In this document: piece after piece, positions 1 through 41,846 of the stretch
Layout of the letters: the number at the start of each line of letters is the position of its first letter
Numbering within the stretch: the stretch's first letter is position 1
Notes under the pieces: generated by a model
Databases searched by the model: none
What the model was told of the DNA's origin: nothing
What the model saw: the letters and a program-made list of their open reading frames with translations, nothing else
Assembly: GCA_016931955.1 (NCBI GenBank)
Contig: JAFGDV010000016.1
Span: forward strand, 1-41,846
DNA from: Candidatus Altarchaeota archaeon
GTDB taxonomy: Archaea; Altiarchaeota; Altiarchaeia; IMC4; QMZM01
DNA length: 41,846 nucleotides
Reading direction: 5' to 3'
Made by a program: the position numbers and the translations under genes

Positions 1-20
1 TGAGCATCATCTAGGGTTTT

Positions 21-60
21 GATGAACCTTTTATGAAAAGGTTCCTACGAGTACGGACGC
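21..60 (+). repeat. Partial hairpin repeat with 19-nt tail (copy 1)
   Basis: A perfect hairpin (arms AACCTTTT and AAAAGGTT, loop ATG, 25-43) runs into the tail TTCCTACGAGTACGGACGC (42-60). The same hairpin-plus-tail recurs at 189-225 with one extra base in the loop region. It belongs to a family of short hairpins found only between genes here. Confidence 0.85.
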
Positions 61-98
61 ATAAGTGTGAGAACCTACGATTCTCCCCCTTTACCAAC

Positions 99-121
99 AT
101 AAGGGCACCTTATGCCCTTAT
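99..121. repeat. Isolated intergenic hairpin
   Basis: Perfect 9-bp inverted repeat: ATAAGGGCA pairs with TGCCCTTAT across the 5-nt loop CCTTA. It lies between the two copies of the 25-60 type repeat, in a 306-base stretch without a gene. Size and style match the neighbouring hairpins, but the stem sequence is different. Confidence 0.75.
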
Positions 122-130
122 CAACCCTAA

Positions 131-225
131 GAATCTGCCTTCGGCAGATTCCCGTTTTCGCCAGCCTTTTCCTAAAAGGCTGTGATGCAACCTTTTATGT
201 AAAAGGTTCCTACGAGTACGGACGC
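131..225 (+). repeat. Three-hairpin composite element, copy 1
   Basis: Three perfect hairpins in a row: GAATCTGCC/GGCAGATTC with loop TTC (131-151), AGCCTTTT/AAAAGGCT with loop CCT (163-181), and AACCTTTTA/TAAAAGGTT with loop TG (189-208). The last two are joined by GTGATGC, and the third carries the TTCCTACGAGTACGGACGC tail (207-225). The same order recurs at 8277-8352. The element ends about 80 bases before tpiA. Confidence 0.85.
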
Positions 226-306
226 GTGTTTATGTTTGTGTTGTAGGAAGTTATACGTATTCTATTCTTAAATTTCTCCTCTCATCTATTAACTAAGGTG
301 ATAATG

Positions 307-972
307 ATGGGTAACGTGATTATTCTGAATTTTAAGACCTATGAGGAGTCAACTGGAGATAAAGGATTAAAGCTGGCTAAGATCTGTGAGGAGGTTGCTG
401 AGGAGACTGGTGCAGAGATTATTGTGGCAGCGCAACTCTCCGACATATACCGAATCAGTCAGGTGGTGAAGATCCCAGTCTACGCGCAACACATAGACAA
501 CATAAAGTATGGGAGTAGCACTGGGCATGTTCTGGCGGAGGCGGCGAAGGCTGCCGGCGCAACCGGTTCATTGATAAATCACTCTGAACTCAGGTTGAAG
601 CTGGCAGACATTGAAGCCAATGTTGAGAAGTTGCTAGGTCTGAGTATGACTTCCGTCGTCTGCACGAACAACGTGAATACGACTAAGGCTGCCGCGGCTT
701 TGAAGCCAGATTATGTGGCGATTGAGCCACCCGAGTTAATAGGTAGCGGTATTTCAGTGTCTAAGGCGCAGCCTGATATCATATCTGGGAGCGTGGAAGC
801 CGCGAAGAAGGTTAATCCCCAAATTAGGGTATTATGCGGTGCGGGGATAAGCACTGGCGAAGACGTCCGGAAGGCTGTAGAACTGGGCGCCTGCGGCGTT
901 CTCCTAGCGTCTGGGGTGATTAAGGCGAAGGATCCCAGAGCGGTGTTGATGGATTTGGTTGAGGGGGTTTAG
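307..972 (+). CDS. tpiA: Triosephosphate isomerase (archaeal type)
   Basis: Interconverts dihydroxyacetone phosphate and glyceraldehyde 3-phosphate in glycolysis and gluconeogenesis, in the cytoplasm. The 221-aa length is the compact archaeal form (about 220-230 aa), shorter than bacterial enzymes (about 250). Visible catalytic residues are Asn8 and Lys10 in NFKTY, His92 in NHSE and Glu140 in EPPELIG; the phosphate-binding GAGIST and LLASGV segments close the barrel. I chose ATG 307 because an AAGGTGAT ribosome-binding stretch ends just before it; GTG 298 and ATG 304 are in frame and possible. A TATA-like TTAAATT lies near 268-274. Its stop overlaps by 4 bases with the convergent COG2433 gene. 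Confidence 0.96.
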   Translation: MGNVIILNFKTYEESTGDKGLKLAKICEEVAEETGAEIIVAAQLSDIYRISQVVKIPVYAQHIDNIKYGSSTGHVLAEAAKAAGATGSLINHSELRLKLADIEANVEKLLGLSMTSVVCTNNVNTTKAAAALKPDYVAIEPPELIGSGISVSKAQPDIISGSVEAAKKVNPQIRVLCGAGISTGEDVRKAVELGACGVLLASGVIKAKDPRAVLMDLVEGV

Positions 973-2024
973 GTTATTCTATGGCTCCTGTAGTCTTCCA
1001 CGATTTTTTCGAGTGAGACTGCCGCCTTGGTCAGCTTGCTGATATCGTCCGCTGAGATGAAGTAGCAGCCGGAAACCTCCCTCAGGTATTCGATGCCTGT
1101 GACAAAGATGTTTCTACTGGCAAGGATACTGTGGTTTGCTTTTTCGGGGGTGAACGCAACCTTCACCTTATCTAGAAGATCAAGGTCCTTCTTCTTCAGC
1201 CTCCTCAAGACGACGGTGTAGCCGTTGTAGACTTCAGGGAATACGCCTATTGGTTTAACTTCGCCCTTAGACAGTTTCTTCCAGAGTCTGCTTAGTTCTT
1301 CCAAGTCCTCTAGACGGTTTCTCATATGTTGGAGAGAGGACTCCATGCTTTTGAGGGAGAAGTCTCTCCTCTTTATCTCATCCTCTCTTCTGAGCTCGAC
1401 CCTGTATGCCCGCTTAGTCGCTGAAATCTTCTTCAGTAGATCCCTGATTTCTCTGTCTCTCTCTTCAAGCTGCTTCCTTAGGGAAAGGTTCTGTTTCTCA
1501 AGTCTGCGGATTTGTTTCTCTTCTTCCGTAGGTTCTCTCTCCTCCCTAAGTGGGGGCTCTATAACAGCTTCTGGTTCCTCCTCTTGGAGCATCTTCTTGG
1601 CTTCGCTGGTTGAGTGACCCTGCAAGACCAGGTGTTTGACGTCGTCTCCAAGATTCATGGAATCGATCTTCTGAAGCCTGTTCTTGAACCGATTGAACGT
1701 GAATAGGGCTGCTGCCAGAGAATCCCTCTGATGGGCGTCGGATGTCTTATGGTTTCGTGTAAGATCGATTTTCTCAGATACGGAGAGTGATTCAGGTGGA
1801 GTATAGACTCTGGCTCCAAGCTGTGCCGCAAGCTTGGAGACGAAACCTGGGGCAGGGTTCACGTCGGTAGCTATCACGGACGACCTGCCTGATTTAACCA
1901 ATCTATGGATTATCTTGTCCATGCTGAGGTCTTTGGAGCTGAATAAGTCAACAGGTTCGCCTCTGAAATTCAACACCGCTACTCCTGTTGTTGTCCCCGG
2001 ATCAACGCCAACAATGAGATACAA
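969..2024 (-). CDS. RuvC/RNase H-like coiled-coil protein (DUF460, COG2433)
   Basis: A 351-aa archaeal conserved protein. Residues 1-110 form an RNase H/RuvC-like fold: Asp8 in VGVDPGTTTG, Asp54 in ATDV and the DAHQRDS segment with Asp96 and Asp101 provide the expected acidic residues. Residues about 160-245 are strongly charged, heptad-like coiled coil, and a C-terminal globular part follows. Members of this family are annotated as possible nucleases; no reaction is settled from the sequence. It starts 11 bases after purF on the same strand, so the two probably share a transcript. The family call is firm and the activity is inference. Confidence 0.9.
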   Translation of the reverse strand: MYLIVGVDPGTTTGVAVLNFRGEPVDLFSSKDLSMDKIIHRLVKSGRSSVIATDVNPAPGFVSKLAAQLGARVYTPPESLSVSEKIDLTRNHKTSDAHQRDSLAAALFTFNRFKNRLQKIDSMNLGDDVKHLVLQGHSTSEAKKMLQEEEPEAVIEPPLREEREPTEEEKQIRRLEKQNLSLRKQLEERDREIRDLLKKISATKRAYRVELRREDEIKRRDFSLKSMESSLQHMRNRLEDLEELSRLWKKLSKGEVKPIGVFPEVYNGYTVVLRRLKKKDLDLLDKVKVAFTPEKANHSILASRNIFVTGIEYLREVSGCYFISADDISKLTKAAVSLEKIVEDYRSHRIT

Positions 2025-2035
2025 TTTAACCAGAT

Positions 2036-3397
2036 TCAGACGTTTAATTTAAGCTGCTCCTCCTTTATGGGATAGGATCCGTTCACGCATGCGAGACATA
2101 GATTCTCTGCAGGCAACCCTATGGCCTCAACCAGGCTGTCTATGGTGTTGTATGCTAGAGAGTCTGCGCCAATCTCTTTCCGGATGTCTTCGACCCCTTT
2201 TTTCTGGGCTATGAATTCCTCAGGTGTCTGCATGTCGATCCCATAATAGCAGGGGTTCTTTACCGGAGGACAGCTGACCCTCACATGGACTTCTGCGGCT
2301 CCGAAATCGCGGAGCAGGTTTATGATCCTCTTAACGGTTGTGCCCCTGACGATGGAGTCGTCCACTAAAACCAGCTTCTTGCCCTTTATTTCGCTCCTGA
2401 TGGGGTTCAGTTTTATTCTGACGCCGACGTCCCTCTCCGCCTGCTTCGGTAGTATGAAGGTTCTGCCAAAGTATCTATTCTTAATCAAGCCTTCACCGTA
2501 TAGGATACCAGAAGCCCTAGAGTAACCGATTGCTGCCGTAATCCCGGAATCTGGGACGGCGACGACCAGGTCGGCTTCGGCTGGAGCCTCCCTGGCAAGT
2601 ATCTCCCCGAGCTTCCTCCGGACCCCATAAACTGACACTCCATCGATGACTGAATCGGGTCGAGCGAAATAAACGTACTCGAACATGCAGTGGCATTTCC
2701 TCTCCTTCCGCGTCCTATAGGATTGGAGGGTGTCGCCTATTACGACGATTTCTCCAGCCCTGACGTCCCTCACCAGCTCGGCATTTACTGCGTCAAGTGC
2801 GCAACTCTCTGATGCGACATAAAAGGAATCATCTAACTTGCCCAGCACAAGGGGCTTGAATGCCCAGGGGTCGCGGACGGCGATGATGTTATCTCCTTTC
2901 AATATGACAAGTGAGTAAGAGCCTTTGAGCTGATTCACGGCCTGCTTCACGCCTTCAATGAAGTCCCCCAACCTGAGATGCTCCTGCGCAATCAGTTGAG
3001 CGATTATTTCCGTGTCTGAGGTGGTTATGAAGACGCTCCCCCTGGACTCCATCTGATGCTTCAGTTCCTCTGTATTCACAAGGTTCCCGTTGTGGGCGAG
3101 GGCGAAGCTGCCTTTGGCGTAGTTTATGACCAACGGCTGAGCGTTTTCTACGTCGGATGATCCGCTGGTGGAGTAGCGGACATGGCCTACGCCGGCGTTG
3201 CCCTCCAAGAAGACCCCCTTAAAGACTTCACAGACGAGGCCTTCGTCTCTGTGAAGGTTTATGCCGCTGTTGTAGGTCGCGATCCCAGCAGCCTCCTGGC
3301 CGCGGTGCTGCATAGAGTAGAGAGCGTAGTATATGGACTCAAAAACAGGTTTATCGGAGCGGACGCCGAAGACTGCACACTTTTCCCTACCAGCCAT
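2036..3397 (-). CDS. purF: Amidophosphoribosyltransferase
   Basis: Catalyses the first step of purine synthesis, PRPP plus glutamine to phosphoribosylamine. The 453-aa protein has an N-terminal Ntn glutaminase domain. The nucleophile should be Cys7 (KCAVFG), exposed by removal of the short propeptide MAGREK. The PRPP-binding loop is VLVDDSIVRGTT. Cysteines in CHCMFEYVYF, NPCYYGIDM and CLACVNG match the [4Fe-4S] ligands of the Bacillus-type enzyme. ATG 3397 is 38 bases from argJ on the other strand. An AT-rich box at 3421-3430 lies 24-33 bases upstream, so the transcript is probably leaderless. With purC elsewhere in the window, de novo purine synthesis seems present. Confidence 0.96.
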   Translation of the reverse strand: MAGREKCAVFGVRSDKPVFESIYYALYSMQHRGQEAAGIATYNSGINLHRDEGLVCEVFKGVFLEGNAGVGHVRYSTSGSSDVENAQPLVINYAKGSFALAHNGNLVNTEELKHQMESRGSVFITTSDTEIIAQLIAQEHLRLGDFIEGVKQAVNQLKGSYSLVILKGDNIIAVRDPWAFKPLVLGKLDDSFYVASESCALDAVNAELVRDVRAGEIVVIGDTLQSYRTRKERKCHCMFEYVYFARPDSVIDGVSVYGVRRKLGEILAREAPAEADLVVAVPDSGITAAIGYSRASGILYGEGLIKNRYFGRTFILPKQAERDVGVRIKLNPIRSEIKGKKLVLVDDSIVRGTTVKRIINLLRDFGAAEVHVRVSCPPVKNPCYYGIDMQTPEEFIAQKKGVEDIRKEIGADSLAYNTIDSLVEAIGLPAENLCLACVNGSYPIKEEQLKLNV

Positions 3398-3420
3398 TAT
3401 GTTATTATTTGAGTTTCAAA

Positions 3421-3430
3421 TTAAATAATT
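3421..3430 (-). promoter_or_regulatory. TATA box of purF
   Basis: On the minus strand this reads AATTATTTAA. Its centre is about 27 bases upstream of the purF ATG at 3397, the spacing expected for a leaderless archaeal promoter. It lies inside the 38-base gap shared with divergent argJ. Confidence 0.55.
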
Positions 3431-3435
3431 AAGTG

Positions 3436-4590
3436 ATGAAAATGGAGCGCTTGGATTCTGGTGTGTGCATAGGAGGCTTCAAGGCTTACGGGGTCAGGGA
3501 AGGCAAATACGGTGTGGCATTCATCGTCTGCGATCAGGTGTGCGATGTGGCTGCCGTTTACACTAAGAGCAGCGTCAAGGGGGCGCATATCCTCGTAGAC
3601 GAAAAGAAACAGAGTAATGGATTGCAGGCAATCATCGTCAATTCCGGTAACGCGAACGCCTACGTCAAAGACGGGGTGCAGGATGCTGAAAGAATGTGCG
3701 AGATAGCAGCCAAAGAGCTGGGCATTAAGGCAGAACACGTCGGCGTGGCGTCCACTGGGATAACCGGAAGAAAACTGGATCTGGAGAAGATTGAAAAACT
3801 AGTTGGGAAAGCAGTATCCAAGCTGACGTATTCCGCTGAAGGAAGCAGAAAAGCAGCTGAAGCCATCATGACGACGGATACGAAAGTGAAGGAATTGTGC
3901 TTCGAACACAATGGCATAAGGGTTGGAAGCATAGCTAAAGGCGCTGGGATGATCGCCCCAGACCTGGCGACGATGCTCTGCTTTCTGACGACCAACGCAG
4001 ACCTGGACAGAGAAGAACTGCAGAAGGCCCTTGAAAGAAGCGTAGAAGACAGCTTCAACATGCTCGTAGTGGACGGAGACATGAGCCCAAACGATACCGT
4101 GCTTTTGATGAGCAACCGGAAGAAAAAATGCAGCCTAGAGGACTTCCAATACATACTGGATCACACAACCAAGGAGATGGCTAAGTTGATGGCATGGGAT
4201 GGGGAAGGGGCGACGAAGTTCCTGGAGGTCGAAGTCAAAGGGGCGAGGAGCAGAGAAGAAGCCAAGGCCGCTGCTAAAGCAGTGACCTCATCCCCTCTGG
4301 TCAAGACTGCATTCTACGGAGAAAACCCGAACTGGGGAAGGATAGTTGCCGCAGTAGGGTCAAGGATCGGATTCAGCCTAGAAAAAATAGACTTGTTCTT
4401 CGAGTCAGGAAAACAGAGGGGGCAAGTTGTTGAAGGAGGTGTGGGTGGAGACCTGGAGAAGGCTGCTGAAATCCTGAAAAACAAGGAGATAAAGGTGATA
4501 ATAGATTTGAACGAGGGCGACTGGAAAGCGACAGCTTGGGGCTGCGATCTAACTGAAGACTATGTGAAAATAAACGCGAGGTATAACTGA
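3436..4590 (+). CDS. argJ: Glutamate N-acetyltransferase / ornithine acetyltransferase
   Basis: Transfers the acetyl group from N-acetylornithine to glutamate in the cyclic arginine pathway. The 384-aa precursor has the autocleavage site in KGAGMIAPDLATML; cleavage before Thr179 releases the beta chain with Thr as nucleophile. NSGNANA and the C-terminal GENPNWGRI are further family signatures. Whether it is mono- or bifunctional (also using acetyl-CoA) cannot be read from the sequence. ATG 3436 or 3442 could be the start; GTG 3433 is also in frame. The rhomboid gene begins two bases after its stop. No other arginine genes are in the window except the carB half. Confidence 0.95.
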   Translation: MKMERLDSGVCIGGFKAYGVREGKYGVAFIVCDQVCDVAAVYTKSSVKGAHILVDEKKQSNGLQAIIVNSGNANAYVKDGVQDAERMCEIAAKELGIKAEHVGVASTGITGRKLDLEKIEKLVGKAVSKLTYSAEGSRKAAEAIMTTDTKVKELCFEHNGIRVGSIAKGAGMIAPDLATMLCFLTTNADLDREELQKALERSVEDSFNMLVVDGDMSPNDTVLLMSNRKKKCSLEDFQYILDHTTKEMAKLMAWDGEGATKFLEVEVKGARSREEAKAAAKAVTSSPLVKTAFYGENPNWGRIVAAVGSRIGFSLEKIDLFFESGKQRGQVVEGGVGGDLEKAAEILKNKEIKVIIDLNEGDWKATAWGCDLTEDYVKINARYN

Positions 4591-4591
4591 T

Positions 4592-5206
4592 ATGAGGATA
4601 CTGGGACAACACATCAGGTTCATTGATCTAATGATCATCGTAAACGTCTTCGTCTACATCATGGGGCTGGGAACATACAGTATCCCAGACAACTTCGGAT
4701 TGTGGCCAGCCATGGTATTCACAGAGCCCTGGCGGATGATAACAAGCATGTTCATACACGGAAGCTTCGGTCATCTCCTGATGAATATGCTAGCACTCTA
4801 CTTCTTCGGGATGTGGATGGAAAGGATAGTAAGCGAGAGAGAGGTGATAAATATCTACTTCATAGGAGGCATCGCAGGTTCACTCTTTTATGTCTTTTTC
4901 GCCTTTTTAACACCTTTCGCATCGATAGACACCATAGCCGTAGGTGCCTCAGGCGCCCTCTTCGCTGTAGGCGGGGCTCTGGCAGTCATGAAACCCAACA
5001 TACGGGTTCTTATATTCCCCTTCCCCGTACCATTACCCCTCTGGCAGGCAGAGATTGTGATATTCTTCCTCGTGTCGTTCTTCCCAAACGTTGCATGGGA
5101 GGGTCACCTAGGCGGATTGATCGCTGGTGCGATCTTGGGCTACTACTACAAGAAAAAAGTGATAAGGGTCCCGGAGATAGTGTACTTCACGACGAGACAC
5201 TATTAG
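4592..5206 (+). CDS. Rhomboid-family intramembrane serine protease
   Basis: A 204-aa membrane protein with about six hydrophobic segments. The catalytic pair is visible: Ser120 in GASGAL and His172 in GHLGGL. The HGSFGHLLMNM segment (57-67), with an Asn for the oxyanion site, and the WMER-like loop are typical. It should cleave within transmembrane helices of other membrane proteins; the substrate is unknown. The ATG follows the argJ stop almost directly, so it may be cotranscribed without a functional link. It converges on the carB half gene, with adjacent ends. Confidence 0.94.
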   Translation: MRILGQHIRFIDLMIIVNVFVYIMGLGTYSIPDNFGLWPAMVFTEPWRMITSMFIHGSFGHLLMNMLALYFFGMWMERIVSEREVINIYFIGGIAGSLFYVFFAFLTPFASIDTIAVGASGALFAVGGALAVMKPNIRVLIFPFPVPLPLWQAEIVIFFLVSFFPNVAWEGHLGGLIAGAILGYYYKKKVIRVPEIVYFTTRHY

Positions 5207-6982
5207 TCAGCTATTGAAGTACTCATTCCATGACCTGACCTGGACCTCCCTGTTCTTGACCTGTTCTACGGCGTTCGCCGCCGCTGACGCGCTAGCTAAA
5301 GTCGTTATGTAGGGAACGTTCAACTCAACAGCACTGCACCTTATCATGTATCCATCCCTCCTCTGCTTTCTACCAGCAGTCGGTGTATTGATTATCAAGC
5401 TGATGTGTTTATCCCGCATCAGGTCAAGAACATTCGGCCTACCCTCACTTATCTTAAGGATCTTCCTGTTCTTGACGCCGTTCTCAGCCAAGTAGTCGGC
5501 TGTGCCGGCAGTCGAGATGACCTCGAAACCAAGCTCTGAGAACTTTCTCGCGATCTTCAGGATCCCTGGTTTATCCTTCTTCCTGACGCTTATGAAGACT
5601 GTGCCACTTAGTGGCAGCTCATTTCCTGCAGCTAACTGGGCCTTATAATAGGCCATCGCGAAGTCACGGTCTATGCCCATAACCTCCCCAGTAGACTTCA
5701 TCTCAGGCGATAAGACCGGATCCACACCAGGAAGCTTAATGAACGGAAAAACCACTTCCTTAACAGCCACATGCTTTATCTTCTTCATCGGCTCCATGTC
5801 TTGGACGATGTCCTTTATCTTCATCCCAACCATGATCTTGGCCGCGATCTTCGCCAGGGATATGCCAACCGCCTTGCTCACGAAGGGAACAGTTCTGGAA
5901 GCCCGCGGATTAGCCTCAAGCGTGTACACCACACCATCCTTGATAGCGTACTGTATGTTAATCAAGCCCCTCGTATTTAATGCAATAGCAAGCTTCTTTG
6001 TATACTCTATAACCCTGTTCACGATCTCCTCCTTAAGGGTCTGTGGGGGAACAACGCAGGCTGAATCCCCTGAATGAATCCCCGCTTCTTCGATGTGCTC
6101 CATGATCGCCCCTATCAAGACAGTCTCTCCATCGCAGACAGCGTCGACGTCAAGCTCTATCGCATCCTGCAGGAACTTGTCAATGAGGATCGGGTGCTTC
6201 GGCGAAACCTTGACCGCCTCCTTCACATATTCTTCAAGCTCTATTTCGTCGTGGACTATCTCCATGGCCCTTCCACCAAGAACGTAACTAGGCCGAATGA
6301 GAACTGGGTAGCCGATTTTCGCGGCAATATCCTTCGCCTCCTTGAAGCTGCGACCCGTACCCCATTCAGCAGAAGGCATACCCAATTTAGCTAGGATTTT
6401 CCCGAAGAGGTCTCGGTTCTCTGCTAAGTCGATGTCCTCGGGCCTTGTACCCAAGATGTTCACCCCGTGCTCTTTCAGGAGCATTGCGAGGTTTATGGCA
6501 GTCTGGCCACCGAACTGAACCATCACACCCAACAGGTTCCTTGACTCCTCCTCCACGACATTCAACACGTCCTCGAGCGTCAGGGGTTCGAAGTATAGCT
6601 TATCCGATATGTCAAAATCGGTTGAGACCGTCTCCGGGTTGTTGTTTATCACTATGGTTTCAAACCCAGTCTCCCTCAAAGCGAACACTGCCTGAACCGT
6701 GCAGCAGTCGAATTCAATGCCCTGCCCTATCCGAATAGGTCCTGCGCCAAGGATTATGACCTTCTCCCTGTCAGATACCTCGACTTCATCCTCTTCCTCA
6801 TATGTCGAGTAATAGTATGGCGTCTCTGCATCGAATTCCGCAGCACAGGTGTCGACCATCTTGTAGGTGGGTTTTATCCCTGCTTTCTTCCTTGACTCTC
6901 TGACCTTGTCTTCATCCCCCAATTGCTTGTCGAGGAAACCCATCTGCTTCATTTCCCTGATCTTATCCTTATCCTCTTTCAT
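5207..6982 (-). CDS. carB: Carbamoyl-phosphate synthase large subunit, C-terminal half
   Basis: 591 aa, compared with about 1070 for full CarB. It holds the second synthetase half: a short oligomerisation region, a pre-ATP-grasp segment (VIILGAGPIRIGQGIEFD), the ATP-grasp domain (about 195-400, with LEANPRASRTVPF) and the C-terminal MGS-like allosteric domain (from about residue 465, GTVFISVRKKDK). The N-terminal half is not next to it: a divergent prenyltransferase gene lies upstream. Split carB genes are known in Methanocaldococcus jannaschii and other archaea, so this is more likely a natural split than a broken gene. The missing half and carA should lie elsewhere. It feeds arginine and pyrimidine synthesis. 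Confidence 0.93.
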   Translation of the reverse strand: MKEDKDKIREMKQMGFLDKQLGDEDKVRESRKKAGIKPTYKMVDTCAAEFDAETPYYYSTYEEEDEVEVSDREKVIILGAGPIRIGQGIEFDCCTVQAVFALRETGFETIVINNNPETVSTDFDISDKLYFEPLTLEDVLNVVEEESRNLLGVMVQFGGQTAINLAMLLKEHGVNILGTRPEDIDLAENRDLFGKILAKLGMPSAEWGTGRSFKEAKDIAAKIGYPVLIRPSYVLGGRAMEIVHDEIELEEYVKEAVKVSPKHPILIDKFLQDAIELDVDAVCDGETVLIGAIMEHIEEAGIHSGDSACVVPPQTLKEEIVNRVIEYTKKLAIALNTRGLINIQYAIKDGVVYTLEANPRASRTVPFVSKAVGISLAKIAAKIMVGMKIKDIVQDMEPMKKIKHVAVKEVVFPFIKLPGVDPVLSPEMKSTGEVMGIDRDFAMAYYKAQLAAGNELPLSGTVFISVRKKDKPGILKIARKFSELGFEVISTAGTADYLAENGVKNRKILKISEGRPNVLDLMRDKHISLIINTPTAGRKQRRDGYMIRCSAVELNVPYITTLASASAAANAVEQVKNREVQVRSWNEYFNS

Positions 6983-6985
6983 CAG

Positions 6986-6992
6986 TATATAT
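6986..6992 (+). promoter_or_regulatory. TATA-like box before the prenyltransferase gene
   Basis: TATATAT about 31-37 bases upstream of ATG 7023. On the other strand, an AATATATT stretch (7008-7015) sits about 27 bases upstream of the carB start at 6982. The short region probably holds a divergent promoter pair. Confidence 0.45.
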
Positions 6993-7022
6993 CTTTAGAT
7001 GTGTTCAATATATTTTGAGTAT

Positions 7023-7919
7023 ATGATGGACTTCAAGAAAACCAAGGAAAACGTGATGCTCTTCTGGGAGCTGCTGAGGATGAGGAACGGGTTAATAGCA
7101 TTCTTCGGCGTATTGGTTGGAGCCTCATTCATCTACACCGAAGGCACACCAATACATTGGGCTTCCGTTTTCATAGCAGGTTTCTCTGCCTTCCTGATAA
7201 CTGGCGCAGGAAACGCATTAAACGACTACTGTGATTCAGAGATAGACAGGATAAACAAACCGAATAGGCCCATACCCTCCGGCAGAATATCCCGCAGCGA
7301 TACACTGATGCTCTCAACAGTCTTATTCCTCTTAGGCCTTGGTTTCTCCAAGTCGATCAACGACCTCTGTCTAATGATAGCATTCCTGAACTCCATCATC
7401 CTAGTAGTCTATGGAATCTACTCAAAGAAGATGCTCTTAGTGTCAAATCTAGGGATAAGCTTCCTCGTATCCTCTCTGTTCGTGTTCGGCGTTGCGGCAA
7501 CAGTCCAAGAGGGGGAGAACATACTACAGAAATTTGGGGTTGAAGGAATAAGCCTCATCACAATCATAACAGCATGTGCCTTCCTCATAACCATGGCAAG
7601 GGAGGTAATAAAAGACATCGAGGATATAAAAGGGGACAAAGAAAAATACGCAGTAACCCTACCAATAAGCATAGGAGAAACCAGAACAAAAAAAATCGCC
7701 TCAGCTTTTACATTAATTGCGATACTATTAAGCCTACTACCATTTATCATACGAGTCGGGGCCTTCAACCTCTACGTCTACGGCTTCATCCTGTTAATCG
7801 CTGACCTGATATTCATCATCTCGCTCACCATGCACCCCTCCCTAAGCCAGAGGATGATGGTATTAGGCATGGGCTTCGCGCTATCCGCCTTCTTCCTAGC
7901 CAACATCTTAGCCCTATAG
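7023..7919 (+). CDS. UbiA-family prenyltransferase, probable digeranylgeranylglyceryl-phosphate synthase
   Basis: Probably adds the second geranylgeranyl chain to geranylgeranylglyceryl phosphate in archaeal membrane lipid synthesis. The 298-aa protein has about eight to nine membrane helices. The first Asp-rich motif is NALNDYCDSEIDRINKPNRP (64-83), followed by the PSGRIS signature; the second is REVIKDIEDIKGDKE. Both bind the Mg-diphosphate of the prenyl donor. ATG 7023 and 7026 are both good starts; ATG 6999 would add a segment overlapping the promoter. Other UbiA enzymes (quinone or heme pathways) share these motifs, but the PNRPIPSG form is usual in the archaeal lipid enzyme. Confidence 0.88.
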   Translation: MMDFKKTKENVMLFWELLRMRNGLIAFFGVLVGASFIYTEGTPIHWASVFIAGFSAFLITGAGNALNDYCDSEIDRINKPNRPIPSGRISRSDTLMLSTVLFLLGLGFSKSINDLCLMIAFLNSIILVVYGIYSKKMLLVSNLGISFLVSSLFVFGVAATVQEGENILQKFGVEGISLITIITACAFLITMAREVIKDIEDIKGDKEKYAVTLPISIGETRTKKIASAFTLIAILLSLLPFIIRVGAFNLYVYGFILLIADLIFIISLTMHPSLSQRMMVLGMGFALSAFFLANILAL

Positions 7920-7967
7920 TAGCACCAAATTTAATGAAGACATTCTAAATTATAACTCAACTAAAAC

Positions 7968-8048
7968 GCCCTCGTAGCTCAGGCACCCTTTTCTTTACGA
8001 AAGAAAAGCGTGCACGGAAAAGAAAAAGTTGGTATCCTAATGCCGACT
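7968..8048 (+). pseudogene. Fragment of a tRNA-Thr 5' end joined to two hairpins
   Basis: Bases 7968-7982 (GCCCTCGTAGCTCAG) are identical to the first 15 bases of the complete tRNA 110 bases downstream. The D arm is not completed. A hairpin follows (CTTTTCTTT/AAAGAAAAG, loop ACG, 7988-8008, with outer GCAC/GTGC pairs at 7983-7986 and 8010-8013). A second, wobble-containing hairpin follows (AGTTGGTAT/ATGCCGACT, 8027-8048). No T arm or 3' acceptor half is present, so it cannot make a normal tRNA. Confidence 0.7.
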
Positions 8049-8077
8049 AAAAAAGACAAAAACAAAAATTTATACAT

Positions 8078-8169
8078 GCCCTCGTAGCTCAGCCTGGTGG
8101 AGCGCTTGCTTGGTATCAGAAAAGACGACAAAAAGCAAGAAGCCCCGGGTTCAAACCCCGGCGAGGGCT
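8078..8169 (+). tRNA. tRNA-Thr (GGU anticodon), with an 18-nt insertion in the anticodon loop
   Basis: The cloverleaf reads directly: acceptor GCCCTCG/CGAGGGC (8078-8084, 8162-8168), U73 discriminator at 8169, D stem GCTC/GAGC, anticodon stem CTTGC/GCAAG (8105-8109, 8135-8139), T stem CCGGG/CCCGG with TTCAAAC loop. Bases 8112-8114 give anticodon GGT, and U73 fits archaeal tRNA-Thr. Between A37 (8115) and A38 (8134) are 18 extra bases, the canonical intron position 37/38. Without them the tRNA is 74 nt. CCA is not encoded. The exon-intron region forms only a weak bulge-helix-bulge, so the intron call is less sure than the tRNA. Confidence 0.9.
8116..8133 (+). other. Candidate tRNA intron (18 nt)
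   Basis: Inserted after position 37 of the tRNA-Thr anticodon loop, the usual archaeal site cut by the splicing endonuclease. It is A-rich and short. I could pair only GT/AC (8113-8114 with 8128-8129) and TC/GA (8116-8117 with 8124-8125), which is poorer than a standard 4-bp bulge-helix-bulge helix. Confidence 0.6.
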
Positions 8170-8174
8170 AAAGC

Positions 8175-8188
8175 ACTTTCTTTTTTTC
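8175..8188 (+). terminator. T-rich terminator after tRNA-Thr
   Basis: A pyrimidine run with seven consecutive T begins six bases after the tRNA end. Archaeal RNA polymerase stops at such T tracts. TTCTTTTT can also pair with AAAAAGAA just downstream (to about 8198). Confidence 0.55.
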
Positions 8189-8209
8189 CTAAAAAGAAGG
8201 GTGTATCAG

Positions 8210-8256
8210 CAAGACGCTTAGCGTCTTGTCTGAGTCGAAACTAAAAGTTTCGCTCA
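8210..8256 (+). repeat. Two-hairpin element with TCTGAGT linker, copy 1
   Basis: Hairpin CAAGACGC/GCGTCTTG with loop TTA (8210-8228), linker TCTGAGT (8229-8235), hairpin CGAAACT/AGTTTCG with loop AAA (8236-8252), then CTCA. TGAG in the linker can pair with CTCA after the second hairpin, extending that stem around one bulged T. The same architecture, inverted, lies at 41769-41818, where the CAAGACGC stem is kept. Confidence 0.85.
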
Positions 8257-8276
8257 TCATCCCAGAGAAAAACGTT

Positions 8277-8352
8277 GAATTTGCCTTAGGCAAATTCTTT
8301 TTGATCAACCTTTTATAAAAAGGTTGTGAAGCAACCTTTTACGAAAAGGTTG
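8277..8352 (+). repeat. Three-hairpin composite element, copy 2
   Basis: GAATTTGCC/GGCAAATTC with loop TTA (8277-8297), CAACCTTTT/AAAAGGTTG with loop ATA (8306-8326), TGAAG linker, and CAACCTTTT/AAAAGGTTG with loop ACG (8332-8352). Order and linker match 131-208. The first stem differs from copy 1 by one base pair changed on both sides (C-G to T-A). It ends nine bases before the purC ATG. Confidence 0.87.
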
Positions 8353-8361
8353 GGGTTGAAA

Positions 8362-9198
8362 ATGGCTGGAGAAAAACTAGTGTATCGAGGAAAATCAAAG
8401 GATGTTTATGAGATAAGTAGGGGAGAACACGCTGGAAGATACCGCTTTGTTTTCACAGACAGGGCGACTGGTTATATTGAAGATGGAAAGCCTGTCTTCG
8501 ATCCAGGATACGACGTCGTCGTCGGTGAGATTCCAGGAAAAGGAGCCATAGCATGCGGGTTTGCGACATACTTCTTCAAGCTCTTACAGGATTATGATAT
8601 CCCATCACACTATATCGAAACCGTAGGCGACAACGAGATGATCGTCAAACCCGCGACGCCGATAAGCATGCCAGCTGAGGCGCCGGAATTCGAAGGAGCA
8701 GCTCCCATGCAGAACATCGAGTGGACTTGGAGGAACAACACACAAGGAAGCTTCTGGCGCAGGTATCCATTCGTGAAACCCGGCAAGAATCTCAATCAAG
8801 TGGTTGAAGCATGGACTAAGGGAGCATCAGACACTCTCATAACATTCGAGGCACTGGAGGCTTCAGGAGCGATGACCAAGGGGGAGATAACATACTCTGA
8901 AAAACTCGTCAAGGATATCGCCGAAATCGTAAGCAAGGAATTCACGTCGAAGGGACTGCACGTAGTGGATGGAAAATTCGAGCTCGGAAGGCTGAAGGGA
9001 GGTAGCGGAGAAATCGTATTGATAGATGAAATATCCCCAGACGTGCTGAGGGTGTGTAAGGGGTATGTGTCAGGAGAAAACGGCGACTGCAAGTCTTACA
9101 GGAAATGCATAAACACAAGCCTAATCGACGGTAAAAGAACAATAAAAGCCAGAAACCTGCTGACCGCCAGCGACCTGCAGGAGATATTCCTAAGATAA
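8362..9198 (+). CDS. purC: Phosphoribosylaminoimidazole-succinocarboxamide synthase (SAICAR synthetase)
   Basis: Joins aspartate to carboxyaminoimidazole ribonucleotide with ATP in purine synthesis. The 278-aa protein starts with the family's YRGKSKDVYE ATP-site strand and ends with the diagnostic LIDEISPDVLR segment (about residues 222-232), preceded by KFELGR. An ATG at 8326 is in frame but lies inside the hairpin element, so I chose ATG 8362, after the GGGGTTG stretch. The third hairpin of the composite element stops nine bases before this start, so the hairpins may lie in the mRNA leader and affect translation. purF is elsewhere in the window; they are not in one operon. Confidence 0.92.
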   Translation: MAGEKLVYRGKSKDVYEISRGEHAGRYRFVFTDRATGYIEDGKPVFDPGYDVVVGEIPGKGAIACGFATYFFKLLQDYDIPSHYIETVGDNEMIVKPATPISMPAEAPEFEGAAPMQNIEWTWRNNTQGSFWRRYPFVKPGKNLNQVVEAWTKGASDTLITFEALEASGAMTKGEITYSEKLVKDIAEIVSKEFTSKGLHVVDGKFELGRLKGGSGEIVLIDEISPDVLRVCKGYVSGENGDCKSYRKCINTSLIDGKRTIKARNLLTASDLQEIFLR

Positions 9199-9199
9199 T

Positions 9200-9772
9200 C
9201 TATTTCTCTTTTATCTTACATTCCTCCAGTTCTTCCGGCGATATCTTCATTTTATCCCTGAGTTCCTCGAATTTGCTGTCGTCGTAGGTGCAGCAATCAT
9301 ATCTTGAGATGAACTCCAACCACCACTGAGGAATCTCTTTCCTTATGCTTTCATAGATCCTAAACGCTTTTTCCTTGAAATCCTCAGAAAGCCTATGAGC
9401 CATCGGGCAGTTCTTGTAGTCGACGAAAATCCTGACCTCATCACCTGAAAGCCCGACGAGAACGGGATAAAGCATACCACTTATCGGCTTGCAATTGAAT
9501 TTCTCCAACTCGCACCTGTTCTCCTTGTCTAGGAAAGGACAATCCCCTGCAAGCTTTATCATGTAAACCTCCTCCCCCCGAAATTCGACTATGTTACAGA
9601 CCCTGTCTATGAATTCCTGAGGAGTTAAGTCAAGTTTTTTTGCTATGAACTCCACCTCGCCGGGGAGAAACAAGGCTATCTGATCTCTCTCGCATTTACC
9701 ACCGCATTCACGGCATAAATCAACAATCAAGCCGTCGAATTCCTGATGAATCCGCTCAAAATCAATCGCCAT
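9200..9772 (-). CDS. YkgJ-family zinc/iron-chelating cysteine-cluster protein
   Basis: A 190-aa protein of the YkgJ (UPF0153) family, thought to bind zinc or iron through a cysteine cluster; no reaction is known. Cys20, Cys23 and Cys27 are in CRECGGKC near the N terminus. A second group is in DCPFLDKENRCELEKFNCKP (about 77-97), the usual family spacing. A further CCTYDD segment lies near the C terminus. It converges on purC (adjacent stops) and is divergent from the small gene before the primase. The start ATG 9772 directly precedes the conserved helix; there is little room for another start. Confidence 0.82.
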   Translation of the reverse strand: MAIDFERIHQEFDGLIVDLCRECGGKCERDQIALFLPGEVEFIAKKLDLTPQEFIDRVCNIVEFRGEEVYMIKLAGDCPFLDKENRCELEKFNCKPISGMLYPVLVGLSGDEVRIFVDYKNCPMAHRLSEDFKEKAFRIYESIRKEIPQWWLEFISRYDCCTYDDSKFEELRDKMKISPEELEECKIKEK

Positions 9773-9816
9773 ATAACATAATAGGCTGCAAAAGATAAAG
9801 GAGGGTATATTAAGCC

Positions 9817-10083
9817 ATGAGGGGAGTTATTAATATGGGCTTCTTGGATAGGTTGTTTGGGTTTACAAGATCTTTGTCGAGGGGCAGATACGCATCCTTC
9901 GAAGGACTTCTATCAGGCAAAATAAGGCCGGCATCAGAGTTGGAGGTCAGAGACCAGCTGCTGAGGCTGGCGGAAAAAGATGAAAAACTCAGGAAAGCGT
10001 TGACTGCTTACGTAGAATCCGGCGAATACAAGAAGAGCCCCTTCATAAAAAAAGAGGGGGGAAGCAGCGTCATAAAGAGGTAA
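9817..10083 (+). CDS. Small protein encoded before the primase gene, function unknown
   Basis: An 88-aa basic, mostly helical protein that I do not recognise. ATG 9817 follows AAAGGAGGG, with 11 bases between; ATG 9835 follows GGGGAG with about nine bases and would give 82 aa starting MGFLDRLFGF. Its stop is one base before the primase ATG, so the two genes are almost certainly translated from one mRNA. This makes a replication-related role or a primase partner possible, but nothing in the sequence proves it. There are no cysteines and no membrane segment. Confidence 0.7.
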   Translation: MRGVINMGFLDRLFGFTRSLSRGRYASFEGLLSGKIRPASELEVRDQLLRLAEKDEKLRKALTAYVESGEYKKSPFIKKEGGSSVIKR

Positions 10084-10084
10084 C

Positions 10085-11281
10085 ATGAAGGACTTAATCC
10101 CAGACCTGAAGTTCCGGCACATAAGGTTCGTCAACCAGGATGGGAGGTTCATCAAAGCCAGGAGAAAGTTCAGATACTATCATGAACTCCTGGAGTTCCT
10201 GAAGAAAAAAAAGGCTGCTGATTCCTATTACTCAACTGCTAAGTGGCTTAATCCTGAGAGGATAACGCAGGAAAAAAAGGAGGGCGACTATGATACCGTT
10301 TTCCTGGGCTGCGACCTGTTCTTCGACGTCGACTCAAATGAGAAAAACATATTCAAGGTCGTGGAGGAAACACGAGAAGGGGTTAAAAGGGTTCTGGATT
10401 TCATCCGCTGGAAGGGGTGGGAGATAAGATACATTGCATTCTCTGGGGCAAAGGGATTCCATGTATCCGTAAAGGATCCACTGGCTTATTCCTCACCTGA
10501 GCCGAAGAAGAGGGAAACTGAAGCCAAAGAATTCAGGGCAAAAATCGCCAGAGAGGTTACTAAGAAAGGCCTTAACGTGGACTTGGGTGTTCTAAAAGAT
10601 GTAAGAAGGATCGTCAGAATCCCGTTCACCTACAACTCCAGGAGCGGCTACATGTGTTACCCGATCCAAGAAAAAGACCTCGACCTGGAACCGAAAGAAT
10701 TTTTAGGTAGAATACCTAAGATAGGTTATGGAGGGACGAGCCCGTTAAAGCGGGCGATGAAGGCGCTTCGCCTGATCAGAAAATCCCTGGCTTGTGGGTT
10801 CCCCTCCACCCCACAGGCTGAGTACTACATCGGCTTCTCTGTTTCCTCTACAATCGCGGGAACAAAAAGACACACTCTGATGCTGGAATTCGACAACAAG
10901 ATAGACATTACAGGTATCATAGATTACCTGGGGGATAGAGAGATTATCCCGTTATACACCTACAGAGACTATATCTCAACCCTCGTTTTTTCGCCGACGG
11001 CCTTAGACAGGGGGATGATATTGAAGACCATGAAGAGATTCAATGCGAGAAACTATAACGCCTTCAAGAAATACTCGCACAGTCTGATGAGGGTGGGGAG
11101 ATTCTATACGCCATCTTTCAGGGAGGTTGCCTGGGAGGTTGAGTGCAGAGAAATCATTGGAAAAACATCTGACAGATATCCCTGCTCAAGGGCGCACTGC
11201 CTCCTGCTGGATAGAGATGATAGAACCAACGTCTGCGGCAGCGAAGAAGTCATAGTCAGGCTTGCCAAGATAACACCTTAG
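10085..11281 (+). CDS. priS: Archaeo-eukaryotic primase, PriS-like, with C-terminal extension
   Basis: Probably makes primers for DNA replication. The AEP core is in the first half. The metal-binding pair is Asp81 and Asp83 in DLFFDVD, the nucleotide-binding His is His126 in FSGAKGFHVSV, and the third acid is Asp172 in LKDVRRIVRIPFTYNSRSG. The usual zinc knuckle of PriS is not evident. Residues about 225-398 form an extra region ending with four cysteines (354, 367, 372, 384), reminiscent in number of the PriL iron-sulphur ligands. No priL is in the window. It could be a normal PriS variant or a single-chain primase. It follows the small gene by one base. Confidence 0.85.
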   Translation: MKDLIPDLKFRHIRFVNQDGRFIKARRKFRYYHELLEFLKKKKAADSYYSTAKWLNPERITQEKKEGDYDTVFLGCDLFFDVDSNEKNIFKVVEETREGVKRVLDFIRWKGWEIRYIAFSGAKGFHVSVKDPLAYSSPEPKKRETEAKEFRAKIAREVTKKGLNVDLGVLKDVRRIVRIPFTYNSRSGYMCYPIQEKDLDLEPKEFLGRIPKIGYGGTSPLKRAMKALRLIRKSLACGFPSTPQAEYYIGFSVSSTIAGTKRHTLMLEFDNKIDITGIIDYLGDREIIPLYTYRDYISTLVFSPTALDRGMILKTMKRFNARNYNAFKKYSHSLMRVGRFYTPSFREVAWEVECREIIGKTSDRYPCSRAHCLLLDRDDRTNVCGSEEVIVRLAKITP

Positions 11282-11283
11282 AG

Positions 11284-11913
11284 CTATTCGATTGAGTAAT
11301 CGAGTCTCGCAAGCCCCTTAAGTTTTTCTATCATCTCCCCTGAGGAGTCGAATACTGTGATAGTGTCTACTTCATTGTCCCAGAAGGGGTCTTTCCTGTT
11401 CATGTAGATGCCCTCTTCGGTGTTTAAGCCTTCTCCCGTATGAATCGACACAGAGGCTCCGGCTTTCAGATAGAATTCCGGCAACTCGAACGTGCTCTTA
11501 TAGTTCTTGTTCCTGATCCTCCAACCAGTCAGATTCACCGTATAGTCTCCAGTGTTCTTGAGTATAATCCATTCCTCCTCAAGGAAACTCTTCTCTGGTG
11601 TGTATGGGGACTCAAACTGGTAGCCTGCAATCCTCACGTCACTGCTGGTCTTCAGGATGGGAAGGGTTGTTGTGGAGGTTGTTGTCGTCGAAGTCGTCGT
11701 AGATGTTGACGTAGTAGTTGACGTGGTCGACGTCGTGGTTGAGGAGGATGTTGTAACCGCAGGCTGCTGGAGGCAACAAAAGGAATATGCTAAGAAAACG
11801 AGAAAAACCAAGAGAGCGAAAAAAGCCAAGACAAACAAGGGGGATATCTTCTTAGGTTTTTTGGGTTTCTTAGGAGTCTCCTCTTTAGCGGGTTGGGGGG
11901 TTTTTTCTTCCAT
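11284..11913 (-). CDS. Membrane-anchored surface protein with Thr stalk and lamin-tail-like domain
   Basis: 209 aa: a lysine/proline-rich cytoplasmic start (1-22), one hydrophobic anchor (about 23-47), a Thr/Ser stalk (54-83) and a beta-rich C-terminal domain. The segment EEEWIILKNTGDYTVNLTGW with later YLKAGASVSIHTG fits a lamin tail domain, which in prokaryotes occurs in secreted or surface proteins, sometimes near nucleases. The role here is unknown. ATG 11913 is chosen because any longer start would run into the divergent hxlB gene. A TTTTATTT stretch about 27-30 bases upstream can serve as its promoter. Confidence 0.82.
   Translation of the reverse strand: MEEKTPQPAKEETPKKPKKPKKISPLFVLAFFALLVFLVFLAYSFCCLQQPAVTTSSSTTTSTTSTTTSTSTTTSTTTTSTTTLPILKTSSDVRIAGYQFESPYTPEKSFLEEEWIILKNTGDYTVNLTGWRIRNKNYKSTFELPEFYLKAGASVSIHTGEGLNTEEGIYMNRKDPFWDNEVDTITVFDSSGEMIEKLKGLARLDYSIE
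11665..11754 (-). repeat. Thr/Ser-stalk coding repeat in the lamin-tail protein
   Basis: Thirty codons for Thr and Ser only. Thr codons are mixed (ACA, ACC, ACT and ACG), so the protein rather than the DNA is repetitive. Such stalks are likely glycosylated spacers that raise the domain above the surface layer. Confidence 0.8.
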
Positions 11914-11950
11914 CCTAATACTACAATGGAATTCCAGCAAATAAAACCTT

Positions 11951-11958
11951 AATTTATT
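11951..11958 (+). promoter_or_regulatory. TATA box of hxlB
   Basis: AATTTATT centred about 27 bases before ATG 11981, which suggests a leaderless transcript. The 67-base divergent region also serves the lamin-tail gene. Confidence 0.5.
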
Positions 11959-11980
11959 CGCTGAATGGTAATAGATAAAC

Positions 11981-12571
11981 ATGCCAGTGAAGGTCAAGAA
12001 CGCGATGCGCAGCATAGCCAGACACGTCGACAAGATCATAGAGGAACTGGATAACACAGAGATAGAAGAGATGATGAAGCAGATAAAGGGGGCTGATAAG
12101 ATATTCCTCATCGGCGCCGGCCGCTCAGGTCTTGTGGGTAAGACATTCGCCATGCGGCTTGCGCAGCTTGGACTGACGGTTTATGTTATAGGTGAGAGCG
12201 TAACCCCCGCGATGAGCGACAAGGACCTGCTCATAGCGATATCCGGTTCAGGAGAGACCAGTTCGGTTGTCAACGCGGCGAAGACCGCTAAGGGCGTCGG
12301 TTCTAAGATCTTGGCTGTAACCTCCTACCCAAAATCCAGCCTCTGCAAGGTCGCTGATTCCATCGTCGTAGTAAAGGGGAGGACTAAGATCGACATAGAA
12401 AAAGACCACATAAAGAACCTGATAGAGGGAACACACACCTCTCTGACCCCTTTGGGGACATTATTCGAGGACTCTGTGATGATATTCTTTGATGGGGTCA
12501 CGGCTGGATTGATGACGCGTCTTAGGAAGGGAGAAGCCGACTTGAAGAACAGGCACGCGACCCTTGAGTGA
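11981..12571 (+). CDS. hxlB: 6-phospho-3-hexuloisomerase
   Basis: Interconverts hexulose 6-phosphate and fructose 6-phosphate in the ribulose monophosphate pathway, which many archaea use to make ribose phosphates. The 196-aa single SIS domain has the usual family length. It shows the sugar-phosphate loop FLIGAGRSGLVGK (about 42-54), AISGSGETSSV, the catalytic-region EGTHTSLTPLGTLFED, and the C-terminal RHATLE tail typical of PHI. The partner hexulose-6-phosphate synthase is not in this window, though in many archaea it is adjacent or fused. It converges on the phosphoesterase gene with no gap. Confidence 0.92.
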   Translation: MPVKVKNAMRSIARHVDKIIEELDNTEIEEMMKQIKGADKIFLIGAGRSGLVGKTFAMRLAQLGLTVYVIGESVTPAMSDKDLLIAISGSGETSSVVNAAKTAKGVGSKILAVTSYPKSSLCKVADSIVVVKGRTKIDIEKDHIKNLIEGTHTSLTPLGTLFEDSVMIFFDGVTAGLMTRLRKGEADLKNRHATLE

Positions 12572-13309
12572 TTAATGCATCCTGAACCTTAGTATCTCTT
12601 TTTTTGACTCATCTGAGACATTCACTTCAGTCACGACAAGCTCCCCACCCTCAAGATCCAGGACATTAAAACATGGATAAGACCTTCCCTTTAACCTGCG
12701 GGTAGTGGCCGTTCCTGCGGTGATGAAGTACGTGTCCTCCATGCACCAGATCCAGGGCCTGTGTTTATGGCCTGATAGAACAAGGTTTACGCCAACGTCG
12801 TGGCAGACCTTTAAGACGTCGCCCGCATCCAATGGAATGTGCCTCTCTCTCCCAGTCCCTGGGATCGGGATCAGGTGATGGTGCAGCGTCAGAATCCTCA
12901 GCTTGTCCAAATCGGACAGGGTTTCTTCTATGAGAGAGTAGTTCTCTCTGCCAACATGTCCGTCGCTTATATCTGGTTCGCTTGAATCTATGCCAAGAAT
13001 CTGGACCACTCCGTTCTCGTACACTGGAAACCTTTTCTCAAAGACTTCCTCGAAGAGCCTGTAGCCTTCATTCCTGGCGTCATGGTTTCCAGGGATGATG
13101 ATCTTCTTCCTGACTTTTATGGCGTCAAGGTATTCGACTGCCTGATCATACTCATGCATCAGTCCCTCATAGACGAGGTCGCCTGAGACAATCAACACAT
13201 CAGGATCCAGGTTGTTTATCAAGTCAACGACCTTCTGCCCCCACTCTGGGACATAATACTGAGAAGAGACATGGATGTCGGAGATATGCACCATGCGCAT
13301 GTTTTTCAT
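12572..13309 (-). CDS. Calcineurin-like metallophosphoesterase (Icc/CpdA type)
   Basis: A 245-aa cytoplasmic phosphoesterase with the full set of metal ligands: HISDIH, VSGDLVYEG, PGNHDARNEG, LTLHHHLIP and LSGHKHRPW. Family members cleave phosphodiesters or phosphomonoesters; cAMP is the substrate of some bacterial ones but cannot be assumed here. I chose ATG 13309 because it lies shortly before the first motif; ATG 13333 is in frame. It is divergent from the radical SAM gene. Confidence 0.87.
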   Translation of the reverse strand: MKNMRMVHISDIHVSSQYYVPEWGQKVVDLINNLDPDVLIVSGDLVYEGLMHEYDQAVEYLDAIKVRKKIIIPGNHDARNEGYRLFEEVFEKRFPVYENGVVQILGIDSSEPDISDGHVGRENYSLIEETLSDLDKLRILTLHHHLIPIPGTGRERHIPLDAGDVLKVCHDVGVNLVLSGHKHRPWIWCMEDTYFITAGTATTRRLKGRSYPCFNVLDLEGGELVVTEVNVSDESKKEILRFRMH

Positions 13310-13420
13310 TCTATTTTTGGCATAAACAACCACTGCACAGGTTATATATCGCCTGTTGGAGATATAAGCTTATGGGATATTGACATCCATAAATTAACGC
13401 TCAATCACGTATTATTTATC

Positions 13421-14605
13421 ATGACGAAACCGAACATCAGGGATACTGGGTATTATTCATACAGGCTGGGTTCTCTGCCGAAGGGCTGCAAGCTCTGCGT
13501 AAGAGGAGAGAAACTGGTACTATTCATCACAGGATTATGCAACAGAGACTGCTTCTATTGTCCACTGTCGGACGAGAAAAAGAATAGAGACGTGGTCTAC
13601 GCGAACGAATGGAATACCGGTTTCAGTGGAGGAACGCTAACTGAGGAGGAAACCAACACAATCCTGAAAGAAGCCAGGCTCTGCGACGCAAAGGGGGCTG
13701 GAGTAACGGGAGGGGATCCCCTGCTCGTATTAGATAGAACCGTTGAGGTCATACGGAAACTGAAGAAAGAATTTGGGGAAGACTTCCACGTGCACCTTTA
13801 CACGACGCCTGAGAATGTGACAGAGGAGAGGCTTGAAAAGCTGTTTAAAGCAGGACTCGACGAGATCAGATTCCACCCATTAGTGTGGGATGACAGGTGT
13901 TGGGATAGAATAGACCTGGCGAAGAAGTTCAACTGGAGTGTTGGAGTGGAGATCCCCGCCATCCTAGGGTATGAAGAACAGACGAAGAAGCTCATAGACT
14001 TCCTTGAGGGGAGAATAGGTTTCCTTAACATCAACGAACTCGAGCTTGCTGACACGAAAGCCAACAAGCTGCTGGAGATGGGCTACAAGGCGAAGAATGA
14101 TGAATCCTATGGCGTATCGGGCAGCGAGGAACTTGCCCTCTCGCTCATGGAATACGTAAGGGAAAAAGGCTACTCCTTCCGGGTGCACTACTGCACATGC
14201 AGGCTGAAGGATGCCGTGCAGATGAAACAGCGGATTTTGAGGCGCGCCGGCAACGTCGCCCAAAAATTCGACAAGATAACAGAGGACGGCATGCTTGTAA
14301 GGGGTGCCATATATTTGCCTGAGCTGAAACCTGGATTCGGCTACCGTAAGAAACTGATGGAATTGAGTAGAGATGAAAGGGAAAAAATCCTCTCCGATCT
14401 CATGGAAGCGAAAAACAGGCTTATATGGGATAGAATGTTCAGGGGAGATGAGCTTGTAGTAGATGACTTCAAGCTGCGGCTTCTTGCATCTAGGAGGAGC
14501 GTGAAGAAGCTCAGGAAGAGGCTTAAGAAAATAGGCCTTGCCCCTGCGCTCGTGGAAGAATACCCGACAAGAGACAGCCTTGAAGTGGACGTAGAGTTCC
14601 TATGA
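13421..14605 (+). CDS. Radical SAM protein, COG2108 type
   Basis: 394 aa. The radical SAM cluster motif CxxxCxxC is Cys40, Cys44 and Cys47 (CNRDCFYC). It is followed by a GG-containing SAM motif (VTGGDPLL) and barrel strands. An extra CKLC pair (Cys23, Cys26) precedes it, and HYCTCRLKD supplies cysteines near residue 265, so a second metal site is possible. It belongs to an archaeal family annotated only as related to pyruvate-formate-lyase activating enzymes; the substrate is unknown. ATG 13421 follows a CATAAATTA box (13388-13396) at leaderless distance. It is flanked by unrelated genes, which gives no hint of a pathway. Confidence 0.87.
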   Translation: MTKPNIRDTGYYSYRLGSLPKGCKLCVRGEKLVLFITGLCNRDCFYCPLSDEKKNRDVVYANEWNTGFSGGTLTEEETNTILKEARLCDAKGAGVTGGDPLLVLDRTVEVIRKLKKEFGEDFHVHLYTTPENVTEERLEKLFKAGLDEIRFHPLVWDDRCWDRIDLAKKFNWSVGVEIPAILGYEEQTKKLIDFLEGRIGFLNINELELADTKANKLLEMGYKAKNDESYGVSGSEELALSLMEYVREKGYSFRVHYCTCRLKDAVQMKQRILRRAGNVAQKFDKITEDGMLVRGAIYLPELKPGFGYRKKLMELSRDEREKILSDLMEAKNRLIWDRMFRGDELVVDDFKLRLLASRRSVKKLRKRLKKIGLAPALVEEYPTRDSLEVDVEFL

Positions 14606-14646
14606 ATCAAGTGTATGCAGGGTTAGGGGGAATAAAGGATTAAATC

Positions 14647-16548
14647 TTATTCGACGCCCTTCCTAAAGTGGCCTAAGGTGTACTCTTTCCGTGGGCGCCT
14701 AAACTCCTCGCCAGAAAGAATCCTTTGATAGGCTAAAACAGTCTCACCAACCCTTTCCTCAAGGTCCAAAAGATACTGGACTATGCCAGAATCCGCCAGC
14801 TTGAGGACTCCGCCGTACAGTTCCAGCGGAACGCTGTTCACTACCTGCTTATAGTCAGCCTCAGCCCTCACAGGGAAAACGTAGCCCAACTCATCCTGCA
14901 GACTCTCTTCCCTGAGCTGATACTTCGACGTCATCAGAGGAACTCTTCCGTGAACATAGACCCCGAATCTTTTATCCTTGAACTCCTTAAGCTCGCGCAA
15001 GGAAAGCTCCGGCGAAATAACAGGTATCACTCCACGATCATTCCAGAACCTGACATCGATTTCATTGAAGACATTCCCTGACACATTGAGATAGACCTCA
15101 TACCCCTTTAGAGAAGAGGCCACCCCGAGGTCGCCTGAGAGGACCGACAAAGGATTGATCTTTCTGACTGTTTCGATCGCCGCCGAGGCGTTCCACTCAC
15201 TCAGGCAGCGCGGAACATAAGGGCTTATCCTCTTATCCTCTGTAGGATAGTCTTTCGCTAAGACGTTGTAGTACACCCGCAAAGCCCCAGCATACAATGC
15301 AAGGAAGGCGTCGCTAAGTGAGTAGACCTTGACAAGAAGCCGAGGCTCGACAAGACGCGCATCCTCAGCTTTAGGAAGACGCACATCTGTGGATTTATGC
15401 CGTGAAACAACGAGTCTCTCCTTTTTGGGAAACCAATAAGGCTTCCTCCGCGAAGCCGCCGAGGTTATGAAGACCTCATCGCAGGGTTTAGCGTTTATAT
15501 GCAGTTTAACCCTTCGGCCGGCCTCGGCTTGATGAACATCTCTGCCATTACATTCTATCCTCCTTATAACATCTCCGCAGATCTTCTTTCCAGAAACTAT
15601 TCCGACGCCGTCCCCCACCTGCAGGGATTCACTTAGGGTGATTATGCCACCATCCCCTAGTTTACCCAAAAAGACGCCCCTCTTTCCAGACGCCTCAGGG
15701 GATACAACATCAGACTGCCTGAACATCATCCCCAATGTGTAGCCCCGGCTGAAGGATAACCGCGTATCAAATAAGGCTTCGGGGTCGACTTCTCCTGTGT
15801 CGATGGCCTTCCTGTACAAGTAAGTTGCTGCGGCAACATAATCCGGGCTTCTAAGGCGACCCTCTATTTTAAAAGCTGAAATTCCGGCTTCAATTAGGGG
15901 AGTAATCTTCTCTACGAGGCACAGGTCTTTGGTGGATAGCACGAACCCAGAATTATATTTTTTCCTGCACGGCTGGGCGCATAATCCCCGGTTACCGCTT
16001 CTGCCTCCAAGAAAGGAGGACATAAGACACTGCCCACTAATGGAGAAACAGAGGGCGCCCTGCACGAAGACTTCGACAGGGATGCCCGTCTTCTGCCGGA
16101 ATTCCTTGACCTGGCTTACTGTGAACTCCCTCGGCAGGATGACACGATCTACGCCGCCCAAGATGTTCCCATAGAGGGAGTTGAAGATGCTTGCCTGCGT
16201 CGAGGCGTGGACCTCGATCCCTGGGAAGTTTTCCTTTATTATGGATATGAACGCTAAATCCTGCACGATGATGACGTCGACGCCTGCATCATAAGCACGA
16301 CCTATGAGTTTAAAGTAGGCGGACAGCTCATCATTCTTGACGAGCGTGTTCGCAGCGAGATGGACTCTGACGCCGCGGTCGTGGCAGAATGAAGTTACCT
16401 TAGGTAGGTCTTCTTCGGTGAAGTTCTCAGCCCTGCGGCGGGCATTGAATCTGCCTACGCCAAGGTAGACTGCGTCGGCGCCGTTTTCGACCGCCGCCTT
16501 AAGAGAATCCCAATCGCCTGCTGGGGAGAGAAGCTCGACTGAAGACAT
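14647..16548 (-). CDS. U32 family peptidase-like protein (RlhA/TrhP type)
   Basis: 633 aa, a long member of the U32 family. The N-terminal barrel begins ELLSPAGDWDSLKAAVENGA. The four conserved cysteines are Cys167, Cys174, Cys190 and Cys194 in the ALCFSISGQC and GLCAQPCRKKY segments. Bacterial relatives RlhA and TrhP hydroxylate rRNA or tRNA, probably with an iron-sulphur cluster, so RNA modification is more likely than proteolysis. The long C-terminal part matches the extended forms. It starts one base after the stop of the translation-factor-like gene, so the two form an operon, which supports a ribosome- or tRNA-related role. Confidence 0.9.
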   Translation of the reverse strand: MSSVELLSPAGDWDSLKAAVENGADAVYLGVGRFNARRRAENFTEEDLPKVTSFCHDRGVRVHLAANTLVKNDELSAYFKLIGRAYDAGVDVIIVQDLAFISIIKENFPGIEVHASTQASIFNSLYGNILGGVDRVILPREFTVSQVKEFRQKTGIPVEVFVQGALCFSISGQCLMSSFLGGRSGNRGLCAQPCRKKYNSGFVLSTKDLCLVEKITPLIEAGISAFKIEGRLRSPDYVAAATYLYRKAIDTGEVDPEALFDTRLSFSRGYTLGMMFRQSDVVSPEASGKRGVFLGKLGDGGIITLSESLQVGDGVGIVSGKKICGDVIRRIECNGRDVHQAEAGRRVKLHINAKPCDEVFITSAASRRKPYWFPKKERLVVSRHKSTDVRLPKAEDARLVEPRLLVKVYSLSDAFLALYAGALRVYYNVLAKDYPTEDKRISPYVPRCLSEWNASAAIETVRKINPLSVLSGDLGVASSLKGYEVYLNVSGNVFNEIDVRFWNDRGVIPVISPELSLRELKEFKDKRFGVYVHGRVPLMTSKYQLREESLQDELGYVFPVRAEADYKQVVNSVPLELYGGVLKLADSGIVQYLLDLEERVGETVLAYQRILSGEEFRRPRKEYTLGHFRKGVE

Positions 16549-16549
16549 C

Positions 16550-17488
16550 TTAGAGGTTTATGTAGCCGAAGACTCTCGGCGGCTTCTGCCCGGGATCTAG
16601 GAGCAGCATCCTGCCTGGGAGTATCGGAATCTCTTTTTCGAATTCGAGTGAAATCTTCCCTGAGCCGCCGGCTGCGACTCCTCCTCCTACTACCCTCGCA
16701 GGAACATAATTCAGAAAGGCGGCTGCCTGAAACATATCCCCCACAACAAGTCCGCGCGGCGAATACCTTGAGAGGAACGCCTCAGCATCCATCCTCCTCT
16801 CAGTCCTGATCTTACTGGATGTTGATATGATTGTGCCCCGACCTACGTCCTCGGCCTCCACGCCCTTCAATGCGAGACCTACCCGAACTCCGGCAGAAGC
16901 GTCTTCTACGTCAATGTCTTGAACCTGAACCGACTTCACCTGCGTCCTCTTCCGGCTGGGATATATTATGAGTTCATCATGCTTCTTCACAACGCCCTGC
17001 TTCACAACCCCCAATGCGACGGTTCCAACGCCGCGGACACTAAAGGAGTGATCGATCTGCACTACTGGGTCGCCTTCTCTTTTTAAGTCAAATTCAGCGA
17101 GTTTTTCTCTGATAGCTATAACCTGATCTTCAACGACACCGTATTTGAAGGCAACCGTGCCCGAGATGAAGCTTTTGATCAGTTCTGCGTTCACATTCTC
17201 TCCAAGGATGAGATAACCATGAGACATGTTTAATGCATCAAGTGCGACGACGGTCTCAGCAAAGAAAGAATCCACCGTTTCGACCTTGATGAGGACCTGA
17301 TCGGCCATGTAGAGTGAAGAGACCAGCGACTGAATCTTCTCAGGATAAGAAGACGACTCAATGAAGGATAGTATGGTGTCACCCACCTTAGTGTTGTACA
17401 GCGTAACGTCGCTCGACGTGCCCTTCCTGCCCAGAGAAGACGCCAAACCCTTCCCCAAAACCGCCGAAACATTACCTGAAAAAGCCAT
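16550..17488 (-). CDS. SelB/EF-Tu-like protein with degenerate G domain
   Basis: 312 aa. The C-terminal two thirds resemble domains 2 and 3 of translation GTPases: FDLKREGDPVVQIDHSFSVRGVGTVALGVVKQG is followed by a barrel with GVEAEDVGRGTI. The N-terminal region has the length of a G domain, but I see no Walker A GHVDHGKT, DxxG or NKxD. Instead it has VLGKGLASSLGRKGTSSDVTLYN, where SDVTLYN stands near the switch region. It probably does not hydrolyse GTP. Related archaeal SelB-like paralogues exist in species without selenocysteine. ATG 17488 or 17497 can start it; AT-rich boxes fit both. It is operonic with the U32 gene. Confidence 0.78.
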   Translation of the reverse strand: MAFSGNVSAVLGKGLASSLGRKGTSSDVTLYNTKVGDTILSFIESSSYPEKIQSLVSSLYMADQVLIKVETVDSFFAETVVALDALNMSHGYLILGENVNAELIKSFISGTVAFKYGVVEDQVIAIREKLAEFDLKREGDPVVQIDHSFSVRGVGTVALGVVKQGVVKKHDELIIYPSRKRTQVKSVQVQDIDVEDASAGVRVGLALKGVEAEDVGRGTIISTSSKIRTERRMDAEAFLSRYSPRGLVVGDMFQAAAFLNYVPARVVGGGVAAGGSGKISLEFEKEIPILPGRMLLLDPGQKPPRVFGYINL

Positions 17489-17673
17489 AATAGACATTAC
17501 CGAAACAAAGGATAAATCACACATATTTGTGAGGTGTTTTGTATGGGTTGAGTTAACTGTAAAACAGGGTTATTGGATGGTTAAGAGGCGTTTGTGTTGC
17601 TACAATGTAAACAAGCCGTTCTTGAATCCCCTCTTTTCTCCTGATCGTACAAACAAAGCAGAATACAAAGGGA

Positions 17674-17680
17674 TATATAA
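17674..17680 (+). promoter_or_regulatory. TATA box of the zinc-ribbon gene
   Basis: TATATAA centred 27 bases before ATG 17704. An upstream in-frame ATG at 17680 overlaps this box, so it cannot be in the transcript if the box is used. This sets the start at 17704. Confidence 0.7.
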
Positions 17681-17703
17681 TGGAAAATCAAAGGATATTA
17701 TAT

Positions 17704-17958
17704 ATGAGACAATACTGCCAGAGTTGCGGGATGCCTTTGAAGAACCAAGACGACTATGGTACCGACTCCAAGGGTAAGAAGGTCGTGGAATACTGCAGAC
17801 ACTGCTTCCAGTGGGGTGAATTCGTTGAGCCAGAGATAACCATGGAGAAGATGATCGAGCGAGTGGCTTGTAGTATGATAAAGGATATGGGGATGGACGT
17901 AGACCAGGCAGTTAATGTAGCGGTAACACTAATACCTAAGCTGAAGAGATGGCAATAA
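17704..17958 (+). CDS. Small zinc-ribbon protein
   Basis: 84 aa. Two CxxC pairs (Cys5/Cys8 in YCQSCGMPL and Cys31/Cys34 in YCRHCFQWGEF) form a zinc ribbon of the type listed in Pfam as a putative zinc ribbon found in many bacteria and archaea. A helical tail (45-84) follows. No function is established for the family. The start is set by the TATA box and leaves MRQYCQSCG at the very N terminus, which is usual for this family. It is divergent from the SelB-like gene and converges on the fasciclin gene. Confidence 0.85.
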   Translation: MRQYCQSCGMPLKNQDDYGTDSKGKKVVEYCRHCFQWGEFVEPEITMEKMIERVACSMIKDMGMDVDQAVNVAVTLIPKLKRWQ

Positions 17959-17983
17959 AAATCAAAAAAGAATAAGAATATGC

Positions 17984-18427
17984 TCATGCAGGGAAGGGTT
18001 GCACACCCTTTCCAGCCTTCTCCGGCATCAGCACCGAATCAATCACATGAATGATGCCGTTCGAGCATTTGATGTCTGGCTCCACGATCGTGGCGTCGTC
18101 CACCTTAATGCCTTCAGATGCGTCTATTAACACCCTCTGGCCGTGGAACGTCCTGGCCGACTTAAACTTTGCCACATCAAATGACTTGAGGTTGCCCACC
18201 ATCATATGATAGGAGAGAACCTCCCTCAGCTTCTCTTTGTCATTCAAGAGCTCCTCTAACGTCTCCTTTGGCAGCTTAGCAAAGGCCTTGTCGTTTGGTG
18301 CGAAAACTGTGAAAGACACACCCTTGCTTATGCTCAACAGGTCCGTTAGGTCCGCTCTCTGCAGCGCCTCCACAAGCTTCTTGAAAGAACCTGCAGACCT
18401 TGCTGTCTCAACAATGTTTTTTTCCAT
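17984..18427 (-). CDS. Fasciclin (FAS1) domain protein without signal peptide
   Basis: 147 aa, one FAS1 domain. Typical features are FTVFAPNDKAFAKLP (about 41-55), the YHMMVG segment before the H box, and the C-terminal NGIIHVIDSVLMP. FAS1 domains usually mediate adhesion on secreted proteins, yet no signal peptide, lipobox or membrane segment is seen, so it may act in the cytoplasm or leave by another route. GTG 18436 is in frame, but the GGGGTGG ribosome-binding stretch there fits ATG 18427 better. Single-domain FAS1 proteins occur in several methanogens. Confidence 0.9.
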   Translation of the reverse strand: MEKNIVETARSAGSFKKLVEALQRADLTDLLSISKGVSFTVFAPNDKAFAKLPKETLEELLNDKEKLREVLSYHMMVGNLKSFDVAKFKSARTFHGQRVLIDASEGIKVDDATIVEPDIKCSNGIIHVIDSVLMPEKAGKGVQPFPA

Positions 18428-18537
18428 ATCAACCACCCCTTTTTGGGTAAATATTCAAAATATTTTAAGTATTTAGAAACGATTCCTTATAAATGGAGTA
18501 CTCGACCAGATTTAAGAAAACGATATCAATTATCCTC

Positions 18538-19620
18538 ATGGACAGAATCATAATGCACGTGGACTTAGACTCATTCTATGCTTCCCTGGAAGAGAAGAGG
18601 ACTCCAGGGATAAGGGATAAACCGGTGGTCGTATGCATCTACTCCGGCAGAGCGGAAGACAGCGGGGCTGTGAGCACCGCCAACTATAAAGCAAGGGGGT
18701 TAGGGATCAAGGCAGGTATGCCTATAAAGCAGGCGAAGAGGCTTGCTGAAGGAACCGACAGAGTATTCCTGCCAGCGGACAAAGAACACTATTCAGACGT
18801 CTCGGACAGGATAATGGATCTACTGGAGGACTACTCCAACACCTTGGAGCAGGTCAGCATCGACGAAGCCTACCTTGATGTGACTGAAAAAACTGGGGGA
18901 AACTGGGTTAGGGCAGAAGAGACTGCAGAAGAGATAAAAGAGGGGATAAAAGGGGGGGAAGGCCTCACCTGTTCAGTCGGCGTCGGACCTAACAAATTTG
19001 TTGCGAAGATGGCTTCCAAGCACAAAAAACCTGACGGGTTGACTGTCGTCAGAATAGAGGAAGTGAAGGCCTTCTTAGAGAACATACCCGTTATTGAACT
19101 ACACGGCTTAGGCCCTAAAACAGCTGACGCCTTATATGAACTGGGGATAGAGACTGCCGGCGAACTGGCTGCCTTCGATTTAGTCCGATTGGAAGAGGAA
19201 TTCGGCAGAAACAGGGCTAGATTCCTCCACAACATATCCCATGGAATAGACGACTCACAAGTAGAGCACAGAGAAAAACAGCAGATTGGAAGGATCGGGA
19301 CCCTGAAGGAGGACACATCAGAACCTGAGGTGGTCTTTGAAAAGATCAAGGAGCTCTCAGGGGACCTAGGAAATAGGGTGATGGGAGAGGGTGTGAGGTT
19401 CAGGACCGTCTCCCTCATCTTTGTGGATACAACACTTAAGACCCACTCGAAGAGCGAAACCATTTCTGAGACAGATGACATTGAGATTGTTCTCCGGGTA
19501 GCGGGGAAACTCCTCAAGGAATTCCTGGAAGAAAATTGGGGAACAAGGCTGCGCAGGGTCGGCTTAAGGGTCTCCAACCTATCTCGTGGAAGAGAACAGA
19601 AAACACTGACAGAGTTCTAG
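18538..19620 (+). CDS. dinB: Y-family DNA polymerase (DinB / Pol IV)
   Basis: Translesion polymerase of 360 aa that copies across damaged DNA. Catalytic acids are Asp9 (HVDLDSFYASLEEKR) and Asp109/Glu110 (SIDEAYLDV). The steric gate and finger region YKARGLGIKAGMP, the palm CSVGVGPNKFVAKMASKHKKPDG and a helix-hairpin-helix thumb follow, then the little-finger domain. An upstream in-frame ATG at 18493 overlaps a TTATAAAT box (18487-18494), so ATG 18538 is the better start. The C terminus shows no PIP-like tail that I can identify with confidence. Its end overlaps the convergent pgi stop by four bases. Confidence 0.94.
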   Translation: MDRIIMHVDLDSFYASLEEKRTPGIRDKPVVVCIYSGRAEDSGAVSTANYKARGLGIKAGMPIKQAKRLAEGTDRVFLPADKEHYSDVSDRIMDLLEDYSNTLEQVSIDEAYLDVTEKTGGNWVRAEETAEEIKEGIKGGEGLTCSVGVGPNKFVAKMASKHKKPDGLTVVRIEEVKAFLENIPVIELHGLGPKTADALYELGIETAGELAAFDLVRLEEEFGRNRARFLHNISHGIDDSQVEHREKQQIGRIGTLKEDTSEPEVVFEKIKELSGDLGNRVMGEGVRFRTVSLIFVDTTLKTHSKSETISETDDIEIVLRVAGKLLKEFLEENWGTRLRRVGLRVSNLSRGREQKTLTEF

Positions 19621-20942
19621 GAGAGGATCTTTCTCGTCTCGATCTTGTATTCTTCGACGTTAGGCTGGTCGAAGGGGTTCACATTCAAGAGAAAGCCCAG
19701 ATATATGACCTCCATCATCTTGAACTGGAGAAACTGCCCGATGGAGTGAGGCGACTTATCCGCTAAGACAACTTCAATGAAGGGCCTCTTTCCTTTCCTA
19801 AAAGAAGCCTTAACCCCACCAAGGATCGCAGCCATTATCTCTCTAAGAGGCCTGCCCTGTATGCCCTCAACCAGCTTAGAATATTCCAGAAGATGAGGAA
19901 CCCTCAGATCAGACCTGTTCTCTTCCACACCAACAAAGCAGGTGAACTTATCTTGTGGACCGCCCAAGTACAGTTGAGCCATAGAGTGCAAGTCCGTAGA
20001 ACCAATCGATACCAGAGGGGTGATGCCCTCCAAAACCCTAACACCCCCCCTATCATACTGCTTCCCTAGGCTCTCAGCCAACAGCTGCCTGCACCATTTA
20101 CCCACAGACTCAAGGTCGGGGCTGAACAGGAACAGGTCACAGATATTCCTAGTCCGCCGATAATGCAGATACATTAGAGCCGCACTCAACGCTGCCGGAT
20201 TATCCCAAATATCCGCCTTAAGACATCTGTCACGCATCAAGGCGGCACCCTCCAGGAGGGCCTCCAAGTCGACACCCAACAGACCAAGAGGAAACAAGCC
20301 AACAGGAGAGAAAACAGAAAACCTGCCACCGACCTTTTTAGGTATCTCAAGCAGAGAGAAGCCCTTCTCCGAGGCAAGACCCCATGTGGCTGAGTCCCTG
20401 TCGGTTGTAATGACGACATAGTCCATATAGTTGCTCTTATACTTCCTCACCAGCTCAACCAAGACCTGGAAGTTTGCAATGGTCTCAGTCGTACGCCCCG
20501 ACTTGCTCACACAGTCAAGGACCACACTACCATCCCCCTCCAACACTGGATCTACCATGTTTATAATGGAATCCATTAGATCAGAGTCCACCGTGTCAGC
20601 ATACAAAACCTTCAGCTCAGGATCCAGTTGATTGAAAAACCTGCCCAAGACGGCCTCCTGCACCGCAATAGTACCAAGACAGCTCCCTCCGATACCCACA
20701 ACAACCAAGTAATCCGGTTTAAGTTTCCTTTTCTCTCCGATAAGTGATTTAACTTTTTTTAACAACTCTTTATCAAACGGTAGATTAATCGAGGATCTGT
20801 CGTCTTCATAACCCGGAGAAGAGGCTTCCTTCATGCGCTCGATTTCGACGCTAAGACTACCGCCTGCTTCAGCTATTTCTTCCTTTGAAATCAACGCATC
20901 CTGATATCTGAAGACGAGAGGCTTCACTTCTTTTATCCCCAT
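19617..20942 (-). CDS. pgi: Glucose-6-phosphate isomerase, Pgi superfamily
   Basis: Interconverts glucose and fructose 6-phosphates. The 441-aa enzyme belongs to the SIS-fold Pgi family found in bacteria and eukaryotes, not the cupin-type isomerase of many Euryarchaeota. Motifs include VGIGGSCLGTIA, SKSGRTTETIANF, GGRFSVFSPVG (catalytic region) and GSTDLHSMAQLYLGG near the C terminus, with the final lysine-containing FDQPNVEEYK. The length fits the shorter Bacillus/Methanocaldococcus-like forms. A minus-strand TTAAATA about 27 bases upstream of ATG 20942 suggests a leaderless transcript. It is divergent from tspO. Confidence 0.94.
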   Translation of the reverse strand: MGIKEVKPLVFRYQDALISKEEIAEAGGSLSVEIERMKEASSPGYEDDRSSINLPFDKELLKKVKSLIGEKRKLKPDYLVVVGIGGSCLGTIAVQEAVLGRFFNQLDPELKVLYADTVDSDLMDSIINMVDPVLEGDGSVVLDCVSKSGRTTETIANFQVLVELVRKYKSNYMDYVVITTDRDSATWGLASEKGFSLLEIPKKVGGRFSVFSPVGLFPLGLLGVDLEALLEGAALMRDRCLKADIWDNPAALSAALMYLHYRRTRNICDLFLFSPDLESVGKWCRQLLAESLGKQYDRGGVRVLEGITPLVSIGSTDLHSMAQLYLGGPQDKFTCFVGVEENRSDLRVPHLLEYSKLVEGIQGRPLREIMAAILGGVKASFRKGKRPFIEVVLADKSPHSIGQFLQFKMMEVIYLGFLLNVNPFDQPNVEEYKIETRKILS

Positions 20943-20975
20943 AAAGTTATATACTTACTGATATTTAACGCTTAA

Positions 20976-20985
20976 AGAGGAGGTG
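20976..20985 (+). promoter_or_regulatory. Strong ribosome-binding site of tspO
   Basis: AGAGGAGGTG, about six bases before ATG 20991, matches the anti-Shine-Dalgarno well. A TATA-like TTATATACTT near 20948 would start a short leader containing it. The window mixes such leadered genes with leaderless ones. Confidence 0.6.
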
Positions 20986-20990
20986 ACTAC

Positions 20991-21461
20991 ATGGAGATAA
21001 AAAAACTTATTGCTGCGATCTTGATATGCAATCTTGCCGGAATCGTCGGCTCAGTATTCACCGCATCCTCTGTCGGAACATGGTATCAGACAATCAATAA
21101 GCCAGGGTTCACACCCCCTGGTTGGGTGTTCGCCCCAGCCTGGACCACGCTCTACATCCTGATGGGAGTCTCCATGTACCTGATCTGGATTAGAGGCCTG
21201 CAGACACCCGGCGTGAAAACCTCTCTAGTAATATTCAGCTCACAGCTGCTCCTGAACACCATATGGTCTATCCTCTTCTTTGGTCTTAGAAACCCATTCT
21301 ACGCCTTCGTCGAGATAATCTTCCTGTGGATCCTGATAGTGGCAAGCATTGTGAGCTTCTACAGGATAGATAGACGAGCCGCCATATTGCTGATACCCTA
21401 CATCCTCTGGGTCAGTTTCGCTGCATACCTAAACTACAGCGTATGGCAGCTCAACATCTGA
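20991..21461 (+). CDS. tspO: TspO/MBR family membrane protein
   Basis: 156 aa with five hydrophobic helices, the TspO fold. Family marks include SSVGTWYQTINKPGFTPPGWVFAPAWTTLYILMG in the first loop and second helix (positions about 26-60), and a Trp/Asn-rich end. TspO binds tetrapyrroles such as protoporphyrin IX and is linked to light and oxidative stress responses in bacteria. Here it lies one base before the YbgA-like gene, which in turn overlaps the photolyase gene, so a light-stress operon is plausible but inferred. Confidence 0.93.
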   Translation: MEIKKLIAAILICNLAGIVGSVFTASSVGTWYQTINKPGFTPPGWVFAPAWTTLYILMGVSMYLIWIRGLQTPGVKTSLVIFSSQLLLNTIWSILFFGLRNPFYAFVEIIFLWILIVASIVSFYRIDRRAAILLIPYILWVSFAAYLNYSVWQLNI

Positions 21462-21462
21462 G

Positions 21463-22410
21463 ATGACGGAACCCGAACCGAATGTTGTGGTAAGCAAGTG
21501 CCTGGGCTTCGAAGCCTGCCGATACAATGGACAGATCATAGAAGACCGGTTCGTGAAAAAACTAGAGGAATACGTGAACTATATCCCAGTATGCGCTGAA
21601 GTTGAGATCGGCTTAGGGGTTCCAAGGGATCCGATAAGGGTCATACAATCCGGAGGAGAGAGAAAACTTATGCAGCCCAACACCGGCAGAGACGTCAGCA
21701 AGGAGATGGATGACTTCTCTGAGCGATTTCTCTCTTCCTTGAAGAACGTAGACGGCTTCATACTGAAGAACAGATCACCCTCCTGCGGAATCAAAGACGT
21801 AAGAATCTATTCAGGAATGGGGAGGGGAGAGAATATCGGAAAAGGGGCCGGCTTCTTCGGCGGCCGCGTTCTAGAGAGATTCCTCGGCCTAGCAGTCGAA
21901 GACGAAGGCAGGCTAAAAGACTATAGGATAAGGGAGCATTTTCTGACGAAGCTATACACCCTCGCAAGATTCCGTCAAGTAAAGAATAAGAGAGAACTCC
22001 AGGACTTCCATGCTAGAAACAAATACCTGCTGACAGCATACAACCAAGAAGAGATGCGCATTCTAGGTAGGATAGCGGCGAACCCTGGGGAGGATTCTCT
22101 GGAAAGATACAGGGAACATCTGGGCAAGGCCCTATACAGAGCGCCTAGCTGTAAGTCAAACATCAACGTCCTCATGCACGTATTCGGCTACTTCAAGGAT
22201 AAACTTTCCCCAGGAGAGAAGGCCTTCTTCCATGAGACCCTAGACAGATACAGAAACAGAAGAGCCTCCATCGGATCCCTTCAGAGCGTGCTCAGTTCCT
22301 GGACTATAAGGTTCGGGGAAGACTACCTTGAAGAACAGACCTTCTTCAACCCATACCCAGGAGACCTTATCAAATTAGTGGATGAGTGCATATGCAAGGA
22401 TGAAACATAA
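21463..22410 (+). CDS. DUF523-DUF1722 protein (YbgA-like)
   Basis: 315 aa with two domains. DUF523 (about 1-155) has conserved cysteines in VVSKCLGFEACRYNG, YIPVCAEVEIGLGVPR and NRSPSCGI. DUF1722 (about 165-310) is the YbgA-like helical domain. The biochemical role is unknown, though the cysteines suggest a metal or cluster site. In E. coli ybgA sits directly before the photolyase gene phrB, and the same pairing is seen here with an 11-base overlap. That conserved neighbourhood argues for a link to photolyase cofactor supply or DNA repair. It follows tspO by one base. Confidence 0.92.
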   Translation: MTEPEPNVVVSKCLGFEACRYNGQIIEDRFVKKLEEYVNYIPVCAEVEIGLGVPRDPIRVIQSGGERKLMQPNTGRDVSKEMDDFSERFLSSLKNVDGFILKNRSPSCGIKDVRIYSGMGRGENIGKGAGFFGGRVLERFLGLAVEDEGRLKDYRIREHFLTKLYTLARFRQVKNKRELQDFHARNKYLLTAYNQEEMRILGRIAANPGEDSLERYREHLGKALYRAPSCKSNINVLMHVFGYFKDKLSPGEKAFFHETLDRYRNRRASIGSLQSVLSSWTIRFGEDYLEEQTFFNPYPGDLIKLVDECICKDET

Positions 22411-23746
22411 AAAAGCCTTGTTCGTATTCAGGCGTGATCTCCGCCTGGAAGACAACACAGGATTGATCGAAGCAATGAGTTCCTCCACGGAAGTCCTGCC
22501 CTGCTTCATCTTCGACCCAAGGCAGATAGAAGACAACAGATACAGAAGCAATAATGCACTGCAGTTCATGCTCGAATCATTGCAAGACCTTGAAAGACAG
22601 TTGAAGGAAGCAGAGGGAAGGCTTTATTTCTTCCATGGGAAACCTGAAGACGTCGTAGAAAAACTGGACACAATAGATGCAGTCTACGTGAACAGAGATT
22701 ATACGCCATTCAGCAAGGAACGGGATGACGCCATAAGAAGTATCTGTGAGAGAAAAAACGTTCAATTCAGGCAAAGTGGGGATTCACTACTAAACGAACC
22801 TGAAGCGGTCTTGAAGAAAGACGGGAAACCATACACCGTATTCACGCCCTACCTGAGGAAGGCAATAAACCTAGAGGTGAGGAAGCCCCAGGAAAACAAG
22901 TACAGGAACTACTGCACAGAGGATCTGCCCTTCGAGGAGGAGAATAAAGTCTATGAGAGAGATAAAAGCATAAAGGTCCACGGGGGGAGAACCAACGCCC
23001 TCAGAATCCTCCAGGATCTGGGAGAATACGAAGACTACGACGATGAAAGAAATTACCCCTCATTGGATGCGACAACCCACCTATCAGCGCACAACAAGTT
23101 TGGGACATGCTCCATAAGGGAAGTCTACCACGCAATCAAGGGAAAACTCGGCGGAATACACGCGCTTCTGACGGAACTCTATTGGAGGGATTTCTTCACC
23201 CAAATAGGATTCTATTTCCCGCACATCTTCGGCGGAGCATTCAAAGGGGGATACGACAACGTGAAGTGGAGCTACGACAAGGAAAAATTCAGGCTATGGT
23301 GCAATGGACTCACGGGTTTCCCGATCGTAGACGCCGGCATGCGAGAATTAAATTCCACTGGATTCATGCACAACCGCGTCAGGATGATCACATCGTCCTT
23401 TTTAACCAAGGACCTGCACATCGACTGGCTGTGGGGTGAACGCTACTTCGCACAAAATCTGGTGGACTATGATCCCTGCGTGAACAACGGAAACTGGCAG
23501 TGGGCTTCCTCAACCGGCTGCGACTCACAACCGTATTTCCGAGTCTTCAATCCCTGGCTACAACAGAAGAAATACGACCCAGAGTGCGGGTACATCAAAA
23601 AATGGATCCCCGAACTAAAGGATTTGACGGCTGAAGGGATACACAACCTCCATGAGAAAAGACCTCCAACAGAGTACCCCAAGCCGATAGTCGACCACTC
23701 AATAGAAAGCAGAAAAGCAAAGAATATGTTTAAGAAGGCGAGATAG
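22400..23746 (+). CDS. phrB: Deoxyribodipyrimidine photolyase, class I
   Basis: Light-driven repair of pyrimidine dimers. The 448-aa protein has the N-terminal antenna-binding domain (LFVFRRDLRLEDNTGL) and the C-terminal FAD domain. Diagnostic stretches are ELYWRDFFTQIGFYFP, CNGLTGFPIVDAGMREL, the MHNRVRMITSSFLTKDL segment and the NNGNWQWASSTGCDSQPYFR lid. ATG 22400 follows AAGGA and lies inside the end of the YbgA-like gene, so they are translationally coupled. An in-frame ATG at 22382 would add six unconserved residues. A cryptochrome function is less likely given the full set of repair residues. It suggests exposure to sunlight at some life stage. Confidence 0.95.
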   Translation: MKHKKALFVFRRDLRLEDNTGLIEAMSSSTEVLPCFIFDPRQIEDNRYRSNNALQFMLESLQDLERQLKEAEGRLYFFHGKPEDVVEKLDTIDAVYVNRDYTPFSKERDDAIRSICERKNVQFRQSGDSLLNEPEAVLKKDGKPYTVFTPYLRKAINLEVRKPQENKYRNYCTEDLPFEEENKVYERDKSIKVHGGRTNALRILQDLGEYEDYDDERNYPSLDATTHLSAHNKFGTCSIREVYHAIKGKLGGIHALLTELYWRDFFTQIGFYFPHIFGGAFKGGYDNVKWSYDKEKFRLWCNGLTGFPIVDAGMRELNSTGFMHNRVRMITSSFLTKDLHIDWLWGERYFAQNLVDYDPCVNNGNWQWASSTGCDSQPYFRVFNPWLQQKKYDPECGYIKKWIPELKDLTAEGIHNLHEKRPPTEYPKPIVDHSIESRKAKNMFKKAR

Positions 23747-23758
23747 ATACAGCTGTTT

Positions 23759-23920
23759 TTATTTCCCCATCAGGAGAAGTTGCTCCCAGGTTACCTGCTG
23801 CAGCCTCCCGTTTCTCTGCATCTGGTTCAGGCATCTCTGCACGGTTCTCAGATCCGAGTTCACCCGCCTGGCGAGCGCCTCAGGGGTTATGGTGCATGCT
23901 TCTCTTCTAATCACTTCCAT
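23759..23920 (-). CDS. Small winged-helix-like DNA-binding protein (53 aa)
   Basis: A short gene running from ATG 23920 to TAA at 23759. Translation gives a helix-turn-helix pattern: MEVIRREACTITPEALARRV then NSDLRTVQRCLNQMQRNGRL, like the recognition helix of MarR/ArsR-type or FaeA-like winged helices. It starts about 34 bases after the trxB stop on the same strand, so it may be the last gene of the redox block and regulate it. The reading frame stays open upstream into the end of trxB, without a standard start codon. No ribosome-binding site is obvious. The helix pattern makes it more than a chance frame. Confidence 0.62.
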   Translation of the reverse strand: MEVIRREACTITPEALARRVNSDLRTVQRCLNQMQRNGRLQQVTWEQLLLMGK

Positions 23921-23954
23921 AATCTTCTGTTCTGGAACTAGGGATATGAAGAGA

Positions 23955-24863
23955 CTAAGGTCTCCTGTTTGCCAGATACCTTGCAGCCTTCAGCAGAGCC
24001 ATGCAACCCTGACCGGCAGATATAACGTACTGGTATTCGCGACCTGCGGCGCAGTCTCCAGCAGCAAAGACTCCTGGAACAGAAGTATTCATCTGACAGT
24101 CCACGGCGATATGGCCATTATCGTCCAATTCAATGAAGCCCTTAACAAAGTCAACGTTAGCGGTTCTGCCTATCTCGACAATAACACCTTGAACATCAAC
24201 CCTGTATTTTCTGCGTTTTTTCTTGTAGACCAGTCCTGTGACGAATTCATCGCCCAAGATTTCTTTAGTCTCCGCCTCAGTTATTACCTCAACGTTCTCA
24301 TACGATTCAATTCGTTCTATAAGGTATTCATGGGCACTGAACTTCTTACCCATGTTTATCAAATAGATCTTCTTCGCTATCTTGTGCGTGAAATCGACGG
24401 CTTCCAAAGCTGAATTCCCACCCCCGACGACTGCGATATCCAGTCCAGAGAAGAGCGGTCCATCGCATATGGAACAATACGTTACGCCCTTGTTTCTGAA
24501 CTCCTCCTCCCCAGGAATGCTGAGCCTTCGCGGCCTGGCACCAGTCGCTATGATGACCGTCTGAGTCTCGTAGCTGCCTTTATCGCTGACTACCTTGAAG
24601 CCGGCTTTGATCTTTTTTATGCCCTTAATTACTTCACCCTCCCAGACCTTAACGTTGGTGAACTCCAGTTGCTCGCGCATCACTGCGCTGAACTCTGCGC
24701 CAGTAGTCCTCACTATCCCAGGATAATTCAGTATCTCCCCAGACTCAAGGAACTGACCCCCTAATTCCTTTGTAAGGAGCAGGTAGTCCATCCTCTTCCT
24801 GGCTGCGTATATTGCAGCGGTCTGCCCAGCAATACCTGCGCCGATGATAACGACGTCATACAT
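23955..24863 (-). CDS. trxB: Thioredoxin reductase (FAD/NAD(P)H disulphide reductase)
   Basis: 302 aa. FAD is bound by GAGIAGQTAAIYAARK (8-23) and the C-terminal GVFAAGDCA; the NAD(P)H site is VVGGGNSALEA. The redox-active pair is Cys130/Cys133 in CSICDG, where E. coli has CATC. It reduces a thioredoxin- or glutaredoxin-type partner, most likely the product of the gene three bases upstream in the operon. Cofactor preference cannot be read safely. Its stop is followed by the small helix-turn-helix gene. Confidence 0.94.
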   Translation of the reverse strand: MYDVVIIGAGIAGQTAAIYAARKRMDYLLLTKELGGQFLESGEILNYPGIVRTTGAEFSAVMREQLEFTNVKVWEGEVIKGIKKIKAGFKVVSDKGSYETQTVIIATGARPRRLSIPGEEEFRNKGVTYCSICDGPLFSGLDIAVVGGGNSALEAVDFTHKIAKKIYLINMGKKFSAHEYLIERIESYENVEVITEAETKEILGDEFVTGLVYKKKRRKYRVDVQGVIVEIGRTANVDFVKGFIELDDNGHIAVDCQMNTSVPGVFAAGDCAAGREYQYVISAGQGCMALLKAARYLANRRP

Positions 24864-24866
24864 CTT

Positions 24867-25112
24867 TTATCCTTTCTTCATGGCCTTGAGTTCCTTCTCT
24901 ATCTCCTCCTTATCGAAGCCGACGATAATCCTTTTATTAATCTCTATCTGGGGAACGCCCATCTGCCCCGACTTCTTGATCATCTCCTGAGCCGCTTCCC
25001 TATCAATGGAAACATCTATCTCCTCGAATTCTACGCCCTTCTCCTCCAGGTACTCCTTAGCCATCCTACAGTACGGGCACATCTTCGTCGAATAAACCCT
25101 GATCTTGGCCAT
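24867..25112 (-). CDS. Glutaredoxin-like protein (CPYC)
   Basis: 81 aa, thioredoxin fold. The active site is Cys12-Pro-Tyr-Cys15, followed by the cis-Pro segment GVPQIEINKR and GFDKEE. Small glutaredoxin-like proteins of this form in glutathione-free archaea are reduced by thioredoxin reductase; the downstream trxB gene, three bases away, supports that here. Upstream is the ferritin-like gene, 10 bases away. Possible clients are ribonucleotide reductase, peroxiredoxin or MsrB (the last is in this window). Confidence 0.93.
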   Translation of the reverse strand: MAKIRVYSTKMCPYCRMAKEYLEEKGVEFEEIDVSIDREAAQEMIKKSGQMGVPQIEINKRIIVGFDKEEIEKELKAMKKG

Positions 25113-25122
25113 CTAAATCACC

Positions 25123-25404
25123 TTATTCAAGTTCTTCCTCAACCTCTTTCCGACCTTCCTCAAGTTCCTTCACCTGCTCTTCGTCTTCCATAAGCAGCAG
25201 GGCCTGGAATTCACCAACATGGGTCTTCTCCTCCTTCGCAACATCCAAGAGGATCTTCTTTATATTCTCGTTCCCTGTCAGAGCAGCCATCTGCTCGTAG
25301 AGGTTTATCGCATCCAGTTCAGCGATTATCGCAGCCCTGAGTATCTCCCTAACAAGGTCGTCCCTCTTCACCTTATCCAGATCAATGGGTATCTTAGACA
25401 TCAT
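25123..25404 (-). CDS. Small ferritin-like protein (EncFtn/half-rubrerythrin type)
   Basis: 93 aa, two long helices. The iron ligands are the Glu in AELDAINLYEQM and the ExxH in KEEKTHVGEF; a full four-helix bundle would need two chains. This pattern matches the encapsulated-ferritin-like proteins, in which a ferroxidase site forms between subunits. The acidic tail (LEEGRKEVEEELE) is also typical. No encapsulin shell gene is in the window, so it may act alone or with a shell encoded elsewhere. ATG 25404 or 25401 follows AGGTGAT. It is upstream of grx and trxB, which suggests iron/oxidant defence. Confidence 0.85.
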   Translation of the reverse strand: MMSKIPIDLDKVKRDDLVREILRAAIIAELDAINLYEQMAALTGNENIKKILLDVAKEEKTHVGEFQALLLMEDEEQVKELEEGRKEVEEELE

Positions 25405-25457
25405 CTCATATCACCTCAATTATCTATTGATTCGATTTATTATATAGCGGCTTTATC

Positions 25458-26078
25458 CTAAACATGCTTTGATAGGATGCATCTTGCCGGGGCTGCTTCC
25501 CCGCCCCTGACCTTCAGAGGCAGACAGAATAATGTGTATGAACCCGGTTGTATCTTTCCTAGAACAAGCCCCTCTATTATAGCTATATTGTTTGAGAGCA
25601 ACTTTTTGTGGACGTAATGTTCCTTCGAATCAAATGCCTCAATGGACAAGTAGTCTATGCCAACAGCCTTAACCCCCCTGTCAACAAGAAAATCCGCCCC
25701 ATCATCCCCCAGATAAACAAACTCACGAGAAAAATCATCACCACCAAGCGTAGAGTTCTGGGTCTTGAAGAGCACAATATCACCTTCCACGATCTCCAAT
25801 CTCATGAGATCTAATGAAGTGATCGAGTCTTTAACGTGGGATAGATCAAAGACAACCGCTTTTCCAACAATCGGCGGTATCAGGTCTATCGACCTGCCGT
25901 CTTCAAAATAATGCGCTGGCGCGTCCACGTGTGTCCCAGAATGCAGACACAGTGTTATCTCAGAAAGCGCGACACCATCATCTGAGATATCCTTCACCTT
26001 CCTCAACCTAACCCCCGGATCACCTTCATAGACTACCATGTCCTCAGACACCTCCATCGATATGTCAAAGAATTCCAT
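25458..26078 (-). CDS. Cyclase family / kynurenine formamidase-like metal hydrolase
   Basis: 206 aa of the cyclase family (PF04199). The metal site is in LHSGTHVDAPAHYFEDGRSI: His46, His50, Asp52 and His56 fit the HxGTHxDxPxH signature. Relatives hydrolyse formyl-kynurenine, cyclic amides or isatin; the substrate here is unknown and no tryptophan breakdown genes are nearby. The C terminus keeps the RGGEAAPARCI region seen in archaeal members. It sits between sod and the ferritin-like gene on the same strand. Confidence 0.88.
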   Translation of the reverse strand: MEFFDISMEVSEDMVVYEGDPGVRLRKVKDISDDGVALSEITLCLHSGTHVDAPAHYFEDGRSIDLIPPIVGKAVVFDLSHVKDSITSLDLMRLEIVEGDIVLFKTQNSTLGGDDFSREFVYLGDDGADFLVDRGVKAVGIDYLSIEAFDSKEHYVHKKLLSNNIAIIEGLVLGKIQPGSYTLFCLPLKVRGGEAAPARCILSKHV

Positions 26079-26090
26079 CCTACAAATGCG

Positions 26091-26690
26091 CTACTGCACC
26101 TCATCCAGTCTCTTGCCTACTTCAGCCCAATTAACGAGGTTCCAGAATGCGTCAACAAAGGCTGCCCTATTATTCTTGTAGTCCAAGTAGTAGGCATGCT
26201 CCCACACATCCAACACCAATAGGATATGGAACATCGGATACACGTTCACGTTATGTTTCTCTACCTGCATGATCAACGGCCTCTGCGTTTTTTTACAGAA
26301 AGCCAACGCAGCCCAGCCAGAGCCCTCCACCGAAACAGCCGTCTTAGAGAATTCATCCCTGAACCGCTCAAAACTGCCGAACTCCTTATCCAGGAAATCC
26401 GCTATCGCACCGCCCGGCTTACCCCCACCCTTCGGAGACACATTAGGCCAGAACAATGAATGCAGTATATGCCCTCCAACATTGAAAGACAAGGCCTTCA
26501 AAGTCGACTTAACATCTAATTCAACCCCGCCTTCCCTGGCTTTATCCATACTCTCAAGTAATCCATTCGCTCCATTAACATACGCCTGATGGTGTTTTTC
26601 GTAGTGTATGCTCAGCTGTCCCTCAGATATGTGCGGCTCCAAGTCCTTGAAGCCGTAGGGCAGCTTCGGCAAAGTATATAATTTTTCCAT
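26091..26690 (-). CDS. sod: Superoxide dismutase (Fe/Mn type)
   Basis: 199 aa. Converts superoxide to oxygen and peroxide. Metal ligands are His29 (SIHYEKHH), His77 (LHSLFW), Asp161 and His165 ([12 protein letters not shown]). Fe or Mn use cannot be decided from these. An AGGAGGTG ribosome-binding site sits seven bases before ATG 26690; the in-frame GTG at 26699 is part of that site and is not the start. The FMN reductase gene lies just upstream on the same strand, so sod is probably in the redox operon. Confidence 0.96.
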
Positions 26691-26702
26691 ATATTCCACC
26701 TC

Positions 26703-27245
26703 CTAGGTTTTTTCCCTGGCAGCCTTCAAAGCGCCAGCATACCAAATCAGTTCATCGAGGAAGGCCTTCACCCTCTTAGAGTAGGATTTATCCACTATCC
26801 CACCTTCTTCGCCGAACAAATCCTGCACCATGGAGAAATAGATGGCCTCCCGAATCGGAACCATGTGCAGTTCTATGCATACCAATCTCAGTTGTTCCAC
26901 AGCCCGTGCTCCACCAAGACCGCCGGCTGAGACACCACAGATGCCAACAGGCTTGTTGAAGTACTGCTCATAGAGCATGTCCAACATCATCTTCAGCTCG
27001 CCCGGGAAACCATGGTTGTATTCAGGCGAAACAATTACCAGAGCGTCTGCTCCAGAGATCTTCTCAGAAAGCCTCTGAGCCTGAATCAATGTTTCTGAGT
27101 TATCCGTTGCTTGTATCCTGTAGTCCCTTACATCCAGGATCTCAGTATGTAATCCAGCCTTGAGCACCTGCCGGCGCATGAACTCAGCAACCTTCTCGGA
27201 CTGCCTGCCTACGCGAGCAGTCCCCAGAACAACTGGGATATACAT
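26703..27245 (-). CDS. NADPH-dependent FMN reductase family protein
   Basis: 180 aa flavodoxin-like fold. The FMN-binding motifs are LGTARVGRQSEKVAEF (7-22), VSPEYNHGFPGELKMMLD (72-89) and GVSAGGLGGARAVEQLR. Relatives reduce FMN, quinones, azo dyes or chromate. In this position, directly before sod, it may supply reduced flavin or handle quinones under oxidative stress, which is inference. It follows the copper ATPase gene on the same strand, about 40 bases away. Confidence 0.93.
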   Translation of the reverse strand: MYIPVVLGTARVGRQSEKVAEFMRRQVLKAGLHTEILDVRDYRIQATDNSETLIQAQRLSEKISGADALVIVSPEYNHGFPGELKMMLDMLYEQYFNKPVGICGVSAGGLGGARAVEQLRLVCIELHMVPIREAIYFSMVQDLFGEEGGIVDKSYSKRVKAFLDELIWYAGALKAAREKT

Positions 27246-27286
27246 TCCATCACCCCAACTTGTAGTTACATAATGCAGACGAAAAC

Positions 27287-29410
27287 TTAAGAATGCTTTC
27301 CAGGCTTTTCGAACACTCTCCTGCAGTGTTCAGAGCAAAAGTAGACCGTCTTCCCTTTATGTTCCGTCTTATACAGCGTATCTGCGCTGACTTCCATCCC
27401 GCATACAGGATCCCTGTGGACCGCAGAAGGCTTGAATGCTCCGCCCTTCGGCTCATACTTCCTCAGGGTCTGCGCATTAACTGCGACGATGACAGTGCTT
27501 AGAGACATCAGTATAGCGCCTACTGCAGGGTTGACGATGACATCATAGCCATACAATACCCCAGCCGCCAAGGGAATCATCACTATGTTGTAGCCTGCCG
27601 CCCACCAGATGTTCTGGACCATCTTGGCGTAGGTTTCTTTGGCGAACTTTATGGCTTTAGAGACGTCCCCTGGATTGCTCCTCACCAAGATGATGTCTGC
27701 GCTCTCTATGGCAACATCTGTGCCCGCGCCTATGGCGACCCCAACATCTGCCGTCACAAGCGCTGGGGCATCATTTATGCCGTCACCGACCATCGCCACG
27801 GTATAACCCTTATCCATCAAGGACTTGATCTTCTCTGCCTTCTTTTCTGGTAATACTTCTGCAAAGTAGTCGTCTATGCCAAGCTCCTTCGAAACATTCC
27901 CTGCGACCTCCCTTGAGTCACCTGTAAGCATGAAAACCTTAACGCCTTTATCCCTCAGTTCCCTGACGGCCCCATATGATTCCTTTCTTATCCTGTCAGA
28001 GAAAGCGAAGGCTCCTGCAAGTTTCCCGTCAACTATCGTGTAGACTACCGTCTTACCCTGCCCCTGTAAATCCCTCATCCCTTGGTCGTCTACTCTGAAA
28101 TCCATCTCCTGGAGGAGTCCAAGTCCTCCAACGTATACCTTTCTTCTGTTGACTTCTGCATGAGCGCCTATCCCAGGCATGGCCTTGAAGCCCTTCGACT
28201 TGGGTATGTCGATTCCCTTCTCCCGCACATATCCAACCACGGTCTTCGCCAGCGTGTGCTCTGAGTTTAGTTCCACCGCAGCCGAAAGAGAGAGCAGTTC
28301 TTTTTCTGGAATCGATGAGACCACGTCTGTTACCGCCATAACCCCCTCAGTCAGGGTCCCGGTTTTATCGAAGACTACTGCGTCCACGTCCTTTACCCTC
28401 TCGAAGGCTTGCCTGTTCCGGATCAGGATGCCATTCTTAGCCGTGATCGAGGTTGAGATGGCAACCACCAACGGTATCGCTAAACCAAGGGCGTGGGGGC
28501 ATGCTATCACAAGCACAGTAACGGTTCTTTCAAGTGCGAACCCAGCATCTTTGAGAAAAAACCAGACCAAATAGGTTACTACCCCAACCGAGAGCGCCAC
28601 ATAAAACAACAAGGCAGCCGCCCTATCCGCTATGTCCTGCGTCCTTGACCTGCTCCCCTGCGCCCTTCTGACAAGATTTATGACCTGAGCAACGTAGGTC
28701 TCCTCGCCAGTCCGCTCTATTCTAACCCTGAGGGCGCCTTCCCCGTTTATTGACGCACCAATGACTTTATCCCCTACTCCCCTGTCCACAGGCTTCGATT
28801 CCCCCGTGAGGAGCGCCTCATTAATAGAGGAGGAACCTTCAACTATGACCCCATCTGAGGGAATCTTTTCCCCAGGACGTATCAGGACGACATCCCCCCT
28901 CTTGAGCTCAGACGCCTGCACATCCACAACTTCCTCATCCTTCAATAGGTGTGCCATGGTCGGCATAATCCTGACAAGCTCTTCCAGGGACTTTGACGCC
29001 CCCATGACGCTTTTAGCCTCAACCCAGTGGCCGAGAAGCATCACGTCAATCAAGGTGGCGAGCTCCCAGAAAAAATCTTTCCCAACTATGAGGAAGACTG
29101 TCGCCGTTGAGTATAGGAAAGCAACTGATATGGCGAAGCCTATCAAGGTCATCATGCCCGGCTGTCTGCTCTTTACTTCATCCACAGCGCCTCTTAAGAA
29201 GGGCATACCACCATAGAAGTAGACAGCAGCCGAAAGCAGGAACAGAATCTCCTTCTGGAATGGTATCTCTAAAACAAAGCGGAACCACTCCTGTATCATC
29301 TCCGACAATAGGAGGATCGGTATCGTTAACAGAAGCGAGAACCAGAACCTTTTCTTAAACTCCACCATGTGGTGCGTATGGTCATGACTATGGTGTTGGT
29401 GTCCTCTCAT
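27287..29410 (-). CDS. Copper-transporting P1B-ATPase (CopB-like) with C-terminal YHS domain
   Basis: 707 aa, ATP-driven metal export. It has a His-rich N terminus (MRGHQHHSHDHTHH), eight membrane helices, and the transmembrane metal motif CPH (304-306), which marks the P1B-3 (CopB) group exporting copper. The phosphorylation site is Asp348 in DKTGT; TGES and GDGINDAPAL are present. Residues about 663-707 form a YHS domain (DPVCGMEV, FCSEHCRRVF), a metal-binding module usually placed at the N terminus of such pumps. No N-terminal HMA domain is seen. Two cupredoxins encoded later in the window fit a copper-exposed lifestyle. Confidence 0.93.
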   Translation of the reverse strand: MRGHQHHSHDHTHHMVEFKKRFWFSLLLTIPILLLSEMIQEWFRFVLEIPFQKEILFLLSAAVYFYGGMPFLRGAVDEVKSRQPGMMTLIGFAISVAFLYSTATVFLIVGKDFFWELATLIDVMLLGHWVEAKSVMGASKSLEELVRIMPTMAHLLKDEEVVDVQASELKRGDVVLIRPGEKIPSDGVIVEGSSSINEALLTGESKPVDRGVGDKVIGASINGEGALRVRIERTGEETYVAQVINLVRRAQGSRSRTQDIADRAAALLFYVALSVGVVTYLVWFFLKDAGFALERTVTVLVIACPHALGLAIPLVVAISTSITAKNGILIRNRQAFERVKDVDAVVFDKTGTLTEGVMAVTDVVSSIPEKELLSLSAAVELNSEHTLAKTVVGYVREKGIDIPKSKGFKAMPGIGAHAEVNRRKVYVGGLGLLQEMDFRVDDQGMRDLQGQGKTVVYTIVDGKLAGAFAFSDRIRKESYGAVRELRDKGVKVFMLTGDSREVAGNVSKELGIDDYFAEVLPEKKAEKIKSLMDKGYTVAMVGDGINDAPALVTADVGVAIGAGTDVAIESADIILVRSNPGDVSKAIKFAKETYAKMVQNIWWAAGYNIVMIPLAAGVLYGYDVIVNPAVGAILMSLSTVIVAVNAQTLRKYEPKGGAFKPSAVHRDPVCGMEVSADTLYKTEHKGKTVYFCSEHCRRVFEKPGKHS

Positions 29411-29445
29411 CTCATTGAAGAATTGGATTGCTCCCTAATAAGGCA

Positions 29446-29925
29446 TCAGGCGAAGACTGACCCCACCCAGTCGCCTACGTAGTGGGTTATGGATATGACT
29501 AACAAGGCGATAGCTATGTGTTCCATTACCACGTTCAGGGGTTTTTCTTTCTGGTCTCTTGCGATATAAAAACTGAAGACACCAAGCATCAGGATACCCC
29601 AGACCACACTCACTATGATCGCCGTGTCGAGAGACAGTAGGAAAACTGGAACAATGAACGTCATCGAGAATATGAACTTGGCGAATAGTGTCGCTATCGT
29701 CGACTCCCATATGTCCTTCGACTTGGTCCCATTCTTCGCCTCTTCGGATACGTGTATTCCAAGGGCGTCCGAGAATGCATCCGCTATAGCTATCGTGAAT
29801 ATCCCGCCGAGGACGGCCACCTCGGACCCTGTTCCAGAATGCAGTCCAACCATTAAACCCAGCGTTGTAATTATGCCCGACGTCAATCCAAAGCTGACAC
29901 CAGTCTTATAGGACTCCCTCACCAT
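29446..29925 (-). CDS. VIT1/CCC1-family membrane protein
   Basis: 159 aa with five likely membrane helices. The opening FGLTSGIITTLGLMVGLHSG and the ADAFSDALGIHVSEEAKN segment match the VIT1/CCC1 group of iron or manganese carriers, although it is shorter than the plant and yeast proteins because the cytosolic metal-binding loop is reduced. It may move Fe2+ or Mn2+ across the membrane. It sits between the copper ATPase and the dehydrogenase on the same strand, part of the metal/redox block. Confidence 0.8.
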   Translation of the reverse strand: MVRESYKTGVSFGLTSGIITTLGLMVGLHSGTGSEVAVLGGIFTIAIADAFSDALGIHVSEEAKNGTKSKDIWESTIATLFAKFIFSMTFIVPVFLLSLDTAIIVSVVWGILMLGVFSFYIARDQKEKPLNVVMEHIAIALLVISITHYVGDWVGSVFA

Positions 29926-29931
29926 TCTCTT

Positions 29932-30936
29932 TTATTTCACTATGAACGCATCCTTCAAACACTTGTTTTCGTAGTCAAGGATGTTCTGCGCAGTCCTCTC
30001 CATTATCCTCTCCAATGCTTCTCTGCTGTAGAAGGCTATATGTGGAGTATATACTACGTTGTCTTTCGCCAATAGTATGTTGTCCTGCACCAGCTTACCG
30101 AGGACCTCCACCTTCTCTGGCGCATACAGCAGCTGTTTCTCCTCCTTAATGTATTCCTCGCCCTCCAAGACGTCTATTCCAGCTCCAGCCAGTATTCCCT
30201 TATCCAGTGATTCAATCAATGCTTCAGTGTCCACTATGCCGCCCCTGGAGGTGTTTACCAACAAAGAACCCTTCTTTATCGTTCTTATATTGTCTTTGTT
30301 GATCAGATGATGAGTGTACTTATTCAATGGAACATGCAACGTTATGATATCCGACTTCTTCAAGAGCTCCTCTAATGAGACATACTTGAAATCCAATACT
30401 TCTGCTAGAAAGTGGTCCTGGTTGGAGTCGTATGCCAGCACACTCATTCCAAAGCCTTTCGCGGTCCGGATCACATGCAACCCTATTCTCCCGGCTCCCA
30501 CCACCCCTATAGTCTTACCCTTCAAGTCGAATCCCTCCAAGCCCTCCAGTGTGTAGTCCCGCCGCAGAACCTTCAAGTAGGCCTTCCTCAGATTCCTTGA
30601 AAGAGACAGAATCAACGCGAAAGTGTGCTCAGCTACCGTATTTTCTCCATAGAAGGGCACATTGCAGACTGTTATGTCTTTCCTCCTGCATTCATCCAAG
30701 GCGATGTGGTCGTATCCCGTCGACCTCGTCGTGATCAGTTTCAGCTTCGGCAGCTTTTTCAGCATCGAGCAGTCCAGGTTCGAGTAAATGAACACAGACA
30801 ATACGTCAGCGTCCTTCGCCTGACTTATGTTCTCTTTACTCAGCGGCTCCCGGTAGAACTCCAACTCATGCCCCCTCAACCTCTTCCTCAACAGCTTCTT
30901 CTCCCAACCCTTAACCTCAAAAAACTTAACCCTCAT
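29932..30936 (-). CDS. D-isomer-specific 2-hydroxyacid dehydrogenase
   Basis: 334 aa NAD-dependent dehydrogenase. It has the Rossmann motif GAGRIGLHV (about 147-155) with Asp of AYDSN for NAD preference, the catalytic Arg in VNTSRGGIVD, and a catalytic His in TPHIAFYS. The N-terminal half carries TRSTGYDHIALDECR and NVPFYGENTVAEHTF, closer to D-lactate dehydrogenases than to phosphoglycerate dehydrogenase. The substrate is likely D-lactate/pyruvate or a similar acid. Its stop lies six bases before the VIT1-like gene, so it is the probable first gene of the block. Confidence 0.9.
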   Translation of the reverse strand: MRVKFFEVKGWEKKLLRKRLRGHELEFYREPLSKENISQAKDADVLSVFIYSNLDCSMLKKLPKLKLITTRSTGYDHIALDECRRKDITVCNVPFYGENTVAEHTFALILSLSRNLRKAYLKVLRRDYTLEGLEGFDLKGKTIGVVGAGRIGLHVIRTAKGFGMSVLAYDSNQDHFLAEVLDFKYVSLEELLKKSDIITLHVPLNKYTHHLINKDNIRTIKKGSLLVNTSRGGIVDTEALIESLDKGILAGAGIDVLEGEEYIKEEKQLLYAPEKVEVLGKLVQDNILLAKDNVVYTPHIAFYSREALERIMERTAQNILDYENKCLKDAFIVK

Positions 30937-30971
30937 CTTATAACTATAGTCTGGACTTCTTATAACCTCTT

Positions 30972-31901
30972 CTACAGGATTCTTATCAATAACGTCCTAT
31001 TCTCTGTTTGCCCCACATATCCCCTGTATCCCACAGAGTATTCTTCCATAATATCTTCTTCCTCGCTGCAGTCTATGAATTCCTTCACGCGCACATCCTC
31101 TATCCTGCACCCAATCTCCTTCCCCGATTTCTCAGATATGTAATCTGCTACCTCACTCATCGGATGATCTATCGCCAAATAGTTGTCGTTGAGCGATAGA
31201 ATGCGATCTTTAAGCTTAACAGAATAGCTTGGAATCTTATACCTATTATATTCCCCAGTCGTCATTATAAACCCCTTTTCTTGGGAGACACCTTCCACGT
31301 CACTCCAATAATAGAATTTTTCTTCACCCAGAGACAGCCAGTCGTTTACATAAATTCCTTCCTCAGCTACTCGCGTATAATAGTCCACATTCAACGCAGT
31401 AGGGATAAACGCTATTATCCCTAAAACCAGGAGAGCGGTCGTCGCTACTTTGAGATAAGTATCAGGATCATCGAAGAGACAAGCAAATGGATCAAGAAAT
31501 GGCAAAGTGGATCGAATAAGTTCGATATTTCGTTTTACATACCATAGATGATATTCTCCGCCTTTTTCTTTTCCCATCTCCTTTATGAAGAGTTTTTTGC
31601 CGATGAATCGCTCTATGATCAGTCCACCTATTCCTAAAGTGAAAAAAATAATTGGCAGCATGAAAACCCAGAATGATTCTACTACAACGTATCCTCCTCC
31701 AGGGATGATCTGAAGTTGTATTATCCTGAACAGATTATGGGAGAATACTACCAATAACAGAACGGCTGGAAAGACCAAGAAATACATCATAGACACTTTC
31801 TTCGCCAACGCCTCTTTATCCCCTCCAGAGGGAAATATTTTTCTGACAACAAGTATTACCATCACAGTTAATATCAGAGGTACTAGAAGCGACTTCAACA
31901 T
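30972..31901 (-). CDS. Unrecognised membrane protein with soluble C-terminal domain
   Basis: 309 aa that I do not recognise. Four hydrophobic helices are visible (about 3-20, 37-59, 72-95 and 150-170). A charged loop lies between the third and fourth, and a 140-residue C-terminal region of short strands follows. The segment EEGIYVNDWLSLGEEKFYYWSDVEGV resembles the PH-like domains of membrane proteins such as the DUF2244/bPH type, but this is weak. There are no cysteine motifs or known catalytic residues. Its base composition is somewhat more AT-rich than its neighbours. It stands between the dehydrogenase and pelota. Confidence 0.75.
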   Translation of the reverse strand: MLKSLLVPLILTVMVILVVRKIFPSGGDKEALAKKVSMMYFLVFPAVLLLVVFSHNLFRIIQLQIIPGGGYVVVESFWVFMLPIIFFTLGIGGLIIERFIGKKLFIKEMGKEKGGEYHLWYVKRNIELIRSTLPFLDPFACLFDDPDTYLKVATTALLVLGIIAFIPTALNVDYYTRVAEEGIYVNDWLSLGEEKFYYWSDVEGVSQEKGFIMTTGEYNRYKIPSYSVKLKDRILSLNDNYLAIDHPMSEVADYISEKSGKEIGCRIEDVRVKEFIDCSEEEDIMEEYSVGYRGYVGQTENRTLLIRIL

Positions 31902-31934
31902 ATTAGTTTATTGGAGAACCACGCTAAAAAAACC

Positions 31935-32999
31935 TTAGATCGGATACCTTAATAATGCGGCTATTCCCCCCAGTGAGTGCAGTTGTCTGCCGGCTTCGGT
32001 GTCGTGGTTTATTAGATGCACTTCTCCGTTGAGGGTTTTCACGGTCTCCATCAATGGCTCCAAGTCTCTTCTATCCTTCAGGAAAAAGTCGTCGCATAGA
32101 AGCAGTTTAGCCACTGCCCCGGAATTCGCGGCATTCCTTATGTCCTTCACCCCATAGGCTCCTAACCCCGTGCCTTTCCCAATCTCCTTCAGCAGTTCCT
32201 GCATAAGCTGCATGTCTCTCGCCGAGGTAATCTCATCCAACACCTTCCTCACACCAGCTCTCTTCAGCACTTCCTGCACGCCGTTTCTCCCATGGGAGCC
32301 GATGTTTTCCAGTGCAGTTTTCTCCCTCAGTTCAGGGTATTTCTCCGACATGAACCTGTACAGGTGTTCTTTCTCGAAGCCTGCTCCAGCCACTACTATT
32401 GCCGCGATCTTTTCCCTCTCCAGTATTTCTTTCATGAATTTTATGGCATCACTGTAGAATTCCGTTTTCCTCTCGGCTCTTCCTTTGGTGTCGTATTTTC
32501 CGCCGATCAGCTTCGATAATTCAAAGTATTCCGTCTTAGACTCCCTTATGAGCCCAAAGGTGGCTTCTCCCTCATCCACTACTGTAACCAGGATCTTAGG
32601 CCTCAAAGCTGCTTTCTCTGCTTCCCTGAGCCTGTCCAATTCAGTCTTAGACCATCTGTCTTTTATTATCTTCAGTTCAGAGCCCTTCTCCACATTGAAT
32701 GTGTGATGCGATCCAATAGAGACAAGGTCCTCAGGTCCTTCCTCTATTATGCCAGTTATCCGATAAGTGTCTGAGTCCGATTTAAAATCTGCCTTCTCCA
32801 CCCGGAGCGCTACTGTCACCGTTTTTCTCTCCGCCTTCTTGCTCCGCTCTATGTCTTCCTTAGCCTTTATCCGCCTCTCAGTCTTCGTCTTCACCAAGTC
32901 CCCTCTATGGACTACGGTGCTCAGATACCACAGGTCGTCGAGGTTCTCTATCCTCAACTTCACCACACCCACCCTCGGATTCATGGCCGAGATTTTCAT
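31935..32999 (-). CDS. pelA: Pelota, mRNA surveillance protein
   Basis: 354 aa. Pelota (Dom34 in yeast) enters the A site of stalled ribosomes and, with aEF1-alpha/ABCE1, splits them. It has three domains: an Sm-like N domain (1-130, with DDLWYLSTVVHRGDLVKTKTERR), and two eRF1-like domains (about 135-260 and 265-354). It lacks the GGQ motif of release factors, as expected. The C-terminal EVHLINHDTEAGRQLHSLGGIAALLRYPI is characteristic. Divergent from the ICMT-like gene; the short shared gap holds AT-rich boxes for both. Confidence 0.96.
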   Translation of the reverse strand: MKISAMNPRVGVVKLRIENLDDLWYLSTVVHRGDLVKTKTERRIKAKEDIERSKKAERKTVTVALRVEKADFKSDSDTYRITGIIEEGPEDLVSIGSHHTFNVEKGSELKIIKDRWSKTELDRLREAEKAALRPKILVTVVDEGEATFGLIRESKTEYFELSKLIGGKYDTKGRAERKTEFYSDAIKFMKEILEREKIAAIVVAGAGFEKEHLYRFMSEKYPELREKTALENIGSHGRNGVQEVLKRAGVRKVLDEITSARDMQLMQELLKEIGKGTGLGAYGVKDIRNAANSGAVAKLLLCDDFFLKDRRDLEPLMETVKTLNGEVHLINHDTEAGRQLHSLGGIAALLRYPI

Positions 33000-33045
33000 T
33001 TTTTCATTTATACCATATTATGGGAGCCTTAAAGTAAAATCCCGG

Positions 33046-33053
33046 CTTATTTA
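33046..33053 (+). promoter_or_regulatory. TATA box of the ICMT-like gene
   Basis: CTTATTTA centred about 28 bases before ATG 33078. The spacing implies a leaderless transcript. Confidence 0.5.
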
Positions 33054-33077
33054 TTCTTTATTCTCTATTTTCTTGTT

Positions 33078-33656
33078 ATGGATGAATCCCTTTACAAAAC
33101 AATCCTGCTGGTGATGCTTTTTCTCTTCTTTTTAGTCCGAAGTCTCTTCATGCGTTGGTCTGGTCTTGGGGATTCCTCCTACGTGAAGCGTTTGAGGGAG
33201 AACCTTCTGGTAGCCTTGAACTGGACAGGCATGGTCTTTCTCCCCCTTATCTATGTTTTTTCCACCTGGCTTGACCGTTTTTCATTAGGTTTCCCCAGCT
33301 TTCTTCGTTTTTTCGGCGTCTTCCTGTACCTTGCTGCTCTTGTGTTGATGTTCTGGAGTCACCGTTCCTTGGGCGGAAACTGGTCCATGGTTTTGAGGCT
33401 TCACAGAAATCATTCGCTTATAACCTCCGGCCCCTACCGCTTTATCCGCCACCCAATGTATCTGGCTTTTTACTTGATAGTGTTCGCTCAACTCCTTGTG
33501 TCGTCTAACTGGGTTGTTGGCTTCTATGGCGTCTCCGCCTGGAGTCTCCTCTACTTTATCCGCATACCCTCCGAGGAAAAAATGCTCAAAGAAAAATTCG
33601 GTGACGAATACAACAAATACAAAGAAAAAACCGGGCGAATCCTACCCCACCTATAA
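33078..33656 (+). CDS. Isoprenylcysteine carboxyl methyltransferase-like membrane protein
   Basis: 192 aa with about five membrane helices. The C-terminal signature GPYRFIRHPMYLAF (118-131) and IPSEEKMLKEKFGDEYNKYKEKTGRILP match the ICMT/PEMT superfamily, which binds S-adenosylmethionine at this place. Prokaryotic members methylate lipids, isoprenoid-like acids or unknown acceptors; protein prenylcysteine is not expected in archaea. The acceptor is unknown. It converges on the four-repeat lipoprotein gene. Confidence 0.88.
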   Translation: MDESLYKTILLVMLFLFFLVRSLFMRWSGLGDSSYVKRLRENLLVALNWTGMVFLPLIYVFSTWLDRFSLGFPSFLRFFGVFLYLAALVLMFWSHRSLGGNWSMVLRLHRNHSLITSGPYRFIRHPMYLAFYLIVFAQLLVSSNWVVGFYGVSAWSLLYFIRIPSEEKMLKEKFGDEYNKYKEKTGRILPHL

Positions 33657-33657
33657 C

Positions 33658-35016
33658 CTATTCTTCAATCACATAGAACCTGGGTTCTCCTGTCTCTTCC
33701 AGCCTACACATTCCCACAATCAGGTTATCAATTTTTCCTCCAAAATCGAAGCCGCTTTGGATTAATTTAATCGATCCATCTGGTTTTTCCACGTCTAGTG
33801 TTGCTGCTACGGCTTCATTGTTCCTTGAGTAAACAAAGTGGTCAATCCTGAAACCATAATCCTTGTATGGGATGAATTCTTCACCCGATATCCCTTCCAG
33901 AAGATGTGCATTTGTTGGAATACAGTCCTCGAAGTCGGGTGGTTTTATGTAGACGATTACGTATGAGTGTTCCATGGAGGCGTAGCTTAGAGAGACCTCT
34001 ATGTCGTTGATTTTCTTTGCAAGACCGCTGCAGAACAGGACATGTTCACTTTCGTTTCCTTCGGCGTCTACAATATGTAAGACTATGCCTTCTTCAGGGT
34101 GCTCAAAGAAGTAGTTCAACCTAAATCCATAGAATACCCCAGGTGAAGTTTCGTAGTAGACCATTTCTTCTGGCTCCAACATCAAGCAACCCTCTACATC
34201 GCATTTTCTGCCGCATTTCCAGAAGCCTTCCAAGACCCTACAGTATACCTTACCTGTGAAGCAGACGTCTTTTTCGCCTATCGTCTGTGCGTAGGCTACA
34301 GTATAGCCCCCAGGGTATGACGAGATTTCCAGTATGCCAAATTCTATGTCGTCTATTGTCGTTTTCTCTCCTTCTCTCAAATCGCAGTAGACAGCTTCTT
34401 CATCTGGTTTTTGTATCCGAAGATTGACTTCTTCCAGCGACCTAGGGTATTCTTGCCTGAATCTATATCCCATGTATTCTCTCTCAAACATCCTGTAGTC
34501 TTTCCCTCCAATAGTGAAGACTGTAGAGTATAGCGGTGCCTTGGAAGCTCCACTGTATTTTTGAACATATATTTTAACCTTTATCGCTCCCGGAATTTTT
34601 TCCATGACACCAAACTCTAGGCCGTCTATGATGCTTTTTTCGTAGAAGACCTCGGTTTTAGTGGCATTATCTGGTGTCTTTATCTCGAACTCATATTGGT
34701 TGCCTTTACTGGTCGAGACTACGTTTTCAATGCGGAATTCATATCCCCCATACCCCCCAGGGTTTGTAGCGTCTATGTAGAATGTCGTCGAAGTGGTGGT
34801 TGATGATGTCGTCGTGAATATCTTTGTTGTCGTAGTTGTAGTAATCGCCGTTGTAGTGGTTGTTGCCGTAGTTGCAGTGGTTGTCATTGTATAGGTGGTT
34901 GTCGCTTCTTTGGTGGTGGTCGTTATTTCTATTTCAGTTTCCTTTTTTTCCTCAATGCAACAAGCTAATAGGCTCAACAGTATAACTGCGATAGATAATC
35001 TTTTTCCATTGTTCAT
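33658..35016 (-). CDS. Thr-stalk lipoprotein with four tandem repeat domains
   Basis: 452 aa. The signal peptide ends in a lipobox (LLAC, Cys19), then a Thr-rich stalk (32-78). The rest consists of four related units starting near residues 89, 181, 294 and 384. Each opens with Y-x-F-R (YEFRIENVV, YRFRQEYP, YGFRLNYFF, YGFRIDHFV) and contains an I-[DN]-[GDN]-[LI] turn followed by a strand. Units two and three are separated by a Cys-rich insert (252-277). I do not recognise the fold. It is an outer-surface protein, possibly binding a ligand through repeated beta domains. Its ATG overlaps the stop of the propeller gene by four bases. Confidence 0.83.
   Translation of the reverse strand: MNNGKRLSIAVILLSLLACCIEEKKETEIEITTTTKEATTTYTMTTTATTATTTTTAITTTTTTKIFTTTSSTTTSTTFYIDATNPGGYGGYEFRIENVVSTSKGNQYEFEIKTPDNATKTEVFYEKSIIDGLEFGVMEKIPGAIKVKIYVQKYSGASKAPLYSTVFTIGGKDYRMFEREYMGYRFRQEYPRSLEEVNLRIQKPDEEAVYCDLREGEKTTIDDIEFGILEISSYPGGYTVAYAQTIGEKDVCFTGKVYCRVLEGFWKCGRKCDVEGCLMLEPEEMVYYETSPGVFYGFRLNYFFEHPEEGIVLHIVDAEGNESEHVLFCSGLAKKINDIEVSLSYASMEHSYVIVYIKPPDFEDCIPTNAHLLEGISGEEFIPYKDYGFRIDHFVYSRNNEAVAATLDVEKPDGSIKLIQSGFDFGGKIDNLIVGMCRLEETGEPRFYVIEE
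34783..34923 (-). repeat. Thr-stalk coding repeat, four-repeat lipoprotein
   Basis: 47 codons, mostly Thr, with some Ser, Ala, Ile, Lys, Tyr and Met. Thr codons are mixed, so the repetition lies in the protein. The interspersed residues make this stalk less regular than those in the neighbouring genes. Confidence 0.75.
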
Positions 35017-36374
35017 TTTTTGTAATTGGGTCCCTGGAACATGTAGAACTTGTATCCTTTAGACTCTGTTTCCACTATGTCTGCACCTAATTGACTTATC
35101 CTTGTCTCTTTCACGACTTCTTCTGTGCTGGCCGCAATAAACCTACCATATGAAGTCATCTCTGCTTTATCTATCTTGTAGTCTGCCTTGTATTTCCAGA
35201 GAAGGTTTCCTTCCTCGTCGAATACATACAGTTGACTGTCTTTGCCACCCGCAAGCACGTATTTTCCGTCTTCTGTTATGTCCACGTCGGCTATCTGCCA
35301 TCTTGCCGTGTAATTCCAAAGCATTTTTCCTTCCCCATCAAAGAAGTAGACTTTGTTGTTGTAGCTGCCCGCAACTATTCGGCTGCCGTCCGAGTTCATG
35401 ACAGCGGAACTGAATCCTTCAGGTACGGCGTACTCCCATAATAGGTCGTCATCTTCGTATACACTGATTTTGTTGTTTCTTACGTAGATGTTGTCGTATA
35501 GTGCTATCATGCTTGTTTTTCCGTCAAAGCTTACCGCTGCATCAGAGTACAGGCCTTCTTCTCTTATTTCCCTGACTTTTAGGCCATACTCGTTGTAGAA
35601 TTCTATTCTTACTTCCCGCTCTCCTTCGTTGCTGATGTAGACTGCGGCGTAACGTGCGTCTTCTGTTAGCTTGACCCCTTTTATATCATCATCGTATGTC
35701 CAATCCCATTTAAAGCGGTCTACTCCATGGGGTTCGATGCACGCCCCCCATTGGAATTCTCCATCTAAGTCAAAGACTTTGATTTCTCCTGAGCTGACTG
35801 ACGCTATGTATTTTTTGTGCGGTGAAAGGTCTACTGCGCTTCCAGATGTCCTGACCTTTGTTAGGCTACGGTCTGTTATGTCTTTTCGGCAGGATTCGAT
35901 TTTGGATCTGTTGAGTGTGTACTTGAAGCATTCTGGGTTCATGAGGGGATGCTTTTTGTTTATTATCCTGCATGTTTCAAAGTAGATTTCTCCTGTATTG
36001 GTTATTATTATGTTATAGTAGAAGGTTAGTTTTTCTGTTCCCGCTGGGTTGCCTTCTGAATCGAATATGTAGATTTTATCCGCCATTAATACTGCTTCCC
36101 CGTTTTCTGCGAGCGCTATCTGGCTTATGGAGTCATTGAATGTGTACTCCCATAGTAGGTAGTCTTTTCCTTCAGTAGATGGTGTCGTCGTTGATGTGGT
36201 TGATGTGGTTGTCGTCGACGTTGAAGTGGTCGTAGTCGTTGTTGAGGTCGTTGTAGTAGTTGTGGTTGTCGTAGTCGTAGTAGTTGTCGTGATTTTCGTC
36301 GTCGTGGTCTCCGGCTGCTGCGTGCAGCCTACAAGCAAACTCAATAACAACACAAACAGGATTATTTTTTTCAT
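35013..36374 (-). CDS. Thr-stalk lipoprotein with beta-propeller (PQQ/WD-like repeats)
   Basis: 453 aa from ATG 36374. Lipobox LLVGC (Cys17), Thr stalk (23-67), then blades of a beta-propeller. The units LLWEYTFNDSISQIALAENG, DLLWEYAVPEGFSSAVMNSD, MLWNYTARWQIADVDITEDG and LLWKYKADYKIDKAEMTSYG, each followed by an IYIFDSEGN-like strand, match the DUF5711/PQQ-like archaeal surface propellers. It could bind a partner or sense a ligand; no catalytic residues are seen. It is coupled to the four-repeat lipoprotein by a four-base overlap, so the two probably form a surface complex or share regulation. The in-frame ATG 36389 is less likely. Confidence 0.87.
   Translation of the reverse strand: MKKIILFVLLLSLLVGCTQQPETTTTKITTTTTTTTTTTTTTTSTTTTTTSTSTTTTSTTSTTTPSTEGKDYLLWEYTFNDSISQIALAENGEAVLMADKIYIFDSEGNPAGTEKLTFYYNIIITNTGEIYFETCRIINKKHPLMNPECFKYTLNRSKIESCRKDITDRSLTKVRTSGSAVDLSPHKKYIASVSSGEIKVFDLDGEFQWGACIEPHGVDRFKWDWTYDDDIKGVKLTEDARYAAVYISNEGEREVRIEFYNEYGLKVREIREEGLYSDAAVSFDGKTSMIALYDNIYVRNNKISVYEDDDLLWEYAVPEGFSSAVMNSDGSRIVAGSYNNKVYFFDGEGKMLWNYTARWQIADVDITEDGKYVLAGGKDSQLYVFDEEGNLLWKYKADYKIDKAEMTSYGRFIAASTEEVVKETRISQLGADIVETESKGYKFYMFQGPNYKK
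36174..36308 (-). repeat. Thr-stalk coding repeat, beta-propeller lipoprotein
   Basis: 45 codons, nearly all Thr and Ser, including a run of 15 Thr. All Thr codons are used in mixed order, which argues against recent slippage of a single triplet. Confidence 0.8.
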
Positions 36375-36457
36375 CTTTAGCACCACCATAAAGACATTAT
36401 TAGTTCACCCACAGATAAAAATATGTTGGTATTGTGTGAAAGTGCTTTATATCCCAG

Positions 36458-36820
36458 TCATCTTTGCGGCTTGAATTCTAATGAGACGGAGTTAACGCAG
36501 TGTCGGGTGTTTTTTGGCGTGAGCTTCTCCCCTTTGAATATGTGCCCCAGGTGAGCTCCGCATCTCTTACATTGTATCTCAGTTCGTATCCCATCTGAAT
36601 CCAGAACTCTCCTTATCGCTCCTTTTATTTCGTCGTCGAAGCTCGGCCAACCGCATCCGGAATCGAATTTGTCCTCTGACCTGTAGAGGGGTGCGCCGCA
36701 TCTCTTACAGACGTAAGTTCCCCTCTCACGGTGATCCCAGTATTCGCCGCTGAAGGGCTTCTCTGTTCCCTTCCCCACTATCACTTCCCCCTCTTCTTTG
36801 GTCAGTTTTTTCGGTTCCAT
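36458..36820 (-). CDS. msrB: Peptide-methionine (R)-S-oxide reductase
   Basis: 120 aa. Repairs oxidised methionine in proteins. The catalytic Cys108 is in [12 protein letters not shown]. Two zinc CxxC pairs are Cys38/Cys41 and Cys84/Cys87; GCGWPSF is the substrate-binding strand. There is no signal peptide, so it is cytoplasmic. The recycling electrons could come from the glutaredoxin/TrxB pair in this window. Its start overlaps the end of the Cdd1-like gene upstream. Confidence 0.96.
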
Positions 36821-37095
36821 CTAAGCTCTTTGTTTTTCCAGTTCCACCATTTCAGCAGTTTAGGGTCGTGTTCGGTGTTTGAAACATAATATACTGCACA
36901 GCGTAGCACATACAGCATGCATCTGTCTACTTCGTCTTCTTTTTGAGTGCATAGTCTACTGTACAGTTTCTCTGGGTCTTTGTTTTTGAGTTCTCCAGCG
37001 GATCTGAATCCCATACTCCACAGGTCTTCGGCGATTTTTCCCCCCACGCCGGGGATCTGCTGAAATTCTTTCAAGGTTATTTGTTTGCCTGACAT
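36802..37095 (-). CDS. Cdd1-like helix-hairpin-helix protein
   Basis: 97 aa. The N-terminal half has a helix-hairpin-helix, [20 protein letters not shown] (11-30), followed by the Cdd1 (pathogenicity locus) signature [29 protein letters not shown]. The C terminus is Trp-rich and ends [15 protein letters not shown]. Proteins of this family probably bind DNA non-specifically; no defined role is known. It overlaps msrB by 19 bases on the same strand and in another frame. Confidence 0.85.
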
Positions 37096-37104
37096 CTTCT
37101 GTGT

Positions 37105-37506
37105 TTATTCTACGATCACTGTCCCAGTCATGTATCTTTTGTGGATGCTGCAGTAGTAGTGGTATGTTCCAGTCTCATTGAAGACGTGGGTGTACATTTC
37201 TCCCTGACTTATAGGTCCTGAGCTGAAGTCGTCGAATGCTATATTGTGCGCTACTGGGTCGTCGTTCATCCAGGTTACTGCGTTCTCTCTCTTAATCGTC
37301 ACCGTCTCCGGTATAGCCCTGAAGTCGCGGAGGCGCACCATGATGGCGACTACGGGCTCCAGCGTCGTTGAAGTCGTTGTCGTAGAAGTGGTTGTAGTCA
37401 TTTGGAGCGCTGTCGTCGTTTTTTCCGTGAACGGCTGAGATATTTCCTCCAAACATCCACACACCAGAATCAACATGAATAAGGTGACTACAAGAAGCCT
37501 GCCCAT
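37105..37506 (-). CDS. Thr-stalk cupredoxin lipoprotein 1 (plastocyanin-like)
   Basis: 133 aa from ATG 37506. Lipobox LVCGC (Cys18), short Thr stalk (30-48), then a blue-copper domain. The ligands are His87 (VAHNI), Cys119, His122 and Met126 (CSIHKRYM). It is probably a membrane-attached one-electron carrier outside the cell. No terminal oxidase or other copper enzyme is in the window to name the partner. It is close to the HhH and msrB genes and to a second cupredoxin. Confidence 0.92.
   Translation of the reverse strand: MGRLLVVTLFMLILVCGCLEEISQPFTEKTTTALQMTTTTSTTTTSTTLEPVVAIMVRLRDFRAIPETVTIKRENAVTWMNDDPVAHNIAFDDFSSGPISQGEMYTHVFNETGTYHYYCSIHKRYMTGTVIVE
37363..37419 (-). repeat. Thr-stalk coding repeat, cupredoxin 1
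   Basis: About 19 codons, mainly Thr and Ser, the shortest stalk of the five in this window. Codon use is mixed. Confidence 0.7.
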
Positions 37507-37640
37507 AGTACAATATTTGATACTAAAACAAAAAAAAGCGTTCACTTATCTCAGAACACGAAGGATAAGCCTCCCCCCATTTAAATACTTTAGTTACTGT
37601 ATACATTATAAGCATTGATTTATTGCTTGATGTATATATA

Positions 37641-37645
37641 GGAGG
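37641..37645 (+). promoter_or_regulatory. Ribosome-binding site of the CxxC protein
   Basis: GGAGG, nine bases before ATG 37655. A TATATATA stretch precedes it immediately (37633-37640), and a CATTATAAGC box at 37605-37614 could start the leader. Confidence 0.5.
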
Positions 37646-37654
37646 CAAATCGAG

Positions 37655-37810
37655 ATGAAATATGATAGGGGCTCTGAGAGGAAGATGTACCCCATAGTCT
37701 GCGCTGACTGCGGTAAGGAGGCTGAAGTGCCTTTCAAGCCTGACAGCGATAGGCCTGTCTACTGCAGGGATTGCTATCAGAAGCACAGACCACAGAGAGA
37801 TAATTACTGA
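37655..37810 (+). CDS. Small double-CxxC zinc protein (51 aa)
   Basis: A short gene from ATG 37655 to TGA 37808-37810, 51 aa. Two CxxC pairs, in YPIVCADCGKEAEVPFKP and RPVYCRDCYQKHR, form a zinc ribbon. The text PVYCRDCY followed by a basic tail is the CxxC-x-CxxC pattern of small archaeal and bacterial proteins of unknown function, possibly nucleic-acid binding. A good ribosome-binding site supports translation. It lies between two minus-strand cupredoxin genes as the only plus-strand gene nearby. Confidence 0.82.
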   Translation: MKYDRGSERKMYPIVCADCGKEAEVPFKPDSDRPVYCRDCYQKHRPQRDNY

Positions 37811-37875
37811 GGATCCGTTGTATACTAGTTCTCTAACGTAGATAACGGATTACCGTATTATCAGCTTATGCATAT

Positions 37876-37905
37876 GGTTTTTATTTTGTTTATTTTTCTT
37901 TCTAT
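37876..37905 (+). terminator. T-rich terminator after the CxxC protein gene
   Basis: A long T-rich tract with several runs of four to five T begins about 65 bases past the stop. This is the normal archaeal termination signal. The remaining gap to 37987 is AT-rich and holds nothing else I can support. Confidence 0.5.
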
Positions 37906-37987
37906 CCTCTTCTAGGAATTTTATGGTATGCATCAACATAGTTATATACCAGCATATTACCATATCAATATATAAAAAGACTGCAGA

Positions 37988-38413
37988 TTAGTTTACGCGT
38001 ACTTCACCTTTCATTTGAGGGTGATAGCCGCAGTGGTAGAAAAAATTCCCTGCTTTATCGAAGGTTCGGCTGTATGTTCCGCCTTTGAGCAGGTCACCTG
38101 ACTTGAAGCCGATGCCTTCGACGCTGTGGCGTGCAGAATCCTCATTCACCCAAGTAACGGTTTCGCCTCGGTTTATCGTCACCGGCGAAGGATCAAAGGC
38201 AAAGTTCTTGATCCTTACCACTGTGCCGGCAAGGGTTGTAGTGGTTGACGTAGTCGTCGTAGTGCTTGTCGTAGTAGTAGTCGTCGAAGTAGTCGTGGTC
38301 GTAGACGTCGTAGTAGTAGTCGTAGTCATGGAAGTCGTTGTTGTAGTCGTCTGCTCCTGAACACACCCACTCCACAAAACCATTAAGACCAGCAAAGGAA
38401 TAATCCACTTCAT
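37988..38413 (-). CDS. Thr-stalk cupredoxin lipoprotein 2 (plastocyanin-like)
   Basis: 141 aa. Lipobox LWSGC (Cys17), a 39-residue Thr/Ser stalk (22-60) and a blue-copper domain with ligands His96 (ARHSV), Cys128, His131 and Met134 (HCGYHPQMKG). Its copper domain differs clearly from cupredoxin 1, so the pair is an old duplication or two recruitments, not a recent copy. It is an external electron carrier by family; the partners are unknown. A perfect inverted repeat lies seven bases upstream of the start. Confidence 0.92.
   Translation of the reverse strand: MKWIIPLLVLMVLWSGCVQEQTTTTTTSMTTTTTTTSTTTTTSTTTTTTSTTTTTSTTTTLAGTVVRIKNFAFDPSPVTINRGETVTWVNEDSARHSVEGIGFKSGDLLKGGTYSRTFDKAGNFFYHCGYHPQMKGEVRVN
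38234..38350 (-). repeat. Thr-stalk coding repeat, cupredoxin 2
   Basis: 39 codons, almost all Thr, with Ser at near-regular intervals of about six to eight residues. Codons ACA, ACC, ACG and ACT alternate irregularly. Confidence 0.8.
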
Positions 38414-38419
38414 GGTATA

Positions 38420-38437
38420 GTATTATGCACATAATAC
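38420..38437. promoter_or_regulatory. Inverted repeat upstream of cupredoxin 2 (possible operator)
   Basis: GTATTATG and CATAATAC form a perfect 8-bp inverted repeat around CA. It lies 7-24 bases before the start codon, overlapping the region where the promoter or transcript start should be. A dimeric repressor, perhaps a metal or redox regulator, could bind here. Confidence 0.5.
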
Positions 38438-38515
38438 AAAAAACCTACATGGGATGAGACAAAACAAATCAACAACCACAATACTAAAGGGGGGTGTTTG
38501 TCTTTCGATCTTAGA

Positions 38516-38845
38516 CTAACGGAAGGTGCAGTACCTTGCGAGCAGCCTTCTGATTTCTTCTGCAAGCGCTTCCTCCAGACCATTCCCCTCAACACGGCCA
38601 ACGTAGTCTAATGCCGCCTCTATGCCGTCCTTTGCTGCGGTGTTGAGGATGGTCGCTGCTATAATTCTTTTATTGTCTTTGTTGGCGGATTTATCCAGAA
38701 CATCCTCTAAGTCAAAACGGAAGTATTTCTCTCTCTTCATATCCAGCATCTTCCGCCTGTCTGTGCAGTCATTTCTCCAGTTATGTTTTGGTTTGCTTGA
38801 CTTACTCTTCAAAAGATTCTTGCGTTTTTTAGGTGACTTAGCCAT
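38516..38845 (-). CDS. Basic protein of unknown function
   Basis: 109 aa from ATG 38845 (ATG 38851 is also in frame). The first 25 residues are very rich in Lys and Ser, followed by a helical region DRRKMLDMKREKYFRFDLEDVLD and a C-terminal helical half with AATILNTAAKDGIEAALDYV. I do not recognise it. The basic start suggests binding to nucleic acid. No cysteine pair or membrane helix is seen. The gap to the next gene on either side is 100-200 bases and contains nothing else that I can support. Confidence 0.6.
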   Translation of the reverse strand: MAKSPKKRKNLLKSKSSKPKHNWRNDCTDRRKMLDMKREKYFRFDLEDVLDKSANKDNKRIIAATILNTAAKDGIEAALDYVGRVEGNGLEEALAEEIRRLLARYCTFR

Positions 38846-39020
38846 ATGCAATCATCCGCCTGCAGGACTTGAATCCCTACCAACCAGAGCATCAGATACA
38901 ACCAACAACACCAGAAGCATCAAAAACTCAACCCAGTAGAGATTATCCTATTGTATATTTAGATTAGAGACTTAAAAGTCGGTACAATATGGCCACACCC
39001 CAATTTCCTCTAAGAGTGTT

Positions 39021-39027
39021 TTTATAG
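39021..39027 (+). promoter_or_regulatory. TATA box of the Ig-like surface protein gene
   Basis: TTTATAG centred 27 bases before ATG 39051, consistent with a leaderless start. A GGAGGT further on (39033-39038) is too far from the ATG to be a strong ribosome-binding site. Confidence 0.55.
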
Positions 39028-39050
39028 TTGTTGGAGGTAATATTCTTCTG

Positions 39051-39992
39051 ATGAAGACACTGTGGCTTTTGTTGGGCGGATTTGCGTTGTTGGGTGCTTT
39101 TGTCGTGGGTTTGGCTTTAGTGTCTGGTTTTTTTTATATTCTCGCGCTTCCATCCAATCAGCTGCAGGTTTTGGTGTCGGATCTGCCCTATTGGGTCTCA
39201 GGCCAAAGCGGCTCCATTAATCTGACGCCAGCTGGAGGTATTCCTCCCTATCATTGTTATGTTAAGGAGGGGTCTGCTCTCCCAACTGGTTTTTCTCTTT
39301 CAGATGATTGCGTCTTTTCAGGGACGGCGCCTGCGTTGGCTGGGGGGTCGACTAAGAGGATTTCCCCCCCTTTCACTGTGGTCGTAAATGATTCAGCTAT
39401 GCCGCCCGCCTCCATCGAGGTTGTGTATCAGTTCACAACTGTTTCGGAGTTACCCACCTTGATCCCGGTTTCTTCGAACAGCTGTACTGTGGGCAAGTAT
39501 TGTTCAGTGCAGGTGGCTAAGGCTTCTGGGGGTGTTCCTCCCTACACTTTTATGTCGGATTCGTTTTCCACTGGAGCGCCTCCGGCGGGTATGATCGTGG
39601 ACGTCAACGGCTATTTAGTCGGCACTCCGAAGACGACTGGTGCGGGGTCTTCGAAGTCGGGCAGGTATTCTTTTGGAGTGTGTGTGAAGGACTCCATTGG
39701 TTCAAGCTCCTGTGAAGAGACCAGCGTAGTCATATATCCTGGATCTACTACATCGTCTACGTCACCGTCTGGTGGCGGATACTGCTCCAGTAACTCTGAC
39801 TGCAAGAGTTTCGCCTTAAAATACTGTGGCGGCTCCAGTAATGTGCGCTGCGGCTCAGACAGATTATGCCATTGTTGTCTCACATTGCGCGGAGAAACCT
39901 GCATATCCTGTCCGGCAAGTGGCTGCACCGGCGGCACATACTGTGACAAAGGAGTCTGCGTCTTCCAGAAAGGAGGGAAAACCACTGATTAG
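39051..39992 (+). CDS. Surface protein with two Ig-like domains and a Cys-rich tail
   Basis: 313 aa. One N-terminal hydrophobic segment (about 5-33) anchors or exports it. Two putative Ig-like (He_PIG type) units follow: LTPAGGIPPYHCYVKEGSALPTGF and VAKASGGVPPYTFMSDSFST, each with the GG-x-PPY turn and a later GTA/GTP strand. A short Ser/Thr linker (about 233-243) leads to a Cys-rich C terminus (about 245-305) with some 12 cysteines in small knots (YCSSNSDC, CHCC, CISCPASGC). It is probably an adhesive or binding protein outside the cell. Its Thr stalk is much shorter than in the five other surface proteins. Confidence 0.82.
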   Translation: MKTLWLLLGGFALLGAFVVGLALVSGFFYILALPSNQLQVLVSDLPYWVSGQSGSINLTPAGGIPPYHCYVKEGSALPTGFSLSDDCVFSGTAPALAGGSTKRISPPFTVVVNDSAMPPASIEVVYQFTTVSELPTLIPVSSNSCTVGKYCSVQVAKASGGVPPYTFMSDSFSTGAPPAGMIVDVNGYLVGTPKTTGAGSSKSGRYSFGVCVKDSIGSSSCEETSVVIYPGSTTSSTSPSGGGYCSSNSDCKSFALKYCGGSSNVRCGSDRLCHCCLTLRGETCISCPASGCTGGTYCDKGVCVFQKGGKTTD

Positions 39993-40042
39993 AATTTTGC
40001 TTCTTTTTATTGTATGTGGATAGTTTAAGGAGGTGGCTGAGG

Positions 40043-40435
40043 TTGATCGGAAAATTATCGTATGAGTTATTGGATGCTGTTTTGGAAACTATTCCTGTTG
40101 AGTTTTCCGTGCTTGACGGAGATGACAAAGTAGTTGGATGGAATAAACATGAAACCAGGGTATTCAAGAGACCTGAGGGCGTGGTCGGCAGAAATGTGAG
40201 AGACTGCCATCCCAAGAAAAGCTTAGACAAAGTCGAGAAAATATTGGAGGAGATGAAGGAAAATAAACTAGACAAAGCAAGATTCTGGATCGAACTGGGA
40301 CCTCAGAAAAAGAGGGTACTGATAGAATACTATGCCCTAAGAACTAAAGAAGGAAAATATCTAGGATGCTTGGAAGCCACTCAAGACCTCACAGACATCC
40401 AAAAACTCAAAGGAGAAAAAAGGCTGCTAGACTAG
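40043..40435 (+). CDS. Single PAS-domain protein
   Basis: 130 aa. The fold is a PAS domain like that at the end of DUF438 proteins: ETIPVEFSVLDGDDKVVGWNK, the helix segment VVGRNVRDCHPKKSLDKVEKIL, and the final strand YLGCLEATQDLTDIQKL. It binds a small ligand or cofactor, perhaps heme or flavin; the His in DCHP could be a heme ligand, which is a guess. TTG 40043 is chosen as start because AAGGAGGTG lies seven bases before it. There is no kinase, cyclase or DNA-binding output domain, so it would have to act on a partner. Confidence 0.85.
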   Translation: MIGKLSYELLDAVLETIPVEFSVLDGDDKVVGWNKHETRVFKRPEGVVGRNVRDCHPKKSLDKVEKILEEMKENKLDKARFWIELGPQKKRVLIEYYALRTKEGKYLGCLEATQDLTDIQKLKGEKRLLD

Positions 40436-40653
40436 CCCCAGCCAGTGTGAAAGAAGCCACAAAATACCACACTATTTCAAAAACCACAGAGAATATGAAT
40501 GCTAGAACAGAACATACAAATAAAAAAAAATCCATAAGTTCTAACACATTAGGTGAGTTTTCCCACACACCACTTTTTATCTCCAACTGTCTCGTATTTG
40601 TTAAAATGGTGGGATACAGGTTTTTTCTGCATACAATCCAATGGATACCTAAG

Positions 40654-41304
40654 ATGGGTCGGAAGTTCTGCCCAAGGTGCGGCTCAGAGAACATCAAATG
40701 GATTCTACCGCAGGAATGGTCCAAGTGGAGCTGCCAAGAATGCGGATACACCGGACCACTGATAATAGAAGACGGAGAAATCGGCGAAAAAATCAGGGAA
40801 AACTACATGAAAAAACAAGAAGCTGAGACAATCCAAAGATGTGGAGAAGAAGACTTCCAAGACATTTATGAGATAATAAATGATGCGGCGCAGGCATACA
40901 AAGGAGAGATCCCAGAAGACCGATGGACGGAACCATATATGCCGTTAGAGGAATTGCGGCATGAAATACTTGAGGGAGTGGAGTTCTGGGGATACTACGA
41001 ACCAGAACTAGTGGGAGTCATGGGAGTACAGGACAAAGGAGACGTGGCATTGATAAGGCACGCCTATGTGTTGACTTGGAAACAAGGACATGGGATTGGG
41101 GGAAAACTGATGGAGAAGATAAAAACACAGACAGATAAACCGATGCTGGTGGGGACATGGAAGGCAGCTACATGGGCGATCAGGTTCTATGGAAAACACG
41201 GATTCAAGGAAGTAGACGAAGAAACCAAAAATAAGCTATTAAGGAAATACTGGAGGATACCAGAAAGACAGATAGAAGAATCGACGGTGTTAACACTTCT
41301 TTAA
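40654..41304 (+). CDS. GNAT acetyltransferase with N-terminal zinc ribbon
   Basis: 216 aa. A zinc ribbon (Cys6, Cys9, Cys27, Cys30; KFCPRCGS and WSCQECGY) precedes a GNAT domain (about 50-205). The acetyl-CoA loop is KQGHGIGGKLMEKI and the C-terminal strand is AIRFYGKHGFKEVDEE. The acceptor is unknown. ATG 40606 is also in frame and has a TTTTTAT box at leaderless distance; it would add 16 non-conserved residues. The region 40436-40605 between the PAS gene and this one holds nothing else I can support. Confidence 0.88.
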   Translation: MGRKFCPRCGSENIKWILPQEWSKWSCQECGYTGPLIIEDGEIGEKIRENYMKKQEAETIQRCGEEDFQDIYEIINDAAQAYKGEIPEDRWTEPYMPLEELRHEILEGVEFWGYYEPELVGVMGVQDKGDVALIRHAYVLTWKQGHGIGGKLMEKIKTQTDKPMLVGTWKAATWAIRFYGKHGFKEVDEETKNKLLRKYWRIPERQIEESTVLTLL

Positions 41305-41331
41305 TATTTCCTCCTATTTTTAAACACTAAG

Positions 41332-41499
41332 ATGAAAGAAAAAATACAGTTTATGGTGGGTGTTATATTGGCACTGACTGCGGCAGCATTAATGATAGAA
41401 GGCAGCATCCTGGGAGAAAACACTACAGGAATAGCGACGGTCACTGGCATAATTGGGATAGCATTGATTGCGACATCCAAGTTCAGGCTGCTGAAATAA
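41332..41499 (+). CDS. Tiny two-helix membrane protein (55 aa)
   Basis: A short reading frame from ATG 41332 to TAA 41497-41499. Two hydrophobic helices (about 7-23 and 34-50) flank a polar turn GSILGENTTG. A TTTAATATT box about 27 bases before the ATG gives a leaderless promoter. I do not recognise it. It has the same size and layout as the next gene, and the two are in the same direction. Confidence 0.6.
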   Translation: MKEKIQFMVGVILALTAAALMIEGSILGENTTGIATVTGIIGIALIATSKFRLLK

Positions 41500-41552
41500 T
41501 TAACCTATTTATCCCATCAAATACATAGAATAGATGGAGGTTGGATAGATAA

Positions 41553-41747
41553 ATGCCGCAAACAGTCCACGAACTGCTGACAGCAACGATCATATTCTCC
41601 ACCATACTAGTGCTAGGCGGACTCGCACTGACAAACATAACAGACGACCCCGCTAAAGCATACATGATATCCTTCACAGTAGCCACACTACTTGGAGGGG
41701 CAATCTTCATAAAAATCCATGAAATAAAATCAACAACCACACCCTAA
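41553..41747 (+). CDS. Small two-helix membrane protein (64 aa)
   Basis: 64 aa with two hydrophobic helices (about 8-27 and 36-53), a short polar loop NITDDPAKAY and a charged/Thr-rich tail. GGAGG at 41537-41541 is 11 bases before ATG 41553, and a CTATTTAT box near 41507 can start the transcript. The function is unknown. It may be a pair with the 55-aa protein upstream; similar tandem small membrane proteins occur in many archaea. A hairpin element begins about 20 bases after its stop. Confidence 0.65.
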   Translation: MPQTVHELLTATIIFSTILVLGGLALTNITDDPAKAYMISFTVATLLGGAIFIKIHEIKSTTTP

Positions 41748-41768
41748 AGGGCGTGGTATGAACTTACA

Positions 41769-41818
41769 ATGAGCAAGACGCAAAGCGTCTTGACTCAGAC
41801 AAGACCCTCTGGGTCTTG
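41769..41818 (-). repeat. Two-hairpin element with TCTGAGT linker, copy 2 (inverted)
   Basis: Read on the minus strand: hairpin CAAGACCC/GGGTCTTG (loop AGA), linker TCTGAGT, hairpin CAAGACGC/GCGTCTTG (loop TTT), then CTCAT. The same linker and the same CTCAT end occur at 8229-8235 and 8253-8257. It is thus the same module in the other orientation, 33 kb away. It follows the last small membrane protein and may also act in its 3' end. Confidence 0.87.
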
Positions 41819-41846
41819 CTGAACACGTTAAAATGTCAAAAACAAA

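Follow-up and report, generated by a model that had tools for sequence, protein, structure and literature searches.

Yeast mitochondrial GC clusters and the double-hairpin elements of fungal mitochondria are tiny, non-coding mobile palindromes without a transposase of their own, and they duplicate 0-2 bp. The palindromic elements of Rickettsia are small as well and invade genes, mostly in frame in open reading frames; long duplications are not a hallmark of them. The hairpin clusters described here resemble the fungal elements as tiny mobile palindromes that spread between sites, but they reside in an archaeal chromosome, come with duplications of 11 to about 105 bp, and are biased toward tRNA genes and gene ends. 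They share with the Rickettsia elements the small palindromes that also enter genes, but differ in sequence. Bacterial REP/BIME sequences (RAYT, TnpA-REP) are alike in being short intergenic palindromes, in forming mosaic composites, and apparently in carrying a short conserved foot sequence. They lack the target duplications (15-105 bp) and the many different stems per element seen here, where in turn a Y1 transposase is missing; compared with the REP/BIME tetranucleotide, the foot linker is NANC or GGCG, varies with the stem, and is not GTAG. MITEs, too, are short, non-autonomous, hairpin-forming, and accompanied by target duplications. Their duplications are of fixed length, however, whereas those found here vary (15-105 bp), and in place of terminal inverted repeats that pair the two ends the archaeal elements have a complete hairpin at one end and a variable other end. 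One fixed end, one variable end, and duplications of variable length characterize SINEs and other non-LTR elements and were also found here, but the host is an archaeon and RVT_1 is absent from its own genome.

The window, that is the whole stretch of 41,846 nucleotides from a Candidatus Altarchaeota archaeon, contains two such clusters. Both are real and far from chance: AACCTTTT..AAAAGGTT with a short loop occurs four times in the window as compared with 0 in 100 dinucleotide shuffles, and the RNA folding z-scores of the two cluster stretches are -6.6 and -7.6 versus shuffles. Their parts are as follows (hairpins carry no strand; + is the forward strand).

24-44: C-type hairpin GAACCTTTTATGAAAAGGTTC, with a TTTTGAT linker before it (read in the sequence)
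44-60, +: left copy of the target duplication, CCTACGAGTACGGACGC, a perfect repeat of 209-225 at a distance of 165 bp
69-85: small hairpin GAGAA..TTCTC (read directly)
99-121: hairpin module D, ATAAGGGCA CCTTA TGCCCTTAT, also in L002, L003, L004, L006, and L066
131-151: hairpin module A, GAATCTGCC TTC GGCAGATTC (E 2.2e-8 together with the next module)
162-182: hairpin module B, CAGCCTTTT CCT AAAAGGCTG, linker CGTTTTCGC (folding and reading)
189-208: hairpin module C, AACCTTTT ATGT AAAAGGTT, its foot adjoining the right target copy
209-225, +: right copy of the target duplication, CCTACGAGTACGGACGC (direct-repeat search)
7968-7982, +: duplicated 5' end of tRNA-Phe (GCCCTCGTAGCTCAG), 15/15 identical to 8078-8092
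7983-8013: hairpin module E, GCACCCTTTTCTTT ACG AAAGAAAAGCGTGC, its foot adjoining the target copy
8078-8169, +: tRNA-Phe gene with intron, the insertion target (Rfam, ARAGORN)
8174-8203: hairpin module E, CACTTTCTTTTT..AAAAAGAAGGGTG (read in the sequence)
8210-8228: hairpin module H2, CAAGACGC TTA GCGTCTTG (reading and folding)
8231-8256: hairpin module H3, TGAGTCGAAAC..GTTTCGCTCA (reading and folding)
8277-8297: hairpin module A, GAATTTGCC TTA GGCAAATTC (reading, covariance model, and folding)
8298-8305, +: linker TTTTTGAT (with the next C, TTTTTGATC)
8306-8326: hairpin module C, CAACCTTTT ATA AAAAGGTTG (reading and folding)
8332-8352: second hairpin module C, CAACCTTTT ACG AAAAGGTTG; the purC start codon is at 8362
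41771-41821: two further H2-type hairpins, GAGCAAGACGC..GCGTCTTGACTC and CAGACAAGACC..GGTCTTGCTG

A preliminary description of this DNA had reported the order hairpin A, middle hairpin, short TGA linker, and hairpin C at 131-208 and 8277-8352. Inspection of the letters confirmed this order, with a TGATG or TGAAG linker at both sites, and also that one pair of hairpin A is C-G in one copy and T-A in the other. The middle hairpin, said to differ in both outer pairs, has a single changed pair (G-C to A-T), with CAGCC.../...GGCTG at 162-182 and CAACC.../...GGTTG at 8306-8326; the two are of different type, the former being a B-type and the latter a C-type module. The unit is also larger than had been described, as module D and a C hairpin (24-44) lie before the first site and modules E, H2, and H3 before the second, and it is accompanied by flanking direct repeats that had gone unmentioned, namely the pair of CCTACGAGTACGGACGC and the pair of tRNA 5' ends GCCCTCGTAGCTCAG. 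At the left target copy the identity reaches from 36 to 60 and runs through the hairpin arm. Module B recurs in L005, L007, L012 (within a tRNA intron), and L062. The tRNA-Phe gene was missed by ARAGORN in bacterial mode and found by Rfam and by ARAGORN in archaeal intron mode. The product of purC (8362-9198) matches mostly bacterial PurC proteins (Spirochaetota, Bacteroidales, Lentisphaerae) and one from Asgard archaea, with 71% identity to the best match, which suggests horizontal transfer of this archaeal gene. Several genes of the window contain long low-complexity repeats of the GTNGTN type (11653-11751, 34780-34903, 36168-36320, and 38225-38362), a 75-nt family with 20 copies in the window that possibly encodes threonine-rich stalks of surface proteins.

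A covariance-model scan, which the preliminary description had proposed, was applied to the organism's own genome (G000; 1.55 Mb in 46 contigs) with a model built from six A-C composites, the copy at 131 being left out. The scan recovered the omitted copy (E 2e-8) and yielded 37 hits altogether (E<=0.008), at 29 loci; perfect C hairpins number 12 in this genome. Two isolated copies, or arms that do not covary, which had been named as marks of a chance duplication, are not what was found: there are about 29 loci, and the changes in pairing are two-sided. The mosaics are composed of seven or more types of small hairpin module (E, H2, H3, A, B, C, and D), in subsets that vary by locus (D-A-C, E-A-B-C, E-H2-H3-A-C, B-E-A-C, and A-C-D). 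The layout A-B-TGA-C, initially taken as fixed, is one among many such combinations. At the loci read, module copies occur in both orientations and next to unrelated genes. Contigs C1, C3, C9, C10, C24, C27, C37, and C46 terminate in these modules, so that the arrays may have broken the assembly. In genome G008, a C or E hairpin can carry in its loop a nested multi-branched hairpin cluster with GGGCCC between the stems (L140, L148).

Structures of this kind might be functional host RNAs, such as terminators, processing signals, or small RNAs, which are kept by selection on the fold. The strong covariation, folding z-scores of -6.5 to -8.7 over the hairpin stretches tested, and the frequent location of hairpins just after tRNA or CDS ends would be in line with such a function. 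It is nevertheless quite improbable, because module order, number, and orientation vary, copies are also found at CDS starts, before tRNA genes, and inside tRNA introns (L004, L012, and L069, and in other genomes L215 and L226), target duplications are present, and the same place is empty in related species. Moreover, tRNA excepted, no Rfam family exceeds its gathering score at the elements. Selection for a host-useful fold alone, one of two explanations offered at the outset, is thus unsupported given the copies in either orientation, beside unrelated genes, and in tRNA introns. The other, a mobile palindromic module drifting in pairs, gains support from the many copies, from the 16 of 18 pairs that have changed on both arms, and from the duplications and empty sites.

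Target duplications were analyzed across all fetched archaeal loci. A repeat adjoins the hairpin foot in 30 of 163 C-type hairpins versus 7 of 1630 random positions, and lies on the opposite, linker side in only 7. No duplication is detectable at 133 of the 163 copies, which we attribute to age or to other modules that flank the copies. Among 70 direct-repeat pairs in 364 kb, the spacer is hairpin-rich in 5, as compared with 4 of 1400 control spacers. The 49 duplication calls, which come from scans of both strands and include a few elements twice, span 15-105 bp with a median of 29, plus one tandem array. In 33 of these calls no more than 4 bp separate the hairpin foot from the repeat edge, with repeat boundaries uncertain by a few bases. 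Over all loci the length ranges from 11 bp (L012, read by eye) to about 105 bp. In the window, CCTACGAGTACGGACGC at 44-60 and 209-225 brackets the D-A-B-C cluster. A second copy of the initial 15 bases of tRNA-Phe (8078-8092) is located at 7968-7982, where an E hairpin directly adjoins it with its foot. Elsewhere, the duplicated sequences are tRNA 3' ends (Leu at L003, Arg at L006, Pro at L066 with three in tandem, and Val at L076), a tRNA 5' end (L012), CDS starts (hisA-like at L001 and gatE at L062, gene names being read off the sequence), and CDS ends (L054, L068). One element consists of only 40 bp between perfect 42-bp copies in genome G022 (L201) and has no open reading frame. Element and target copy have been amplified in tandem at L086 (G009) and L151 (G013), and contig C236 of G013 holds four tandem copies spaced by 129 bp.

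The elements thus have a polarity, with one fixed end at the hairpin foot against the duplication and a variable other end. A SINE-like retroelement, whose RNA ends in hairpin C and is reverse-transcribed at a nicked target, would leave exactly such a fixed 3' end and variable 5' end plus duplications, and the lengths of 15-105 bp also agree with this mechanism. However, RVT_1 (searched with the single profile PF00078) is absent from G000, from the copy-rich relatives G002, G008, and G009, and from G046 and G047, and a SINE-like origin therefore appears unlikely.

The insertion sites are not random. In the own genome, 9 of the 29 loci are located within 150 bp of tRNA genes versus 0.14 expected (binomial P about 1e-14, computed on the 17 tRNA genes found by Rfam). 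Repeat edges inside tRNA genes, as read by eye, mostly fall in the T-loop (TTCRAATC) or the D-arm. A protein gene, gatE, has been hit repeatedly: in four lineages of the order (G000, G006, G018, and G020), elements are found at the same codons (GIEIHQQ), to within about 6 bp. The target copies are 100% identical in G006 (40 bp) and G018 (49 bp) and have diverged in G000 and G020. The site is empty in the sister species G001 of the same genus, and the plain gene is also found in G003, G008, G010, G016, G017, G022, and G023. This comparison demonstrates local duplication at insertion, recurrent use of the target, and an empty site; the gatE genes are intact because one target copy completes the gene. 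An orthologous empty site was also sought in Methanocaldococcus by way of L280, but the gene there belongs to a multicopy family and is uninformative.

T-loop edges, D-arm edges, and gene ends are also the classic targets of integrases, and an integrated element can supply a gene end that restores its target, as e14 does in icd. The clusters could then be attachment-site scars of tyrosine-integrase elements that carried the gene end in, and some duplicates indeed differ mainly at third codon positions. Such an origin is hardly probable at all, since the copies in G006 and G018 are identical and match the local gene, the same hairpins occur at dozens of different targets, elements can be as short as the one at L201, and a tyrosine recombinase, of which G000 has one match, is absent from the copy-rich genomes G002, G009, and G046. 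The third-position bias was rejected as proof of foreign gene ends in view of the identical G006 and G018 copies, because purifying selection on the intact copy combined with neutral drift of the fragment would look alike.

In the alignment of 32 hits, from which the above-mentioned two-sided changes were counted, 98.9% of the cells are paired. The covariation score of these hits is 0.284 versus 0.094 in shuffles, in an alignment that was fitted to the model and is biased towards it. Together with the copies in either orientation, at unrelated genes, and in tRNA introns, the two-sided changes indicate that the fold probably matters for the movement of the element. Copying may require the fold and thereby maintain perfect pairing, or template switching from arm to arm may maintain it. 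In the latter case pairing would be mutational and unselected, as template switching (quasi-palindrome correction) copies changes from one arm to the other. This is a possibility to be reckoned with, if not the one we favor: pairing is near-always perfect even in short copies, and the process would act on any inserted palindrome, but it leaves the copies, the duplications, and the conserved linker unexplained. It agrees with the interpretation as mobile elements and does not compete with it.

Between the stem core and AAAA lie seven bases that change in step with the stem. Among 186 C-type hairpins, the base at linker position 6 varies together with the outer base of the stem, a stem T going with a linker T in 77 of 79 cases and a stem C with a linker C in 26 of 30, and GCTG stems go with GGCG. 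This suggests that stem and linker are recognized together. The palindromes with a short conserved foot linker that co-varies with its stem, and the mosaic arrays resembling BIMEs, also speak for elements of the REP/BIME or MITE type that an HUH-Y1 (RAYT/IS200) or DDE transposase mobilizes in trans. We regard this as very improbable, because Y1_Tnp (PF01797) is absent from G000, G002, G009, G046, and G047 in the family search, and HUH-Y1 transposition gives no target duplication and DDE transposition a short one of fixed length. Cas1 is absent from all genomes tested (G000, G002, G009, G046, G047, G364, G366, and G249), unlike what casposons or other Cas1-mediated integration would require. 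Hence, no mobilizing enzyme was found among the families searched (Y1, RVT_1, tyrosine recombinase, and Cas1), and nothing tested among them matches the long and variable target duplications. This leaves another enzyme or the host machinery.

Taken together, the clusters likely are non-autonomous, structure-dependent mobile elements that are copied from the hairpin foot, probably by host machinery. The elements are non-coding, measure 30 to about 300 bp, and consist of short perfect hairpins in mosaic arrangement. Their fixed end is the foot of a C-, B-, or E-type hairpin (NNCTTTT..AAAAGNN), after which comes an A(T/C)CAAAA linker. Their copies, modules, duplications, polarity, target bias, empty sites, and recurrent insertion in gatE are directly supported, and from these we infer how copying would proceed. 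Starting from the hairpin foot where the target is nicked, it would extend over a variable distance through target-primed or template-switch synthesis, with host replication or repair enzymes or another enzyme at work. The fixed foot and variable far end agree with a start of synthesis at the foot, in the manner of target-primed reverse transcription or template switching. Against this reading, duplications of variable length are unusual for a DNA transposon, and most of the copies lack a detectable one. Pairing would be retained because the fold itself is what gets copied. Insertion favors tRNA genes or their flanks, as well as protein genes at their 5' or 3' end. The elements would be seen at gene ends because only those insertions survive whose duplication leaves one gene copy intact.

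The motif is not confined to this lineage. The generic pattern CTTTT N2-12 AAAAG NTTNANCAAAA, which represents hairpin C with a TTTTGATC-type linker, is present in 92 of 394 archaeal genomes; a reversed-pattern control gave three single hits in all. Among the carriers are G234 (chromosome of 1,664,970), which we take to be Methanocaldococcus jannaschii, and G222 (chromosome of 2,088,737), presumably Thermococcus kodakarensis; likewise, we take G148 (chromosome of 1,485,061) to be M. fervens, G217 M. vulcanius, and G166 M. infernus. In the complete genome G234, duplications of 45, 32, 65, 23, and 27 bp occur at C-type hairpins, so the elements are not an artifact of metagenome assembly. Loci L206-L231 (G222 and G115) contain related hairpins in units of 230-300 bp that end in TTCCGCCAGCGCT and form arrays; at the G222 loci, where the arrays are longer, no clear duplication was seen. 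Two viral contigs from IMG/VR (L261, L262), one of them with six listed open reading frames, contain three motifs of C hairpin plus linker, and such viruses are possible vehicles between hosts. A description of these elements in archaea was not found in the open-access literature; subscription journals were mostly beyond the scope of the search, and an earlier account may exist.

We tentatively propose, while deeming it doubtful in this full form, that the elements are an ancient, archaea-wide type of mobile DNA without an enzyme of its own, in which conserved enzymes of host replication, repair, or RNA processing recognize the hairpin and its stem-matched linker, copy them into nicked tRNA loops and gene ends, and leave long, variable duplications. 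If this is true, M. jannaschii, T. kodakarensis, and many uncultured archaea would share one family of tiny mobile elements, and this family would shape tRNA genes, tRNA introns, and gene ends. None of the enzymes tested accounts for target duplications of such length and variability, so the movement of this DNA perhaps relies on the machinery of the host.
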